A stretch of DNA of 64,000 bases from Bacilli bacterium. Its GTDB lineage: Bacteria; Bacillota_I; Bacilli_A; RF39; UBA660. The translations under genes were made by a program, and so were the position numbers. The notes beneath the pieces were generated by a model. That model saw nothing but the letters and a program-made list of their open reading frames with translations, was not told where the DNA came from and did not search any database. The stretch is from positions 1 through 64,000 of the forward strand of contig JAGAFD010000003.1 of the NCBI GenBank assembly GCA_017612805.1, read 5' to 3'. Shown here one piece after another: positions 1-64,000 of the stretch (the stretch's first letter is position 1; each line of letters begins with the position of its first letter).

Positions 1-26
1 GGGTTCAAATCCCGTACGAACCGCCA
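1..26 (+). tRNA. 3' end of a tRNA gene, probably tRNA-Asp
   Basis: Only the T-arm (GGTTCAAATCC), the 3' acceptor strand and an encoded CCA are inside the window. The discriminator base is G, and the next gene is tRNA-Phe. Both fit the Asp-Phe order common in Bacilli, but the anticodon is outside the window, so the identity is inference. Confidence 0.8.
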
Positions 27-32
27 TTTTTT

Positions 33-108
33 GGCTCCATAGCTAAGTCGGTAGAGCAGAGGACTGAAAATCCATGTGTCGCTGGTTCAATTCCCGCTGG
101 AGCCACCA
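33..108 (+). tRNA. tRNA-Phe (GAA)
   Basis: A complete cloverleaf with GGCTCCA/TGGAGCC acceptor stem, anticodon loop CTGAAAA (anticodon GAA), T-loop GTTCAATTC and encoded CCA. One mismatch is visible in the anticodon stem. It lies 6 bp after the preceding tRNA, so both are probably one transcript. Confidence 0.95.
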
Positions 109-137
109 TTTTAAAGCAACTCGTTAGAGTTAAATAT

Positions 138-162
138 AAAATCCAGTTTCTGGATTTTTTTT
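138..162 (+). terminator. Rho-independent terminator of the first tRNA transcript
   Basis: The hairpin AAATCCAG-TTT-CTGGATTT is followed by a T-run, about 30 bp after tRNA-Phe. Confidence 0.8.
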
Positions 163-171
163 GTAAAGTTT

Positions 172-201
172 TTGTTTACCTAATGTTTAGATGTGTATAA
201 T
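172..201 (+). promoter_or_regulatory. Promoter candidate for pflBA
   Basis: TTGTTT (172-177), 18-bp spacer, TATAAT (196-201). This predicts a 5' leader of about 70 nt before pflB. I see no clear redox-regulator site in that leader. Confidence 0.5.
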
Positions 202-277
202 TTTTTGCTATTTGTGCCATTTTCCTTGTATTATTTTGCTTTATTTTATAAGATATTATTAAGGTAGGTAGAGTAAT

Positions 278-2500
278 ATGAAAGAATGGGAAGGCTTCAA
301 GGGGGAAGTTTGGCAAAAAGAGATTAATGTAAGAGATTTTATTATTAACAATTACGAGGAATACACAGGCGATTCTAGTTTTTTATGTGGCCCAACTGAA
401 AAGACTAAAAAAGTGTGGGATAAATGTTCAAAATTAATCTTAGAAGAAGGTAAAAAAGGCGTATTAGATATTGATTTAGAACACGTTTCTGGAATCGATA
501 ATTTTGATGCTGGTTATATTGATAAAGATAATGAAGTAATTGTTGGTTTACAATCAGATCAACCGTTAAAACGTATTATTAATCCATTTGGCGGAACAAG
601 AATGGTTGATAAATCATTAGAAGCGTACAATTACGTTTTAGATAAAGAATATTATAAGAATTTTAAACAATTTAGAAAAACTCATAATGATGGTGTTTTT
701 GATGCCTATACACCCGAAATTAGAAGTGCAAGAACGGTTGGTTTATTAACTGGACTTCCTGATGCTTATGGACGTGGTCGTATCATTGGCGATTACCGTC
801 GTGTCGCATTATATGGTATTGATTATTTAATTGAAAAGAAACAAGAAGACTTATTAAAGATTACTGGTCCGATGAGTGATGATGTAATCCGATTACGTGA
901 AGAAGTATCTGAACAAATTAAAGCTTTAAAAAGTATTAAGAGTATGGCTTTAAAATATGGTTATGATATTTCTGGACCAGCTAAAGATGCTAAAGAAGCT
1001 ATTCAATGGACTTATTTTGGTTATTTAGCTGCCATTAAAGAAAATAATGGTGCGGCCATGAGCTTAGGTAGAACCTCTACTTTCTTAGACATCTATATTA
1101 ATCGTGATTTAAAAAATGGGGTATTAACTGAAAGTGATGCTCAAGAATTGATTGATCAATTTATCATTAAGCTACGTATTGCTCGTCATTTGCGTACTCC
1201 TGAATATGATGAATTATTTTCCGGCGATCCAACATGGGTTACTGAATCTATTGGTGGTATGACGATAGATGGTAAATCATTAGTCACGAAAAACTCATTT
1301 AGATACTTAAATACATTAATAAATTTAGGCAGTGCTCCGGAACCAAATTTAACAGTTTTATGGAGCGAAAAATTACCACTTAATTTTAAAAAATATGCAA
1401 CTTATATTTCTATTAAAACTGACTCGCTTCAATACGAAAGCGACGAATTAATGCGTCCAATTTACGGTGATGATTATGCGATAGCATGTTGTGTTTCTGC
1501 GATGAAAGTCGGTAAACAAATGCAATTCTTTGGTGCAAGATGTAATTTAGCTAAATCACTATTATTAGCAATTAATGCTGGTGTAGATGAGAAAAAAGGT
1601 ATTAAAGTTGTTGATAATATTCCAACAGTTAGTGATAACCTTAACTATGATGAAGTTTTAAATAATTATAAAGCTGTTTTAAAAGATGTAGCCCGTATTT
1701 ATATCGATGCGATGAATATTATTCATTATATGCATGACAAATATGCTTATGAAGCAGGGCAAATGTCATTACATGATACGGATGTTGAGCGTTTAATGGC
1801 ATTTGGTGTTGCTGGCTTATCGGTTGCCGCTGATTCATTATCAGCAATTAAATATGGTCACGTAAAAGCTATTAGAAATGCAGAAGGAATTGCAGTTGAT
1901 TTTGAAATAGCCAATTCCTATCCACAATATGGTAATGATGATGATCGTGTTGATAATATTGCTAAAGAAATCCTTGATTATTTCTATAAAGAATTATGTA
2001 GTCATAAATTATATAAAAATGCTAAACACACTTTATCAGTATTAACCATTACATCTAATGTTGTTTATGGAGAAAAAACCGGATCAACTCCAGATGGTCG
2101 AAAATCTGGCGAACCATTTGCTCCAGGCGCTAATCCAATGCATGGCCGAGATAAATCTGGTGCTTTAGCTAGTTTAAATAGTGTAGCAAAACTTGACTAT
2201 ACTAATTGCTGCCGTGATGGTATTTCTAATACATTCTCAATTACTCCAACAACATTGGGTAAGAGTGAACCAGAACAAATTGATAATTTAATATCAATAT
2301 TAGATGGTTATTTTGCACAAGGCGCGCATCACTTAAATGTTAATGTATTAACTCGCGAAACTTTAATTGATGCAATGAATAATCCTGATAAATATCCATT
2401 ATTAACTATTCGTGTTTCTGGATATGCGGTTCGTTTTAATCGCTTAACTAAAAAGCAACAAAAAGAAGTTATTAGTAGGACCTTCCATGAACACCTATAA
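278..2500 (+). CDS. pflB: Formate C-acetyltransferase (pyruvate formate-lyase)
   Basis: Glycyl-radical enzyme that converts pyruvate and CoA to acetyl-CoA and formate in anaerobic fermentation, in the cytosol. The 740-residue length is normal for the family. The catalytic adjacent cysteines are at residues 404-405 (ACCVSAM), and the C-terminal glycyl-radical loop is RVSGYAV, with the radical Gly near residue 715. The start ATG follows AAGGTAGG at good distance. The 3' end overlaps pflA, its activating enzyme, so the two are translationally coupled. With acetate kinase at 19999 it suggests mixed-acid/acetate fermentation. The enzyme is oxygen-sensitive, which supports an anaerobic lifestyle. 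Confidence 0.97.
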
Positions 2501-3200
2501 TTTGTATGTAGATTCAATTGAAACAATGGGCTTATTAGACGGACCTGGGGTTAGGGTAGTAGTATTCTTAAGTGGTTGTAACTTAAGATGCTTATACTGT
2601 CATAATCCTGAGACTTGGGCTTGTAAAGGAAAAGAATATACCGTTGATGAGCTATATGAAATCATTATGAAATACTATAACTACATTAAAAATGGAGGCG
2701 TAACTTTTTCTGGTGGTGAACCACTTTTACAAGCCAGCAATTTAAAATTTTTAGTAAAAAAATTAAAAGCAAGTGATATTAATGTAGCTATTGATACTGC
2801 TGGTTATATTGATGTTAATAAGGATGTTTCGGAAGTTTTAAAGACATCTGACTTAATTATTATGGATGTTAAAGCTACAGATAAGGATGAATATCTAAAA
2901 ATAACTAGAGGTAATATTAAGTTACAAGATGATTTTATTAAAGCTATTAATAGACTTGATACCGAGGTATGGATTCGCCAAGTAATCGTTCCAGGAATCA
3001 ATGACGATGAAGCTCATATTAATAGTTTGAATAACTATGTTAAACAGGTTAAAAATCTTTCTAAAGTTGAGTTGCTTGGCTACCATGATATGGCAATTGA
3101 TAAATACAAAAAACTTAAAATTCCTTATTTATTAATGGATACGCCGCGCTTGACTGATGAACGATTAAGTCAGTTGCAAAATATGGTGAAAATAGGGTAA
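2487..3200 (+). CDS. pflA: Pyruvate formate-lyase activating enzyme
   Basis: Radical SAM enzyme that installs the glycyl radical on PflB. The 4Fe-4S-binding CxxxCxxC motif is at residues 31, 35 and 38 ([14 protein letters not shown]), followed by the glycine-rich SGGEPL SAM-binding segment. Its 237 residues match short PflA proteins without the extra ferredoxin domain. The gene starts inside the last codons of pflB (14-bp overlap), so the pair is one operon. Identity is secure from both motifs and context. Confidence 0.96.
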
Positions 3201-3226
3201 ATTTTGCATAATTTTATAAAAATATA

Positions 3227-3255
3227 TTGACAATTTCACATTCCAATGGTATATT
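3227..3255 (+). promoter_or_regulatory. Consensus sigma-A promoter of the tRNA cluster
   Basis: TTGACA (3227-3232), exact 17-bp spacer, TATATT (3250-3255). It lies 35 bp before tRNA-Val and immediately after pflA. Confidence 0.8.
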
Positions 3256-3289
3256 TAATATCGTCCAAAGGAAATTGTGGGATTTTCGT

Positions 3290-3366
3290 GGGCGATTAGC
3301 TCAGTTGGTTAGAGCACCTGCCCTACAAGCAGGGGGTCGTAGGTTCGAGTCCTACATCGCCCACCA
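3290..3366 (+). tRNA. tRNA-Val (TAC)
   Basis: GGGCGAT/ATCGCCC acceptor stem, anticodon loop CTACAAG (TAC), T-loop GTTCGAGTC and encoded CCA. First gene of a five-tRNA cluster. Confidence 0.96.
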
Positions 3367-3373
3367 GTTTTTT

Positions 3374-3449
<76 letters not shown>

Positions 3450-3457
3450 TCTTTGTT

Positions 3458-3541
3458 GGAGGGATAGCGAAGTGGTCAAACGCGGCAGACTGTAAATCTG
3501 TTCCTTTTGGTTCCATGGTTCAAATCCATGTCCCTCCACCA
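3458..3541 (+). tRNA. tRNA-Tyr (GTA)
   Basis: 84-nt class II tRNA with a long variable arm. GGAGGGA/TCCCTCC acceptor stem, anticodon loop CTGTAAA (GTA), CCA encoded. Confidence 0.96.
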
Positions 3542-3555
3542 CTTTTTAAGTTTTT

Positions 3556-3631
3556 TGCCTCGTAGCCAAGCGGTAAGGCATCAGACTTTGACTCTGACAT
3601 TTCGATGGTTCGAATCCATCCGAGGCAACCA
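3556..3631 (+). tRNA. tRNA-Gln (TTG)
   Basis: TGCCTCG/CGAGGCA acceptor stem, anticodon loop CTTTGAC (TTG), T-loop GTTCGAATC, CCA encoded. Confidence 0.95.
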
Positions 3632-3636
3632 AGAAT

Positions 3637-3712
3637 GTCCCGTTAGCTCAGCTGGTAGAGCATTTGACTTTTAATCAAAGGGTCCCGAGTTCGAATCTCG
3701 GGCGGGACACCA
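3637..3712 (+). tRNA. tRNA-Lys (TTT)
   Basis: GTCCCGT/GCGGGAC acceptor stem (one G-T pair), anticodon loop CTTTTAA (TTT), CCA encoded. Last gene before a terminator. Confidence 0.95.
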
Positions 3713-3722
3713 TTTTAATTAT

Positions 3723-3750
3723 TACCGAAGAATTTCTTCGGTTTTAATTT
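3723..3750 (+). terminator. Terminator after tRNA-Lys
   Basis: Hairpin ACCGAAG-AATTT-CTTCGGT followed by TTTAATTTT. Confidence 0.75.
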
Positions 3751-3761
3751 TGCTTAAAAGG

Positions 3762-3786
3762 AAATGCAAAAAACCTTGCATTTTTG
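3762..3786 (+). terminator. Second terminator-like hairpin after the tRNA cluster
   Basis: AAATGCAA-AAAACC-TTGCATTT followed by Ts. Its 3' arm also contains the -35 element of the next promoter. Confidence 0.6.
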
Positions 3787-3804
3787 ATAACATTGATATA
3801 TAAT
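3776..3804 (+). promoter_or_regulatory. Promoter of tRNA-Arg/tRNA-Pro
   Basis: TTGCAT (3776-3781), exact 17-bp spacer, TATAAT (3799-3804). The -35 box lies in the descending arm of the upstream terminator hairpin. Confidence 0.6.
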
Positions 3805-3824
3805 TATCTTGCGTGTTCGATAAT

Positions 3825-3901
3825 GCGCTCTTAGCTCAATTGGATAGAGCGTTAGACTACGGATCTAAAGGTTAGGGGTTCGACTCCCTTAGGGCGCACC
3901 A
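3825..3901 (+). tRNA. tRNA-Arg (ACG)
   Basis: GCGCTCT/AGGGCGC acceptor stem, anticodon loop CTACGGA (ACG, normally deaminated to ICG by TadA), CCA encoded. It fits the CGT-rich arginine codon use of the neighbouring genes. Confidence 0.95.
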
Positions 3902-3906
3902 TTATT

Positions 3907-3983
3907 CGGGAAGTAGCACAGCTTGGTAGTGCACTTGGTTTGGGACCAAGGGGTCGCAGGTTCGAATCCTGTCTTCCCGACCA
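3907..3983 (+). tRNA. tRNA-Pro (TGG)
   Basis: CGGGAAG/CTTCCCG acceptor stem, anticodon loop TTTGGGA (TGG), T-loop GTTCGAATC, CCA encoded. Confidence 0.95.
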
Positions 3984-3993
3984 TTTAAAAAAT

Positions 3994-4019
3994 AACTCAG
4001 CAATTGCTGAGTTTTTTTT
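3994..4019 (+). terminator. Terminator after tRNA-Pro
   Basis: AACTCAGC-AATT-GCTGAGTT followed by a run of Ts. It lies 5 bp before the stop codon of the convergent endonuclease-like gene. Confidence 0.85.
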
Positions 4020-4024
4020 GTGCT

Positions 4025-4771
4025 TTAAGGGAGATCGATTTGTTCAAAGAGTAGTTCAACATTTTTTAGGTACATTTTAAAACTAGTTCCATGATCAACA
4101 AATTTTCCTTGGCGATAACCTGACTTATAAACACCAGTCTGTATGTTTGCCGTGATTTTGCCTTGTTTAATTAGATTAATAAAGCAATTAAAACTGCGTA
4201 GTCTATATAGTTTCATGTCTATATATTTATAATAATAAACACCTTTTCGAATTGTTCTACTTACTCTGAATATAGCAAGCTTTGAAAGTTTCCTTTCAAG
4301 CATTTCTTTTAAATCATCAAAATCCCAGTGAATAGTATTATCAATAAGTTTAAAATGATTATCATAAATATTTACAAATATCTTCTTGTTTACTTCATCT
4401 ATAGAAAGCTTATAGAAATAGTTTTTGTTTATACTATCCTGATGATAATATTTCACATCAAGTTTTACTAGGATTACATTGTGTTCCGGGAAATCCTTAT
4501 CGGGATGGCCATATTTTTGAGAAATGCCTTGAACAGGAAATATTTCATCACCATATAAGTGCGCTGAAAACAGAGTTAGAGTAGGATTTGGATACATTCC
4601 TATTGCCTTGATCTCTATATCATAAAAATCAGGAATATTAAAATCTGCTCCAGTAGATCCTAAAAGTTTTTCTAACATTAATCCGCAGTTATTTTGTTCA
4701 TCACTTCGAGATTCTATATATCTATTTTTGATGTTGTCAAAACGTCTAAAAAGATCAATCTCAGTATCCAT
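4025..4771 (-). CDS. Orphan PD-(D/E)XK endonuclease-like protein (MvaI/BcnI- or MutH/Sau3AI-like)
   Basis: 248 residues. The segment GLMLEKLLG, followed about 20 residues later by [10 protein letters not shown] and then LTLFSAH, resembles the catalytic core of type II restriction enzymes of the MvaI/BcnI family, and more loosely MutH/Sau3AI. The core is an upstream Glu, then the Asp and Glu-x-Lys of a PD-(D/E)XK site. No DNA methyltransferase is present in the window, so it may be a solitary nuclease or a restriction-system remnant. It sits right after a tRNA cluster, a common integration point. The start is supported by the strong TAGGAGGTG ribosome site. Arginine codons are mixed (AGA, CGA, CGC), unlike the mainly CGT/AGA neighbours. 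The family call is by motif memory only. Confidence 0.6.
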
Positions 4772-4787
4772 ATTTACACCTCCTACT

Positions 4788-4793
4788 ATTATA
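4788..4793 (-). promoter_or_regulatory. Candidate -10 box of the endonuclease-like gene
   Basis: TATAAT on the reverse strand just upstream of the ribosome site. No convincing -35 is seen. Confidence 0.35.
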
Positions 4794-4893
4794 TTATCGA
4801 AAAAAATTTCATTTCCTTTTTTTTAAGTTAATATTTTTATAATTATTGTATTTAACCCATTATTTTGTTAAAATTATTATTAGGGTGATAATT

Positions 4894-6003
4894 ATGTTTT
4901 ATTTTGATTATTGTGCAACAACACCAACTAATAAAGAAGTTTTAAATTTCTTTGAAGAAGTTAATAATAAATATTGGTTTAATCCTAATTCAAATTATGA
5001 ACCATCTGTTGCAGGGGCAAAATTAATTATGGATTCAGCTAATAAAATTCTAAATATTTTAGGTTTAAAAGATAGTACGGTTATTTTTACTAGTGGCGCT
5101 ACTGAAGCTAATAACTTAGCTTTAAAAGGATATTGCTATGCTAATAAGGAAAAAGGCAAACACATCATTACTTCACCATATGAACATTCAAGTATTGTAG
5201 CTACACTTTCGGCTTTAGAAAAAGAAGGCTTTGAAGTAACTATTGCTGATACTAATGAAGCTGGAGAAGTCGATGTTGATAAATTAAAAACGTTAATTCG
5301 CGATGATACTATTTTAGTTTCTATTACGGCAACGAGTAGTGAAGTAGGAATTATTAATGACATTGAATCAATTGCTAATTTATTAACAAATTATGATAAT
5401 TGTAAGTTCCATGTTGATTACACGCAATTATTCGGTAAATACAAAAATGACTTATCAAATGTTGATATGTTAAGTTATTCTGGCCATAAAATTTATGGTA
5501 TTAAGGGTGTAGGAGCTTTAATTATTAAAAATGACATTAACTTATCTCCAATTATCAATGGGGGAAAGAGCACCACTAAATATCGTGCCGGAACTCCTTC
5601 TACTGAGTTAATAGCTTCACTAGGAAAAGCTAGCGAATTAATATATGAAAATTTTGAAGCTAAAGAAGCTGATATTAAAACTAAAAGTGATTATTTAAAA
5701 GAAAAACTATTAGGATTATCAGATAGTATAAAAATTAATACACCAGAAAATGGTTTAGCATCAATTATTAATGTAAGTATTCTTGGTCATAAATCGGAAG
5801 AAATACAACAAACTTTAGCTAAAAAAGATATATACGTTTCAACACAAACAGCATGCTCATTAAAATTAGATTATAGTCCAACTATTTATAAATTGACTAA
5901 TGATCTTAAAAGAGCTGAAAGTTCAATTAGAGTTAGTATTTCTTATCTAACAACTATTGAAGAAATAGATTATCTCATTAAAGCTATTGGAGAATTATTA
6001 TGA
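4894..6003 (+). CDS. Cysteine desulfurase, NifS/IscS-like (copy 1)
   Basis: PLP enzyme that takes sulfur from cysteine as an enzyme-bound persulfide. Visible features: N-terminal YFDYCATTPTN, the PLP-lysine motif SGHKIYG near residue 195, and the persulfide-cysteine loop TACSLK in the last fifth. At 369 residues it is of normal length. I place the start at ATG 4894, where the homologous MxYxDYxATTP begins and GGGTGAT precedes; the frame is open further upstream from a TTG. Its stop overlaps the next gene (ATGA). Coupling to a thioredoxin-like protein and a DsbD-like membrane protein suggests a thiol or sulfur-relay role distinct from copy 2, which sits next to thiI. Confidence 0.88.
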   Translation: MFYFDYCATTPTNKEVLNFFEEVNNKYWFNPNSNYEPSVAGAKLIMDSANKILNILGLKDSTVIFTSGATEANNLALKGYCYANKEKGKHIITSPYEHSSIVATLSALEKEGFEVTIADTNEAGEVDVDKLKTLIRDDTILVSITATSSEVGIINDIESIANLLTNYDNCKFHVDYTQLFGKYKNDLSNVDMLSYSGHKIYGIKGVGALIIKNDINLSPIINGGKSTTKYRAGTPSTELIASLGKASELIYENFEAKEADIKTKSDYLKEKLLGLSDSIKINTPENGLASIINVSILGHKSEEIQQTLAKKDIYVSTQTACSLKLDYSPTIYKLTNDLKRAESSIRVSISYLTTIEEIDYLIKAIGELL

Positions 6004-6272
6004 TTAAGTTATTAAAAATAAATGCATTATGGTGTCCTTCATGTCTTATTATGAATAACATCTATACTAAAGTAGCTAATGATTATCAACTTCCTTTAGA
6101 AACACTTGATTATGATTTTGATCAAGAAAAAGTAGAACCATTAAATGTTGGTAACATTTTACCAGTATTAATAATTTATCAAGATGATGTTGAAATAAAA
6201 AGAATCGTTGGCGAAAAAACACATAACCAAATTATCGAAGAAATTGAGTTGATTATTAATGAAAAAAAATAA
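6000..6272 (+). CDS. Small thioredoxin-like protein
   Basis: 90-residue cytosolic protein with a WCPSC redox motif (cysteines 12 and 15) after a first beta strand, and a thioredoxin-like cis-proline segment (GNILPVLIIY). Shorter than classical thioredoxin (about 105). The ATG overlaps the stop of the cysteine desulfurase gene (ATGA), and its end overlaps the DsbD-like gene by 14 bp. It may pass electrons to the membrane partner or accept sulfur from the desulfurase. Both are inference from gene order. Confidence 0.75.
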   Translation: MIKLLKINALWCPSCLIMNNIYTKVANDYQLPLETLDYDFDQEKVEPLNVGNILPVLIIYQDDVEIKRIVGEKTHNQIIEEIELIINEKK

Positions 6273-7413
6273 ATTATTACTAGTAGTACTGTTTTTATTA
6301 TTTATCTTGCCAATCAAGTCTTATGCATATAATAATTACCAAGACATTTTAGGGCCAAAGATAAATCAAAATAATGAACAAGTAACGATTTATTTATTCT
6401 ATCAGGACGGTTGCCCACATTGTGCAAAAGAGAAAACTTTCCTTAAGGAATTACAAATTAATTATTCGGAATTAAATGTTGTGTTATTGAAATATGATGA
6501 TTATGCTGATGAATATGAAATAGCCCGTAGTACTTTTAATGTTACCGGTGATGGAGTACCTCTTACTTTAATTGGTGAAGAGTATTATTTAGGTTTTTCC
6601 GATATAACTAAAGAGAATATTGAATTACAAGTAAAAAGTATTTTTAATGACACGGATTTTAATAAACAATATAAACTTCCTTTCCTAGGGAATATAGATT
6701 CTAAGAAAGCAAGTCTTCCATTAATCACTATTGTTTTAGGATTTGTTGATGGTTTTAATCCGTGTGCAATGTGGATTTTAATTTTTATCTTATCAATTTT
6801 AATTAATTTAAAAGATCGTAAGAAGATGCTTATTGTTGGTTCGATATTTTTATTTACTAGTGCGCTTATTTATTTTCTATCGATTCTAGGTATTAGTTCA
6901 ATATTGAGTATTAAATACGTTGAACAATTAAGAATAATTCTTGGTGTTATTGCAATTATTCTTGGTTTAATTAATTTATATAATTGGATAAAATCTTTAA
7001 AAGAAACCGGTTGTACGGTTGTAAATGATAATAAACGGAAATCAATAATGGAAAAAGTTAAAGCAATTGTTAGTGCTCAAAACTTAGTAATAATGATTGC
7101 TAGTGTAATTGCTTTAGCAATTAGTGTAAATGCAATTGAAATGGCTTGTTCATTAGGGTTCCCAGCAATTTTCTCGGAAATCTTGGCAATTAATAAGATT
7201 ACTGGTTTAATTAAACTATTATATATCTTATTATACATAGTATTCTATATGATTGATGATGTATTAGTTTTCTTAATTGCTATCTTTACTTTTAAAATCT
7301 TTGCATTCTCTAATAAGTTATCTAAGGTTATTAAATTAATTGCCGCAATTATTATGTTGGCGATGGGTATTTTGTTAATATTCTTCCCAAATATTGTGAT
7401 GTTAAATTTTTAG
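6259..7413 (+). CDS. Secreted thioredoxin domain fused to a DsbD/CcdA-like membrane domain
   Basis: 384 residues. A signal sequence or first membrane segment (about 1-23) is followed by an extracytoplasmic thioredoxin-like domain with CPHC at 52-55, then a hydrophobic domain from about 150. That domain carries the NPC motif (Cys169, in DGFNPCAMW) and a second cysteine (Cys297, MACSLGFP), the pair used by CcdA/DsbD proteins to move electrons across the membrane. In classical DsbD the thioredoxin domain is C-terminal; here it is N-terminal. With the cytosolic WCPSC protein upstream, a complete cytosol-membrane-exterior thiol relay is encoded in one operon. Function inferred from motifs. Confidence 0.75.
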   Translation: MKKNKLLLVVLFLLFILPIKSYAYNNYQDILGPKINQNNEQVTIYLFYQDGCPHCAKEKTFLKELQINYSELNVVLLKYDDYADEYEIARSTFNVTGDGVPLTLIGEEYYLGFSDITKENIELQVKSIFNDTDFNKQYKLPFLGNIDSKKASLPLITIVLGFVDGFNPCAMWILIFILSILINLKDRKKMLIVGSIFLFTSALIYFLSILGISSILSIKYVEQLRIILGVIAIILGLINLYNWIKSLKETGCTVVNDNKRKSIMEKVKAIVSAQNLVIMIASVIALAISVNAIEMACSLGFPAIFSEILAINKITGLIKLLYILLYIVFYMIDDVLVFLIAIFTFKIFAFSNKLSKVIKLIAAIIMLAMGILLIFFPNIVMLNF

Positions 7414-7427
7414 AAAAGAGGTAAGAA

Positions 7428-8675
7428 ATGAAAAAATTATTTGATAATAAATATGTATGTTGGGCGGTCACTATTCTAAGTGTATTAGTAATTGGCTTAT
7501 TATTATATTTCGTTTTATTAAGATATGCTGGTATTCTTCATTTTTGTGGTCGTTTAGTTAAAATATTATTACCATTTATTTATGGTTTTGCAATTGCTTA
7601 TATTTTAAATCAATTTGTTAAACTATTGGAAAACACGATTCTTAAAAATCCACCATCATTTATTCCGAAAAAATATCATTTTAAGTATCGCCGTGTCTTA
7701 TCAATTACGATTGCTTCAATTGTATTAGTTGCGATTATTGCATTATTATTTGTAATTATTATTCCACAAGTATTAAAGTCATTTGATATGTTAGTTGATA
7801 ATGTACCATATTATTTTAAATCATTTAAAGCTTGGTTAGATGATTACATTGTTAATAAACCAACTATTAGAAGAATTGTAAATGAAAATTATGATAATAT
7901 TTCTAAAAATACGATTAAATATTTAAATGATATTATTATGCCAGAAAGAAAATCTTTAATTGGTAATATTTCATCTGGCTTCTTATCAATTGTTAAAACA
8001 ATATCTAACATTATTATTGGTTTTATTATTTCAATTTATGTTTTATATAATAAAGAATTATTTGGTGGTCAATTCAAAAAAATCATGTATGCAATTATGC
8101 CTATTGATAAAGTTAACATTATTATTGATAACATCAAATATACTGATAAAGTATTTAATGGTTTCTTTATGGGTAAGATTATTGATTCATTAATCATTGG
8201 TGTTATTTGTTATATTTTCATGTTAATATTCAAATTCCCATTCCCATTAATTATTGCTATTATTATCGGTATTACTAATATTATTCCATATTTTGGACCA
8301 TTTATTGGAGCTATTCCAAGTGCTATATTTATTTTAATTATTAGTCCACATAAAGTTTTAGGGTTCTTAATCTTTATTTTCATCTTACAACAATTTGATG
8401 GTAATATCCTAGGACCTAAGATTTTAGGAAATAAAACCGGATTAAAAAGTTTCTGGGTATTATTTGCCATTATACTATTTGGCGGCTTATTTAATGTATT
8501 AGGAATGATTATTGGGGTTCCATTATTCTCCATTATTTATGCCTTTATTAGTGGTTTATGCAATCGCAGCCTTGATAAGAAAAAATTATCAACAAAAACA
8601 TATGATTATATTGATTTAGCAGCGATTGAAAATAAAAATAATAAATATGTTTATAAATATGATAAAAGGAAATAA
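7428..8675 (+). CDS. AI-2E family / PerM-like transporter
   Basis: 415-residue integral membrane protein. Two N-terminal membrane segments are followed by a large soluble segment (about 90-190) and a C-terminal group of helices with the conserved GITNIIPYFGPFIGAIPS segment and the QQFDGNILGPKILG loop typical of UPF0118/PF01594. The family includes proposed autoinducer-2 exporters and ion or solute permeases, and the substrate cannot be told here. GAGGTAAG-type ribosome site 15 bp after the DsbD-like gene, so probably the same operon. The C-terminal tail is Lys- and Asn-rich. Confidence 0.88.
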   Translation: MKKLFDNKYVCWAVTILSVLVIGLLLYFVLLRYAGILHFCGRLVKILLPFIYGFAIAYILNQFVKLLENTILKNPPSFIPKKYHFKYRRVLSITIASIVLVAIIALLFVIIIPQVLKSFDMLVDNVPYYFKSFKAWLDDYIVNKPTIRRIVNENYDNISKNTIKYLNDIIMPERKSLIGNISSGFLSIVKTISNIIIGFIISIYVLYNKELFGGQFKKIMYAIMPIDKVNIIIDNIKYTDKVFNGFFMGKIIDSLIIGVICYIFMLIFKFPFPLIIAIIIGITNIIPYFGPFIGAIPSAIFILIISPHKVLGFLIFIFILQQFDGNILGPKILGNKTGLKSFWVLFAIILFGGLFNVLGMIIGVPLFSIIYAFISGLCNRSLDKKKLSTKTYDYIDLAAIENKNNKYVYKYDKRK

Positions 8676-8677
8676 AA

Positions 8678-9793
8678 ATGGAACGTAGTTTAAATGATAT
8701 GACAACGCGTGATAGTTTTCTATCACCATATGCAACTAAAAATAAAGATGCAATTCGTTTATATGATGAAGAACCGGATATTCGATTACCGTTTTTCCGC
8801 GATGTTGATAAAATTATTTATTCTTTATCATATGTTCGTTACATTGATAAAACCCAAGTATTTAGTTATACCCAAAATGATCATATTAGTAAAAGAATGA
8901 TTCACGTTCAATTAGTTAGTAAAATTGCTAGAACTATTGGGCGAGCTCTTAATTTAAATGAAGATTTAATTGAAGCGGCATCGCTTGGTCATGATTTAGG
9001 CCATGTGCCTTTTGGCCATGTTGGGGAACGTATTTTATCAAAATTAAGTTATGATCATCAAGAAGGTTATTTTAATCATAATATTCAAAGTGTTAGAAAT
9101 TTATTATATTTGGAAAATAATGGGCGTGGTGTTAATATTTCTCTACAAGTACTTGATGCTATTATGTGTCATAATGGTGAATTTGTATCAGATTGTTACC
9201 GCCCAGTAACTAAGACTAAAGAGACTTTCTTTGATCAATATGAAAGCTCTTACCAAAATCAATCAGTTATTGATAAAATGATTCCAATGACTTTAGAAGG
9301 TTGTGTAGTAAGAATCAGTGATGTTATTGGTTATATTGGCCGTGACTTAGAAGATGCTATGCGTCTAGGGGTTATTAAGATTGATGATGTTCCGGAATCT
9401 ATTATTGATATTTTAGGAAGAACCAATAGTGATATTGTTAATACTATCGTCAATGATATTATTGTTAATAGCCAAGATAAACCTTATATTAAAATGTCAA
9501 ACGATGTTTATCAAGCTATCTGTGATTTAAAAGCATTTAATTCAGAAAATATTTATTTAAAAGCAAATAGTAAAGAAGAAATATTACACTATGAAGAAAT
9601 GTTTGAAACTTTATTTAATAATTACTTAGAAGCTTTAAATAAAGAAGATAAAAATTCTTCGATTTATGTGGTGTTTTTGAGTAATATGAGTGAAAAATAT
9701 TTAACTGATACCTCTAAAACAAGAATGGTAATTGATTACATTGCTGGTATGACAGATGAATACTTTACAAAAGAATATAATAAAATTAAGTAA
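8678..9793 (+). CDS. HD-domain hydrolase, dGTPase-like
   Basis: 371 residues with the metal-binding HD signature: a His around IHVQLVSKIA, then SLGHDLGHVPFGHVGE, a third His in IMCHNGEF, and an Asp in RISDVIGYIGRD. This arrangement matches dGTP triphosphohydrolase-like HD proteins, which hydrolyse dNTPs. It starts 2 bp after the permease gene, so is co-transcribed. Exact substrate unproven. Confidence 0.85.
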   Translation: MERSLNDMTTRDSFLSPYATKNKDAIRLYDEEPDIRLPFFRDVDKIIYSLSYVRYIDKTQVFSYTQNDHISKRMIHVQLVSKIARTIGRALNLNEDLIEAASLGHDLGHVPFGHVGERILSKLSYDHQEGYFNHNIQSVRNLLYLENNGRGVNISLQVLDAIMCHNGEFVSDCYRPVTKTKETFFDQYESSYQNQSVIDKMIPMTLEGCVVRISDVIGYIGRDLEDAMRLGVIKIDDVPESIIDILGRTNSDIVNTIVNDIIVNSQDKPYIKMSNDVYQAICDLKAFNSENIYLKANSKEEILHYEEMFETLFNNYLEALNKEDKNSSIYVVFLSNMSEKYLTDTSKTRMVIDYIAGMTDEYFTKEYNKIK

Positions 9794-9800
9794 TAAACTT

Positions 9801-9829
9801 TTGACTTAATTTTATTAATGAATTATAAT
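9801..9829 (+). promoter_or_regulatory. Sigma-A promoter
   Basis: TTGACT (9801-9806), exact 17-bp spacer, TATAAT (9824-9829), upstream of the repeat protein gene. Confidence 0.75.
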
Positions 9830-9851
9830 CAAGAATAGAAGGAGTAAAATT

Positions 9852-11681
9852 ATGGAAGAAAAGAAAAACGAAACAAAAAAAGTTTCATCAAAATCAACTT
9901 CTGAAAAAGTTACTAAGGCTGAAGTAGTTCAAACTACTGAAGTAAAAGCTGAAGCTGGTTTTGATAAAAAAATTAGCATTCTTGCTAAAAAAGTTGGTCC
10001 TGTACCAGTTGTGGCTTTAGTTGCAGCAGCAGTTTTAGCCGTTATTATTTTCGCAGCGATTATTTGTTGTGTTGCTAGTGGTTCTAAAAACAAGGTGGTT
10101 AAATATCCAGTTGTTTATGTATCAGATGACAAATTATTTGTTGGTACAAAGAATGGTAAAACTAACCGTGTTGATAGTGACTACGAAAAATACAGTGCGG
10201 ATATTATTTATAAGAATAATAAAACTGATGAATTCTTATATTTAAGTGATGATACTTTATTTGAAGTAAAAAGTAAAAATGGCGAAAAAGAAAAAATTGC
10301 TTCTGATGTAAAGTCTGCATTATATTCTGATGATGATAAATATATTGTTTATCTAGATGATGAAAACAACCTATATTCTTATAAGCGAAGCAGTAACAAA
10401 ATTGCTAAGAATGTAAGTAGAGTTTATGCTGTAGTAGGTAATAAAGTTTACTATGGTAAAGGTGATAGTTTATATGTAACTAAAATCACTGGAACTAAAG
10501 ATGCTGACAAAATTGATTCTGATGTAAGCGGATTTAAAATTACAGAAGATAAAAAATATGCTGTTTATCTAAAATATGAAGATGGCACATATGATATTTA
10601 TCGTATTAAGATTGGTAGTAAAAAATCTAAAAAGATCGTTAGTGGTGCTAAGAATGTAATCGATGCTAATGATGATTTTACAGCATTTATTTATACTACT
10701 GAAGCTTCTAAAAACACTTTTGATTTAGATGGTATTTTAAAAGATAATTTAAAAGAAGAAGACGACGAATACATGAAACGCTATGAAGGTAGTGGATATA
10801 ATGCAATGTCTTATTCTGAAAAATATAAACATTATGATGTAGAAACTCGTGATAAAATTAGAAAATATGTAAGTACTGAAGGCGTAGAAATTAAATCTTA
10901 TGATGTATACTATGCTAAAAATAATAAGAGTACTAAGTTAGCAAGTAATGTTAATGAAGTATTAGCAACTGATGTTGATGCTAAAACAGTATTATATGTT
11001 AAACAAACATTAGATAAGAGCAAAAAATTAGATATTGAAGATTATACTTCATATTATAAATTCGAAGATGATGTAGAAGACTTATTAACTAGTGATTTAT
11101 ATTATTCTAAGAATGGTAAAAAAGAAGTATCAATTGCTAAAAATGTAACTGATATTAATGCTTACTTATCAAATGGTAAAGTATTCTATGTTGAAAAAGT
11201 TAAAGGTGATTATAAGTTAAAATTTGCTAAGATTTTCTTAGGTAAAGCAACTGTTAAAGAAATCGCTGATGACATTGATAGCAAATACTTAACTGAATAT
11301 AAAGATGGATTTATCTATGGTACTAACAAGAATTCTAAACATTATACAATGGATTTAAATTATGTTAATGCTAAAGGTAAAACTAAAACAATTGCTACTG
11401 ACATTTCTGCTAGCAAGAGTCCAATCTTATCAAATAATGAAAAGAAATTATATTTCTATCAAAATTATGATGATGGTGAAGGCGATTTAGTAGTATACAA
11501 TGGTAGTCGTGTAAAAACAGTAATGGAAAATATTAGTAAAGTATACTATGTTGGTGATAAATTCATGTATGTATTATCTGACTGTGATAGTAAGAGTCAA
11601 TGTGATTTAAGTATTTATAAAGGAAGTAAGAAACTTAAAAAGATTGCTTCTGATGTAACTGACGTAGTTAGTTATCGTTAA
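9852..11681 (+). CDS. Membrane-anchored extracytoplasmic repeat protein
   Basis: 609 residues, not recognised. A lysine/threonine-rich cytosolic N-terminus (1-50) is followed by one hydrophobic anchor (about 52-75, ending AAIICCVASGS). A long outside part is made of repeated short beta-strand units such as YVSDDKLFVG, YLSDDTLFEV and YLDDENNLYSY, ending in KIASDVTDV. The repeat spacing suggests a beta-propeller-like fold (TolB or DUF5050 style), by eye only. It has its own promoter and terminator. The overall layout resembles the two proteins at 40000-43165. Confidence 0.6.
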   Translation: MEEKKNETKKVSSKSTSEKVTKAEVVQTTEVKAEAGFDKKISILAKKVGPVPVVALVAAAVLAVIIFAAIICCVASGSKNKVVKYPVVYVSDDKLFVGTKNGKTNRVDSDYEKYSADIIYKNNKTDEFLYLSDDTLFEVKSKNGEKEKIASDVKSALYSDDDKYIVYLDDENNLYSYKRSSNKIAKNVSRVYAVVGNKVYYGKGDSLYVTKITGTKDADKIDSDVSGFKITEDKKYAVYLKYEDGTYDIYRIKIGSKKSKKIVSGAKNVIDANDDFTAFIYTTEASKNTFDLDGILKDNLKEEDDEYMKRYEGSGYNAMSYSEKYKHYDVETRDKIRKYVSTEGVEIKSYDVYYAKNNKSTKLASNVNEVLATDVDAKTVLYVKQTLDKSKKLDIEDYTSYYKFEDDVEDLLTSDLYYSKNGKKEVSIAKNVTDINAYLSNGKVFYVEKVKGDYKLKFAKIFLGKATVKEIADDIDSKYLTEYKDGFIYGTNKNSKHYTMDLNYVNAKGKTKTIATDISASKSPILSNNEKKLYFYQNYDDGEGDLVVYNGSRVKTVMENISKVYYVGDKFMYVLSDCDSKSQCDLSIYKGSKKLKKIASDVTDVVSYR

Positions 11682-11690
11682 TAAGTAAAA

Positions 11691-11718
11691 AAAGATTTTC
11701 GTTTTGAAAATCTTTTTT
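11691..11718 (+). terminator. Terminator
   Basis: AAAGATTTTC-GTTTT-GAAAATCTTT followed by Ts. Confidence 0.85.
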
Positions 11719-11735
11719 ATTATTTTTAAAAAAGT

Positions 11736-11744
11736 TGGTATAAT
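11736..11744 (+). promoter_or_regulatory. Extended -10 promoter of ymfF-ymfH
   Basis: TGGTATAAT (TGn plus consensus -10), 18 bp before the ymfF start. No clear -35 box. Confidence 0.6.
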
Positions 11745-11762
11745 ACTAATGAGGTGAGAAAT

Positions 11763-13028
11763 ATGAAATCAACCATCTTCAATGAACCGTGTTATGATTT
11801 ATATGTTTATAATGTTGAATCTTTTAAAACTAGTTGTATTGATTTTGTATTTAGTATTCCATTTAGTAAAGATAATTTGGGTTATATTTCTTTTTTAAAA
11901 AAGGTATTAGGCCTAGTAAGTAAGGATTATCCATATCGCAAGGATGTTGTAAAAGAATTTGAAAAATTATATAACATTCGCATTGGAGCATCCCTAAATA
12001 AAAGTATTAATAGTATTACTTTAACTTTATCTTTAGGAACAATTAATGATACTTATACAAAGAAAAATAATATGTACGAAGCAGTTATACTATTATTTAA
12101 ATTAATTAATCATCCATTAGTTAAGAAGGGTGAGTTTGATGAGCGTATCTTCCGTATTATCAAGAAGGAATTAAAAGATGATTTATTAAGACATGATGAA
12201 GACATTAATCGGGTATCTTATGAAAAGTTAATTAAACATATTGATCCTAATTCAACTCACGCTTTAAAGTTAGTTGGGGACAAAGAAACTATTAACAAAT
12301 TAAATGCTAGTAAGATGGCTACTTATTATGAAGAATTCTTTAAAAGAGCATCTGTAAAAATATTTGCTGTAGGTGAATATGATGCTAATAAACTTAATGA
12401 TATTATTAAAAAATATCATCAATTTAAAGCAAATCCTTTTTATAAATATCAAAAACAAGGCCTTAATATTGATCCTAAATTATCTTTAAAAATAATTGAT
12501 CAAGGTAATTTTAAGCAATCTAAATTATATACATTTATTCAAATAGATAATGTATCTGATTTAGAATTATGTACCGTAGGACGTGTTTTTAACGAAATAT
12601 TTGGCCATGGAACATTATCTAATAAATTATTTAAAAAAGTTCGTGAAGAAAATTCTCTTTGTTATCACATTTCTTCTAACATGCAATACTATATAAATGC
12701 TTTTGTAGTTGGAGCAGGAATTAAAAAGAGCAATTTTGATAAAACTATTAAATTAATAAAAGAATGCTTGGTTGAGATGCAAGAAGGTAAGTTTAGTGAA
12801 ACTGATGTTGAAGAAGCTAAAAAATTACTAGATTTTAGTTACGAAATGAATTATGATTCTGTGGAATCAATTTGTAATATGATGCAAAATGAGCCAGTTT
12901 ATAATGAACCAACGCTTGATGATATTAAATTAAAGACGCGTGAAGTAACTAAAAAAGATATTATTGCTTTTGCTAATCACTTAACTATTGTTACTAATTA
13001 TATGTTAGCGGAGGAAGAGAATGAATAA
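11763..13028 (+). CDS. ymfF: M16-family peptidase homologue YmfF (non-catalytic partner)
   Basis: 421-residue pitrilysin/M16-like protein lacking an HxxEH zinc motif in its N-terminal part, as expected for the non-catalytic half of a paired peptidase. The C-terminal half keeps the M16 segment FGHGTLSNKLFKKVREENSLCY. Start at ATG 11763 with GAGGTG six bases upstream; an in-frame GTG nine bases earlier overlaps that site. Overlaps ymfH by 8 bp. The YmfF/YmfH pair in Bacilli is linked to maturation of the EF-P modification. That role is family knowledge, not shown here. Confidence 0.85.
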   Translation: MKSTIFNEPCYDLYVYNVESFKTSCIDFVFSIPFSKDNLGYISFLKKVLGLVSKDYPYRKDVVKEFEKLYNIRIGASLNKSINSITLTLSLGTINDTYTKKNNMYEAVILLFKLINHPLVKKGEFDERIFRIIKKELKDDLLRHDEDINRVSYEKLIKHIDPNSTHALKLVGDKETINKLNASKMATYYEEFFKRASVKIFAVGEYDANKLNDIIKKYHQFKANPFYKYQKQGLNIDPKLSLKIIDQGNFKQSKLYTFIQIDNVSDLELCTVGRVFNEIFGHGTLSNKLFKKVREENSLCYHISSNMQYYINAFVVGAGIKKSNFDKTIKLIKECLVEMQEGKFSETDVEEAKKLLDFSYEMNYDSVESICNMMQNEPVYNEPTLDDIKLKTREVTKKDIIAFANHLTIVTNYMLAEEENE

Positions 13029-14298
13029 AGTCGAATTAAAAGGTTTAAAAGAACATTTATATCTTCATGAATTTAGTAATGGTTTAAGATTATGTGTTTG
13101 GGAAAATAATCATTTACATAATAACTATGCTGCTATTAACGTAAATTATGGTTCTAAATATTATCGCTATAAAAAAGGCAATAAAGTAATTACGGATAAA
13201 ACGGGTATTGCGCACTTTTTAGAACATGTAATGTTTCAAATTGATAAAAATACTAATGCTTCTGATATTTTTGCTAAATTAAGTAGTTTTGATAACGCTT
13301 ATACCGATTTAAGTAATACTTGTTACCATATTACTTATCAAGATAACCATCAAGATAATTTGAAAGCATTAATTAAAATGGTTTTAACGCCTTATTTTAC
13401 TGATGAGTTAGTTGAAAAAGAAAAAGGGATTATTATTGAAGAAAAACGTCGTAGCTTATCTGATCCATATCGTACTTTATATTATGAAACGGTTAGATCA
13501 CTATATCATAATGCTAATTATCGTGAATCAACTCTTGGTAGTATGGAAGATATCAAAAGTATTACGAAAGAGGATTTATTAGCGGTATATCATGAGTTTT
13601 ATAATCTTCATAATATGCAATTAATTGTATGTGGAAATTGTAATCACGAAGAAATCTTTAATATTGTTGATAAACTGATTAAAGATTATCCTAATGTTCC
13701 ATATACTAAGAAAAAGCATTATTATCCTAAAGAACCAATTACCGTTTGTAAAAAACATAATATTATTGAAGGGCCAGTTAATATTCCTAAAATTAAATTA
13801 GTTTATAAAATACCATTAAGTAATTTTAAAGGAATTAACAAACGCGAAATTGATAAGTTAGTTTCGGTAATTTTAAAAGCAAACTTCTCTGCAACTAGTG
13901 ATTTCCGAGAAAAAATATTTAGCCAAGAATTAGTGTCAATGTTTCATGTTAGTGGCTATCGTGACGATGACTTCTTAATAATAACTTTCTCTATGGAATC
14001 AAATCAGTATGAAAAAGTTATTAAAATGATTAAATATCGTTTAAAACATTTGACGGTTACGAAAGAAGACTTTGCATCAAAAACTCATAGTATGCTAGCT
14101 AATGCCATAACTTGTTTTGAAAATGCTGAAGCAGTAGGTGATGGAATTGTTGCTGATTTTGCTAGACATAATAAAATAAAACCTAATGATGTTTATAATA
14201 CTTATAAAATAGGGGATAAAAAGATTCCAGCGGTTATTAAAGCGCTTAATTTTGATAATTATACTTTAAATGTTTTAATACCACAAAAAAAACAGTAA
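13021..14298 (+). CDS. ymfH: M16-family zinc peptidase YmfH
   Basis: 425 residues with the inverted zinc motif HFLEH (in IAHFLEHVMFQ) near residue 64 and the distal metal-binding glutamate region EKGIIIEEKRR, so this is the catalytic partner of the upstream protein. Starts within the end of ymfF (8-bp overlap). Ends in a hairpin shared with the convergent rpsD. Confidence 0.88.
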   Translation: MNKVELKGLKEHLYLHEFSNGLRLCVWENNHLHNNYAAINVNYGSKYYRYKKGNKVITDKTGIAHFLEHVMFQIDKNTNASDIFAKLSSFDNAYTDLSNTCYHITYQDNHQDNLKALIKMVLTPYFTDELVEKEKGIIIEEKRRSLSDPYRTLYYETVRSLYHNANYRESTLGSMEDIKSITKEDLLAVYHEFYNLHNMQLIVCGNCNHEEIFNIVDKLIKDYPNVPYTKKKHYYPKEPITVCKKHNIIEGPVNIPKIKLVYKIPLSNFKGINKREIDKLVSVILKANFSATSDFREKIFSQELVSMFHVSGYRDDDFLIITFSMESNQYEKVIKMIKYRLKHLTVTKEDFASKTHSMLANAITCFENAEAVGDGIVADFARHNKIKPNDVYNTYKIGDKKIPAVIKALNFDNYTLNVLIPQKKQ

Positions 14299-14317
14299 TT
14301 TAATTACTGTTTTTTTA
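14284..14317. terminator. Bidirectional terminator between ymfH and rpsD
   Basis: Near-perfect palindrome AAACAGTAATTTAATTACTGTTT flanked by A and T runs, including the ymfH stop codon. It serves both strands. Confidence 0.85.
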
Positions 14318-14920
14318 TTATCTGTTATAGAATTCAACGATTAATGCTTCATTAATATCTTGATTTAATTCAGAACGATCAGGATATCTTACATAAGAAC
14401 CAGATAATTTCTTATCATCAAATGTAACGAATCCTGGACGATTAATAGTTCTTGCTAATGCTTCAGCAATAGCTTTATGATCTAATGAATTTTCTTTAAC
14501 ACTGATTACATCACCAGGTTTACAAGAATATGAAGGAATATTAACCTTTTTACCATTTACTAAAATATGACCATGGTTAACAATTTGTCTTGCACCACGA
14601 CGAGTATTTGCTAAACCCATTCTGTAAACTAAATTATCTAAACGACTTTCTAGTAACATTAAGAAGTTTTCACCAGCAATACCATGCATATTTTGAGCTT
14701 TTAAGAATAATTTATGGAATTGTTTTTCATTTAATCCATACATAAATCTAACTTTTTGTTTTTCTTGTAATTGGATACCATATTCGCTTAATTTTTTACG
14801 ACGATCTGTACCATGTTGTCCAGGTGCATAAGGTCTTTTAGCGATATCTTTACCATTTTCTAATGTTGAAAAACCAAGTCTTCTAGATTTCTTAAATGCA
14901 GGTCCAGTATATCTTGCCAT
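14318..14920 (-). CDS. rpsD: 30S ribosomal protein S4
   Basis: 200 residues beginning [18 protein letters not shown], with the S4 RNA-binding core ([19 protein letters not shown] and [17 protein letters not shown]). Start set at the conserved MARYTG with an AGGAG site; the frame is open 16 codons further up. S4 nucleates 30S assembly. It stands alone, as in Bacillus, behind a promoter and a long structured leader. Confidence 0.98.
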
Positions 14921-15076
14921 ATAATATCTCCTTTCTTTATATTTGCTAAATAAAGGATCGTTTATCATTATTATATAGGGAGTTTATATTATATTGTTTC
15001 ATCCAGGCAGTCTAGATTACTACAATATCTCAATAAACACATTATATTAAATGGTAAACACTGCCATTTACTTGCA
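14921..15076 (-). ncRNA. Putative S4 autoregulatory mRNA leader
   Basis: About 155 nt lie between the predicted start of transcription and the rpsD start. On the transcript strand I see a hairpin AAATGG...CCATTT and an alternative long-range pairing GGCAGT...ACTGCC that would compete with it. S4 is a known autogenous regulator in Firmicutes. Assignment rests on position and pairing by eye. Confidence 0.5.
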
Positions 15077-15083
15077 CTTCCTA

Positions 15084-15111
15084 ATTATACACTATTTTAA
15101 AAATATGTCAA
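15084..15111 (-). promoter_or_regulatory. Promoter of rpsD
   Basis: Reverse strand TTGACA (15111-15106), 16-bp spacer, TATAAT (15089-15084). Confidence 0.75.
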
Positions 15112-15138
15112 ATTTTACTAAAATATTACAGCCAATAA

Positions 15139-15167
15139 TTGACAAAATATTTTTTTTGTTATACACT
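15139..15167 (+). promoter_or_regulatory. Promoter of the NPKTG protein gene
   Basis: TTGACA (15139-15144). The -10 is either TACACT (17-bp spacer) or the overlapping TATACA. Confidence 0.5.
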
Positions 15168-15196
15168 CATATTAAGAATAGAGGAGAGATATAAAG

Positions 15197-15511
15197 ATGA
15201 AGAAGAGTTTAGGTTTATTATTAGCGTTAGTTATGTTATTTGGTGGCGTTATTGTTGCAAGAGCTGAAGAAGATGATTTAGCTGGTGGTACAACAGGTGC
15301 TGCAGACACTACAACTTCTACTTATACTGGTGAAGATGATTTAAGTGATTGTGATGAAGTTTGCCAAAGAACTAGAGAATTAAGCACAGAAAAAACTAAC
15401 AATCCAAAAACTGGTTCATTTGTTCCTTATGCAATTGTAATTGGTGGTATTGTATTTAGTATTTCTGCTATCGCATTAGCTAAGAAAAATAATAAATTAT
15501 ATCAAGTTTAA
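15197..15511 (+). CDS. Small secreted protein with sortase-type NPKTG sorting signal
   Basis: 104 residues: a signal peptide (1-23, cleavage probably after ARA), an acidic, Thr-rich exterior of only about 45 residues with two cysteines (52, 56), then NPKTG (69-73), a hydrophobic segment (76-95) and a KKNNK tail. This is the tripartite layout of a cell-wall sorting signal, with NPKTG instead of LPxTG. No sortase gene is in the window. Own promoter and a UUCG-loop terminator; good AGAGGAGAG ribosome site. Function unknown. Confidence 0.75.
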   Translation: MKKSLGLLLALVMLFGGVIVARAEEDDLAGGTTGAADTTTSTYTGEDDLSDCDEVCQRTRELSTEKTNNPKTGSFVPYAIVIGGIVFSISAIALAKKNNKLYQV

Positions 15512-15516
15512 TAATT

Positions 15517-15546
15517 AAATAATATCTTCGGATATTATTTTTTTAT
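15517..15546 (+). terminator. Terminator with UUCG tetraloop
   Basis: AAATAATATC-TTCG-GATATTATTT followed by Ts. Confidence 0.9.
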
Positions 15547-15611
15547 GCAATAAAATCTTTTATTTTTGCTCCTAATATGTTAAAATTAGAATGGAAAGTA
15601 GGAGTAAGGTT

Positions 15612-17330
15612 ATGTCAAGTACCATTCACATTTTATTAGCAATAACATATATCTTTATTGGAATAAGCGTAATTGTTTTAACTTTGTTCTTACTAAAGGG
15701 ACGTCGTCATAAAAAGTATCAATTTATTATTAATAATTTAGACCGTGATAAGAATTTAATTATTTCTGCTAACGTATTATCTGAATTAAATAAAGTTGAA
15801 AGCTTAATCAATAATGATGATCTTAGAAAGACTTATGATGAATGGGTTAATCGTTTTAATAAGATAAAAGATGTGGATATCCCAGAAATTGAAGATTCAT
15901 TATTATTAATTGATGAAAAATTTCAAAATCGTGATTTTAAAGATTTACAAAAATTAATTGTTGAAGCCGAATTAGCTATTTTATATGCGAAAACTAAAGC
16001 TAATTATTTATTAAATGAAATTCAAGAGATAACTTTAAGTGAAGAGAAGAATCGTGAAATAATTACCCGTTTAAAAGCGGAATATCGTAAAATATTACAA
16101 CTATATCATAATCGTGAAAATGAATATGATATTGTTAAAGAACCAATTGATTTACAAATAGAGAATATTGATAAATTATTTAGTGCTTTTGAGGTATCTT
16201 TAGAAAATAACTCTTATACTGAAGTTGCGAAAATAGTTAAAGCAATTGATGATACTATTGGTAATTTAAAATTAATTGTAGAACAAGCACCAGATATCTT
16301 AGTGCTATCAAAGAATTTAATTCCTAATAAATTAAAAGAATTAGATATTATTTCTGGTAAACTAATTAGTGAAGGTTATAACTTAGATTATTTAAATTTA
16401 GAATACAATAAAGAAGAGATTAATAAAAAAGTTAGTGATGTTATTAGTCGTTTAAAAGTATTAAACATTGAAGATTCGATGTTTGAATTAAAAACTATTT
16501 TAGATTATATCGAATCAATCTATAATGACTTTGAAAAAGAAAAGTTAGCTCGTCGTCGTTTTGAAGAATATCAAAGGAATATTATTATTAAAGTAGTTAA
16601 TCTAGAAAAGATTAATAATAACTTAATTCGTAAATTAGATGAGATTAAATATAGTTATGACTTAGATAATAATGACGTTAAAGTAATTGGTGATATTAAA
16701 TACGAATTAATAAGTGTAAAAGATAATTATGATTTCATTATTAGTTTATATCGCGGTCATAAGGTAGCATTTTCTAAATTATTAAGAGAAATGGATATTT
16801 GTAATAATAACTTACTTAAAACGGAAGAAAAGCTTAATTATACATTAAAAAGCTTAAATAGTTTAAAAGAAGATGAAGATCGTGCTCGTGAACAATTAGT
16901 AGAAATTGAAGATATATTAGCGCGTAGTAAAGATCGTATTAACAATTATAAATTACCAGTAATTCCTAAAAATTATTTTGTTGAATTAAAAGAAGCATCA
17001 TTTGCTATTAAAGAAATGACTAAAGAATTACAAAAAACACCACTTTCAATTAAAATATTAAATACGCGTGTAGATACAGCTCGTGATTTAACTTTAAAAC
17101 TTTATAATACTACGAAAGAATTAGTTAAAACGGCAAAGATGGCCGAAATGGCCATTGTTTATGGTAATCGTTATCGTCCAGTTAATCGTGATATTGATTC
17201 AGGATTAGTAAAATCAGAAAACTTATTCTATAAAGGTAATTATAAAGGTTCACTAGAACAAGCTATAAATGCAATAAACATTGTTGAGCCAGGTATTTAT
17301 GAACGTTTATTAGATGAATATCAAAATTAA
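15612..17330 (+). CDS. ezrA: Septation ring formation regulator EzrA
   Basis: 572 residues: one N-terminal membrane segment (about 4-27), then a basic patch and a long cytosolic coiled-coil region with spectrin-like helices, ending LLDEYQN. Topology, length and composition fit EzrA, which binds FtsZ and limits Z-ring position in Firmicutes. Start at ATG 15612 after GGAGTAAGG; an open frame exists seven codons upstream but overlaps the promoter region. An extended -10 (TGTTAAAAT, 15578-15586) precedes it. ezrA next to a cysteine desulfurase gene and thiI is also the Bacillus order (ezrA-nifZ-thiI), which supports the call. Confidence 0.88.
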   Translation: MSSTIHILLAITYIFIGISVIVLTLFLLKGRRHKKYQFIINNLDRDKNLIISANVLSELNKVESLINNDDLRKTYDEWVNRFNKIKDVDIPEIEDSLLLIDEKFQNRDFKDLQKLIVEAELAILYAKTKANYLLNEIQEITLSEEKNREIITRLKAEYRKILQLYHNRENEYDIVKEPIDLQIENIDKLFSAFEVSLENNSYTEVAKIVKAIDDTIGNLKLIVEQAPDILVLSKNLIPNKLKELDIISGKLISEGYNLDYLNLEYNKEEINKKVSDVISRLKVLNIEDSMFELKTILDYIESIYNDFEKEKLARRRFEEYQRNIIIKVVNLEKINNNLIRKLDEIKYSYDLDNNDVKVIGDIKYELISVKDNYDFIISLYRGHKVAFSKLLREMDICNNNLLKTEEKLNYTLKSLNSLKEDEDRAREQLVEIEDILARSKDRINNYKLPVIPKNYFVELKEASFAIKEMTKELQKTPLSIKILNTRVDTARDLTLKLYNTTKELVKTAKMAEMAIVYGNRYRPVNRDIDSGLVKSENLFYKGNYKGSLEQAINAINIVEPGIYERLLDEYQN

Positions 17331-17358
17331 AACTAACTATTTATTAGTTAGTTTTTTT
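17329..17358 (+). terminator. Terminator after ezrA
   Basis: AACTAACTA-TTTAT-TAGTTAGTT followed by Ts. Confidence 0.85.
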
Positions 17359-17362
17359 ATTG

Positions 17363-17368
17363 TATAAT
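17363..17368 (+). promoter_or_regulatory. -10 box of the second cysteine desulfurase gene
   Basis: TATAAT whose expected transcription start (about 17375) lies downstream of the in-frame ATG at 17373. This argues that translation starts at 17385. Confidence 0.5.
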
Positions 17369-17384
17369 TAGTATGGTGATAGCA

Positions 17385-18512
17385 ATGATATATTTGGATT
17401 ATTCAGCAACAACGCCGGTAAATGATGAAGTATTAGATTCTTATATTAAAGTAACTAAAGAATATATTGGTAATACTCATTCATTACATAAATTAGGGGT
17501 TGCTTCAAAAAAATTATATGATGAAGCAACTAAACAAATTGCCGATTTATTTAATATTATGCAAAATGAAGTTGTTTATACATCAGGAGCTACTGAAGCA
17601 AATAATATGGCTATTGTTGGTTATGCTATGGCTAATCACAAAAGGGGTAATCACATCATTGTTTCTATGTTAGAGCATCCATCAATTTATAAGATGTGTG
17701 AATATTTAGAAACCTTAGGTTTCCGTATAAGTTATGTTAAAAACTTAGAAAATGGAACTATAGATATTGATGATTTAAGAAACTTAATTACGGAAGAAAC
17801 TATTTTAGTAAGTGTTTGTGCCGTTAATAGTGAAGTAGGAGTAAGACAACCGCTTAAAGCTATTCGCCAAGTAATCAAAAAAGAAAATATGAATACAATT
17901 TTCCATTCTGATATGACTCAAGCTATTGGCAAATGTAATGTTAGCTTACATGATGTTGATATGGCAACAATGAGTGGGCATAAGATTTACGGCCCTAAAG
18001 GGATTGGTATGCTTTATTTAAATAGTAAAATAAGAATTAATCCTATTTTACAAGGTAGTACTAAGTTTGATGAAATTAGACCTGGTACGGTACCACTTCC
18101 ACTAGTAGTAAGCTTTAGCAAAGCGTTGCGTATTGCCCTAACTAACATTGATAAGAAAGAAAGTTATGTTAAGAAATTAAATGACCGAATTATTAATCAT
18201 TTTAAAAAATACGATAATATTTTAATTAATAATACGGAATATTCCATTCCTTTTATTATTAATATAAGTGTTCCTAATATTAAATCTGAAACATTAGTCC
18301 ATGCATTAGAAGCTAAAGACATTTATATTAGTACTAATACCGCTTGTTCTTCAACGGATTTATCTACTTCGGTATTAGCAATCTATGGTGATAAAAAAAG
18401 AGCTGTATCAACGCTCCGAATTAGTTTATCATATTTAACTACTTCTGATGAAGTATCTAAGTTCTTAGAATGTTTTGATGAAGAATATAAAAAATTATCA
18501 GAATTAAGCTAA
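17385..18512 (+). CDS. Cysteine desulfurase, NifS/IscS-like (copy 2, ThiI partner)
   Basis: 375 residues starting MIYLDYSATTPVND, with PLP-lysine motif SGHKIYGPKG near residue 202 and persulfide loop NTACSST. In Bacillus the desulfurase gene next to thiI (nifZ) supplies the sulfur that ThiI puts into 4-thiouridine of tRNA, and the arrangement here is the same. Start chosen at 17385 because of the -10 position and the GGTGAT ribosome site. A weak hairpin separates it from thiI. Confidence 0.9.
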   Translation: MIYLDYSATTPVNDEVLDSYIKVTKEYIGNTHSLHKLGVASKKLYDEATKQIADLFNIMQNEVVYTSGATEANNMAIVGYAMANHKRGNHIIVSMLEHPSIYKMCEYLETLGFRISYVKNLENGTIDIDDLRNLITEETILVSVCAVNSEVGVRQPLKAIRQVIKKENMNTIFHSDMTQAIGKCNVSLHDVDMATMSGHKIYGPKGIGMLYLNSKIRINPILQGSTKFDEIRPGTVPLPLVVSFSKALRIALTNIDKKESYVKKLNDRIINHFKKYDNILINNTEYSIPFIINISVPNIKSETLVHALEAKDIYISTNTACSSTDLSTSVLAIYGDKKRAVSTLRISLSYLTTSDEVSKFLECFDEEYKKLSELS

Positions 18513-18539
18513 ATTACTTTAAATTTAGCTTTTTTTTTG
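18505..18539 (+). terminator. Hairpin with T-run between the desulfurase gene and thiI
   Basis: AGCTAAATT...AATTTAGCT followed by nine Ts, overlapping the stop codon. It may attenuate rather than separate the two genes. Confidence 0.65.
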
Positions 18540-18564
18540 CTATTATTGATGCGAGGCGAAGTTT

Positions 18565-19755
18565 ATGCGTAAAGTAATAATTATTAAATATGGTGAATTG
18601 ACTACTAAAAAGGGTAATATTAACTTATTTATTAATACATTAAATAAAAATATTCAAACTTATCTAGCTGATTATGCATATGAAGAAAAGCATGATGCCG
18701 GAAGAATGTTTATTATTCCTAATGAATCTGCTTTTGATGAAGTATTAACTATTTTAAAAAGTATTTTTGGGATTCATGAGTTTAATTTAGGTTATGAAAC
18801 AACTTCTAAAGAATTAGAAGATATTGCTGCCGATTTATTACCTTTATTAAAAGAAAAAGCATTTAATACTTTTAAAGTATTAACTAAAAGAAGTGATAAA
18901 TCATATCCGATTAACAGTATGGAAGTTAGTAGAAAAATGGGCGGTTATATCCTAAAAAATATTGATAATGTAACCGTTGATGTTAATAACCCAGATGTAG
19001 AAGTAAATATTGAAATTAGAAAAGATTATACGTATTTTTATTTTGATAAGATAAATGGTGCTAAAGGATATCCCGTTGGAGTAGCTGGTAAAGGATTATT
19101 AATGTTATCTGGTGGGATTGATTCACCAGTTGCGGGATACTTAGCTATTAAAAGAGGGGTTAAACTAGAAGCAATTTATTTTGAAAGTCCTCCCCATACT
19201 TCTGATTTAGCTAAAGATAAAGTAATGAAGCTAGCTACTAAATTAGCAAATTATAATAATACTTATGTTAAAGTACATGTTATTAACTTTACACCAATTC
19301 AAGAAGCTATTTTAAAAAATATTCCCCATGATTATTTAATTACGATTATGCGTCGTATGATGTACCGTATTTCTAAACGAATTGCGTTAATGGAAAATTG
19401 CAAGATTATCGTTAATGGTGAATCAATCGGTCAAGTAGCAAGTCAAACTCTAAACAGTATGAATGTGATAAATCATGTTGTTGATATTCCTGTTATTCGA
19501 CCAGTAGCTTGTTTAGATAAATTAGAAATAATTGAAATTGCTAAAAAGATTAATACTTATGACACATCAATCTTGCCTTATATTGATTGCTGTACGATCT
19601 TTGTACCCGAGCATCCCGTTATTAATCCAACTTTAGAAAAATGCGCTGAATATGAAGCACTAATCCCGTATGAAGACTTAATCAAAGAAGCAATTAAAAC
19701 AAAAGAAGTAGTTAAAGTAAGTACCGTTAATAAAAATACTAATAGTTTGTTATAA
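18565..19755 (+). CDS. thiI: tRNA 4-thiouridine synthase ThiI
   Basis: 396 residues: N-terminal ferredoxin-like and THUMP domains (about 1-165), then a PP-loop ATP pyrophosphatase domain with SGGIDSPVAGY from residue 182. There is no C-terminal rhodanese domain, as in Bacillus ThiI. It adenylates U8 of tRNA and accepts persulfide sulfur from the upstream desulfurase. Also needed for thiamine thiazole in some bacteria, but no thiazole genes are nearby. Confidence 0.95.
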   Translation: MRKVIIIKYGELTTKKGNINLFINTLNKNIQTYLADYAYEEKHDAGRMFIIPNESAFDEVLTILKSIFGIHEFNLGYETTSKELEDIAADLLPLLKEKAFNTFKVLTKRSDKSYPINSMEVSRKMGGYILKNIDNVTVDVNNPDVEVNIEIRKDYTYFYFDKINGAKGYPVGVAGKGLLMLSGGIDSPVAGYLAIKRGVKLEAIYFESPPHTSDLAKDKVMKLATKLANYNNTYVKVHVINFTPIQEAILKNIPHDYLITIMRRMMYRISKRIALMENCKIIVNGESIGQVASQTLNSMNVINHVVDIPVIRPVACLDKLEIIEIAKKINTYDTSILPYIDCCTIFVPEHPVINPTLEKCAEYEALIPYEDLIKEAIKTKEVVKVSTVNKNTNSLL

Positions 19756-19794
19756 TTATGTTTCTTTTGGATAACCTAGTAATAGGTGATTAAA

Positions 19795-19953
19795 GTGGAA
19801 GAATCATATATAATTGACTATGAGAAGAAAATAGCTGGTGATTTATTAAGTAATAATCACTATTTAGAAAGTGAAACAATTAAAAAAGACACCTTTGCTA
19901 AAAATTTCTCAAGAATTATTAAAAATGAATGTAAAAATATCAATAAAAAGTAG
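19795..19953 (+). CDS. Small hypothetical protein (52 aa)
   Basis: A GTG-started frame preceded by TAGGTGAT, encoding 52 charged residues (VEESYIIDYEKKIAGDLL at the start, Lys/Asn-rich end). Not recognised. The stop codon lies inside a good terminator hairpin, as is common for real short genes here. The reverse strand has a competing open frame of 61 codons with no ribosome site. Confidence 0.5.
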   Translation: MEESYIIDYEKKIAGDLLSNNHYLESETIKKDTFAKNFSRIIKNECKNINKK

Positions 19954-19971
19954 CAATACTTTTTATTTTTT
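19945..19971 (+). terminator. Terminator before ackA
   Basis: AAAAAGTA-GCAA-TACTTTTT followed by Ts. A TATAAT at 19974-19979 right after it is a likely ackA -10 box. Confidence 0.75.
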
Positions 19972-19998
19972 TGTATAATTAAAAGTGAGGTGGAAAAA

Positions 19999-21198
19999 AT
20001 GAAAATATTATCGATAAATGCTGGTAGTTCTTCATTAAAATTCACATTATTTGAATTACCAGAAGAAAAAGTTTTAATTAGTGGTTATTTTGAAAAAATA
20101 GGAATTAGTGATAGTTTCTATAGTATTAAAATAAACGGTGAAAAAATTAAGAAAGAAGCAACATTAGAAACTCATAGTGATGCTGTTAAAATCTTAATTG
20201 ATGAATTATTAAATTATAAAGTAATTAATAGTTTAGATGAAATTGATGGTATTGGCCATCGTATCGTTCATGGCGGCGATAAGTTTAGTAGTTCGGTTAT
20301 TATTAGCGATGAAGTAATTGATGTTGTTAGAGAACTTATTCCTTTAGCACCACTTCATAATCCTGCTAACTTAATTGGTATTGAAGCATTTAAAAATGCT
20401 TTACCTAATACCCCAATGGTAGGAGTATTTGATACTGCCTTCCATCAAACAATGCCAGAAGAAAACTACTTATATTCTGTACCTTATTCTTGGTATCGTG
20501 ATTATAAGATTCGTAAATATGGTTTCCATGGTACTAGTCATAAATACATTACTAAAGTAATGCAAGAAAAATTAGGTAAAGAAAATATTAATATTATTAA
20601 TGCCCATGTTGGTTCTGGTGGATCACTTTGCTGTGTTAAAGATGGAAAATGTTTTGATACAACTATGGGCTTTAGTCCAAATGCTGGTATTACAATGGGT
20701 ACTCGTTGTGGTGACATTGATTATTCAATTATTCCATTCTATATGGAAAAAACTAATACTAGTTTAAAAGATGTTGATACTATTTTAAATAAACAAAGTG
20801 GCTTACTTGGTATTAGTGAAAAATTTAGTGATCATCGTGATATTGAAGCTGCTATAAGTGAAGGGGATCGTTTATCTACATTAGCTAATAATATTTATGT
20901 TAATAAAGTAGCCGAATATATTGCTAAATATTTCTTAGAATTAGAAGGCAATGTTGATGCAATTACTTTAACTGCTGGTACTGGTGAAAATGCTGCTAAC
21001 TTCCGTGCTGAATTAGTTGAAAAACTTGCTTGCTTTGGTATTAAGTTAGATAAAGAAGTTAATAATAGTATTGCTGGATTTAAAGATGTTCATGAAGGAG
21101 TTATTACTACTAGTGATTCTAAGATTCCAGTATACGTAATTCCAACTGATGAAGAATTAATGATTGCACTTGATACTTATAATTTAATTAATCAATAA
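19999..21198 (+). CDS. ackA: Acetate kinase
   Basis: 399 residues beginning MKILSINAGSSSLKF (phosphate-binding loop of the acetate/sugar kinase fold), with YGFHGTSHKY, the MGTRCGDID signature and TAGTGENAANFR adenosine-binding segment. Makes ATP and acetate from acetyl phosphate. Start at ATG 19999 with GAGGTGG upstream. No phosphotransacetylase gene is in the window. Functionally downstream of PflB. Confidence 0.97.
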   Translation: MKILSINAGSSSLKFTLFELPEEKVLISGYFEKIGISDSFYSIKINGEKIKKEATLETHSDAVKILIDELLNYKVINSLDEIDGIGHRIVHGGDKFSSSVIISDEVIDVVRELIPLAPLHNPANLIGIEAFKNALPNTPMVGVFDTAFHQTMPEENYLYSVPYSWYRDYKIRKYGFHGTSHKYITKVMQEKLGKENINIINAHVGSGGSLCCVKDGKCFDTTMGFSPNAGITMGTRCGDIDYSIIPFYMEKTNTSLKDVDTILNKQSGLLGISEKFSDHRDIEAAISEGDRLSTLANNIYVNKVAEYIAKYFLELEGNVDAITLTAGTGENAANFRAELVEKLACFGIKLDKEVNNSIAGFKDVHEGVITTSDSKIPVYVIPTDEELMIALDTYNLINQ

Positions 21199-21213
21199 AA
21201 AGGAGTAATAAGT

Positions 21214-22182
21214 ATGGATAAAGGGTTAATAAAGAAAATAATTAAACAAATAAAATCTCATAATGATATTGTTATTGCTAGACATATTAGCCCTGATCCA
21301 GATGCTATATGTAGTCAATTAGCATTAAGAGACTCAATTAGAAAAACCTTCCCTCATAAAAATGTTTATGCAGTAGGGGCAACGGTTTCTAAATTTAAAA
21401 AGTTTGGCCAATTAGATAAAATTGATGAAACAAAATTAAATAATCCATTATTAATTGTTTTAGATTTGCCAAATATTTTAAGAATTGATGGTGTTGATTT
21501 TGTATCTTATAAAGACGTTATTAAAATTGATCATCATCCTTTTGAAGAAAAAATGGGCGAAATCGAAGTGGTGGATGAAAAAGCATGTTCAACATGTGAA
21601 TTAATTGGTGATTTAATTATTAATTCTAAAATGGTTTTAGATGAAGAAGTTGCTAAGAATATTTTCTTAGGAATTGTATCAGATAGCGATCGTTTCTTAT
21701 TATCATATACGCGTAAAGAAGTTTTTAAATTGGTTTATGAAATGGTTAAAAAAACTAATTTAGATTTCCAAAATTTATATCCAATGTTATATGAACGTCC
21801 ATTAGCCGAAGTTAAATTCCATGGTTATTTAGCCGAAAACATTAAATTAACGGAACATGGCTTAGGTTATTTAATCATTGATATGGATGTATTAAAAAAA
21901 TACGGGGTAGATAGTGCCACTCCATCAAATATGATTAATGATTTTAATTATATTAAAGAATTATTAGTATGGGTATTTGTCACTTATGATGAAAGAAATG
22001 AATTATATAAGTTTAATATTCGTTCCCGTGGGCCAATTGTTAATGAAGTAGCCGCTAAATATAATGGTGGTGGCCATAAATTTGCTTGTGGTATTAAAAC
22101 TACGGATAAACGTGAAATTGAAAATGTATTAAAAGACTTAGATAAAGTATGTAAAAAATTTAAAGAAGAAAATAATTGTTAA
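21214..22182 (+). CDS. nrnA: DHH/DHHA1 phosphoesterase, NrnA-like
   Basis: 322 residues with ISPDPDAICSQ (first metal motif), KIDHHPFE (DHH), the SDSDRFL motif, and the C-terminal DHHA1 substrate-binding NGGGHKFACG. This is the pattern of NrnA-type nano-RNase / pAp phosphatase, which clears short RNA oligonucleotides and pAp. Good AAAGGAG site 15 bp after ackA, so likely co-transcribed. Confidence 0.9.
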   Translation: MDKGLIKKIIKQIKSHNDIVIARHISPDPDAICSQLALRDSIRKTFPHKNVYAVGATVSKFKKFGQLDKIDETKLNNPLLIVLDLPNILRIDGVDFVSYKDVIKIDHHPFEEKMGEIEVVDEKACSTCELIGDLIINSKMVLDEEVAKNIFLGIVSDSDRFLLSYTRKEVFKLVYEMVKKTNLDFQNLYPMLYERPLAEVKFHGYLAENIKLTEHGLGYLIIDMDVLKKYGVDSATPSNMINDFNYIKELLVWVFVTYDERNELYKFNIRSRGPIVNEVAAKYNGGGHKFACGIKTTDKREIENVLKDLDKVCKKFKEENNC

Positions 22183-22199
22183 TTAACAATTATTTTTTT
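22168..22199 (+). terminator. Terminator after nrnA
   Basis: 24-bp palindrome at 22171-22194 (arms AATAATTGTTAA / TTAACAATTATT) followed by Ts, containing the nrnA stop codon. Confidence 0.8.
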
Positions 22200-22216
22200 A
22201 AAAGAAAGGAATTATC

Positions 22217-22957
22217 ATGGAAATAGTAAAATATAAAAAACTTAAGAATAATAAATATCAAGTTGTATTTTCTAATAAGGAAACCGTTGATTTATATGAT
22301 GATATTATTTTAAAGTATAATCTATTACGTAAAAAAGAAATTACTAAAGATGAATTAACAACCATTATTAATGATAATACCTCTCTTGAAGCTTTTATGG
22401 ATGGGGTTAATTATTTTAATAAGAAACTTCGTAGTAAAAAAGAAGTATTCAATTATTTAACTAAAAAAGAATATAGTAAGAATGATGTTAATAAAGCCAT
22501 TAAGTTATTAGAAGAACGAAATATCATTAATGATGATTTCGTTTGTAAGTGCTTTATTAATGACCAAATAACCTTTAATTTAAGAGGCCCTTATAAAATT
22601 AAAGATGAACTAATTAAATTAGGAATTAGTGAAGATATTATAAATAATAACCTTGATTTTAATGATTCAAGATATGCCGAAAATATCACTAAAATAATTA
22701 ATAAAAAGATTAAAGCTAATCATAAATATAGTAAGAATATGTTAATTAATCGAATTAAGAATGATTTATATAATATGGGTTATCAAAACTATGATCATTT
22801 AGTAAACTGTATTGATATTGATGATCAAGCTTTCTTACAAAAAGATTATCAAAAATTATTAGCTAAATATCAAAATAAAGAAAATAAAGAATATTTAATC
22901 AAACAAAAACTATACCAAAAAGGGTATAGTAGTGATGATATAAATCAATTGTTTTAA
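22217..22957 (+). CDS. recX: Regulatory protein RecX
   Basis: 246 residues, rich in helical repeats with the RecX pattern: KLRSKKEVFNYLTKK, INDDFVCKCFINDQ and GPYKIKDELIKLGI. RecX binds RecA filaments and tempers recombination. The longer N-terminal extension is as in Bacilli RecX. RecA itself is outside the window. AAAGGA ribosome site. Confidence 0.88.
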   Translation: MEIVKYKKLKNNKYQVVFSNKETVDLYDDIILKYNLLRKKEITKDELTTIINDNTSLEAFMDGVNYFNKKLRSKKEVFNYLTKKEYSKNDVNKAIKLLEERNIINDDFVCKCFINDQITFNLRGPYKIKDELIKLGISEDIINNNLDFNDSRYAENITKIINKKIKANHKYSKNMLINRIKNDLYNMGYQNYDHLVNCIDIDDQAFLQKDYQKLLAKYQNKENKEYLIKQKLYQKGYSSDDINQLF

Positions 22958-22985
22958 AAAACTTCCCGATTGGGAAGTTTTATTA
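22955..22985. terminator. Bidirectional terminator between recX and prsA
   Basis: AAACTTCCC-GATT-GGGAAGTTT with flanking A and T runs. Confidence 0.88.
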
Positions 22986-24005
22986 TTTATTGTTATTTGC
23001 TTTTAATTGACTTAAAGAATTTTGAATATAGTTAGCATATTGTGTTCTTAATTTTTCGTCTTTAATTTCTACATCATATTTTTTACGAATATCTTGTAGA
23101 CCTTTAACAACGATTGTGCTATCTTTACTAATTAAATCTTTTGCTAAAGTTTCTTTAATTGTATCTTTAACATCATCATATTTAGCTTTATCTTTAGTAG
23201 CAACTCTTAATACTACATGATATCCTAAACTAGTTTTAATTGGGCTTGTTGAATATTTACCATCTTTTAATTTATAAGCATCTTCAACTAAGTTAGCATA
23301 AGTTTCTCCTAAAGTATCTTTATTAATAGTTCCTAAGCTACCAGCATTATCTTTAGTAGCAGCATCATCAGAATATTCTTTAGCTAGTTCTTTAAAAGTA
23401 TCTTTAACATTTTTACTATTCTTTAATTTACTAATAACTTCTTTAGCTTTATTTAGGGCTTCGTTTTCCGCTTTAGTTTTTTCTTCATCAGTCATTTTGT
23501 CAGTTACTTTTGGAGTAATTAAAATATGACTAATTTCAATATCATTATCAATATTAGTTTTATAATATGATTTGATTTCACTTTCTTTAATTTGTTCTTT
23601 AGCATAATCTTCAATTGCTAAATTTTGAAGATAACTTAAATATAGTGATTCTTTATAAGCATCAATCGTACTATAGTTAGTATAGTTTTGTAATGCTGTT
23701 AAGAAACTATCTTCGCCACCATAACTGTTAATTAAACTATCAAGAGTATTATTGGCATAATTTTTAGCATCATTAATTTGTTTTTTATATTCTTTTTCTA
23801 AGATTTGTTTATCAATTAAATTGATTAATGCTTGTAATCCCATACTATCTTTTAATTCTTTGTATAAGTCATCAGCAGAAATACCGCCATCTTTAATAGT
23901 TACTACAGCTTCTTCGCCGTTTTTTAATTGTGGAGCTTTACCACAACCTGTTATTAATACTGCAACTAAAAGTATTAATATAATATTTTTGAATGTTTTC
24001 TTCAT
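22983..24005 (-). CDS. prsA: Foldase lipoprotein PrsA (parvulin-type peptidyl-prolyl isomerase)
   Basis: 340 residues: lipoprotein signal with lipobox LITGC (Cys21), an N-terminal chaperone-like helical part, and a parvulin domain from about 150 (EISHILITPK ... GSLGTINKDTL ... GYHVVLRV). Folds secreted proteins at the outer face of the membrane. Strong ribosome site (GGAGAGG) and its own promoter. Single gene. Confidence 0.93.
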   Translation of the reverse strand: MKKTFKNIILILLVAVLITGCGKAPQLKNGEEAVVTIKDGGISADDLYKELKDSMGLQALINLIDKQILEKEYKKQINDAKNYANNTLDSLINSYGGEDSFLTALQNYTNYSTIDAYKESLYLSYLQNLAIEDYAKEQIKESEIKSYYKTNIDNDIEISHILITPKVTDKMTDEEKTKAENEALNKAKEVISKLKNSKNVKDTFKELAKEYSDDAATKDNAGSLGTINKDTLGETYANLVEDAYKLKDGKYSTSPIKTSLGYHVVLRVATKDKAKYDDVKDTIKETLAKDLISKDSTIVVKGLQDIRKKYDVEIKDEKLRTQYANYIQNSLSQLKANNNK

Positions 24006-24032
24006 ATGTTCCTCTCCTTGTATACAAATAAT

Positions 24033-24061
24033 ATTATACCAAATAAATATCTTATTGTTAA
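24033..24061 (-). promoter_or_regulatory. Promoter of prsA
   Basis: Reverse strand TTAACA (24061-24056), 17-bp spacer, TATAAT (24038-24033). Confidence 0.7.
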
Positions 24062-24092
24062 TTATTAATTAATAAGTTTTTGATATATTATC

Positions 24093-24216
24093 TTAACCTC
24101 CTTAATTGTTTATTATAACAAGGTATTTTTTTATTTACAATTAATTTTAGACTAATACCCGCACTAATTAAAATAAGTACCATAAATTATATTGAAAAGT
24201 ACATAAAGGAGGTTAA
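24093..24216 (+). promoter_or_regulatory. Possible ribosome-site-sequestering pairing upstream of the YjcZ-like genes
   Basis: TTAACCTCCTT (24093-24103) is the exact 11-nt complement of AAGGAGGTTAA (24206-24216), the ribosome site of the first YjcZ-like gene. A transcript that begins upstream of 24093 could fold and hide that site. One that begins at the sigma-K-like promoter (about 24197) could not. No start codon follows the reverse-strand copy, so it is not another gene's ribosome site. Confidence 0.4.
24162..24189 (+). promoter_or_regulatory. Sigma-K-like promoter of the YjcZ-like genes
   Basis: CAC (24162-24164), 16-bp spacer, CATAAATTA (24181-24189), matching the sigma-K consensus AC-N16/17-CATANNNTA. 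The same 13 bases CATAAATTATATT precede gerE on the other strand. Confidence 0.45.
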
Positions 24217-24219
24217 ATA

Positions 24220-24306
24220 ATGAATGGATTATGTAATAACTTTTCACCAGCTATGATCTTAGTATTATTTATCTTATTAGTAATTATCGTAGGAGCATTT
24301 ATTTAA
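24220..24306 (+). CDS. YjcZ-like sporulation miniprotein (28 aa)
   Basis: MNGLCNNFSPAMILVLFILL followed by a hydrophobic end (VIIVGAFI). It has the F-x-L-I-L-V-L-F-I-L-L-x-I-I-V-G pattern of the YjcZ/SscA small spore proteins. Perfect AAAGGAGG ribosome site. Close to cotE and behind a sigma-K-like promoter. Family call is by pattern; a generic membrane miniprotein is the alternative. Confidence 0.7.
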   Translation: MNGLCNNFSPAMILVLFILLVIIVGAFI

Positions 24307-24324
24307 TTAGAAAGGATAATATAT

Positions 24325-24435
24325 ATGTGTTCAAAAAATAATAATAACAATAATATTCCTGGTAACTCTGGATTTTACTTTATTTTAGTATTATTCATTT
24401 TACTAGCAATTATTCTTGGTGGTTCAATCATATAA
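24325..24435 (+). CDS. Second YjcZ-like sporulation miniprotein (36 aa)
   Basis: MCSKNNNNNNIPGNSGFYFI then a hydrophobic end (LVLFILLAIILGGSII). Same hydrophobic block as the preceding 28-residue protein, with an Asn-run N-terminus. AAAGGA ribosome site; 18 bp after the first gene, ending at a terminator. Paralogous pair in one short operon. Confidence 0.68.
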   Translation: MCSKNNNNNNIPGNSGFYFILVLFILLAIILGGSII

Positions 24436-24464
24436 AAATAATACCCAGCTGGGTATTATTTTAA
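24434..24464. terminator. Bidirectional terminator
   Basis: AATAATACCC-AGCT-GGGTATTATT, shared by the YjcZ-like genes and the convergent HIT gene, whose stop codon it contains. Confidence 0.85.
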
Positions 24465-24815
24465 TATTTCAAAAACTTCATCAACACTACGTTTTTTAAC
24501 ACCATTTAATTTTTCAAAGGAATGTAAGTGAATATGTTTAATTGCTTGTGCATCACCATAATTAATATGGAATTGAATACTTTTTTGACCAAGCTTTTCC
24601 ATGGTGTTTTTGCTAACCATTCTTGATACATTAAACATATGCATTAAAACGTCATCTGGTATTTCATAAATATCTTCATAGTGTTTTTTAGGAATAACTA
24701 AAGTATGTCCTTCACTTTCGGGATATAAATCTAGTAGGGCAACTACCTTATCATCTTCATATAAAACATGTTCTTTATTTTCATTATTTGCAATATCACA
24801 AAATAAACAACTCAT
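24456..24815 (-). CDS. HIT-family nucleotide hydrolase/transferase
   Basis: 119 residues starting MSCLFCDIAN (zinc-binding CxxC start typical of HIT proteins), with the active-site triad HIHLHSF near the C-terminus (canonical form HxHxHxx). The frame is open five codons upstream, but GGTGAT sits just before MSCLF. Members hydrolyse purine nucleoside phosphoramidates or dinucleotides; the substrate here is unknown. Confidence 0.92.
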   Translation of the reverse strand: MSCLFCDIANNENKEHVLYEDDKVVALLDLYPESEGHTLVIPKKHYEDIYEIPDDVLMHMFNVSRMVSKNTMEKLGQKSIQFHINYGDAQAIKHIHLHSFEKLNGVKKRSVDEVFEILK

Positions 24816-24872
24816 TAAATCACCATCCATTTAAATTATAACAATTAATAGACAACTTTTAAAGGACAAATG

Positions 24873-24880
24873 CATACATT
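24873..24880 (+). promoter_or_regulatory. Possible sigma-E-type -10 element before cotE
   Basis: CATACATT fits the sigma-E -10 consensus CATACAHT exactly, and cotE is sigma-E-dependent in Bacillus. Against it: the -35 is weak and transcription would begin next to the ribosome site. Confidence 0.3.
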
Positions 24881-24899
24881 AAATTAAGGAGTGATTAAG

Positions 24900-25400
24900 T
24901 TGAGCAATTATAAGGAGATTGTTACTAAAACCGTTAAAAGTAAGTGTAAAAAGAGAATTAATAATAATTTCAATGTTGCCATTGATGAATATGCCAATTC
25001 TGTGTTAGGTTGTTGGATTATTAATCATCAATTTAGAGGTATTAATAATGGTGATCATGTCGTAGTTAATGGTTCTTATGATATTAATATTTGGTATAGC
25101 TATGATGATAATAAAAAAACGAATGTTTACGCTACAACCATTAGTTATAATGATGTAATCAATTGTAGTCTAGATATTAAAAGTGGGGATGAAATCGTCG
25201 TTAAAGCTTTAAAACAACCAACCGTTTCAAATGTATCTATTGATGGTAATAATGTAGTATTAGATGTAGAAAAAGAATTAGGGGTAGAAGTGATTGGCGA
25301 TGAAATTATTAAAATTAATGATTTTGAGGAATTAGATGATTATGTTGAAATATTAGATGATGAAACGTTAGAAAACGTTAATTCCGAATATCTTGATTAA
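24900..25400 (+). CDS. cotE: Outer spore coat morphogenetic protein CotE
   Basis: 166 residues with strong resemblance to Bacillus CotE. It begins (M)SNYKEIVTKTVKSKCKK, has the diagnostic SVLGCWIINHQF and VNGSYDINIWYSY segments, a VKALKQPTVSNVSIDGN stretch, and an acidic C-terminus (DDYVEILDDETLE). CotE organises the outer spore coat on the mother-cell side. Start taken at TTG 24900, eight bases after AAGGAG; the GTG nine bases earlier overlaps that site. The acidic tail is shorter than in Bacillus. It shows that the organism carries coat-assembly genes. Confidence 0.92.
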   Translation: MSNYKEIVTKTVKSKCKKRINNNFNVAIDEYANSVLGCWIINHQFRGINNGDHVVVNGSYDINIWYSYDDNKKTNVYATTISYNDVINCSLDIKSGDEIVVKALKQPTVSNVSIDGNNVVLDVEKELGVEVIGDEIIKINDFEELDDYVEILDDETLENVNSEYLD

Positions 25401-25434
25401 GTGTCAACAAAAATAGGTTGACACTTATTTTTAT
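25397..25434 (+). terminator. Terminator after cotE
   Basis: AAGTGTCAAC (25399-25408), 8-nt loop, GTTGACACTT (25417-25426), then ATTTTTAT. Its 3' arm holds the rpsP -35 box. Confidence 0.75.
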
Positions 25435-25446
25435 CTTTGCTATAAT
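25418..25446 (+). promoter_or_regulatory. Consensus promoter of rpsP-khpA
   Basis: TTGACA (25418-25423), exact 17-bp spacer, TATAAT (25441-25446): a perfect sigma-A promoter whose -35 lies in the cotE terminator stem. Confidence 0.88.
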
Positions 25447-25479
25447 AAAACCACATTTGAGAAAAAAGGAGTGAATTAC

Positions 25480-25761
25480 ATGGCAGTTAAATTAAGATTA
25501 AAAAGAATGGGTGCTAAACAAAGACCATTCTATCGTATCGTAGCCGCTGATTCAAGAAGCCCAAGAGATGGCCGTTTCATCGAAGTAGTTGGTACTTATA
25601 ATCCAATTCCTAATAACTATGAAGTTAAAATTGATGAAGAAAAGGCAATGTATTGGTTAAATAACGGCGCAATTCCTACAGATACAGTTAGAGCAATTTT
25701 TTCTAAACAAGGTATTATGAAAAAATTCAATGATTCTAAAACTAAAAAAGAAGGTAAATAA
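25480..25761 (+). CDS. rpsP: 30S ribosomal protein S16
   Basis: 93 residues beginning [20 protein letters not shown], with the typical VVGTYNPIP segment. Start ATG after AAAAAAGGAGTG. First gene of an operon with khpA. The usual followers rimM, trmD and rplS are absent here. Confidence 0.98.
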
Positions 25762-25763
25762 TT

Positions 25764-26009
25764 ATGAATTTAGTTGAATTTACTGAGTATTTAGTTAAAA
25801 GTATTGTTAAAGAACCAGATATGGTTAAAGTATCATCTTTCTTGGGTGATGAAGATGTTACAATGATTGAAATTATTGTTCATGAATCTGATATGGGAGC
25901 AGTAATTGGTAAGAATGGTAAAACTGCTAGTTCAATTAGAACTTTGGTTCAAGCCCATGCTTACATTAATGGTAACAAAAAAGTAAAAATTAATATTGAT
26001 TCATTTTAA
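25764..26009 (+). CDS. khpA: KH-domain RNA-binding protein KhpA
   Basis: 81-residue single KH domain with the GxxG loop IGKNGKTASSIRTL. KhpA with KhpB binds RNA and affects cell elongation and division in Firmicutes. Starts 2 bp after rpsP, the conserved position in Bacilli. Confidence 0.93.
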   Translation: MNLVEFTEYLVKSIVKEPDMVKVSSFLGDEDVTMIEIIVHESDMGAVIGKNGKTASSIRTLVQAHAYINGNKKVKINIDSF

Positions 26010-26024
26010 TAGTTAAATTATAAT
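25996..26024 (+). promoter_or_regulatory. Promoter of the T-box-ileS transcript
   Basis: TTGATT (25996-26001), exact 17-bp spacer, TATAAT (26019-26024), overlapping the end of khpA. Confidence 0.65.
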
Positions 26025-26029
26025 GAATT

Positions 26030-26250
26030 TATAAAGCAAATGATAAAGACGTTATATATTAAGTAGTTTAAAGAGAGTTCATGGTTGGTGCAAATGAATA
26101 AACGAAAAGTATATAAGAATCACTTTTGATGCGACTAAAGGATAAGTTTAGTACGGATTCCTACGTTACAGGATTAAGTGCATGATTACTCATGAATTAA
26201 GGTGGTACCACGGATTTTATATTCGCCCTTAACTCATGAGTTTTTTTGTT
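26030..26250 (+). promoter_or_regulatory. T-box riboswitch (isoleucine) controlling ileS
   Basis: Long leader with stem I features (AGAGAG, GGTTGGTG), a probable specifier ATC (Ile, 26119-26121) in AGAATCAC, and the T-box core AATTAAGGTGGTACCACG (26195-26212). The bulge TGGT would pair with an uncharged tRNA ending ACCA. The competing terminator pairs ACTCATGA (26188-26195) with TCATGAGT (26234-26241) and ends in seven Ts. Uncharged tRNA-Ile should allow read-through into ileS. Confidence 0.93.
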
Positions 26251-26268
26251 TTAGAAAGGAAAATGATT

Positions 26269-29200
26269 ATGTTTAAAGAATTAGACAAACGTAATACTTA
26301 CGAAGTAGAACAAAGTATCTTAGCGGAATGGAAAAAAGAAGATATCTTAGCTAAAACAACTAATAATCGTAAAGATTGTAAGAATTGGGTTTTTTATGAT
26401 GGACCAATTTATGCTAATGCAGCTCCTGGTATTCACCATGTATTTGCTAAAACGATTAAAGATGCTTTTTGTAAGTATAAAACAATGAAAGGTTATAAAG
26501 TTGATCGTAAAATTGGTCTTGACTGTAATGGTTTACCAATTGAATACAATGTTGAAAAAAAATTAGGAATCAATAGTAAAAAAGAAATTGAAGCTTTAGG
26601 TATTGACAAATTTATTGAAGAATGTAAGAAAAACACAGCTTTAAATATTGATGAAGTTCGTAAGGTAACAGATATGATGGGTCAATTTATTGATCAAGAT
26701 AATCCTTATATAACTTGTGAAAATGACTATCATGAAACAGAATGGTATTTATTAAAAGAAATGCATAAAAAAGGTTTAATCTATCATAGTAATAAGATAT
26801 TACCTTATTGTCCAAGATGTGGTACGGAATTAGCTAAGTTTGAAGTTGATCAAGGCTATCAACAAGATTCCGTTAATACAGTTATTGTACCATTTAAGAT
26901 TGTTGATAAAGATGAATACTTATTAGTATGGACAACAACGCCATGGACTTTAATGGATAACGTTGCGGCTTGTGTTAATCCGGATATTGATTATATTAAA
27001 GCGGAATCAATGGGTTATAAGTTTATTCTTGCTGCATCACTTGCAAACAGTGTATTAGGTGATGAATATAAGACTCTAGAAACATTTAAAGGTCGTGATT
27101 TAGTTGGTACTAGATATGAACAATTAATGCCATTTGCGACAGTTGAAAATGGTGATTCATTCAAAGTAGTTGCTGATTCATATGTAACTGATGGTGATGG
27201 TACTGGTATTGTTCATATTGCTCCAGCATATGGTGAAGATGATAACCGTGTTTGCCGTGAAAATAATATTGGATGGACACAAAATGTTGATTTAACTGGT
27301 CGTTATACTATCGGACCATGGAAAGGTTCTTTAGTAACTGATGCTGATTTAGAAATTGAAATCATTAAATGGTTAAAAGAAAACGATAAGTTATTTAAAA
27401 AGATTAAAATAACTCATGACTATCCACATTGTTGGAGATGTAAAGCACCATTAATTTATTATGCAAAAAGTGCTTGGTATATCAAAACTACAGATTATAA
27501 AGATAAGATTATTGAAGAAAATAATAAAATTAATTGGTATCCAGCTTACGTTGGTGAAAAACGTTTCGGTAACTGGTTAGATAACATGGTTGACTGGGGT
27601 ATTTCTAGAAATCGTTATTGGGGTTGCCCATTACCATTCTGGGTATGTGATGAATGTAATCATTTTGATGTTATTGGTTCAAGAAAAGAATTAATTGAAA
27701 GAGCTGATCAAGATTTAAAATTTGAAGATATTGATATGCATCGTCCATATGTTGATAACATTACGATGAAATGCCCTAAATGTGGTAAAACAATGCATCG
27801 TGTTTTAGATGTAATTGACGTATGGTTTGATAGTGGGGCAATGCCTTATGCGCAATGCCATTATCCATTTGAAAATAAAGAATGGTTTGAATCACACTTT
27901 CCAGGCGAATTTATTGCTGAAGGGGTTGATCAAACTAGAGGTTGGTTTAATGCCTTATTATGTATCTCAACATTAATTTCTGGTGAATCTAGCTTTAAAA
28001 ATGTTGTTGTTAATGACATGATGTTAGATGCTGAAGGCAAGAAAATGTCTAAGAGTTTAGGTAATGTTATTGATCCAGTAGCAATAATGAAACAATATGG
28101 CGCTGATAATATTCGTTGGTATATGCTTTATGTTTCACCAGTTTGGACGCCACTTAAATTTTCTGAAGCAGGAGTTAAAGAAGTTCATTCTAAGTTCTTT
28201 AACCCATTTAAAAATACTTATACTTTCTTCCAAACATATGCTAATATTGACAACATTGATATTAAAGAATGCAATGTTTCATATGAAAATCGTGAAGAAA
28301 TTGATAAATGGTTATTATCTAAATATAATCGTTTAGTATTAAATGTAACTAATGCTTATGAAGCCTATGATTTAAACTTAGTTGTTAATTATATCACTAA
28401 CTTTGTTTCTGATGATTTATCTAATTGGTATATTAGAAGAAATAGAGATCGTTTCTGGGCTTCTGATTTAGATAATTCTAAGAAGAGCGTTTATCAAACT
28501 ACTTATGAAGTATTAACTGGTTTATGTAAATTATGTGCTCCAGTTATTCCATACACTACTGAAGAAATCTATAAAAATTTAACTGGTGAAGAATCTGTTC
28601 ATTTAGCAGACTTCCCAACTTACGATGAAGCTTTAATTAATGATACTATTGAAGAAAAAATGGATTTAGTAAGAGATTTAATTTCTACTGGTCGTTGCGT
28701 ACGTGAAGAAAACAAGATTAAAGTAAGACAACCACTTCAAGAATGTTTAGTTGATGGTAAATATCAAAATGTCTTAGGTGACTTAGTAAACTTAATTAAT
28801 GAAGAATTAAATGTTAAAGAAGTTACTTTTGTTGCTGATTTAGGTAAATATATGAATTTTAACATTAAACCTAATTTTAAAGTGTGTGGAGCAATGTTTG
28901 GCCCTAAGATGAAAGATTATCAAGATTTACTATTAAGTTTAAGTGAAGAGGCTAAAACAGCCTTATTACAAGAACAAACTATTAATGTTGTATTTGATGG
29001 TAATAACTTAGATATTACGCCTGAAATGGTTGATGTTCGTATCGAATCAAAAGAAGGCTTTAATGTAGGTATGCAAAATAATAAATTTATTATTTTAAAT
29101 ACGGAATTAACTGAAGATTTAATTTTAGAAGGTAATGCCAGAGAAATTGTTTCTAAAGTTCAAAACTTACGTAAAACTTCTGGTTTAGAAATTGAAAATC

Positions 29201-29367
29201 GTATTACTATTACCTATACTGGTGATAGTGATATTCAAAAAACCTTTAATAAGTTTAATGACTATATTGCTAAAGAAACTCTAGCTACTTCTATTACGGA
29301 AGGTGATGGATCTGAAGTAATGGATATTAATGGTCATGAATTAAAAATAACTATTACTAAAAACTAA
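26269..29367 (+). CDS. ileS: Isoleucyl-tRNA synthetase, type 2, with swapped GIHH signature
   Basis: 1032-residue class I synthetase that charges tRNA-Ile. Features: LDCNGLPIEYNVEKKLGI (the GLPxEYxxEK form typical of eukaryote-like IleRS2, not the GLPIE-QALTKK form of Bacillus IleRS1), CP1 editing domain with TTPWTL, two CxxC zinc pairs (CPRCG; CPKCG), and KMSKS at 592-596. The first signature motif, normally HxGH, reads GIHH at residues 54-57. Start at ATG 26269, where AAAGGA has good spacing; in-frame ATGs at 26236 and 26263 are in the terminator or too close to the ribosome site. T-box controlled. Confidence 0.96.
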   Translation: MFKELDKRNTYEVEQSILAEWKKEDILAKTTNNRKDCKNWVFYDGPIYANAAPGIHHVFAKTIKDAFCKYKTMKGYKVDRKIGLDCNGLPIEYNVEKKLGINSKKEIEALGIDKFIEECKKNTALNIDEVRKVTDMMGQFIDQDNPYITCENDYHETEWYLLKEMHKKGLIYHSNKILPYCPRCGTELAKFEVDQGYQQDSVNTVIVPFKIVDKDEYLLVWTTTPWTLMDNVAACVNPDIDYIKAESMGYKFILAASLANSVLGDEYKTLETFKGRDLVGTRYEQLMPFATVENGDSFKVVADSYVTDGDGTGIVHIAPAYGEDDNRVCRENNIGWTQNVDLTGRYTIGPWKGSLVTDADLEIEIIKWLKENDKLFKKIKITHDYPHCWRCKAPLIYYAKSAWYIKTTDYKDKIIEENNKINWYPAYVGEKRFGNWLDNMVDWGISRNRYWGCPLPFWVCDECNHFDVIGSRKELIERADQDLKFEDIDMHRPYVDNITMKCPKCGKTMHRVLDVIDVWFDSGAMPYAQCHYPFENKEWFESHFPGEFIAEGVDQTRGWFNALLCISTLISGESSFKNVVVNDMMLDAEGKKMSKSLGNVIDPVAIMKQYGADNIRWYMLYVSPVWTPLKFSEAGVKEVHSKFFNPFKNTYTFFQTYANIDNIDIKECNVSYENREEIDKWLLSKYNRLVLNVTNAYEAYDLNLVVNYITNFVSDDLSNWYIRRNRDRFWASDLDNSKKSVYQTTYEVLTGLCKLCAPVIPYTTEEIYKNLTGEESVHLADFPTYDEALINDTIEEKMDLVRDLISTGRCVREENKIKVRQPLQECLVDGKYQNVLGDLVNLINEELNVKEVTFVADLGKYMNFNIKPNFKVCGAMFGPKMKDYQDLLLSLSEEAKTALLQEQTINVVFDGNNLDITPEMVDVRIESKEGFNVGMQNNKFIILNTELTEDLILEGNAREIVSKVQNLRKTSGLEIENRITITYTGDSDIQKTFNKFNDYIAKETLATSITEGDGSEVMDINGHELKITITKN

Positions 29368-29375
29368 TATTTATT

Positions 29376-29412
29376 AAATACTTAATTATTAATTTAATTA
29401 AGTATTTTTTTG
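29376..29412 (+). terminator. Terminator after ileS
   Basis: AAATACTTAATT (29376-29387) pairs with AATTAAGTATTT (29396-29407), then Ts. Confidence 0.85.
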
Positions 29413-29414
29413 CA

Positions 29415-29443
29415 TTGACACGCAAACACATGTTTGATATATT
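29415..29443 (+). promoter_or_regulatory. Promoter with an embedded LexA/SOS-box-like operator
   Basis: TTGACA (29415-29420), exact 17-bp spacer, extended -10 TGATATATT (TATATT at 29438-29443). Between the boxes lies CAAACACATGTTTG (29423-29436), which matches the Bacillus LexA site CGAACRNRYGTTCG at 12 of 14 positions, both differences being symmetric. Confidence 0.6.
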
Positions 29444-29484
29444 GAAATTGGAGTCGAGAATAATTATTACAGAAAGGAATTATT

Positions 29485-30330
29485 ATGCAAAACAAAATTA
29501 ATACAATAACCAATTTATTTGAAGGAAAAGAAATAGGAAGTGTGTGGGATAGTAAAAGGGAAGATTATTATTTTAGTGTAGTTGATGTTGTAGGAGCTTT
29601 AACAAATAGTCCTAATCCACGAAAGTATTGGTCAGTTTTAAAAATAAGGTTAAAAAAAGAAGGAAGTCAAGTGACTACAAATTGTAGTCAGTTGAAAATG
29701 ATTGCTCCAGATGGGAAAATACGTATGCGAGATGTTTTAGATACTGAAGGCATATTTAGACTTATTGAATCTATTCCAAGTCCTAAAGCAGAACCATTCA
29801 AATTATGGTTGGCAAAACTAGGACGAGAAAAAGTTGATGAAGTATTTGATCCATCAAAAGGAATAGACCAAATGATTGATTTTTATTTAAGTAAAGGCTA
29901 TTCACTTGAATGGATTGAGAAGCGAATTAAGGCAATCGTTAATCGTAAAAAATTAACTACTACATGGAAAGATCATGGAATTAAAGAAAATTATGAGTAT
30001 GCCATATTAACTAATGAAATATACAAGAATTGGTCTGGAATGACTGCATCGGAATATAAGGAATATAAAAATATTCGTAAAGAAAATTTAAGAGATAATA
30101 TGTCGGATATAGAAGTAGCATTAACTGATATTGGGGAAATAGCCACTAGAGAGTTAGTTCGTAAACATAAACCAGCTAATTTAAAAGATAATAAACGCCT
30201 AGCTCAATTGGGTGGTCATGCAGCGAAAGTAGCCAGGGAAGATTTAGAAAAGAATCTTGGTGAGGCGGTTATAACTTCCAAGAATAATTTGAATTATCAG
30301 TACATCAATGATAAGATAAAACTACATTAA
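29485..30330 (+). CDS. BRO-N domain / DNA-damage-inducible protein D-like protein
   Basis: 281 residues. The N-terminal part (about 10-110) is Bro-N-like (VWDSKREDYYFSVVDVVGAL ... RKYWSVLKIRL ... DTEGIFRLIESIPSPKAE), a DNA-binding domain seen in phage and baculovirus proteins. The C-terminal part (IGEIATRELVRKHKPANL, then LGGHAAKVAREDLEKNLGEAVIT) resembles the DinD family. An SOS-box-like operator in its promoter fits damage induction. Arginine codons include several CGA and AGG, rarer in flanking genes, suggesting acquisition. Single gene between ileS and priA, with no other phage genes. Confidence 0.75.
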   Translation: MQNKINTITNLFEGKEIGSVWDSKREDYYFSVVDVVGALTNSPNPRKYWSVLKIRLKKEGSQVTTNCSQLKMIAPDGKIRMRDVLDTEGIFRLIESIPSPKAEPFKLWLAKLGREKVDEVFDPSKGIDQMIDFYLSKGYSLEWIEKRIKAIVNRKKLTTTWKDHGIKENYEYAILTNEIYKNWSGMTASEYKEYKNIRKENLRDNMSDIEVALTDIGEIATRELVRKHKPANLKDNKRLAQLGGHAAKVAREDLEKNLGEAVITSKNNLNYQYINDKIKLH

Positions 30331-30351
30331 TTATTAGAAAGGAGTAATAAT

Positions 30352-32526
30352 ATGTATGCTAATGTTTTAGTTGAATATAACGTTAAAAGTTTAGATAAAT
30401 CGTTTACTTATAAAATACCTAGTAATTTAGTTGATAAAATAAAACCTGGTATGCAAGTTATTGTTCCTTTTGGTAAAAGTATTTGTAATGGTTTTGTCCT
30501 AAATTTAACTAATGAAGTTAATGAAGATGTTGAAATAAAAAGTATTTATAAAATTAAGAATGAAGAAATTATTTTAAATCAAGAATTATTAGCTTTAGGC
30601 TTATATTTAAAAGAAACTACTTTATGTAACTTGATTAGTGCTTATGAAGCAATGCTTCCTAGTGACGTTAAAGTTAAAAGTAAAAAAGTTAATAATAAAT
30701 ATGTAACTTATATTAAAATTGCCGTTGCTTTAAGTAAAGTAGAAGACTATATCAAAGATCATGCTAGAAGTAAAAAACAAATAAGTATCTTAAACCAATT
30801 ATTAGAAGAAGAAATGGTTTTAAAAACAGCGATATCTGGCACTAGTTTAAATGAATTGTTAAGAATTGGTTTAGTTTGTGAAGAACAAGTTCAAGTATAT
30901 CGTATTAATAAAGATAATAAAAAGAAAGATCTAGTTAAATTAAATGATTATCAAATGAAAGTATTTGATGAAGTAGTATTTAATGAAGCTAAAACCTATT
31001 TATTACATGGGGTTACTGGTTCTGGTAAAACGGAGATTTATATTAAATGGATTAAAAAAGCTTTAAATTTAAAAAAGACCGCTCTTTTATTAGTTCCGGA
31101 AATTACTTTAACTACTCAAATTGTTAATCGCTTATATGATGTATTTGGCTGTGATATTGCTATCTTACATAGTGGTTTATCGGATGGTGAACGTCAAGAT
31201 GAATATTTAAAAATTTTAAGAAAAGAAGTTAGGGTTGTAGTAGGTACTCGTTCAAGTGCTTTTGCGCCATTAGAAAATATTGGGGTAATGATTATTGATG
31301 AGGAACACTCTGAAAGTTATAAACAAGAAAATAATCCTAAATATGATGCCATTGAAGTGTTAAAAAAGCGTAGTTTAAATCATCAATGCCCATTAATATT
31401 AGGTAGTGCAACCCCATCCTTAGATAGTTATGCTAGAGCTTCTAAAGGCGTATATCAATTACTAGAATTAAATAAACGAGCTAATGATGCTATGCTTCCC
31501 ATCATTCATTTAGTTAATATGGAAGAAGAGTATAAAAAACGTAATATGATTATTTCTTCAATGTTAAAAGAATTTATGGAAGCAAGATTAAATAATCATG
31601 AACAAATTATTTTATTATTAAATCGTCGCGGTTATTCAACAATCCTAAATTGTTCTAATTGTGGTTTTACTTATAAATGCCCACACTGCGATATTAATTT
31701 AACTTATCATAAAACCAATAATCATTTAAGATGTCATTATTGTGGCTATACCACCTTCCTAAAAGATAAATGTCCAAATTGTAAGAGTGATGCCATTAAT
31801 GATTTTGGATTAGGAACAGAAAAGTTAGAAAAAGAAGTTTCTAAATTATTTCCAAGTGCCCGAATTATTCGGATGGATGCCGATACAACTACGAAGAAAA
31901 ATAGTCATGATGAAATCATCAAAAAATTTGCTAATTATGAATATGATATCTTACTAGGTACCCAAATGATTAGCAAAGGCCTAGATTTTCCTAAAGTAAC
32001 TTTAGTTGGTATTGTTAATGCTGATCAATCACTAAACATGCCAGATTTTAAAGCTAGTGAAAGAACGTTCCAATTATTACATCAAGCATCTGGTAGAGCA
32101 GGAAGAAGTAGTAGTATTGGTGAGGTTATTATTCAGACTATGAATCCAACTGATTATACGCTTAATTGCATTAAAGATAACAATTATCAAATGTTTTATA
32201 AACATGAAATGCAAATTAGAAAGAATTTGAAATATCCGCCATACTATTATCTAGCTTTAGTAAAAATTATTTCTAAAGATTATGATACTGTTTTAAAAGA
32301 AAGTAATAAAGTTTATAAATATTTATTAAAGAATCTTAGTAATGTGGAAATTTTAGGCCCAACAACAGCACCAATTTTTAAAATGAATAATAAATATACG
32401 ATGCAAATAATTATTAAATATCGTAAAGCTGATAATTTATATAAAGTATTAAAAGAATTAGATAATCAATATCTTTTAGATAAATTAACTAATATTGAAA
32501 TAGATACTTCTCCTAAAAACATATAA
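30352..32526 (+). CDS. priA: Primosomal protein N' (replication restart helicase PriA)
   Basis: 724 residues: 3'-end-binding domain, helicase core with Walker A GVTGSGKTEIY and DEEH box, then a double zinc cluster (CSNCGFTYKCPHC and CHYC...CPNC) and motifs GTQMISKGLDFP and QASGRAGR. Reloads the replicative helicase at collapsed forks. AAAGGAG site. In Bacilli it leads the priA-def-fmt-rsmB-rlmN cluster; def is missing here. Confidence 0.97.
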   Translation: MYANVLVEYNVKSLDKSFTYKIPSNLVDKIKPGMQVIVPFGKSICNGFVLNLTNEVNEDVEIKSIYKIKNEEIILNQELLALGLYLKETTLCNLISAYEAMLPSDVKVKSKKVNNKYVTYIKIAVALSKVEDYIKDHARSKKQISILNQLLEEEMVLKTAISGTSLNELLRIGLVCEEQVQVYRINKDNKKKDLVKLNDYQMKVFDEVVFNEAKTYLLHGVTGSGKTEIYIKWIKKALNLKKTALLLVPEITLTTQIVNRLYDVFGCDIAILHSGLSDGERQDEYLKILRKEVRVVVGTRSSAFAPLENIGVMIIDEEHSESYKQENNPKYDAIEVLKKRSLNHQCPLILGSATPSLDSYARASKGVYQLLELNKRANDAMLPIIHLVNMEEEYKKRNMIISSMLKEFMEARLNNHEQIILLLNRRGYSTILNCSNCGFTYKCPHCDINLTYHKTNNHLRCHYCGYTTFLKDKCPNCKSDAINDFGLGTEKLEKEVSKLFPSARIIRMDADTTTKKNSHDEIIKKFANYEYDILLGTQMISKGLDFPKVTLVGIVNADQSLNMPDFKASERTFQLLHQASGRAGRSSSIGEVIIQTMNPTDYTLNCIKDNNYQMFYKHEMQIRKNLKYPPYYYLALVKIISKDYDTVLKESNKVYKYLLKNLSNVEILGPTTAPIFKMNNKYTMQIIIKYRKADNLYKVLKELDNQYLLDKLTNIEIDTSPKNI

Positions 32527-32527
32527 T

Positions 32528-32536
32528 TGATATAAT
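32528..32536 (+). promoter_or_regulatory. Extended -10 box upstream of the lipoprotein gene
   Basis: TGATATAAT directly after the priA stop, giving a leader of about 100 nt. No clear -35. Confidence 0.4.
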
Positions 32537-32640
32537 ATTATTAATAGTGTTTATAGTATATTGCAAAATGATTTATATATAAATGGAACTCGTGAATATA
32601 ATTTGCAAAAAGTTTTTGGATTTGTAATTAAGGTAAAGGA

Positions 32641-33018
32641 GTGATTAATATAAAAAAAGTTAATATAATATTGATTATAATATCTTGCGTCATGCTTGCT
32701 ACCGGGTGTAAAAATGAAAAAAAACAAGAGAGTATTGAAGGTAAATGGACTGGGGCAATTGAAAATCAAGTTATTTATCAGAAAAATTCAAATACAGTAA
32801 TTGGTGGTCAAAATGATTATTTACTTGAATGCAATGAAAAAAAATGTATTCTATATTTAGATGATAATAATAAAGTAGAAATGAAATATGTATTAGATAA
32901 TAATGAAATTACATTTATTGATGAAAATCAACTAATAATTGGTAAATGCAAAAAAAGTTTATATGAGATAAACTGTGACGAAGTAATTCCATATGCATCT
33001 AAATTTACAAAAAAATAA
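32641..33018 (+). CDS. Small hypothetical lipoprotein, start codon uncertain
   Basis: Up to 125 residues: KK-type signal, hydrophobic core and lipobox LATGC (Cys23 from the GTG), then a short beta-rich exterior (GKWTGAIENQ ... YLLECNEKKCILYLDD) reminiscent of a lipocalin-like fold. Not recognised. The only standard start (GTG 32641) shares its G with the AAAGGAG ribosome site. At the normal distance (8 nt) lies ATA 32650, followed by AAA AAA as in a usual M-K-K signal peptide. Either a non-standard ATA start or a start-codon mutation. Confidence 0.6.
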   Translation: MINIKKVNIILIIISCVMLATGCKNEKKQESIEGKWTGAIENQVIYQKNSNTVIGGQNDYLLECNEKKCILYLDDNNKVEMKYVLDNNEITFIDENQLIIGKCKKSLYEINCDEVIPYASKFTKK

Positions 33019-33038
33019 GTTTAATACTTATTTTTTTT
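33009..33038 (+). terminator. Terminator after the lipoprotein gene
   Basis: AAAAATAAGT-TTAAT-ACTTATTTTT followed by Ts, overlapping the stop codon. Confidence 0.75.
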
Positions 33039-33073
33039 ATGATATGATATTAATTAGAAATATGGTGAGTAAC

Positions 33074-34018
33074 ATGAAGGATTTAAAAGTAGTGTTTATG
33101 GGAACACCAGAATTAGCAGTTCCTATTTTAGAAGAATTAATAAATACCACTAATGTCGTATTAGTAGTTACCAAAGTTGATGCTTATGTTGGCCGTAAAA
33201 AAATCTTAACTCCATCACCAGTTGCTCTCATTGCAACTAAAAATAACATTGAAGTTTATAAACCTACTAAATTAAAAGAAGAATATGAATATATATTAAG
33301 TAAAGAACCAGACATCATTATTACTTGTGCTTATGGTAAGATAGTTCCTAAAGTAATTTTAGATTATCCAAAATATGGTTGTATTAATGTTCATGCATCC
33401 CTTTTACCGAAGTATCGCGGTGCTAATCCAATTCAGCAAGCTATTTATAATGGCGAAGAAAAAACCGGGGTAACATTAATGTATATGGATGAAGGTATTG
33501 ATACTGGAAATATTATTGATGCGATTGAAGTGCCTATTTCACAAACGGATAGCTTACTTACTTTAGAACCTAAAATAAGTGATGCGGGAGTAACTGTGTT
33601 AAGACGAAGCTTACCCAAAATTATTGCTTTTGAAAACTTTAGTTTAAAACAAGATGATAAAGAGGCTTCTTATGTTGGCTATTTAAAAAGAGAAGATGAA
33701 CGTCTTGATTTTAATAAAACCGCTAAAGAAGTTTATAATCATATTCGTAGTATGTATGATGAACCACTTGCTAACTTTGTTTTAAATGGGGAAGAGATTA
33801 AAGTAACCAAATCATTAATTGGCGAAAATAGTTATCCTGGTAAAACTAATGAAATAACTTCGATTACTAAAACTAGTATTGGAATCATGTGCCAAGATAA
33901 AGAAATCATCCTTTTAGAAATAAAACCGGCTGGTAAAAATATTATGCAAGTAAGAGATTGGCTAAACGGGAAAAATAAAGAAGAATTGTTAGGGGCAAAA
34001 GTAAATGGAGAAGATTAA
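33074..34018 (+). CDS. fmt: Methionyl-tRNA formyltransferase
   Basis: 314 residues: VVFMGTPELAVPIL start, folate-binding/catalytic segment INVHASLLPKYRGANPIQQA with Asn-His and downstream DTG motif (DEGIDTGNII), and a C-terminal OB-like domain. Formylates initiator Met-tRNA. Start at ATG 33074 (GGTGAG upstream); earlier in-frame ATGs precede the conserved N-terminus. The usual partner def is not adjacent. Confidence 0.96.
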   Translation: MKDLKVVFMGTPELAVPILEELINTTNVVLVVTKVDAYVGRKKILTPSPVALIATKNNIEVYKPTKLKEEYEYILSKEPDIIITCAYGKIVPKVILDYPKYGCINVHASLLPKYRGANPIQQAIYNGEEKTGVTLMYMDEGIDTGNIIDAIEVPISQTDSLLTLEPKISDAGVTVLRRSLPKIIAFENFSLKQDDKEASYVGYLKREDERLDFNKTAKEVYNHIRSMYDEPLANFVLNGEEIKVTKSLIGENSYPGKTNEITSITKTSIGIMCQDKEIILLEIKPAGKNIMQVRDWLNGKNKEELLGAKVNGED

Positions 34019-34619
34019 AAAATTTTTTAAATATTTAAATGATAATCCACGTATGAAAGCTTTATTTAAGTTAGGCATATGGGTTTTATTCTTTGCAATT
34101 GTTTTTGTTGTAGTATCAATTTTAGGAGCTCTTATGCCCAAAAATAATAATAAAAGCAATACCAAGATTGATTGTGTAAAAAAATTAATAGAATTAAAAG
34201 AATGTAACTATGAATATGAATATACGATAACTAAGCCTGATTCTAAAATAATTTATAAAGGATCAAATTACCAAGGCATTGAACAAGGTTATAAAGAAAC
34301 TGATAAAATTATTAAATACCAAGTAGAAGATAATATGAGTTATCAAATAATTGGTGATTATTTTGAACCAATTGAATCAATTTATGATGACGTTGATGTT
34401 TCTTTAATTTCACTATCTAGTATTGCCGAATTAATTAAGGCTTATAATGCTACTATTGTTGATAATAGCTGTGTTTATAATTTCCTTGATAAAGCAATCA
34501 CTATTACGATTAATAAAGATAGTGCGATTATTAATATTAACATGGAACAAGATAAGTATTTATTAAATTATACGAATATTAATCATACTAATGAAATAAA
34601 AAGAATAACTAGCGAGTAG
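34005..34619 (+). CDS. Hypothetical single-pass membrane protein
   Basis: 204 residues, not recognised. A basic cytosolic start, one hydrophobic anchor (about 25-44) and an extracytoplasmic part with three cysteines (VKK-rich then KECNYEYEYTITK), followed by beta-rich sequence. It overlaps fmt by 14 bp and fills the place where rsmB is normally found. Confidence 0.7.
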   Translation: MEKIKKFFKYLNDNPRMKALFKLGIWVLFFAIVFVVVSILGALMPKNNNKSNTKIDCVKKLIELKECNYEYEYTITKPDSKIIYKGSNYQGIEQGYKETDKIIKYQVEDNMSYQIIGDYFEPIESIYDDVDVSLISLSSIAELIKAYNATIVDNSCVYNFLDKAITITINKDSAIININMEQDKYLLNYTNINHTNEIKRITSE

Positions 34620-34635
34620 TTACTCTTTTTTTGTT
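34600..34635 (+). terminator. Terminator after the membrane protein gene
   Basis: AAGAATAACTA-GCGAG-TAGTTACTCTT with one internal mismatch, followed by Ts. Confidence 0.65.
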
Positions 34636-34675
34636 TAAAATAAGTGTCAATAATACTTATATTTCCTAAAAAGAA

Positions 34676-34684
34676 TGATATAAT
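34676..34684 (+). promoter_or_regulatory. Extended -10 promoter of the rlmN operon
   Basis: TGATATAAT, 17 bp before the rlmN start. Weak -35. Confidence 0.55.
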
Positions 34685-34700
34685 ATAAGAGGTGAAGATT

Positions 34701-35717
34701 ATGAATCATATCTTAAATTATCAAAATAATGCATTACAAGAATATTTCTTGAATAATGGTTATAAGAAGTTTTTGGCTAATCAAGTATTTGATTGGATTT
34801 ATCAAAAAAGGCAATATGATCTTAACAACTGGCATAATATCAGTAATGAAGTAAAAAAATTTATTAAAGATAATTTAAGTTTTGAATTTATCACCATTCA
34901 AAAAAAGCAAACGGATAAATTAACGGCTAAGTATTTATTTAAACTTGTTGATGATAATTATGTTGAAGCAGTTTTAATGCATCATGATTATGGATTAAGC
35001 GTATGTATCTCCAGTCAAGTTGGTTGTAATATGGGCTGTAAGTTTTGTGAATCGGGACGTTTAAAAAAGGTTCGTAACTTAGAAACCTATGAAATGGTTG
35101 AGCAAATCTTATTAATTGAACAAGATATTAAAAAAAGAATTGATAGTATTGTTATTATGGGAATAGGGGAACCATTTGATAATTATGATAATGTTATGAA
35201 TTTTATTCGTATTGTAAATGATCCTAAAGGAATCAGTATTGGGGCAAGACATATAACGGTAAGTACTTGTGGATTAGTTCCTAAGATAAAACAATTTATG
35301 GAAGAAGATTTACAAGTAAATTTAGCAATTAGCTTACATGCACCAAATAATGAAATTAGGAACATGATAATGCCTGTAAATCAAGCGTATAGTATTGACA
35401 TATTGATTGACACTCTTAAGACATACATTGCAAGAACTAATAGACGAGTAACCCTAGAATATGTTATGCTATATAATATAAATGATAGTATCGATTGTGC
35501 GAATGAATTAGCTGATTTAATTCGTGGTATGAATGTTTATGTTAATTTAATTCCGTATAACGAAACTAGTCATATAGAATTTAGGAAAAGTCCAAATATA
35601 GATGCGTTTTATGATCAATTAAAAAAGCGTGGAATTAATGTTACGGTAAGACGTGAGTTTGGTAGTAAGATTGATGCGGCGTGTGGTCAATTACGTAGTA
35701 AAGAGGTGGATAAATGA
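34701..35717 (+). CDS. rlmN: 23S rRNA (adenine2503-C2)/tRNA methyltransferase RlmN
   Basis: 338-residue radical SAM methyltransferase with SQVGCNMGCKFCESG (CxxxCxxC) in the middle and the C-terminal methyl-carrying cysteine region AACGQL. Methylates A2503 of 23S rRNA. Start at ATG 34701 with GAGGTGAAG upstream. Its stop overlaps prpC (ATGA). Confidence 0.95.
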   Translation: MNHILNYQNNALQEYFLNNGYKKFLANQVFDWIYQKRQYDLNNWHNISNEVKKFIKDNLSFEFITIQKKQTDKLTAKYLFKLVDDNYVEAVLMHHDYGLSVCISSQVGCNMGCKFCESGRLKKVRNLETYEMVEQILLIEQDIKKRIDSIVIMGIGEPFDNYDNVMNFIRIVNDPKGISIGARHITVSTCGLVPKIKQFMEEDLQVNLAISLHAPNNEIRNMIMPVNQAYSIDILIDTLKTYIARTNRRVTLEYVMLYNINDSIDCANELADLIRGMNVYVNLIPYNETSHIEFRKSPNIDAFYDQLKKRGINVTVRREFGSKIDAACGQLRSKEVDK

Positions 35718-36460
35718 AATCGTTTTATTTAACAGATGCGGGAAAAGTTAGAACCCATAATGAAGATTCGGTTACAATCTTAAAAAATAGTAATAATGAA
35801 ACATTAATGATTGTTGCTGATGGTATGGGTGGCCATAAAGCAGGGGAAGTAGCATCTTCAATTGCGGTAACTCACCTAGGACAACGTTTTGTTGGATTAT
35901 CAAGCGTTGGAGATAAAATGGAAGCTAGTAAATGGCTTTATGATAACATTAATGAAATAAATAAAAATATTATTGATTATACAAAAGAACATCCTGAATC
36001 AGAAGGAATGGGAACAACTTTAGTGTGTGCTTTATTAACTAATGATTTTCTTTTGTTTGGTAACATTGGGGATTCTTCCGGATTTATTATTAAAAACGGT
36101 GAATTACATAAAGTAACTAAAGATCATACTTTAGTAAATCTATTAGTTGAAGCTGGTAATTTAACTCTTGAAGAAGCTAAGAATCATCCTAAGAAAAACG
36201 TTTTAATGCGCGCTTTAGGAGCTTCTGATAAAGCAGAATTAGATATCTTTGATGTTGATATTAATTGTGAGGGTATCTTACTATGTAGTGATGGCCTAAC
36301 TAATATGTTAAGTAATGAAAGTATCACGAAAGTATTAAATGATGAAACTTTAGAAATTGAAGAAAAAGTAATTAAATTAATTAAAAAATGTAATGCTCGT
36401 GGGGGAACGGATAATATAACTGTTGCTTATTTAAGCAAGGAAAGTGGTGTTAACGTATGA
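35714..36460 (+). CDS. prpC: PP2C-type protein phosphatase PrpC
   Basis: 248 residues with the PP2C motifs: TDAGKVRTHNEDS, VADGMGGHKAGEVAS (metal-binding Asp and Gly), GDSSGFI, SDGLTNML and GGTDNITV. Dephosphorylates PrkC and its targets. Overlaps rlmN and prkC by ATGA junctions, so the three are translationally coupled. Confidence 0.96.
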   Translation: MKSFYLTDAGKVRTHNEDSVTILKNSNNETLMIVADGMGGHKAGEVASSIAVTHLGQRFVGLSSVGDKMEASKWLYDNINEINKNIIDYTKEHPESEGMGTTLVCALLTNDFLLFGNIGDSSGFIIKNGELHKVTKDHTLVNLLVEAGNLTLEEAKNHPKKNVLMRALGASDKAELDIFDVDINCEGILLCSDGLTNMLSNESITKVLNDETLEIEEKVIKLIKKCNARGGTDNITVAYLSKESGVNV

Positions 36461-38190
36461 TAATGAAGGGGCAAAAGATTAGTGACCGCTACCAAATAGT
36501 TAAACAAATTGGTGAAGGTGGTATGGCTAATGTTTATTTGGCATATGATACTATTTTAGAACGTGATGTCGCAATTAAAATATTACGTGGTGACTTAGCT
36601 ACTGATGAAAAGTTTGTTAGAAGATTCCAAAGAGAAGCTCTTGCAGCATCAAGTTTATCACATCCAAATATTGTTGAAGTATACGATGTTGGTGAAGACA
36701 AAGGCGAATACTACATCGTTATGGAATATATTGAAGGTAAACACTTAAAACAATTATTAAAAAAACGTGGCAAATTAACTTTATCAGAAGTAATTGATAT
36801 TATGAGTCAATTAACAGATGGTATGAGTGTTGCTCATGATTCTTATATTATTCACCGTGACATTAAACCACAAAATATTATGATTTTAGAAAATGGTTTA
36901 ATAAAAATTACGGACTTTGGTATTGCGATGGCTTTAAATAGTACACAACTTACTCAAACTAATTCCGTTATGGGTTCAGTTCACTATTTACCACCAGAAC
37001 AAGCTAATGGTAAGGGTGCAACCTTAAAAAGCGATATCTATTCAATGGGTATCTTAATGTATGAATTATTAACTGGTAAATTACCATATCGTGGTGATAC
37101 GGCAATTGAAGTAGCTTTAAAACAATTAAAAGAACCACTTCCAAGTATTAAGGATGAAGTTCCTAATTTACCACAAAGTGTTGAAAATATTATTATAAAA
37201 GCTACGGCTAAAAATCCTAAAAATCGTTATCAAGATGCTAGGGAAATGCATAATGATTTGGTAACTTGTCTTGATGAATCGAGAGCAAATGAAAAACCAT
37301 ATAAATTGCCTTATCCAGAACTTGATCCTGATGATGTAAAGATTGTTACTCATAAAAAAGAGAAAGCTAAAGAAGAAGATAATGAAGAAAAAGTAGCTAC
37401 TCAAATTAATGAGAGCGATTATAAAAAAGATAGTAAAGTCTTAATTATTTTAGCAGCCATCTTTACGGGCTTAGTTTTAGCAATTACGGTTATAGCTGGT
37501 ATCTTATTCTTCTTAGGAAAACCAAAAGAAGTAGTTGTACCTGATGTATCTGGTCTAACCGTAAAAGAAGCTATTAAAAAATTACAAGATGCTAATTTAA
37601 AAGTAAATGATGTTCAAAAAGAAATTAGTTCTGATAAAGTTCCTGAAGGAAGTGTTGTTAAAACTATTCCAGAAGCTGGAACTAAGAAAACAAAAGATTA
37701 TGAAATTACTCTATATGTTTCACTTGGTGATACTAAATTATTAGTTGAAGATTATACGGGTCGTAATGCTTCGGAAGTAACTGGTGAATTAAAAGCTCAT
37801 GGTATTTATACGAAAGTTGAAAAACAAGAAGTAGATGATACTAAGAATTACAATGATATGGAAATCATTGGCCAAGATGTTGAACCAGGTACAAAATTAT
37901 CTGATGGTGATACGATTACGCTTTATATTCCTGATGTTGTAACCGTATATCCTGATTTTACAAGTGGTTCTTATATCTTAAAAGAAGTAGAAGACTTCTG
38001 TACAGAACATAAGATTAATTTGAATATTGAAAAAGTATTTAATGCTGATTATGCTGAAGGAACAATTATTTATCAAAGTAAACCAGCTGGTTATACGGTA
38101 ACTGAAAATACTTCATTAACAATCAAAGTTTCAACATTGACTCAAGAAGAAATTGACGATGATGATGATTCAGATGGGATAATTGATTAA
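36457..38190 (+). CDS. prkC: PASTA-domain serine/threonine kinase PrkC
   Basis: 577 residues: cytosolic kinase domain (about 10-275) with GEGGMANVYLAYD, AIKIL, catalytic loop HRDIKPQNIM, DFGIA and SVHYLPPEQA; a charged linker; one membrane helix (about 328-350); then three PASTA repeats, the first starting VVPDVSGLTV. It senses muropeptides and in spore formers can trigger germination. The tail is acidic (DDDDSDGIID). Coupled to prpC (ATGA) and rsgA (TAATG). Confidence 0.96.
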   Translation: MIMKGQKISDRYQIVKQIGEGGMANVYLAYDTILERDVAIKILRGDLATDEKFVRRFQREALAASSLSHPNIVEVYDVGEDKGEYYIVMEYIEGKHLKQLLKKRGKLTLSEVIDIMSQLTDGMSVAHDSYIIHRDIKPQNIMILENGLIKITDFGIAMALNSTQLTQTNSVMGSVHYLPPEQANGKGATLKSDIYSMGILMYELLTGKLPYRGDTAIEVALKQLKEPLPSIKDEVPNLPQSVENIIIKATAKNPKNRYQDAREMHNDLVTCLDESRANEKPYKLPYPELDPDDVKIVTHKKEKAKEEDNEEKVATQINESDYKKDSKVLIILAAIFTGLVLAITVIAGILFFLGKPKEVVVPDVSGLTVKEAIKKLQDANLKVNDVQKEISSDKVPEGSVVKTIPEAGTKKTKDYEITLYVSLGDTKLLVEDYTGRNASEVTGELKAHGIYTKVEKQEVDDTKNYNDMEIIGQDVEPGTKLSDGDTITLYIPDVVTVYPDFTSGSYILKEVEDFCTEHKINLNIEKVFNADYAEGTIIYQSKPAGYTVTENTSLTIKVSTLTQEEIDDDDDSDGIID

Positions 38191-39032
38191 TGCAAGGTAT
38201 TATTATTAAAAATATTAGTAATACCTATACGGTATCATCAAACGGTAAGTTATATGAATGCAAACCAACCGGTAAATTGCGTTTTAATAAGATAACTCCC
38301 GTAGTTGGTGATTACGTTGAATTTATTGAACAAGATTGTTACATTAAGGACATTTTACCAAGAAAGAATGTCCTTAATCGTCCTGATATTGCTAATGTCG
38401 ATATTGCTTTAATTATTACTTCGGTAAAAGAACCAAACTTAGATTTATTATTGTTAGATAAATTATTATGTAACGTAATAAAAGAACATATTACTCCAGT
38501 AATCTGTTTTACTAAAATTGATTTAATTTCTGAAGCCGAAAAAGCTTTAGTTGATCTTTTAATCAATTATTATAATAAAATCGGAATTGTTGCATTAACT
38601 AATCAAAATATTGATAAAATTAAAGAAGTTCTAAGTAAGAAGACGGTTGTTTTAACTGGTCAAACTGGTGCTGGTAAAAGCAGTTTAATAAACCGCTTAG
38701 ATGCCCAATTTGATCTTAAAACATCACCAATTTCTAAAGCGTTAGGAAGAGGAATACATACTACAAGGAATACCGAAATGTATCCAGTAAGTGATTTCTT
38801 TATCGCGGATACTCCGGGTTTTTCATCAATTGATTTGACTAATGTTGATCCTAATATTATTAAAGATACTTTTATTGAGTTTAAAAAGGTATCTTGTCGT
38901 TACCGTGATTGTATGCACAATCATGAAGAACCATGTGCGGTTAAAGATTTAGTTAATGAAGGAACTATTTTAAAAAGCCGTTATGATAATTATTTAAAAA
39001 TAATTAGTGATAATAATTATAAAAAGTATTGA
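38190..39032 (+). CDS. rsgA: Small ribosomal subunit biogenesis GTPase RsgA
   Basis: 280 residues: OB fold, circularly permuted GTPase (NKxD-like TKID before the P-loop GQTGAGKSSLIN, then DTPGFSS) and C-terminal zinc motif (CRYRDCMHNHEEPCAV). Checks 30S maturation. The ATG overlaps the prkC stop. Confidence 0.96.
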   Translation: MQGIIIKNISNTYTVSSNGKLYECKPTGKLRFNKITPVVGDYVEFIEQDCYIKDILPRKNVLNRPDIANVDIALIITSVKEPNLDLLLLDKLLCNVIKEHITPVICFTKIDLISEAEKALVDLLINYYNKIGIVALTNQNIDKIKEVLSKKTVVLTGQTGAGKSSLINRLDAQFDLKTSPISKALGRGIHTTRNTEMYPVSDFFIADTPGFSSIDLTNVDPNIIKDTFIEFKKVSCRYRDCMHNHEEPCAVKDLVNEGTILKSRYDNYLKIISDNNYKKY

Positions 39033-39042
39033 GGTGATGAAG

Positions 39043-39684
39043 GTGGAGATAAGTGTATCTTTTCTAAAAGGATTAGATGACATGGAAACACGTGCTAAAA
39101 GAGTTAATGAAAGTAGTGCTGATTATATCCATGTAGATCAAATGGATGGCGTTTTTGTGGCAAACACAACCATTCTTCCACGTGATATTAAAGCATGGGT
39201 AGGTAAAAACTCTAAACCTTTAGAAGTACATTTAATGACTGAAGAACCCCAAACTTATTTTAAAGAATATCAAGAATTAAACACTAAATTAATTTATGTT
39301 CATTATGAAATAAAAGCTGATATTAATGAAGTGTTAAAAGAATTAGATAATTTAAAAATTAAAAAAGGGATTGCGATAAATCCTCCAACCCCTGTTAGTG
39401 CTATAAAACCATTATTATCTAAAGTTGATTCAGTATTAGTAATGAGCGTTACCCCTGGTGAAGGTGGTCAAAAGTTTATGCCAAGTGCTTTAACAAAAAT
39501 TCAAGAGCTAACCAAATTAAGAAGTTATCTTAATTTAAATTATGATATTAATGTTGATGGTGGCGTAAATAATGAAACCGCGCGTCTATGCTTTGATGCG
39601 GGGGTTGACCGTGTTGTTAGTGGTGCTTATATTTGTGAAAACGAAAATATTAATGAATATATTGACAAAATAAAAAATCAATAA
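39043..39684 (+). CDS. rpe: Ribulose-phosphate 3-epimerase
   Basis: 213 residues of a TIM barrel: VSFLKGLDD, metal site HVDQMDGVFV, LVMSVTPGEGGQKF and VDGGVNNETA ... VSGAYI. Interconverts ribulose-5-P and xylulose-5-P. I favour the GTG at 39043 because GAGGTG (39031-39036) is six bases upstream; the ATG at 39037 abuts that site. Last gene of the rlmN operon; thiN and spoVM, which follow in Bacillus, are missing. Confidence 0.93.
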   Translation: MEISVSFLKGLDDMETRAKRVNESSADYIHVDQMDGVFVANTTILPRDIKAWVGKNSKPLEVHLMTEEPQTYFKEYQELNTKLIYVHYEIKADINEVLKELDNLKIKKGIAINPPTPVSAIKPLLSKVDSVLVMSVTPGEGGQKFMPSALTKIQELTKLRSYLNLNYDINVDGGVNNETARLCFDAGVDRVVSGAYICENENINEYIDKIKNQ

Positions 39685-39703
39685 TTGCTATTGATTTTTT
39701 TAT
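39672..39703. terminator. Bidirectional terminator between rpe and rpmB
   Basis: AAAAATCAAT...ATTGATTTTT with A and T runs on both sides. Confidence 0.8.
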
Positions 39704-39861
39704 TTATCTAAACTTCTTGCTTCACGAGCACTAAGAATTACTTTTTTACCATTAACAGTTTTAACTTGTAAATTTGGTTTTTGTCTCATTTTAGTTGCAT
39801 TACATGCATGACTTCTACGATTACCAGTTAAAGGTTTTTTTGTTGTCATTTTAACTGCCAT
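39700..39861 (-). CDS. rpmB: 50S ribosomal protein L28
   Basis: 53 residues, MAVKMTTKKPLTGNRRSHAC start with the diagnostic GNRRSHACNATK and VILSAREARSL end; shorter than the usual about 60. GGGAGGTG ribosome site ten bases before the ATG. Reverse orientation at the end of the rpe cluster as in Bacillus. Confidence 0.93.
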   Translation of the reverse strand: MAVKMTTKKPLTGNRRSHACNATKMRQKPNLQVKTVNGKKVILSAREARSLDK

Positions 39862-39896
39862 ATAATATTCGCACCTCCCAAACACTTGCAATTAAG

Positions 39897-39925
39897 ACTT
39901 TATCATAATTTCTAGAATAAGTCAA
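39897..39925 (-). promoter_or_regulatory. Promoter of rpmB
   Basis: Reverse strand TTGACT (39925-39920), 17-bp spacer, TAAAGT (39902-39897). Confidence 0.5.
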
Positions 39926-39947
39926 TAAAATGCACGATTTTTTTTAG

Positions 39948-39976
39948 TTGTTTATTAAATATATTTTTGATATAAT
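39948..39976 (+). promoter_or_regulatory. Promoter of the membrane-anchored protein pair
   Basis: TTGTTT (39948-39953), 17-bp spacer, TATAAT (39971-39976) with TGA before it (extended -10). Confidence 0.65.
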
Positions 39977-39999
39977 TATAAAGAATAAAGAGGTGTCTT

Positions 40000-42171
40000 A
40001 TGAAAGATAAAAGCGAAAATGAAGCTACTAAAAAAGTTTTTTCAAAAGAGCAATTACAAAGAATGTCATCAGATGCTTTAAAAGTTATTAATGATGATCA
40101 AACAATTGAAATTAAAAAAACTTTAATCGTGGAAACGGAAGTAGAAGAAGAACCTGTTTTAGAAGAAACTTTAGAAGCTGAAGTAGTTGAAGAAGAGATT
40201 CAAGAAGAACCTAAAAAGAAAAAATTAAATAAGAAAAAACTAATAATCATTATTGTAGCAATTGTTTTACTATTCTTATTATTATTTGGAACATTTGCTT
40301 TCTTAATAATGCATAAAAAGAAAGATAATAAGAAGAAAACTAATGAAGTTATTGTTAAGAAAGATAATTATCAATATGCTAATGGTACTTTAAAATTCTT
40401 AAGTAACGGTAAAGAAATTGGTAGCTATACTTGTAAGAATAAACATGTTGATGAATGTTTTGTTGCTAATTACAATAATACTGAAGATAATTTCTTAAAT
40501 CCTAAACTAGTTTATGAAGATGGTAAACTTGTTGAAGATGTTAGTGATTTTATTAATAATCAATATGCTTTCATTAAAGATGGTAAAAATAAAAATATTA
40601 TTATTTATGATTTTGTTAATAAAAAAGAAATAGATAAAGTTGAAAAAGTTAAATACTATGGTAAAGATAACTACGTAATTTTAACTAAGAATAATAAGTA
40701 TGGTTTATTCTATTTTGGCAAAGATAGCATCGATATTAAAATTGATTATATATATGAATATATGGGTGTTATCTTAGGTTCAGATGAAGGTAATGATTTA
40801 GTAGTAAAATCAGGTGAAACTTATAAAATAATTGATTATACTAATAATGATTTATCAAAACCGATTGGTTCACCAATTAGAAACTATAATAAAGATTACA
40901 TTGTTGCTGGTGAAGATAATAAATTAAACTTATATGATTATAAAGCTAAAGTAGTATTTAGTAAAAATTATAGTTATATTAAACTATTAGCTGATTATGT
41001 ATTAGTTGTTAACGATTTAGAATTAAATGTATTAGATTATGAAGGAAATAAATATAATCTAAATCCAATTACTTTAAAGAATAGTTCTTATGTATCAAAA
41101 AATGTTTATGATAAGAATGGTAAAAAAGTTAAAACGGAAGAATCATTTACTGAAGCAATAAAAGAAAATACGATGACGATTACTGTTAAAGGTGAATCTG
41201 ATACCAAAGTATTAGTTAACTTATTAGAAGGTAAATTAAGTAAGAATTTAAAATATATTAGCTATTTTGATGGTACTTTATATTTCTATGGTGATGAAGA
41301 TAAAACTAAATTAATCGGTCAATATAAGTGTGATAATAAAAATACGGTTGATACTGATACTACTGCTTTAAATAATTGTTTTGTAGCAAGTGATACCATT
41401 TATGAAAATAATGATATGGAATCTAATGCTGATAAAACCATTGGGGTAATTCCAATCATTAATAATACTTTTGTATTTATTAGTGATTCTAAACCATCTG
41501 ATTCGAAAAAGACGGTTAAACTATATAATTTAAAAACTTCTAAAGTAGTTGGTGTTTATCAAACAGTAAGTACATATTTATTCTCTGGCTTAGAAGAATT
41601 AAGTTTTGCTGAAATTAATAGTTTAGAATTTATTGCCCGTAACAATAAAGGTAAAATGGGATTAATTAAAATAATTGGTAGTGAAGTAGCTAGTGGTATT
41701 AAGTTTAATTATTTAAGCTTAGAAAAAATGGGTAAATACTATTTAGCTAAAGATGAAAATGCTAAATACTTATTAATCTATGATACAACTGGTCAAAATA
41801 CCTCATCTACTTTTAATGGCCCAATTAAAGGTTATAATAAAGACTATATTAAAGTAGTAGAAGGTAATAAATACTATATTTATGATTTTGATAATACTAA
41901 AATAACCACCATTGGTTATAAGTATATTGAATTATTAGATAATTATTATGTAGCGGTTAATGATAGTAATAATGTAGTTGTTTATAATTATCAAAATGAA
42001 CAAAAATTAAGTGATGAAATTAAGTTATATAGCAATAAATATACTGATCCAGAAAACCCAGCCTTCAGAGTTGAATTGTTTGGTTATAAAATTACAATTA
42101 GTGTATTAAAAGATAATATTTATACTGATTATGATTATGATCTACAAACTGGAACTCGTGTGGAGGGATAG
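40000..42171 (+). CDS. Membrane-anchored surface protein with two repeated modules
   Basis: 723 residues, not recognised. Cytosolic acidic/lysine-rich start, membrane helix at about 83-103, then two similar extracytoplasmic modules. Module 1 begins YANGTLKFLSNGKEIGSYTC near residue 125; module 2 begins FDGTLYFYGDEDKTKLIGQY near 425. Each has a Cys pair (YTCKNKHVDEC; YKCDNK...NNC), an Ala/Val-Phe-Ile strand (YAFIKDG; FVFISDS) and a phrase IYDFVNKKEID or LYNLKTSKVVG. Tyr/Asp-rich strands suggest a beta-propeller-like fold. The next gene encodes a third copy. Confidence 0.65.
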   Translation: MKDKSENEATKKVFSKEQLQRMSSDALKVINDDQTIEIKKTLIVETEVEEEPVLEETLEAEVVEEEIQEEPKKKKLNKKKLIIIIVAIVLLFLLLFGTFAFLIMHKKKDNKKKTNEVIVKKDNYQYANGTLKFLSNGKEIGSYTCKNKHVDECFVANYNNTEDNFLNPKLVYEDGKLVEDVSDFINNQYAFIKDGKNKNIIIYDFVNKKEIDKVEKVKYYGKDNYVILTKNNKYGLFYFGKDSIDIKIDYIYEYMGVILGSDEGNDLVVKSGETYKIIDYTNNDLSKPIGSPIRNYNKDYIVAGEDNKLNLYDYKAKVVFSKNYSYIKLLADYVLVVNDLELNVLDYEGNKYNLNPITLKNSSYVSKNVYDKNGKKVKTEESFTEAIKENTMTITVKGESDTKVLVNLLEGKLSKNLKYISYFDGTLYFYGDEDKTKLIGQYKCDNKNTVDTDTTALNNCFVASDTIYENNDMESNADKTIGVIPIINNTFVFISDSKPSDSKKTVKLYNLKTSKVVGVYQTVSTYLFSGLEELSFAEINSLEFIARNNKGKMGLIKIIGSEVASGIKFNYLSLEKMGKYYLAKDENAKYLLIYDTTGQNTSSTFNGPIKGYNKDYIKVVEGNKYYIYDFDNTKITTIGYKYIELLDNYYVAVNDSNNVVVYNYQNEQKLSDEIKLYSNKYTDPENPAFRVELFGYKITISVLKDNIYTDYDYDLQTGTRVEG

Positions 42172-42172
42172 G

Positions 42173-43165
42173 ATGAAAGTCATAAATAATAAATATACCT
42201 TAATTGCTATTATTGGCATGTTAGTAGTTAGTATTGGTTTTCTAGCTACTAGCATTATTTTAAGAGTTATTGGTTTTGGATATGAACCATATATTGATCC
42301 AAATCCAACCCACGAATTATTACATGATGGTAAGTTATATTTCTATGATCAAATGAGCAAAGAATTGGGTACTTATACTTGTAAGAAAAACTATAAATAT
42401 TGTGGTTTAGCAATTGAAACCGTTGATGATGCTGATTATGGTTTTAGAGCATACAACGATGGTAATGATGATACGGTAAAACCAGAAAATAATCGTTATG
42501 CCTTTATTGTTGATACTGAACTTGATTATCAACAACCAGGCGATGCAAATGTTATCTTATATGATTTTAAAAAGGGTAAAGCAATTAAAGAATTTGCCGA
42601 AGTTAAAAATTATACTGTTGGTTTAACTGATAACATTGTTTTTGTTAAAGAACTTGAAGGTGGCTGGCGAATTCTTATTTTAAAAGGTCCAGAAATGACT
42701 TATTTAACCGATTACTTTTATCAATATGTATCAGTTCATAATGAACTAGCTACTAATTCATCACGTTTAAATGCTTCTAACATTGTAACTTATGATGGTA
42801 CATCATGGCAAATCATTAATGATATTGGTAGTGAAAGAACCGATAAAACTACTAAACAAATTGTTGATTATTCAACTAACTATATCATTTATCGTGTTAA
42901 TGATTTATATCAATTACAAACTTTAAATGATTTTTCACTATTAAATGGTCAATCCTTTAAAGAACTAAAATTTGTTAAAGGTTTTGCAACCTATGCTGAA
43001 GTAGCTAATATCGATGATGATTATTATATTGTTGATTTCAATTTAAATAAAGATATTTCAAATCGTTATCATCGTGGTGAATATCCGGATATTCATTCCC
43101 GTATAACGGATGATAAAAAGATTGAAATAATCTCTAATGGTAATATATTAGAAACAGTTAAATAA
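42173..43165 (+). CDS. Membrane-anchored surface protein, single module
   Basis: 330 residues: short cytosolic start, membrane helix (about 11-33), then one module LHDGKLYFYDQMSKELGTYTCKK (split as GKLYFYDQ...GTYTC), a second Cys, YAFIVDT and LYDFKKGKAI matching the modules of the preceding gene. Starts 1 bp after that gene's stop with GGAGGG upstream, so the two are one operon. Function unknown. Confidence 0.65.
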   Translation: MKVINNKYTLIAIIGMLVVSIGFLATSIILRVIGFGYEPYIDPNPTHELLHDGKLYFYDQMSKELGTYTCKKNYKYCGLAIETVDDADYGFRAYNDGNDDTVKPENNRYAFIVDTELDYQQPGDANVILYDFKKGKAIKEFAEVKNYTVGLTDNIVFVKELEGGWRILILKGPEMTYLTDYFYQYVSVHNELATNSSRLNASNIVTYDGTSWQIINDIGSERTDKTTKQIVDYSTNYIIYRVNDLYQLQTLNDFSLLNGQSFKELKFVKGFATYAEVANIDDDYYIVDFNLNKDISNRYHRGEYPDIHSRITDDKKIEIISNGNILETVK

Positions 43166-43184
43166 ACTGTTTCTTTTATTTTTG
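43151..43184 (+). terminator. Terminator after the surface protein pair
   Basis: GAAACAGTT (43151-43159) pairs with AACTGTTTC (43165-43173), then TTTTATTTTT. The stop codon is in the loop. Confidence 0.8.
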
Positions 43185-43191
43185 TAAAAAA

Positions 43192-43219
43192 TTAGCACTT
43201 ACCCCTTGACAAGTGCTAA
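43192..43219 (+). promoter_or_regulatory. CIRCE-like operator 1 (10-nt spacer)
   Basis: TTAGCACTT (43192-43200), ten bases, AAGTGCTAA (43211-43219). Perfect 9-bp arms, but the spacer is 10 instead of the usual 9. It contains the -35 box. Confidence 0.8.
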
Positions 43220-43234
43220 TTAGGTTTCTATAAT
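43206..43234 (+). promoter_or_regulatory. Heat-shock operon promoter
   Basis: TTGACA (43206-43211), exact 17-bp spacer, TATAAT (43229-43234), flanked by two CIRCE elements. Confidence 0.9.
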
Positions 43235-43238
43235 GAAA

Positions 43239-43265
43239 TTAGCACTGGAATAATTAGAGTGCTAA
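43239..43265 (+). promoter_or_regulatory. CIRCE operator 2 (canonical)
   Basis: TTAGCACTG, nine bases, GAGTGCTAA. Canonical HrcA operator over the transcription start/leader. Confidence 0.93.
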
Positions 43266-43279
43266 TCGAGGTGATATTT

Positions 43280-44274
43280 TTGGATAATCGTCGCGAAGCA
43301 ATTCTAAAAGAAATTGTCGAAAATTATATTAAAGATGTTAAACCGGTTGGTTCAAAAGCATTATGCGATAAGTTTAACTGTTCATCAGCAACTATCCGTA
43401 ATGAGATGTCTATTTTGGAAGATTTAGGTTATATTGAAAAGAACCATATTTCTTCTGGAAGAGTTCCATCTGAAAAAGGCTATCGTTATTATACGGATAA
43501 CTTAATGAAACCAAAAGAATTAACTGGTGAAGATGTATTAAAACTACAAACCATTATTAATAATCGCGAATTAGGAATTAATGATGCTATCTTAAGATGT
43601 GTCGAAATTATTAGTGAAATAACTGATTATACATCGGTAGTCCTTGGTAAGAGCGCTTCATCTAATACTCTTAAACAAGTAAGTATTATTAATCTTGATG
43701 AAACCCATATAGTGGCACTAGTTTGTACGAACAAAGGAATTGTTGAAAACAAACAATTTGAAATTAAAGGTACAAATATTGATGAGATCGTAAAAACTTG
43801 CGAAATCATTAATAAGATGTTAATTGGTACACCAATAGATTTAGTAAGAGAGCGTTTAGAGTTTGATATTAAACCAATTATTGCTACCAAAATTAAACAA
43901 TATGAAACGGTTTATAACATTTTCTATGATGCCTTTAATGATTTTTCAAAGAATAATCCTAACGTTTATATGAGTGGTCGTGCTAATATTTTAAAACAAC
44001 CTGAATATAATAATGTGGATGATATTAAAAGAATCGTTGCTAAGTTTGAAGATGATTCATTAGTACGTAAAATAGAAGAAGATAAAGATGGTGTTAATAT
44101 CTACATTGGTGAAGAAAATGAATTTGATGATGATGTAACTATTATTAAAAGTCATTATAACATCAATGGTGAAGAAGGAACGATTGCGATTGTAGGACCA
44201 AAACGTATGGAATATGATCGTGTGGTAGCACTTTTAAATTACATCATTAAAAATTTTGAAAGTAGGAATAACGG

Positions 44275-44278
<4 letters not shown>
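43280..44278 (+). CDS. hrcA: Heat-inducible transcription repressor HrcA
   Basis: 332 residues: N-terminal winged helix (REAILKEIVENYIKDVKPVG ... CNCSSATIRNEMSILEDLGYI region) with HISSGRVPSEKGYRYY, then the GAF-like dimer domain. Represses its own operon through the CIRCE sites. Start at TTG 43280, six bases after GAGGTG, giving MDNRREAILK; the upstream open frame would run into the second CIRCE. Confidence 0.96.
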
Positions 44279-46630
<2,352 letters not shown>

Positions 46631-46646
46631 TTGATAAATAATATTT

Positions 46647-46680
46647 ACTAAGTTCTAGATAACTAGAACTTAGTTTGTTT
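46647..46680 (+). terminator. 12-bp perfect hairpin after dnaK
   Basis: ACTAAGTTCTAG-ATAA-CTAGAACTTAGT. The T-run after it is poor (TTGTTTG), so it may only partly terminate or may protect the dnaK mRNA before pepF-dnaJ. Confidence 0.55.
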
Positions 46681-46693
46681 GAAAGGATATACT

Positions 46694-48481
46694 ATGGAAA
46701 AATATAATTGCCGTGCTGATGTTCCGGATAAATATAAATGGGATTTAACTGATTTTTATCAAAGCGATGAAGATTTTAACCAAGATTTAGCTAAAGTTAT
46801 TAAAGAAGTGGATGATTTAAAAAACTATCATGGATGTACAAAGGATGCTAAAAAATTAGTAGCATTCTTAAATAAAATGTATCAAACATTAAGTAATGTA
46901 TTTAACCTATATGGATATGCATACTTAATTAATGATCAAGAGTTAGGGGTTTCATCATCAATTGCTAGAAAATCAACAACGGATAAATTATTAGCTGATT
47001 ATTGTACTAATACTAGCTTTTTAGAACCAGAAATAATTAAATTATCTAAAAAAGAATATGATCAATTAATTAATAATAAAGATTTAGCAGAGTATAAAGT
47101 ATTCTTAACGAATATTTATCGTCAAAAGAAGCATATTTTATCTAAAAAAGAAGAAGCAATTATAAATGAATTAACTTCGAATATCAATGAATATGAAGAT
47201 ATGTCATCTACGATGTTAAATCAATTACATAATTACGGAACTGTTTTGATTGATGGTAAGGAAGAGACGATAACCGCTACCAATTTACGCCGTTTAATGC
47301 GTAATGCTGATGCTAAAACCCGAAAAGTTATTTTCGAACAATTTTATTCAGTAATCAATAATTATTCAGTAAGCTCTGCCCAATTTTTAAATGGCTTTGT
47401 TAAAAGTAATATTGCATTATGTAAGATAAGAAAATATAAAAGCACTTTTGATGCAACCTTATTTTCTTTAAACATGCCTAAAAAAGCTTTTGATATGTTA
47501 GTTGATACAACCAAAAAACATTATGGATCATATCAAAACTTCTTAAGAATCTTTAAAAAGGTTCAAAAGTTAGATGAATTAAATCCTTATGATTTATATT
47601 TAGACTTTGCTAAATCAGAAAAAGAATATACCATTGAAGAAGCACAACAATTATGTTTAGAAGCAATTAAACCTTTAGGAACAAACTATTATCAAAGATT
47701 TAAAAAAATATTTGATAATCATTATATTGATTATGCTCAATATAAAGGCAAATGTGCGGGAGGATATTCATTATCCACTTATGACCATGATTCACGTATT
47801 TTAATGAGTTTTAATGGGGATTTATCATCAGTATCTACAATTATCCACGAAGGTGGTCATAATGTTAATCATCAAATGATTAACGCATCAAACCCAGTAC
47901 AATATCGTGAGACAACACCATATGTTGGTGAAATAGCATCGTTAACTAATGAATGTTTATTATCATCTTATTTAGCAAATAATGGTAAAACTAAAGAAGA
48001 AAAACTATCTGGAATCGCCAATATTATTGAAGTAATAAATAATAATCTATTTGATACAATAGTTGAAGCTGGTATGGAAGTTGATTTTTATAATTATGTT
48101 GAAAATGGTGGCACGATAACTAAAGATTATATGGCTAATCTTACTAATAAAGCCTATGAAGAGTTAGAAGGAAATTTAATTAAAAGAAATGAGTTATCTA
48201 GTTTAACCTGGACCAGAAGAAGCCATTATTATTGGTTATTCTATTTATATTCATATGCATTCTGCATTATTGGAGCATCATATGTTGCTAACGAAATATT
48301 AAATGGTAATAAAGATATTATTGATAAATATCTTGAATTCTTAACATTAGGTGATAATGTTTGGCCAATGGATGCCTTTAAAGTTTTAGGCATTGATTTA
48401 ACTAAAAAAGATGTTTATGAAAAAGCAATTAAATATTATGATGACTTATTAAATAAGTTTGAAAAAGTATATAACAGTTAG
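46694..48481 (+). CDS. pepF: Oligoendopeptidase F (M3 family)
   Basis: 595-residue zinc peptidase with HEGGH (in TIIHEGGHNVNHQ) and a downstream zinc-ligand glutamate in the TNECLLSSYL helix. Cleaves oligopeptides of about 7-17 residues in the cytosol. Start at ATG 46694 after AAAGGA. It is inserted between dnaK and dnaJ, normally adjacent. Confidence 0.94.
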   Translation: MEKYNCRADVPDKYKWDLTDFYQSDEDFNQDLAKVIKEVDDLKNYHGCTKDAKKLVAFLNKMYQTLSNVFNLYGYAYLINDQELGVSSSIARKSTTDKLLADYCTNTSFLEPEIIKLSKKEYDQLINNKDLAEYKVFLTNIYRQKKHILSKKEEAIINELTSNINEYEDMSSTMLNQLHNYGTVLIDGKEETITATNLRRLMRNADAKTRKVIFEQFYSVINNYSVSSAQFLNGFVKSNIALCKIRKYKSTFDATLFSLNMPKKAFDMLVDTTKKHYGSYQNFLRIFKKVQKLDELNPYDLYLDFAKSEKEYTIEEAQQLCLEAIKPLGTNYYQRFKKIFDNHYIDYAQYKGKCAGGYSLSTYDHDSRILMSFNGDLSSVSTIIHEGGHNVNHQMINASNPVQYRETTPYVGEIASLTNECLLSSYLANNGKTKEEKLSGIANIIEVINNNLFDTIVEAGMEVDFYNYVENGGTITKDYMANLTNKAYEELEGNLIKRNELSSLTWTRRSHYYWLFYLYSYAFCIIGASYVANEILNGNKDIIDKYLEFLTLGDNVWPMDAFKVLGIDLTKKDVYEKAIKYYDDLLNKFEKVYNS

Positions 48482-48493
48482 AAGTGGTGATTT

Positions 48494-49612
48494 ATGAGTA
48501 AGCAAGATTATTATGAAACCCTAGGTGTTGATAAAAATGCCTCTGAAGACGAGATTAAAAGTGCGTTTCGTAAATTAGCTAAAAAATATCATCCGGATAA
48601 TAAATCAACCGGAGATGAAAAGAAGTTTAAAGAAGTAGGCGAAGCTTATGCTATTTTAAGCGATCCGCAAAAGAAAAAACAATACGATCAATTTGGTCAT
48701 GCGGCCTTTGATGCTGGAGCTGGTGGTAACCCTTATGGTAATGCCGGTGGCTTTAGTGGTTTTTCTACTGAAGATATTGATCTTGAAAGTATTTTTAGAG
48801 ATTTCTTTGGTGGTAATCCATTTGGTGGATCAAGTTCTAGGTCAAGATCTAGTCGTGGTGAAGATACTTTAGTCCGTATCAATCTTGATTTTGAAGAAGC
48901 GATTGCTGGTTGTAAGAAAAGCCTAAATTTAACTTTAAATGAAACTTGTAAAAAGTGTAATGGTCGTGGTGGTTTTGATGAGACTACTTGTAAAACTTGT
49001 GGTGGTTCAGGTAGAGTAATAACAGAACAAAGATCACTATTTGGCGTTTATCAAACCCAATCGGTATGTCGTGACTGTATGGGAACCGGTAAAGTATTTA
49101 AAGAAACTTGTAGTGATTGCCATGGTACTGGTTTAGTTAAAGAAAATAAAGAAATTATTGTTACGGTACCAGCAGGCGTAGATAGTGGTTATCAATTACG
49201 TATCTCTGGTAAGGGAGCAGCTGGTAAAAATGGTGGACCTAATGGGGACATTTACTTAGAATTTAGAGTAAAAGAACATGAATTATTTGTAAGAGATGCA
49301 TCAGATATTTATCTAGAAGTACCACTTACGATTACCGAAGCTATATTAGGTTGTAAAAAGATTGTTCCAACTATTTATAATAATATTGAAGTGGATGTAG
49401 CTCCCGGAACGCAAAATGGCACTAAGGTAAAAATTAAGGGAAAAGGAGTAGTAATTCCTAATACTTCTAAAAAAGGTGATATGTATTTAATTTATCATGT
49501 TGTTATTCCAAATAAGCTAAGTAGCAAGGAAAAACAACTAGTTAAAGAATTAGAAGAACTTGATTTAGAGAGTGCATCAGAGTTTAAAAAGTTTAAAAAA
49601 TATGTCAAATAA
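48494..49612 (+). CDS. dnaJ: Hsp40 co-chaperone DnaJ
   Basis: 372 residues: J domain with HPD at 33-35, Gly/Phe region ([10 protein letters not shown]), four CxxCxGxG zinc repeats ([32 protein letters not shown]) and C-terminal substrate domains. Type I DnaJ of full length. GTGGTGAT ribosome site, 12 bp after pepF. Confidence 0.97.
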
Positions 49613-49613
49613 G

Positions 49614-49643
49614 AAAAATAATAGTTAACTATTATTTTTTTTG
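49614..49643 (+). terminator. Terminator after dnaJ
   Basis: AAATAATAGTTAACTATTATTT palindrome followed by Ts. Confidence 0.8.
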
Positions 49644-49678
49644 TTATTATAATTATAATAAGAAAGGGTTTCGATAGC

Positions 49679-50854
49679 ATGAAGCAAAAATATCAAAATT
49701 TATTATGTATCATTGGTATTATGCTATTTGCTGCGATTCTACTAGAAGTCCGTTTTCAAATTTATAAACATCAAGGAATCGAAAATGATGAAAGTCTAGT
49801 TTTAGTTGATGAAAATTTATCAATTAATTATTTAGACGGTAATAAAATCAAAGGTACAGGAACTATTAAAGTTAATTTTTCTGTGACCAATGTTTCTGAT
49901 CATAATATTGATTTCTTTATTAGTTTAAATAATATTATGAATGATACCGAAGACTTAACTTTCTCAATTAAGAGTTCTAATAAAGGTTATGACAAAGATT
50001 ATGAACCAATCGTTGGTTCTGATCATGTAATTGGTAGTAATATTCCAATTAAACCAAACGAATCTATTCGTTATGATTTATTTATTAATAACGCTAAACA
50101 TTTTAAAGCCATTATTAATATTGGTTATGAAAAAGATTATGTTAATTTATTAAAAGATTTAATTATTGCTAGTAATAATATTAATCAAGATACGGATAAT
50201 GATGGTGACACTTATTATTTTAAAAACAATGTTAATAATAATTTTGTTTCAATTGATGATTTATTATTTAGAATTATTCGCGTTAATGGTGATGGAACCA
50301 TTAGAGTAATGATGGATCAAAATATTGGTAATCATGTATTCTTGAATAATACGGGTAAACCATATCTTGATTATAAATCATCTGATATTAATGAATACTT
50401 ACAAAGTTATTATCAAAATAATTTAGCAAAATATGATGCCTTATTCAGCATGGATAATTTCTGTATTGATACGGTAGTATTTAATTCTGTAGGGGATAAG
50501 ACATATTTTGAAAATTATTATCGTATCGATAATAATGAACCTAATTATAAGTGTAGTACAATATATCAAAGTAAGATTGGCTTACTTAATGGTGATGAAG
50601 CAATGTTTGCCGGATCAACAAAAAGTGATACTTCTTATCTAAAGAAAAAAGATGAAATATTCTATACGATGAGTTATGCATATACGAATAATGGTAATTT
50701 CCCAAGTATTGTGGTTGTTGATAATGGTAAGTTAAGTGATAAAACTTCCGATAATGAATTATCTGTATATCCAGTATTAAACTTAAGCAAGGATGTTTTA
50801 GCAATTGGTGGGGGAACATTTAATAATCCATACCAAATTATTTATCAAAAATAA
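49679..50854 (+). CDS. Hypothetical membrane-anchored surface protein
   Basis: 391 residues: N-terminal hydrophobic anchor (about 7-25), a beta-rich region (30-160), then a segment YYFKNNVNNNFVSIDDLLFR followed by IIRVNGDGTIRVM, and a C-terminal YPVLNLSKDVLAIGGGTFNN motif. I recall the latter combination from gut-bacterial surface proteins (DUF6273-like), but cannot verify. Convergent with gerE; own ribosome site (AGAAAGGG). Confidence 0.6.
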   Translation: MKQKYQNLLCIIGIMLFAAILLEVRFQIYKHQGIENDESLVLVDENLSINYLDGNKIKGTGTIKVNFSVTNVSDHNIDFFISLNNIMNDTEDLTFSIKSSNKGYDKDYEPIVGSDHVIGSNIPIKPNESIRYDLFINNAKHFKAIINIGYEKDYVNLLKDLIIASNNINQDTDNDGDTYYFKNNVNNNFVSIDDLLFRIIRVNGDGTIRVMMDQNIGNHVFLNNTGKPYLDYKSSDINEYLQSYYQNNLAKYDALFSMDNFCIDTVVFNSVGDKTYFENYYRIDNNEPNYKCSTIYQSKIGLLNGDEAMFAGSTKSDTSYLKKKDEIFYTMSYAYTNNGNFPSIVVVDNGKLSDKTSDNELSVYPVLNLSKDVLAIGGGTFNNPYQIIYQK

Positions 50855-50880
50855 AAGCATGATTGTAATCATGCTTTTTT
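50852..50880. terminator. Bidirectional terminator
   Basis: AAAAGCATGATT...AATCATGCTTTT with flanking A and T runs. It serves the surface protein gene and reverse gerE. Confidence 0.85.
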
Positions 50881-51082
50881 AAATGGATATTTCACCTAAT
50901 CTGATTAATTCAACAACGGCATTAGCTCTTCCTTTTACCCCAAGTTTTTGCATTACATTAGAAATATGATTACGTACCGTTTTTTCGCTAATTTTTAGTT
51001 CTAAACCAATTTCTTTAGTCGTTTTATTTTTAATTAACATATTAAATATTTCTGCTTCACGTTTTGATAAAATACTTTGCAC
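50879..51082 (-). CDS. gerE: Spore coat transcription regulator GerE
   Basis: 67-residue LuxR-type helix-turn-helix protein consisting only of the DNA-binding domain. LSKREAEIFNMLIKNKTTKE, then KISEKTVRNHISNVMQKLGV, then KGRANAVVELIRLGEISI, closely follow Bacillus GerE, which tunes late mother-cell (sigma-K) coat genes. GTG start with GAGAGG nine bases upstream. Reads in the same direction as spoIIIAH just upstream, but behind its own sigma-K-like promoter. Confidence 0.93.
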   Translation of the reverse strand: MQSILSKREAEIFNMLIKNKTTKEIGLELKISEKTVRNHISNVMQKLGVKGRANAVVELIRLGEISI

Positions 51083-51083
51083 T

Positions 51084-51127
51084 TAAAAAAGCCTCTCTTT
51101 CTAATATAATTTATGAAAGGCTTTTTG
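51084..51127 (-). terminator. Terminator of spoIIIAH whose loop holds the gerE promoter element
   Basis: Inverted arms AAAAAGCCT (51086-51094) and AGGCTTTTT (51118-51126) with additional inner pairing, then a T-run on the reverse strand. The sigma-K-like element lies in the loop. Confidence 0.6.
51103..51115 (-). promoter_or_regulatory. Sigma-K-like -10 element of gerE
   Basis: Reverse strand CATAAATTATATT; CATAAATTA fits the sigma-K -10 consensus CATANNNTA. Identical over 13 bases to the element before the YjcZ-like genes. The -35 AC is not clear. Confidence 0.5.
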
Positions 51128-51135
51128 ATATGCAA

Positions 51136-51621
51136 CTATTTTTTAAATTTAACGGTAATGTATTTCTGCATTTCGTAGCGATTTTGTACTTCATTAATAA
51201 TCTTGTTAGCTAATTCTTTTGAATGTGTATCTGATGCAATGGTAATGTTTATTTTATCACCACTAATTTTAACATAACTATTTAAGTCAAATTTTTCTTT
51301 AATTAATTTTTCTAATTCCATTTCTTTACCTTTATTGATGTTTAATTCTTTTAATGTTTCATAAGCTTCATTTTTTTCAATTGTGGATTTGGTATTATCG
51401 TTTAAGGTTGCTTCTAATTCTTCCATGGTTTTTAATAAAGCTTCGTCATCACTAACACGGAGTGATACTAAATAACTATTTTCTACTGTATTGATGGTTG
51501 CACTATCTTTCATTACCGTCAAATCATCTAAGTTTTCTTTCTTCATTGATAAGTAATAAACACTTAATACTAAGATTAAACTAAACAACGTTATAAACCA
51601 CAAATTTTGTTTTTTTACCAT
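51136..51621 (-). CDS. spoIIIAH: Stage III sporulation protein AH
   Basis: 161 residues: MVKKQNLWFITLFSLILVLS (single membrane anchor) followed by VYYLSM, a charged coil, and the C-terminal YscJ/FliF-like ring domain ending SGDKINITIASDTHSKELAN. The pattern follows Bacillus SpoIIIAH, the mother-cell ring of the SpoIIIA-SpoIIQ feeding channel. Start at ATG 51621 with GGAGATG; the open frame upstream is promoter DNA. The rest of the spoIIIA operon is not adjacent, which is unusual. The linker after the anchor is much shorter than in Bacillus. Confidence 0.92.
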   Translation of the reverse strand: MVKKQNLWFITLFSLILVLSVYYLSMKKENLDDLTVMKDSATINTVENSYLVSLRVSDDEALLKTMEELEATLNDNTKSTIEKNEAYETLKELNINKGKEMELEKLIKEKFDLNSYVKISGDKINITIASDTHSKELANKIINEVQNRYEMQKYITVKFKK

Positions 51622-51652
51622 TTTTTCATCTCCAAAATTAATTATTTGTATA

Positions 51653-51660
51653 AGTCTATG
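51653..51660 (-). promoter_or_regulatory. Possible sigma-E-type -10 element of spoIIIAH
   Basis: Reverse strand CATAGACT matches CATACAHT at 7 of 8 positions, about 30 bp before the start. The -35 region (GTATTAT) is only a partial match. Confidence 0.35.
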
Positions 51661-51714
51661 AAAAAGTTTAAAAATAATACCAAAAAATAAAGGAAATAGC
51701 CCTTTTTCCGCGTA

Positions 51715-51720
51715 TATAAT
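51715..51720 (+). promoter_or_regulatory. -10 box of the bacteriocin locus
   Basis: TATAAT 24 bp before the exporter gene. No recognisable -35, which suggests that an activator or alternative factor may be needed. Confidence 0.4.
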
Positions 51721-51743
51721 AGTAGAAGGGAAAAGTAAGCAAG

Positions 51744-53783
51744 ATGAAAAAAGTGTTGCAAAATGATATCTATGATTGTGGTATTTGTTCATTAAAAGCG
51801 ATTCTTAATTATTATCATGGTGATGTTCCGCTAGAAGTACTACGTTATGATACATTTACGGATTGTGGTGGAACGGATATGTATCATCTTCTTAGTGCTG
51901 CTAGGAATTATGGCTTAGATGGTTATGGTAAGAAGGTTATGGTAGAAGAATTACACGATTTACCAATGCCTTTAATTTGTCATACTGTTATTAATAATAA
52001 TTATGAACACTTTCAAGTAATTGAAAGAATTGATAATAAACATGTTTATTTAATGGATCCGGCAAAAGGAAATGTTAAATTAAAAGTTGATGAGTTTAAA
52101 AAGATCTTTTCTGGCCATGTATTAGTTTTAACCCCCATTAGTCATTTATCAATTTATCAAAAGAGAAAATCATTAACTAAAATTATTATCGATTTAATTA
52201 TTAACGAAAAACGTTTGTTAATTAATCTTTCGATTATTACTGCAATTGAAACGCTATTAACGATTAGTTATGCTTATATTTTTAAAATTATGTTAAATGA
52301 AAATATTATTTTTACTAATCATAGTTTTATTAAAATAGCTTTAATCTTTTTAGGAATTATGTTATTTTTAATTATTTTCAATTTTTATAAAGATTATTAT
52401 CGTAGTTATTTAGGTAAGAACGTTGATGCCTTTATCAAAGATCTTTTTATAAAACATATTTTTTATCTCCCTTCTTATTCGATTAAGTCGCGTAATCCTG
52501 GCGAAATCTTAACCCGGTTAAATGAATTAAATAATTATAAAATGTTATTAACGGATTATGTCGTTAATCTAGCCCTTGATTTTATTACAATTTTTTTAAC
52601 CGGTAGTTTATTAATAATTATTAACCATTATTTATTTCTAATCTTAATTATTATGTTACTGATGTATTTATCAATTAGTTTATTAGTTAATAAGTATATT
52701 AAAAAAACAATTGATGATGTTTTAACCAAAGAGAGTACTTTTAGTACTAACTTGATTGAAAACATAACTAATCTCGACTCCCTAAAATATTTACATTTAG
52801 AAGCGAGTGCTTATCAAAAAAATGAAAAGATTAATACCGACATGTTATATGCTAATTTTAATTTTGAATTAGCATTACACCGGATTAATTTTATTAAAAA
52901 TATTATTCATGAACTAGGATTATTAATTATTAATCTTTTAGGTATTTATTTGATATATCATCATCGATTTACCTTTATTGATTTAATTACTTTTAATACC
53001 ATCTTAATCTATTTTAAAGAACCAATTAAAAACTATATCGATTTACTTCCTAAGATTTCTTACATTAAAAGTTCTTTTAATAAGTTAAGTGAGTTTATTC
53101 AAATTGAAGGTGAATCATTTACTAATCAGCACATTATCCTAGATAATGGTAATGTTGAGTTTAAGAATGTGTCCATTTCTTATGATGGTATTAACAATGT
53201 TTTAGAACATAAAAATATCATTATTCCTAAGAATCATAAAGTATTAATTAACGGTTCTAGCGGAACAGGAAAAAGTAGTTTATGTAAAGCACTATATCGC
53301 CTAAATGATAATTATGAAGGTAATATTTTAATTAATGGTAATAATATCAAAGATTTAGATTTAAATGTAATTCGGAGTAATATTGGTTATTTAGGTCAAA
53401 AAGAAGGATTATTTTCTGATACTATTTATAATAATATTGTCATGAATCGGGTTGTTGATGAAACGGAATTTTTAAGAATTGCTCATCTTTGTATGATCGA
53501 TGATATCTTAGAAAATAAACCCCTTCGTTATAATACTATGTTATATGAAGGTGGTAAAAACTTAAGTGGTGGGGAAAGGCAAAGAATTTTACTAGCGAGA
53601 ATCTTATTAAAGTATCCTGATATTTTAATATTAGATGAAGCACTATCTGAAGTTAATCCCACTTTAGAATTAACAATTCTAAATAATCTAAAATCTTATT
53701 TGAAAAATCGCACCCTTATTTATATTTCACATCGTACAATTAATAATTACTTTGATCAGGTGGTGGATATTAATGAAAGTTAA
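51744..53783 (+). CDS. Bacteriocin-processing ABC exporter with C39 peptidase domain
   Basis: 679 residues. The N-terminal C39 peptidase domain (1-130) has catalytic Cys12 (QNDIYDCG), His89 (EHFQVI) and Asp105 (MDPAKG). Six-helix membrane region about 150-430. ATPase domain with Walker A GSSGTGKSSL, signature LSGGERQR and Walker B ILILDEA. It cleaves leaders after Gly-Gly and exports the mature peptide, and two such peptides are encoded just downstream. Its end overlaps the next gene. Confidence 0.93.
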   Translation: MKKVLQNDIYDCGICSLKAILNYYHGDVPLEVLRYDTFTDCGGTDMYHLLSAARNYGLDGYGKKVMVEELHDLPMPLICHTVINNNYEHFQVIERIDNKHVYLMDPAKGNVKLKVDEFKKIFSGHVLVLTPISHLSIYQKRKSLTKIIIDLIINEKRLLINLSIITAIETLLTISYAYIFKIMLNENIIFTNHSFIKIALIFLGIMLFLIIFNFYKDYYRSYLGKNVDAFIKDLFIKHIFYLPSYSIKSRNPGEILTRLNELNNYKMLLTDYVVNLALDFITIFLTGSLLIIINHYLFLILIIMLLMYLSISLLVNKYIKKTIDDVLTKESTFSTNLIENITNLDSLKYLHLEASAYQKNEKINTDMLYANFNFELALHRINFIKNIIHELGLLIINLLGIYLIYHHRFTFIDLITFNTILIYFKEPIKNYIDLLPKISYIKSSFNKLSEFIQIEGESFTNQHIILDNGNVEFKNVSISYDGINNVLEHKNIIIPKNHKVLINGSSGTGKSSLCKALYRLNDNYEGNILINGNNIKDLDLNVIRSNIGYLGQKEGLFSDTIYNNIVMNRVVDETEFLRIAHLCMIDDILENKPLRYNTMLYEGGKNLSGGERQRILLARILLKYPDILILDEALSEVNPTLELTILNNLKSYLKNRTLIYISHRTINNYFDQVVDINES

Positions 53784-54096
53784 GATCCAAAGTATTTATC
53801 ACTTCCTTTTGCTTAAACCACCGCGTATAAGATATCTTATAATTTTGTTAATAATTTTTATGGCTCTCAATTTTTTTATTATTAAAAATCTCAATATCTA
53901 TGTAAAAAAAGATGTCTTAATAACGAATCAAGAATTTAATTTAGATGTAAATATTGATACCATCTATTACCAAGAACAACCGTTAATCATCGTTGATAAA
54001 AAGATAAATAAGGACTATGTAACTTATCGAATAGCTTCAAATTTAGATGGTTTGAGAACAGTTACTTATCAAACTAATTTACTTAAAAATATTTAG
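53773..54096 (+). CDS. Small single-pass protein of the bacteriocin locus (accessory or immunity)
   Basis: 107 residues: basic cytosolic start (about 1-25), one membrane helix (about 27-44) and a beta-rich exterior of about 60 residues. Start at ATG 53773 after AGGTGGTGG, overlapping the exporter gene by 11 bp. It could be a minimal HlyD/ComB-like export accessory protein, or the immunity protein, as no other candidate lies in the locus. Not recognised by sequence. Confidence 0.6.
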   Translation: MKVKIQSIYHFLLLKPPRIRYLIILLIIFMALNFFIIKNLNIYVKKDVLITNQEFNLDVNIDTIYYQEQPLIIVDKKINKDYVTYRIASNLDGLRTVTYQTNLLKNI

Positions 54097-54110
54097 AAAG
54101 GAATGTTTTA

Positions 54111-54254
54111 ATGAATCTAACAAATGAAGAACTAAAGCATGTTAATGGCGGTATCGCTAAATGGGGTATCGTTGGTTTAGTTAGTGCGGGTTTAATAGTT
54201 TTTGCCATTGGTTTTGCCGATGGCTTTACTAGAACATTAAAATGTAATAAGTAA
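54111..54254 (+). CDS. Double-glycine bacteriocin prepeptide 1
   Basis: 47 residues. Leader MNLTNEELKHVNGG (14 residues, LxxEELxxVxGG pattern) is followed by a 33-residue hydrophobic mature peptide IAKWGIVGLVSAGLIVFAIG and so on, ending in TLKCNK. It contains a GxxxG motif (GFADG). AAAGGA ribosome site. Too short for standard gene callers. Confidence 0.88.
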   Translation: MNLTNEELKHVNGGIAKWGIVGLVSAGLIVFAIGFADGFTRTLKCNK

Positions 54255-54400
54255 TGACTAAAGAAGAAATGTTAAACGTTAAAGGCGGTATTTCTGCTGC
54301 TTTAATTAGTGCTGTAATTCGTGGTGTTAGTGTTATTCTAAGCGCTGGTCAATTTGCTGGTAGTGCCATTAGAAGAATAACTAAAAAGAATTATTGCTAA
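54254..54400 (+). CDS. Double-glycine bacteriocin prepeptide 2
   Basis: 48 residues. Leader MTKEEMLNVKGG (12 residues) and a 36-residue mature part ISAALISAVIRGVSVILSAG and so on, with GxxxG (GQFAG) and a C-terminal Cys (KKNYC). Its ATG overlaps the stop of peptide 1 (TAATG), indicating equal translation, as expected for a two-peptide (class IIb) bacteriocin. Confidence 0.88.
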   Translation: MTKEEMLNVKGGISAALISAVIRGVSVILSAGQFAGSAIRRITKKNYC

Positions 54401-54403
54401 TTT

Positions 54404-54434
54404 AAAAAGGTATTGTTAAATACCTTTTTTAAAT
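54404..54434 (+). terminator. Terminator of the bacteriocin locus
   Basis: AAAAAGGTATT-GTTA-AATACCTTTTT followed by Ts. Confidence 0.88.
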
Positions 54435-54445
54435 GTAATTAATAA

Positions 54446-54474
54446 TTGTCTTTTATCCTTTAAAGGCGTATACT
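54446..54474 (+). promoter_or_regulatory. Promoter of uppS-cdsA
   Basis: TTGTCT (54446-54451), exact 17-bp spacer, TATACT (54469-54474). Confidence 0.6.
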
Positions 54475-54494
54475 TATTATTGAGGAGTTTTTTT

Positions 54495-55217
54495 ATGAAT
54501 GAAGTAAAAGTTCCTAATCACGTTGCTATTATAATGGATGGTAATCGTCGTTGGGCTAAAGAAAAAGGGCTTATTACTTTAAAAGGACATCAAGCCGGAT
54601 TTGAAAATTTAAAAGAATTAAGTAAATATATTTTTAATAAAGGAACTAAGTATTTAAGTGTTTTTGCTTTTTCTACTGAAAACTTTAAAAGGAGTGAAGA
54701 AGAAGTAAAATATTTAATGGATATGGTTGTTACGGAGATTCCTAAGTTAATTAAAGAGTTTAATAAAAATAATATTAAAGTAATGTTTTCAGGAAGAAGA
54801 GATCGCTTAAGAAACGATGTATTAAAAGTTATTGATGATTGTGCTAACCAAACTTTAGATAACAATGCTGGAATATTAAATATTTGTTTAAACTATGGTG
54901 GTCAACAAGAAATTGTTGATGCTTGTAAAAAGATAGCTAATTTAGTTAAGGAAGATAAACTTGATCTTGATAAGATTAATGAAGAATCTTTCTATAATTA
55001 CTTATATAATGAATTACCCGCTATTGATTTAATGATTAGAACTTCTGGTGAATATCGCATTAGTAATTTTTTAATCTATCAACTAGCTTATGCGGAAATG
55101 TATTTTACTAATGTTTATTTTCCAGATTTTAATGCCGCTTGTTATGATGAAGCATTAGCAAGCTTTAATAAACGTGATCGTCGTTTTGGAGGTAGCAATG
55201 AAACAAAGAATAATTAG
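54495..55217 (+). CDS. uppS: Undecaprenyl diphosphate synthase
   Basis: 240 residues of a cis-prenyltransferase: HVAIIMDGNRRWAKEKGL, SVFAFSTENFKRS, LNYGGQQEIVDA, IDLMIRTSGEYRISNF. Makes the C55 lipid carrier for cell wall synthesis. Start at ATG 54495 with GAGGAG upstream. Overlaps cdsA by 20 bp. Confidence 0.97.
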   Translation: MNEVKVPNHVAIIMDGNRRWAKEKGLITLKGHQAGFENLKELSKYIFNKGTKYLSVFAFSTENFKRSEEEVKYLMDMVVTEIPKLIKEFNKNNIKVMFSGRRDRLRNDVLKVIDDCANQTLDNNAGILNICLNYGGQQEIVDACKKIANLVKEDKLDLDKINEESFYNYLYNELPAIDLMIRTSGEYRISNFLIYQLAYAEMYFTNVYFPDFNAACYDEALASFNKRDRRFGGSNETKNN

Positions 55218-55983
55218 TGCAATTATAGCGATTGCCATATTAGTTGTAGTATTAATTTTTAGAGGGGTATTATTATATGCGGGAGTAACAGTATTAGGGT
55301 TATTAGCATATAAAGAAATGGCTTCTTTAAAAGCTTATAAAAATGTACCATTATTAGTAAAAGTGTTAGGTGCAATTACGCTAGTATTTACCATTTTAGC
55401 TAGTATTAATGGTAATACCTTTATTTTTGGCTTATCTTATAAAGCTTTAGCGGTATTAACTTTAGTAATTATTCCACCATGTATCTTTATTGAGGAATAT
55501 AAAGCTGCTGAAGCAATGTCTTTTTATGGATTTACCGCTTTAATTGGTTTAGCCTTTAATAGTATTATTTTAGTAATCGAAAATAATTTATTAATGTTTA
55601 TTTATTTAATTTTAATTACGATTATTACCGATACTTTTGCCATGTTAATTGGTATGTTTATTGGTAAACGTAAATTAATTCCAAGTGTATCACCTAATAA
55701 GACAGTTGAAGGTAGTGTAGGTGGTTCCATCATTGGTACAATTATTGCGACAATTTTTTATGCTAATTTAATCGGTAATGCTAAGTTATATTTAGTTATT
55801 CCAATTACTTTATTATTAAGTGTTGTTGGTCAAATTGGTGACTTATTATTTAGTAGAATTAAAAGAGAAAACGATATTAAAGACTATTCAAATATTATGC
55901 CAGGACACGGGGGTATTTTAGATCGTCTTGATAGTATTATTTTAGTCGTTTTAGCTTATATTTTATTTTATACAATTTTATAG
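55198..55983 (+). CDS. cdsA: Phosphatidate cytidylyltransferase
   Basis: 261-residue polytopic membrane protein with the C-terminal signature IMPGHGGILDRLDS and the preceding PNKTVEGSVGG. Produces CDP-diacylglycerol. Start at ATG 55198 after GGAGGTAG. In Bacilli dxr follows; here cysS follows instead. Confidence 0.96.
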   Translation: MKQRIISAIIAIAILVVVLIFRGVLLYAGVTVLGLLAYKEMASLKAYKNVPLLVKVLGAITLVFTILASINGNTFIFGLSYKALAVLTLVIIPPCIFIEEYKAAEAMSFYGFTALIGLAFNSIILVIENNLLMFIYLILITIITDTFAMLIGMFIGKRKLIPSVSPNKTVEGSVGGSIIGTIIATIFYANLIGNAKLYLVIPITLLLSVVGQIGDLLFSRIKRENDIKDYSNIMPGHGGILDRLDSIILVVLAYILFYTIL

Positions 55984-55995
55984 AGGAGGGGTATT

Positions 55996-57390
55996 ATGAT
56001 TATTTATAATACATTAACCAAGAAACAAGAAGAAATTATTCCAATCAATGCTGGAATTATTAATATGTATACTTGTGGTCCTACCGTTTATCATTATGCC
56101 CATATCGGTAATTTAAGAACATATATTTCTGAAGATGTATTAGAAAAAGGGTTAAACTTTTTAGGCTATAAAGTTAATCGTGTTATGAATATTACCGACG
56201 TTGGTCATTTAGTTGGTGATGGTGACTCTGGTGAAGATAAAATGTTAGTAGCATCAGAAAGGGAACACAAGAGTGCTTATGAAATTGCTGATTATTATAC
56301 TAAGGCTTTCAAAGATGATTGCCAAAAATTAAATATTAAATGGCCTGATACGGTTTCTAAAGCAACTGATAATATTGAAGAATATATTAAAATAATTACT
56401 AAATTATTAGAAACTGGGTATGCTTATATTAGTGCCGGAAATGTTTATTTTGATACAACTAAATTTCCTAACTATTATGAATTATCTGGTCGTAATGCTG
56501 ATGATTTAATGGTGGCCGTAAGAGAAGACATTAAGGATGATGAAGCTAAGAAAAATCCTTTTGATTTCGGATTATGGTTTACTAATTCAAAATTTAATAA
56601 TCAAGAAATGCAATGGGATTCACCTTGGGGTAGAGGATATCCAGGATGGCATATTGAATGTTCTGGTATTGCAATGAAATACTTAGGTGAACGTCTAGAT
56701 ATTCACTGTGGCGCTGAAGATGCTATCTTCCCACATCACACTAATGAAATTGCCCAATCTGAAAGTTACTTAGGCCATAAATGGTGTAATTATTGGGTTC
56801 ATATGGGTTTCTTAAATGATCTTAACGGTAAGATGAGTAAATCAAGTGGTGAATTCTTAACCGTATCATTATTAGAAGAAAAAGGTTATGATCCATTAGC
56901 ATATCGTTACTTATGCTTAAACTCTTATTATCATAATAGTCTAACCTTCTCATATGATATCTTAGATGGTGCAAAAAATGCTTATACTAAATTATTAAAT
57001 AAAACCAAAACTTTAAAAGATGAAGGAACATTAGAAAACTACGAATCATACATTGATAAGTTTAAAGATGCAATTAATAATGATTTAAACACTTCAATGA
57101 TGGTTACTTTAGTATATGATGTCTTAAAAGATGATAATTTATCTGGAAAAACTAAACGTTATTTAATTAATGAATTTGATAAAGTATTATCCCTTGATTT
57201 ATTGAAAGCTCAAGATAATACGATTGATCTTGAATTAAAAGCATATATTGAAGAAAAGATTGCTTTAAGAAATGAAGCAAAGCAAAATAAAGATTATCAA
57301 TTATCTGATCAAATTAGAGATGAATTATTAGCTAAAGGTATTAAATTAGTTGATACTAGAGAAGGAACTTCATTTGAAATTATAAAATAA
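55996..57390 (+). CDS. cysS: Cysteinyl-tRNA synthetase
   Basis: 464-residue class I synthetase: MYTCGPTVYHYAHIGNLRTY (zinc Cys and HIGH-type HIGN), WHIECSGIA and HCGAEDAIFPHH zinc ligands, and KMSKSSGE. GAGGAGGGG ribosome site 12 bp after cdsA. Inserted where dxr would be expected. Confidence 0.97.
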   Translation: MIIYNTLTKKQEEIIPINAGIINMYTCGPTVYHYAHIGNLRTYISEDVLEKGLNFLGYKVNRVMNITDVGHLVGDGDSGEDKMLVASEREHKSAYEIADYYTKAFKDDCQKLNIKWPDTVSKATDNIEEYIKIITKLLETGYAYISAGNVYFDTTKFPNYYELSGRNADDLMVAVREDIKDDEAKKNPFDFGLWFTNSKFNNQEMQWDSPWGRGYPGWHIECSGIAMKYLGERLDIHCGAEDAIFPHHTNEIAQSESYLGHKWCNYWVHMGFLNDLNGKMSKSSGEFLTVSLLEEKGYDPLAYRYLCLNSYYHNSLTFSYDILDGAKNAYTKLLNKTKTLKDEGTLENYESYIDKFKDAINNDLNTSMMVTLVYDVLKDDNLSGKTKRYLINEFDKVLSLDLLKAQDNTIDLELKAYIEEKIALRNEAKQNKDYQLSDQIRDELLAKGIKLVDTREGTSFEIIK

Positions 57391-57402
57391 AGGAGGATTT
57401 AA

Positions 57403-58452
57403 ATGATAGTATTAAGAATTCTATTACTAATTGTTATTTTAGGTATTATTATTTTAGTCCATGAATTTGGTCATTTCTTCTTTGCTAAATTATTTAAAGT
57501 TCATATTTATGAATTTTCTATTGGTATGGGACCAGTAATATTTAGTAAAAAAGGTAAAGATAATATTAAATATAATTTACGTGCTTTACCAATTGGTGGT
57601 TTTGTTGCTATGGCTGGTGAAGTGTATGAAGATGATGATAAAGTAGCAAAGGAACGCCTGTTATGTAATCGCCCTTGGTTACAAAGATTTATGATTTTAG
57701 TTGCTGGGGTTATGAATAACTTCATTCTAGCCATTGTCATTTTATTTGTAATTGGTTGCTTCTTTGGTGGGGCTATAACTAAACCAGTAGTTAATGATGT
57801 GGTTGAAGGTTATCCAGCAATTGACGCAGGATTAAAAAAAGGTGATACGATTATAAGTATTAATGGTTATCGTATCAATAACTGGGATAAAGCCCAATTA
57901 GTATTATTATTTAAAGACAAAGATAATAAATATGTCTTTAAAGTAAAAGGTCAAGATGGCAAAAAGCGTACCATTAAAATAACTCCAAAAGTTGAAAAAG
58001 ATGAAGATGGTAATAAAGTTAATAAGTTTGGTATTGAAGTTAAGAATACTCCAAAATACGGCTTTATTAATGGTATTAAATATGCTTTCTTAAAGTTTGT
58101 ATCAATTTATGAAACTATGTTCTTAACTTTATTTGGTTTATTTACCAGAAAAATTTCAATTAATGCTTTATCTGGCCCAGTAGGAATGTATAAAGTAGTT
58201 GGTGAATCACTTAAATATGGTTTCATTAATGTGGTTTATTTAACGGCTTTCTTAAGTATTAATGTTGGCTTTATTAATATCTTACCATTCCCAGCTTTTG
58301 ATGGTGGTCATGTGTTATTTATGATTATCGAAAAGCTTAAAGGTAGTCCTGTTAATCAAAAGTTAGAGAATACAATTCATACGATTGGTTTCTTTATTCT
58401 ACTAGCTTTGATGTTATATATAACGGTATTAGATATTTTTAGATTGTTTTAA
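57403..58452 (+). CDS. rseP: Site-2 intramembrane zinc metalloprotease RseP/RasP
   Basis: 349 residues with HEFGH in the first membrane helix, a PDZ domain (about 125-205) and the second metal motif NILPFPAFDGGH in the C-terminal membrane part. Cleaves anti-sigma factors and leftover signal peptides in the membrane. AAAGGAGG ribosome site. Last gene of the uppS operon. Confidence 0.96.
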   Translation: MIVLRILLLIVILGIIILVHEFGHFFFAKLFKVHIYEFSIGMGPVIFSKKGKDNIKYNLRALPIGGFVAMAGEVYEDDDKVAKERLLCNRPWLQRFMILVAGVMNNFILAIVILFVIGCFFGGAITKPVVNDVVEGYPAIDAGLKKGDTIISINGYRINNWDKAQLVLLFKDKDNKYVFKVKGQDGKKRTIKITPKVEKDEDGNKVNKFGIEVKNTPKYGFINGIKYAFLKFVSIYETMFLTLFGLFTRKISINALSGPVGMYKVVGESLKYGFINVVYLTAFLSINVGFINILPFPAFDGGHVLFMIIEKLKGSPVNQKLENTIHTIGFFILLALMLYITVLDIFRLF

Positions 58453-58474
58453 AAGTGCTTCGGCACTTTTTTAT
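58449..58474 (+). terminator. Terminator after rseP
   Basis: AAAAGTGC-TTCG-GCACTTTT followed by Ts. Confidence 0.92.
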
Positions 58475-58492
58475 TTTTTTAATAAAATAATC

Positions 58493-58521
58493 TTTACAAA
58501 CAATCTAAAATTTAGTAAACT
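58493..58521 (+). promoter_or_regulatory. Promoter candidate
   Basis: TTTACA (58493-58498), 17-bp spacer, TAAACT (58516-58521), upstream of the 120-residue unknown. Confidence 0.5.
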
Positions 58522-58551
58522 TTAATTAGGATAGATGAAGGTGCTAAGGAT

Positions 58552-58914
58552 ATGAACAATAACAATCGTCTTATATTAAAGTATTGTCGTAATTTTCATA
58601 AAATAGTAAATTTCGAATATTATGAAGAAGATTATATTTCTGAAAAAATTATTAGCGTATACGAAGATTTTATCTTTAAAGTAGATGTTAATAATACTGA
58701 GGAATTAAAAAAAGCGGTTGAATTAGATTATGTTATTAATCGTTATATTGATGATTATCTATTCCGTAAAAATATGAAGAGTCAATTATTATTAGTTCGT
58801 ATTAAAAAATCTTGTGACAATATCTTAAAAGTTATTGTTGATAGTATCATTCATATTTTTGTTAAATATCAAGAAGAAACAACTCGTAAAATATACATTT
58901 CAAAGTGGATTTAA
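58552..58914 (+). CDS. Hypothetical protein (120 aa)
   Basis: Not recognised. Soluble, helical, with alternating charged and hydrophobic residues (FKVDVNNTEELKKAVELDYV) and several aromatics. No signal or membrane segment apart from a moderately hydrophobic stretch near IVDSIIHIFVKY. AAGGAT ribosome site; own promoter and terminator. Confidence 0.6.
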   Translation: MNNNNRLILKYCRNFHKIVNFEYYEEDYISEKIISVYEDFIFKVDVNNTEELKKAVELDYVINRYIDDYLFRKNMKSQLLLVRIKKSCDNILKVIVDSIIHIFVKYQEETTRKIYISKWI

Positions 58915-58927
58915 TTCACTTTTTTTA
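58902..58927 (+). terminator. Terminator
   Basis: AAAGTGGA-TTAA-TTCACTTT (one G-T pair) followed by Ts, containing the stop codon. Confidence 0.7.
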
Positions 58928-58952
58928 AATTAATTATAAAGTAGGTGATTAA

Positions 58953-59579
58953 ATGAAGAAAAATGGATTTATGTCAATGTCTTTGATATATGCCTTTTTT
59001 ATTGTGTTTGTAGCGATTATGCTTTCGTTGTTACTTACTTATACTAATGATCGTATTTTAGGAAATCGTATATCTAAAGATATTATTGAAACCCAAGATA
59101 AAAATAGTTTAGCTAAATGTAGCTATGCTGCCAATGAAACCATCTTAAGTAAAAGTACTACTTTTGCTTACTTAGATGAAACTACTCAAGATCAAACTAT
59201 GACAACTACGATTAGTAATAGTATTAAATTGATTTGCCCAGGTTTTTATAAAATAACGGTTAAATCAAGAAAAGGGGAAGACTCTACATCTGGTAAAACT
59301 GGTGGTAAAGGTGGCATTGCGCAAGCGATATTTTATTTTAATTCCCAAACTTTAGTCCAATATGCGGTTGGGGCTCAAACTTATATCCGTTTATATGAAA
59401 ACGATGGTTATATTGATCCTTTATTTACGACTAAAGGTAATGATGCAACGACTTCGGCTAATGGTTCTAATGGTTCTAAAACGGTATTAAAAAGAGACTA
59501 TATTTTAGAAGCAAGCTTAAGTACTAATAATACAACTACTTCACAAGTTCTAATTGTATACCTAGGTGAACAAATCTAA
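58953..59579 (+). CDS. Pilin-like or secreted membrane-anchored hypothetical protein
   Basis: 208 residues: KKNGFMSMSLIYAFFIVFVA start and hydrophobic helix to about residue 30, reminiscent of a type IV prepilin-like N-terminus (short basic leader, Gly, then Phe and a hydrophobic stretch), but without the Glu at +5. The exterior has two cysteines, a Gly-rich loop (TSGKTGGKGGIAQAIF) and Ser/Thr/Asn repeats. No pilus assembly genes in the window. AGGTGATTAA ribosome site. Confidence 0.5.
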   Translation: MKKNGFMSMSLIYAFFIVFVAIMLSLLLTYTNDRILGNRISKDIIETQDKNSLAKCSYAANETILSKSTTFAYLDETTQDQTMTTTISNSIKLICPGFYKITVKSRKGEDSTSGKTGGKGGIAQAIFYFNSQTLVQYAVGAQTYIRLYENDGYIDPLFTTKGNDATTSANGSNGSKTVLKRDYILEASLSTNNTTTSQVLIVYLGEQI

Positions 59580-59585
59580 AAAATG

Positions 59586-59614
59586 TTGATTATGATAACT
59601 CTTAGTGCTATAAT
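59586..59614 (+). promoter_or_regulatory. Promoter of rpsU
   Basis: TTGATT (59586-59591), 17-bp spacer, TATAAT (59609-59614) with TGC before it (extended -10). Confidence 0.75.
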
Positions 59615-59646
59615 ACTTTATAGTTGATTTGAAGGGAGGGAAAATA

Positions 59647-59838
59647 ATGACAAAAGTTGAAGTAACTAACGGTAATATTGATGGTGCTTTAAAACGTTTT
59701 AAAGTAAAAGTTGCTCGTAGTGGTGTCCCTTCTGAATTAAAGAAAAGAAAGCATTATGAAAAACCTGGAGTAAGAAGAAGAGAAGCAAAAAAAGAAATGA
59801 TTCGTAATGCAAGACGTGCTGCTAGAAAGAATCGTTAA
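59647..59838 (+). CDS. rpsU: 30S ribosomal protein S21
   Basis: 63 residues, MTKVEVTNGNIDGALKRFK, then KKRKHYEKPGVRRREAKK and a basic tail. Start at ATG 59647 after GAAGGGAGGG. The usual follower yqeY is missing. Followed by a terminator and yqfC. Confidence 0.96.
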   Translation: MTKVEVTNGNIDGALKRFKVKVARSGVPSELKKRKHYEKPGVRRREAKKEMIRNARRAARKNR

Positions 59839-59863
59839 TAACAGACATACGTCTGTTTTTTTA
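59838..59863 (+). terminator. Terminator after rpsU
   Basis: AACAGAC-ATAC-GTCTGTT followed by Ts. Confidence 0.85.
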
Positions 59864-59889
59864 TGCATAAATTTCATTAGGTGATATAA

Positions 59890-60126
59890 ATGCTTCAAGG
59901 AATAAAAGATTCATTAAAAGATCTAGATGCAATTATCAATGTTTATCAAAACGAAATTAATGTGAATAATAAAGCTAATTTAATAACTATTTCTGATGAA
60001 TTAATAAGTTTATTTTATCAAAATAAGTTTATAACTATCAAAGGTAGTAAATTAAAAATAACTGAACTATCGAATATTACGAAGATCATTGGTAATATTA
60101 AAGAATTAACCTATGAAGTCAAATAG
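59890..60126 (+). CDS. yqfC: Sporulation protein YqfC-like
   Basis: 78 residues with the YabP/YqfC pattern: a short helix, then beta strands (INVNNKANLITISDELISLF, KFITIKGSKLKITEL, IIGNIKELTYE). Position directly before yqfD, with a 14-bp overlap, matches the sigma-E-controlled yqfC-yqfD pair of spore formers. Call leans on context; the sequence itself is divergent. AGGTGAT ribosome site. Confidence 0.7.
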   Translation: MLQGIKDSLKDLDAIINVYQNEINVNNKANLITISDELISLFYQNKFITIKGSKLKITELSNITKIIGNIKELTYEVK

Positions 60127-61138
60127 TTATTTAATTAAAGTTGATCTAGACTATTATGAATTTATTAAAAAAGTTAATTATTATCATCTTAATCTTAAAG
60201 TTAAGAATAAAGATACTTATTTAATTGATCAAGCAGAATATAAACGTTTAATAAAGTTAATGCCTTATCTAAAAACTACCATTTTAAGAGATACTACTAA
60301 AAGCGGTTTATATACATATTTAAAAAAACATTTAGTAATAATATTATTATTACTTTCTTTTATATTAAGTTATTTTATAACGACCAATTTAATTGTTAAA
60401 GTGCATATTAAGACTAGTGATACCTTACTTAAAAATAACGTTAAAGTTAGTTTAAAAAATCATGGTATTAATGCTTTTACTTTTAAAAAAGATTATCAAA
60501 CCATTAACAAAATAAAAAAAGCATTACTAGTTGAATATCAAGATGAGATTGAATGGTTAGAGATTAAAAGAATTGGTATGACTTATGAAGTGGATATTGT
60601 TAAAAGAGTTAATCGTACTTCCAGTATTGAAGATGAATATTGTAATATCTATGCTAGCAGCGAAGGCCTAATTAGAAGAGTAATTTATGAACATGGAATC
60701 TTACAAGTAAACCTTAATGATTTAGTTAAAAAAGATGAGTTATTAATTAGTGGTAAAATTTTAAAAGGGGAAGAACTTAAAGCCTATGTATGTGCAACGG
60801 GTAAGGTATATGCCGAAGTATGGTATCAAATAACGTTATCAATTCCTCGTTATAAAAATATCAAAATTACTAAACCTAATCATAATTTATGTTTTAAAAA
60901 TAAGTGTTTATTTAAAAATAAAATAATATATCAAAAAAGTTATTTTTCGGAAAATGAACTTAATAACCTGGCAAATCAGTTAATAAAAGATAAACTAGAT
61001 ATTAAGTTTAATAAAGATTATACAATATTACATCAAAATGTTTTGAAAAAAGCACTAAATGATAGTACAATTAATGTGGTAGTATTCGTTAGCATCGAAA
61101 CTGATATTGCTAAAAAAGTTGTAGAAAAGAAGGAGTAA
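60113..61138 (+). CDS. yqfD: Sporulation membrane protein YqfD
   Basis: 341 residues: soluble N-terminal part (1-70), one membrane helix (about 72-90), then an outside domain with EIEWLEIKRIGMTYEVDIVK and a segment NIYASSEGLIRRVIYEHG...KKDELLISGKI, the YqfD pattern. Mother-cell sporulation gene of uncertain biochemical role. Followed in Bacillus by phoH, absent here. Confidence 0.88.
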   Translation: MKSNSYLIKVDLDYYEFIKKVNYYHLNLKVKNKDTYLIDQAEYKRLIKLMPYLKTTILRDTTKSGLYTYLKKHLVIILLLLSFILSYFITTNLIVKVHIKTSDTLLKNNVKVSLKNHGINAFTFKKDYQTINKIKKALLVEYQDEIEWLEIKRIGMTYEVDIVKRVNRTSSIEDEYCNIYASSEGLIRRVIYEHGILQVNLNDLVKKDELLISGKILKGEELKAYVCATGKVYAEVWYQITLSIPRYKNIKITKPNHNLCFKNKCLFKNKIIYQKSYFSENELNNLANQLIKDKLDIKFNKDYTILHQNVLKKALNDSTINVVVFVSIETDIAKKVVEKKE

Positions 61139-61140
61139 AT

Positions 61141-61755
61141 ATGTTTTTAGATACCATTCGTAATGTTTATGAAAATGCCTGGCCAATGTTAGCAATCTTT
61201 TTATCAATTATTGTTATTGTTCGTCTAGTGTATTTATTTACTAATCATAAAAGAATTGTAATTCATCAAGAAATATTAGACTTCTTATTTTTAGTATATA
61301 TATTAATTTTATTTGAATTATTAATATCAACTGAATCGGCTTCGCATGGAATAAATTTAGTACCATTTAAAGAGATTACTAGATATAAGTTTATGAGCGA
61401 TTTATTTATCTATAATGTTATTGGTAATATAATTTTATTTATTCCTTTTGGATTCTTTGTATCAAGATATTGTAAGTTAAAAAACTTTATATATATCTTC
61501 TTTATGTCAGGAATTATTAGTTTTATTATTGAACGTGTTCAATTACGTATTGGTAGATCATTTGATATTGATGATATTATTTTAAATGTTTTAGGTGGTT
61601 TAATTGGTTACTTTATTTATATTGGTTTAACTAAAGTAAAAAAACATTTACCAAAATTTTTAGACAATAATTTATTTTATGGTATAATAAGCGTTGTTAT
61701 TTTAATTTTAGTAAGTTATTTATTCTTTCATTTTATTGGATTAGGGTGGTTTTAA
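61141..61755 (+). CDS. VanZ-like membrane protein
   Basis: 204 residues with five to six hydrophobic segments and the VanZ signature: NLVPFKEI, NVIGNIILFIPFGFF, ERVQLRIGRSFDIDDIILNV and LGGLIGYF. VanZ proteins are linked to low-level teicoplanin resistance or to unknown envelope roles; the resistance role is not implied here. Starts 2 bp after yqfD; its stop overlaps ybeY (TAATG). It occupies the slot of phoH/yqfF. Confidence 0.88.
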   Translation: MFLDTIRNVYENAWPMLAIFLSIIVIVRLVYLFTNHKRIVIHQEILDFLFLVYILILFELLISTESASHGINLVPFKEITRYKFMSDLFIYNVIGNIILFIPFGFFVSRYCKLKNFIYIFFMSGIISFIIERVQLRIGRSFDIDDIILNVLGGLIGYFIYIGLTKVKKHLPKFLDNNLFYGIISVVILILVSYLFFHFIGLGWF

Positions 61756-62198
61756 TGGATAACTATGATATTGTAAATAACTATGGTTATGATAAAGATT
61801 ATAGTTATTTAAATGATGTTATTAAAAATACATTAACGCATGAACATGTTGATAATGCAGTATTTTCAATAATCTTTGTTGATGAAGCAGAGATTCAAAA
61901 AATTAATAAAGAATATCGTGGCATTGACCGTGTTACGGATGTTATCTCGTTTGCATTTGAAGATAATGAAGATATTGCTTACGAAGATTTTCGTGTTCTA
62001 GGTGATATTTATATATGTATCCCAAGAATGCAAGAACAAGCGGCATCATACGGACATAGCGAAAAAAGAGAATTAGCTTTCTTAACATGTCATGGACTAT
62101 TACATTTACTTGGTTATGATCATCAAACCAAAAAAGAAGAAGAAATAATGTTTGGATTACAGGAGTTGATTTTAAATGGCACAAATATCACGCGATGA
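61755..62198 (+). CDS. ybeY: Endoribonuclease YbeY
   Basis: 147 residues with the zinc signature CHGLLHLLGYDHQTKKEEE (three His) and the upstream RVTDVISFAFE strand. Acts in 16S rRNA 3' processing and ribosome quality control. Start at ATG 61755 overlapping the vanZ-like stop; a GTG nine bases earlier is less likely. Confidence 0.96.
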   Translation: MDNYDIVNNYGYDKDYSYLNDVIKNTLTHEHVDNAVFSIIFVDEAEIQKINKEYRGIDRVTDVISFAFEDNEDIAYEDFRVLGDIYICIPRMQEQAASYGHSEKRELAFLTCHGLLHLLGYDHQTKKEEEIMFGLQELILNGTNITR

Positions 62199-62571
62199 AA
62201 TTAAGAAAAAAGGAATAATGCGTTTCTTAAGAACGTTTAAGTTTTCCTATGAAGGTTTAAAATATGCTTATGCTAATGAACAAAGTATGTTAACGCACCT
62301 TATTTTAACCATTATCACGGTTATTATTGGTTTTATTTTCCATATTACATTATATGAATGGTTAATTATTTCCATTTGTTTAACGGTTATTTTAGCATTT
62401 GAACTTATTAATACTGCTATTGAAGCAGCAGTCGATTTAGTTACCTTAGAGATTCATCCGTTAGCAAAGATTGCTAAAGACTGTGGTAGCGCAGCTACGG
62501 GAGTATCTTCAATTATGGCAGCAATTATTATTTTTATTATTTTCTTACCATACATCTTAGCGTTATTTTAG
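62176..62571 (+). CDS. dgkA: Undecaprenol/diacylglycerol kinase (DgkA family)
   Basis: 131 residues with three membrane helices and the conserved ELINTAIEAAVDLVTLEIHP ... AKIAKDCGSAA motif. The Gram-positive form phosphorylates undecaprenol and complements UppS in carrier-lipid supply. ATG 62176 has AGGAG ten bases upstream and overlaps ybeY by 23 bp; ATG 62218 with AAAAGGA is an alternative start. Confidence 0.93.
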   Translation: MAQISRDEIKKKGIMRFLRTFKFSYEGLKYAYANEQSMLTHLILTIITVIIGFIFHITLYEWLIISICLTVILAFELINTAIEAAVDLVTLEIHPLAKIAKDCGSAATGVSSIMAAIIIFIIFLPYILALF

Positions 62572-62580
62572 AGGTAGTAC

Positions 62581-63462
62581 ATGCGTAGTGGATTTGTAAG
62601 TATTATTGGTCGACCTAATGTTGGTAAATCAACATTATTAAACCAAATTATTAATGAACATGTAGCGATTACTTCTAATAAAGCTGGAACAACTAGAAAT
62701 ATTATTGAAGGTATCTATAATGAAGAAGATATCCAAATTGTCTTTGTTGATACCCCAGGTATTCATAAACCAATTACGAAGTTGGGTAAAGTATTAAATA
62801 AACAAGCTTCCTCATTAACTAAAGATGTTGATGCAATTTTATTTGTAATTGATGCTTATGCAGGTTTAGGTACTGGTGATAAATATATTTTAGAAACTTT
62901 AAAAAGTAATGATATTCCCATTATTTTAGTTTTAAATAAAATTGATATGTTAAATGAAGCCACTTTATTACAAAGAATAAATGAATATAAAGATATTTAT
63001 CCATTTAGTGAAATAGTGCCAATAAGCGCTAAAACCAAAGATAATGTTGCTCATTTAATTGAAGTAGTTAAAGGCTATTTAAAAGATAATGTTAAATATT
63101 TTGATGATGGTTATTTTACCTCTTCATCTAAATATTTTATGGTTAGTGAGTATGTAAGAGAAAAATTGTTAGAAAGAACGGAAGAAGAAATTCCGCATAG
63201 TATTACTTGTCTAACGACTAAATTTGAAGAACAAAAAGATATTATTAATATCAATGTTGATATTATTGTTGATCGTGATAGTATTAAAAAAATTGTTATA
63301 GGTAAAAATGGTGAACGATTAAAAGAAGTAGGTATCTTATCAAGACGTGATATGGAAAAACTATTAGGTAAAAAAGTTTACTTAGAATTATATGTTAAAA
63401 CCATTAAAAACTGGCGTGATAAAGAAAGATACTTTAATGAACTAGGATTTAAAGATTTTTAA
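62581..63462 (+). CDS. era: Ribosome assembly GTPase Era
   Basis: 293 residues: P-loop GRPNVGKST (10-18), DTPGIHKP, NKID, SAKT, and a C-terminal KH domain with GKNGERLKEVGILSRRDMEK. Binds the 3' end of 16S rRNA. Nine bp after dgkA. The cdd gene found between them in Bacillus is missing. Confidence 0.97.
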   Translation: MRSGFVSIIGRPNVGKSTLLNQIINEHVAITSNKAGTTRNIIEGIYNEEDIQIVFVDTPGIHKPITKLGKVLNKQASSLTKDVDAILFVIDAYAGLGTGDKYILETLKSNDIPIILVLNKIDMLNEATLLQRINEYKDIYPFSEIVPISAKTKDNVAHLIEVVKGYLKDNVKYFDDGYFTSSSKYFMVSEYVREKLLERTEEEIPHSITCLTTKFEEQKDIININVDIIVDRDSIKKIVIGKNGERLKEVGILSRRDMEKLLGKKVYLELYVKTIKNWRDKERYFNELGFKDF

Positions 63463-63517
63463 AAAATGCATAATATTTTCATAATTAACCCAATATATTA
63501 TTGTAAGGGTGATAATT

Positions 63518-63598
63518 ATGACAAAACAAGAAGCATGGGAAATGTTTAAAAAGACCGGAAAAATAGATTATTATTTAGAATATAAACGTAAGAAGTAG
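63518..63598 (+). CDS. yqzL: YqzL-like miniprotein (26 aa)
   Basis: MTKQEAWEMFKKTGKIDYYL followed by EYKRKK. It has the W-x-x-F-x-x-T-G-x-I/V-x-x-Y-L-x-x-K pattern of the YqzL family, which lies between era and recO in Bacilli exactly as here. Strong GGGTGAT ribosome site. About half the usual length. Role unknown. Confidence 0.8.
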   Translation: MTKQEAWEMFKKTGKIDYYLEYKRKK

Positions 63599-63604
63599 GT
63601 TAAG

Positions 63605-64000
63605 ATGATTAGCAAAGTAGAAGGATTTATCGTAAGTGAAACGCCTTATGGCGATAGTTCAAAAATAATTCATGTTTTAACTAAAGAACATGGTGTTATT
63701 GGTATTATGGCGAAAGGCTCAAAGAGCCTTAAAAGTAAGAATCGCGCCACTACTTTAAAGTTTACTTATGGTATCTTTAATATTTATTATAAAGAAAATA
63801 AATTATCTACTTTAATCGACGTGGAAGTAATTGATGAACTGGCTAATATTAAAAATGATATTACATTAATTAGTTATCTAAATTACTTAACTGAATTAAC
63901 TACCCAAGTTGCTAAGCAAAGCATTGATGAAGATATTTATGATATTTTTATTAATGCGGTATTATTAATAAATAAGAATCTTAATCCCATGGTAATTACT
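63605..64000 (+). CDS. recO: DNA repair protein RecO (5' part)
   Basis: First 132 codons, continuing past the window. OB-fold start MISKVEGFIVSETPYGDSSK then GVIGIMAKGSKSLKSKNRA, typical of RecO, which loads RecA on SSB-coated DNA. Six bp after yqzL. Confidence 0.93.
   Translation, partial: MISKVEGFIVSETPYGDSSKIIHVLTKEHGVIGIMAKGSKSLKSKNRATTLKFTYGIFNIYYKENKLSTLIDVEVIDELANIKNDITLISYLNYLTELTTQVAKQSIDEDIYDIFINAVLLINKNLNPMVIT

Follow-up and report, generated by a model that had tools for sequence, protein, structure and literature searches.

The four-gene peptide-export operon at positions 51744–54400 of the window (the whole 64,000-nucleotide stretch analysed here, from a genome of family UBA660 in order RF39) is a core, single-copy trait of its uncultured family. 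The best explanation, held at a probability of roughly 0.58, is that of a core secretion operon, passed on by vertical descent, whose products form a membrane-acting peptide pair with a standing function, rather than a strain-variable weapon. Locus annotation would call this core family trait a bacteriocin, and housekeeping peptides may be among the bacteriocins counted in gut genomes. Literature searches returned no description of the pepA/pepB locus. Each of the two peptide genes stands for a conserved family in which the cysteine is invariant, and both peptides are amenable to synthesis.

Anatomy of the operon and its products

The four genes of the original prediction were confirmed in place, all on the forward strand. 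The features of the window on which the analysis draws are as follows.

51744–53783, + strand: C39-peptidase ABC exporter of 679 aa (C39, TMD and NBD by Pfam; catalytic C12, H89 and D105)
53773–54096, + strand: 107-aa single-pass protein (from ATG) in the accessory position; its family has the fold of a membrane fusion protein core, as seen in a 151-aa relative, and the window copy is weakly recognised
54111–54254, + strand: pepA precursor of 47 aa, with GG leader, GxxxG and Cys45
54254–54400, + strand: pepB precursor of 48 aa, with GG leader, GxxxG and Cys48
54404–54430, + strand: terminator-like hairpin with T run at the operon end (−11.5 kcal/mol, z −4.3)
51136–51621, − strand: spoIIIAH-like gene, divergent neighbour (PF12685, 5.5e-14)
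50879–51082, − strand: GerE/LuxR-type HTH protein, neighbour (PF00196, 3e-20)
59647–59838, + strand: rpsU (S21), a downstream neighbour
61746–62198, + strand: ybeY, with era a synteny anchor common to other families
62581–63462: era, the partner of ybeY in that anchor

The end of the exporter gene overlaps the start of the gene for the 107-aa protein, and the two peptide genes are coupled by the sequence TAATG, in which the pepA stop overlaps the pepB start, as first described. Given the hairpin and T run 3′ of pepB, the operon probably ends there; the hairpin contains only two G-C pairs and is missing from a consensus terminator scan. The next gene encodes undecaprenyl diphosphate synthase. 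At 5 to 9 kb downstream of the locus come rpsU, yqfD (the gene preceding ybeY), ybeY and era. On the other side, a 391-aa single-pass protein (49679–50854) is unmatched in Pfam and has nothing convincing in NCBIfam; a relative of it adjoins the locus in the sister species.

The exporter carries C39 (6.2e-32), ABC_membrane (5.2e-24) and ABC_tran (9.2e-26) domains in Pfam, placing the C39 triad, TMD and ABC domain on one chain. It shares domain order, triad and ABC motifs with C39-peptidase ABC exporters (TIGR01193; the Mbov_0121 family, NF045998), and scores under both curated cut-offs, at 336 of 524 bits and 323 of 500 bits, respectively. The triad originally recognised in the window copy is kept, together with Q6, in 93–98% of 60 aligned family exporters (95–98% for the three triad residues); the family's exporters form one group in the exporter tree. 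In C39 exporters generally, the C39 domain cuts the leader of the substrate and the ABC transporter exports it. By analogy, the C39 domain of the window exporter would cut the double-glycine leaders off pepA and pepB, and its ABC motor would carry the mature products out, with the 107-aa protein, in loci that have one, assisting as a miniature membrane-fusion-type adaptor.

Both precursors display the double-glycine leader, the GxxxG motif and the near-C-terminal cysteine for which they were initially singled out. The pepA leader is MNLTNEELKHVNGG (54111–54152), leaving a predicted mature part of 33 aa (54153–54251), and the pepB leader is MTKEEMLNVKGG (54254–54289), leaving one of 36 aa (54290–54397). 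GxxxG reads GFADG in pepA and GQFAG in pepB, and the cysteine is third from the C-terminal end in the former and the last residue in the latter. One mature peptide is strongly hydrophobic, the other cationic-amphipathic. Against NCBIfam TIGR03949, which describes class IIb peptides of the lactobin A/cerein 7B type with a cut-off of 21.5, pepA scores 35.6 bits (over) and pepB 19.7 (under).

The small protein had been offered as either an immunity protein or an export accessory, and the latter is the more likely. Members of its family begin with a short stretch in the cytoplasm, cross the membrane once as a TM helix and have an outer part rich in beta structure. When a structure model of the 151-aa relative (pLDDT 88.9) was compared with known structures, membrane fusion proteins took all of the 22 top rows (Z 6.7–9.0), among them BesA (9.0), Spr0693 (8.7), MacA, AcrA, MexA, EmrA and CusB; unrelated beta-barrels rank below them, and the Foldseek E-values for the same relative are not significant. 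The N-terminal TM helix and beta-barrel domain are common to this family and to membrane fusion proteins such as BesA, MacA and HlyD, whereas the lipoyl and hairpin domains of the latter are lacking from proteins of about 107–155 aa in total. From the model, the family is read as an adaptor that lacks both the lipoyl and the hairpin domain. Pfam returns no consistent family for it, and its profile finds one weak match only among PDB sequences. The window's own 107-aa protein gives a poor model (pLDDT 63.6) with no structural match, and shows marginal similarity (E 0.01) to the family of longer adaptors; its position and topology suggest that it, too, may be an adaptor.

Distribution and descent in the family

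A survey of 193 family genomes from 148 genera, mostly draft assemblies, was carried out with profiles of pepA and pepB (alignments A1 and A2, in both of which the GG is invariant). It located pepB in 179 genomes and pepA in 178, with 137 genera represented for each peptide; among the 139 good genomes the counts are 132 and 131. Such breadth disposes of the concern that the peptides are chance frames. They occur mostly in one copy per genome and are kept even in family genomes of 0.4–0.6 Mb. The exporter, for its part, has a near-full-length match in most other family genera searched, and pepA-like or pepB-like genes adjoin it in 30 fetched loci. In the sampled rest of the class, the profile search found leader-like matches only and no full peptide.

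Genomes that keep the exporter and lack the peptides had been named as an observation that would count against a two-peptide bacteriocin locus, and none with a complete exporter was found. Among 14 peptide-less family genomes, 10 are without a C39 domain, one has just a weak C39 match, to a protein of a different type, and in three the exporter is cut by a contig end; a complete exporter is seen in none of the 14. Peptides and exporter are thus gained and lost together.

Sixty wider neighbourhoods were fetched, and anatomy was counted over 61 loci. The order exporter, small protein, pepA, pepB is found in 41, while in 14 clear cases the exporter is followed directly by pepA, with no third peptide. 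In 25 loci (e.g., L094–L104) a leaderless one-TM peptide, which is not present in the window, overlaps the pepB stop and has a GxxxG-R segment like that of pepB; it could be an immunity protein or a third component. Core-gene neighbours recur, namely rpsU (33 loci), yqeY (26), gerE (18), spoIIIAH (17) and rsmD (11). Proteins with a pilin-like N-terminus, starting like KNGFxAxSxIYSFFLVF, recur near loci L003 and L019.

The mature peptides are well conserved across these loci. All 60 mature pepA and all 61 mature pepB sequences contain GxxxG, compared with 49% and 22% of shuffled peptides, and every mature peptide has a cysteine near its C-terminus. Mean pairwise identity is 0.42 for mature pepA, 0.41 for mature pepB and 0.34 for the exporter. 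The leaders, at 0.46 and 0.45, are about as conserved as the mature parts, which counts against a standing function. Peptide distances track those of neighbouring core genes (r 0.72 for pepA and 0.60 for pepB with yqeY; 0.83 and 0.62 with rsmD), and dN is well below dS in five close pairs. Together, the conservation of the mature parts, distances that follow core genes and dN below dS make up the pattern expected of vertical descent under purifying selection.

A probable standing function and its alternatives

One copy in nearly every lineage and conserved mature parts make it most likely that the pair serves a standing function, be it in the envelope, in contact or in constitutive antagonism. 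Outside the cell, mature pepA and pepB would pair in a membrane by their invariant GxxxG faces, and a disulfide between the C-terminal cysteines possibly links one to the other.

The nearest model for how such peptides might act on membranes is the class IIb bacteriocin, a class in which membership is not established here because an adjacent immunity gene is missing. The likeness to the lactobin A/cerein 7B and lactococcin G types is considerable: an adjacent, coupled pair of GG-leader peptide genes, GxxxG in both mature parts, a dedicated C39 exporter, an adaptor-like protein, and a pepA score over the NCBI class IIb cut-off. To this extent the original prediction of a class IIb bacteriocin stands, as an exported two-peptide architecture of class IIb type. 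A bacteriocin peculiar to this genome is not supported, the locus being a core one that the family carries in single copy. An ordinary class IIb bacteriocin could still have become fixed in the family, making pores in competitors of other lineages, with immunity encoded elsewhere, provided by the small proteins (the leaderless third peptide of 25 loci, with its pepB-like GxxxG-R, could be one such) or not needed at all. This alternative deserves serious consideration and is nonetheless unlikely. It sits poorly with a locus that is single-copy family-wide and vertically inherited, with mature parts that are conserved rather than diversified, and with a C-terminal cysteine that is invariant in both peptides and is not known as a class IIb trait. 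Nor is there an adjacent immunity candidate in the 14 loci made up of exporter and peptides only. If the 107-aa protein is an adaptor, the window has none either, as the operon holds no dedicated immunity gene besides this protein. The adaptor itself, reduced to TM helix and beta-barrel, is a further departure from the class.

C39 exporters also serve pheromones, as ComA does for ComC, and a conserved core trait might suit peptides exported for cell–cell signalling. Such a role for pepA and pepB is improbable: no histidine kinase stands beside the peptides in the window, no such cluster recurs in the 61 loci, and two membrane-seeking peptides have been kept across genera, whereas pheromones usually vary.

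Least probable is the sporulation-linked, cannibalism-like toxin suggested by the divergent spoIIIAH and gerE. In its favour, order RF39 is predicted to sporulate (PMC10868615) and 24 of 25 family genomes have retained Spo0A. A link to sporulation is nevertheless not supported: these two neighbours are near the exporter in only 17–18 of 61 loci; 11 of 12 peptide-less genomes tested still have Spo0A, with no co-loss of peptides and Spo0A seen; the peptides are kept in genome G137, where Spo0A was not found; and C39 exporters adjacent to ybeY are kept in the non-sporulating mycoplasmas.

C39 exporters at ybeY in other families

The standing-function reading acquires a wider setting from C39 exporters that precede ybeY in mycoplasmas and in spiroplasma-like and Erysipelotrichaceae-like genomes (labels based on the reading of TGA and on gene content), with or without a small protein between. 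In two further families, C39 proteins of about 370–413 aa (L242–L249) stand mostly directly before ybeY; in the one such protein checked, of about 400 aa, Pfam finds the C39 domain alone, with no ABC domain. The window may contain the form, with substrates encoded alongside, of an ancient export system passed on by vertical descent, with a C39 exporter at ybeY-era from Erysipelotrichaceae-like genomes to spiroplasmas and mycoplasmas and with each lineage having its own single-copy GG peptide at a fixed place. This proposal is tentative, its chances falling somewhat short of even. In the exporter tree, the depths are unresolved, the mycoplasma branches are long and the family group is placed beside exporters of the lactococcin type, so that a single inherited line of ybeY-linked and family exporters is neither proved nor denied.

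The mycoplasma exporters resemble that of the window in having a small TM protein directly after them, and differ in that the mycoplasma loci read here have no substrate gene in the exporter operon, whereas the window operon encodes its own substrates. The small mycoplasma protein belongs to the MAG1140 family (NF045999), likewise single-pass, for which the literature searched describes no function. NF045999 matches 15 of 32 members of the adaptor-family alignment (best 8.6e-8) and does not match the window's own 107-aa copy. When the adaptors of mycoplasmas and of the family were compared profile to profile, the TM region alone could be aligned; the link between them therefore rests on the NF045999 matches, gene order and one E-value of 3.5e-6.

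By neighbour order, the ybeY-linked exporters would include the orphan C39 exporter MMSYN1_0401 of JCVI-syn3A. MMSYN1_0401 is preceded by MMSYN1_0400, and no double-glycine peptide was known for it, import of lipoyl peptides having been proposed instead (PMC6609329). MMSYN1_0400 is the likely counterpart of YraA (PMC4993169). A DJ-1/PfpI-like gene precedes the exporter in three spiroplasma-family loci (L216, and two others by sequence), the position that MMSYN1_0400 has before MMSYN1_0401. If true, an ancient export system at ybeY-era would provide orphan C39 exporters in reduced genomes, MMSYN1_0401 among them, with an actual function and with candidate substrates. Which substrates leave the cell through the C39 exporters in mycoplasmas and in the minimal cell JCVI-syn3A thereby becomes a testable question.

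Single-copy proteins with GG leaders at other fixed places were encountered in several of these lineages. The spiroplasma-like family encodes examples of approximately 88–137 aa next to rplU, greA and rsmI (L183–L194; e.g., L183:1739–2131). The rplU-adjacent protein matches 51 of 60 genomes of this family, in which TGA encodes Trp, and these proteins, which carry a KIGNSxFxxD-like motif, are candidate substrates of the family's C39 exporter. In three mycoplasma genomes (L195–L197), GG-leader proteins of 79–97 aa ending in HYC[LVT] adjoin rpmE. Between valS and radC, 38 genomes of two families in the class encode a GG-leader peptide of 58–59 aa, examples of which are found at L198:1970–2149, L199:1151–1330 and L200:2082–2258.
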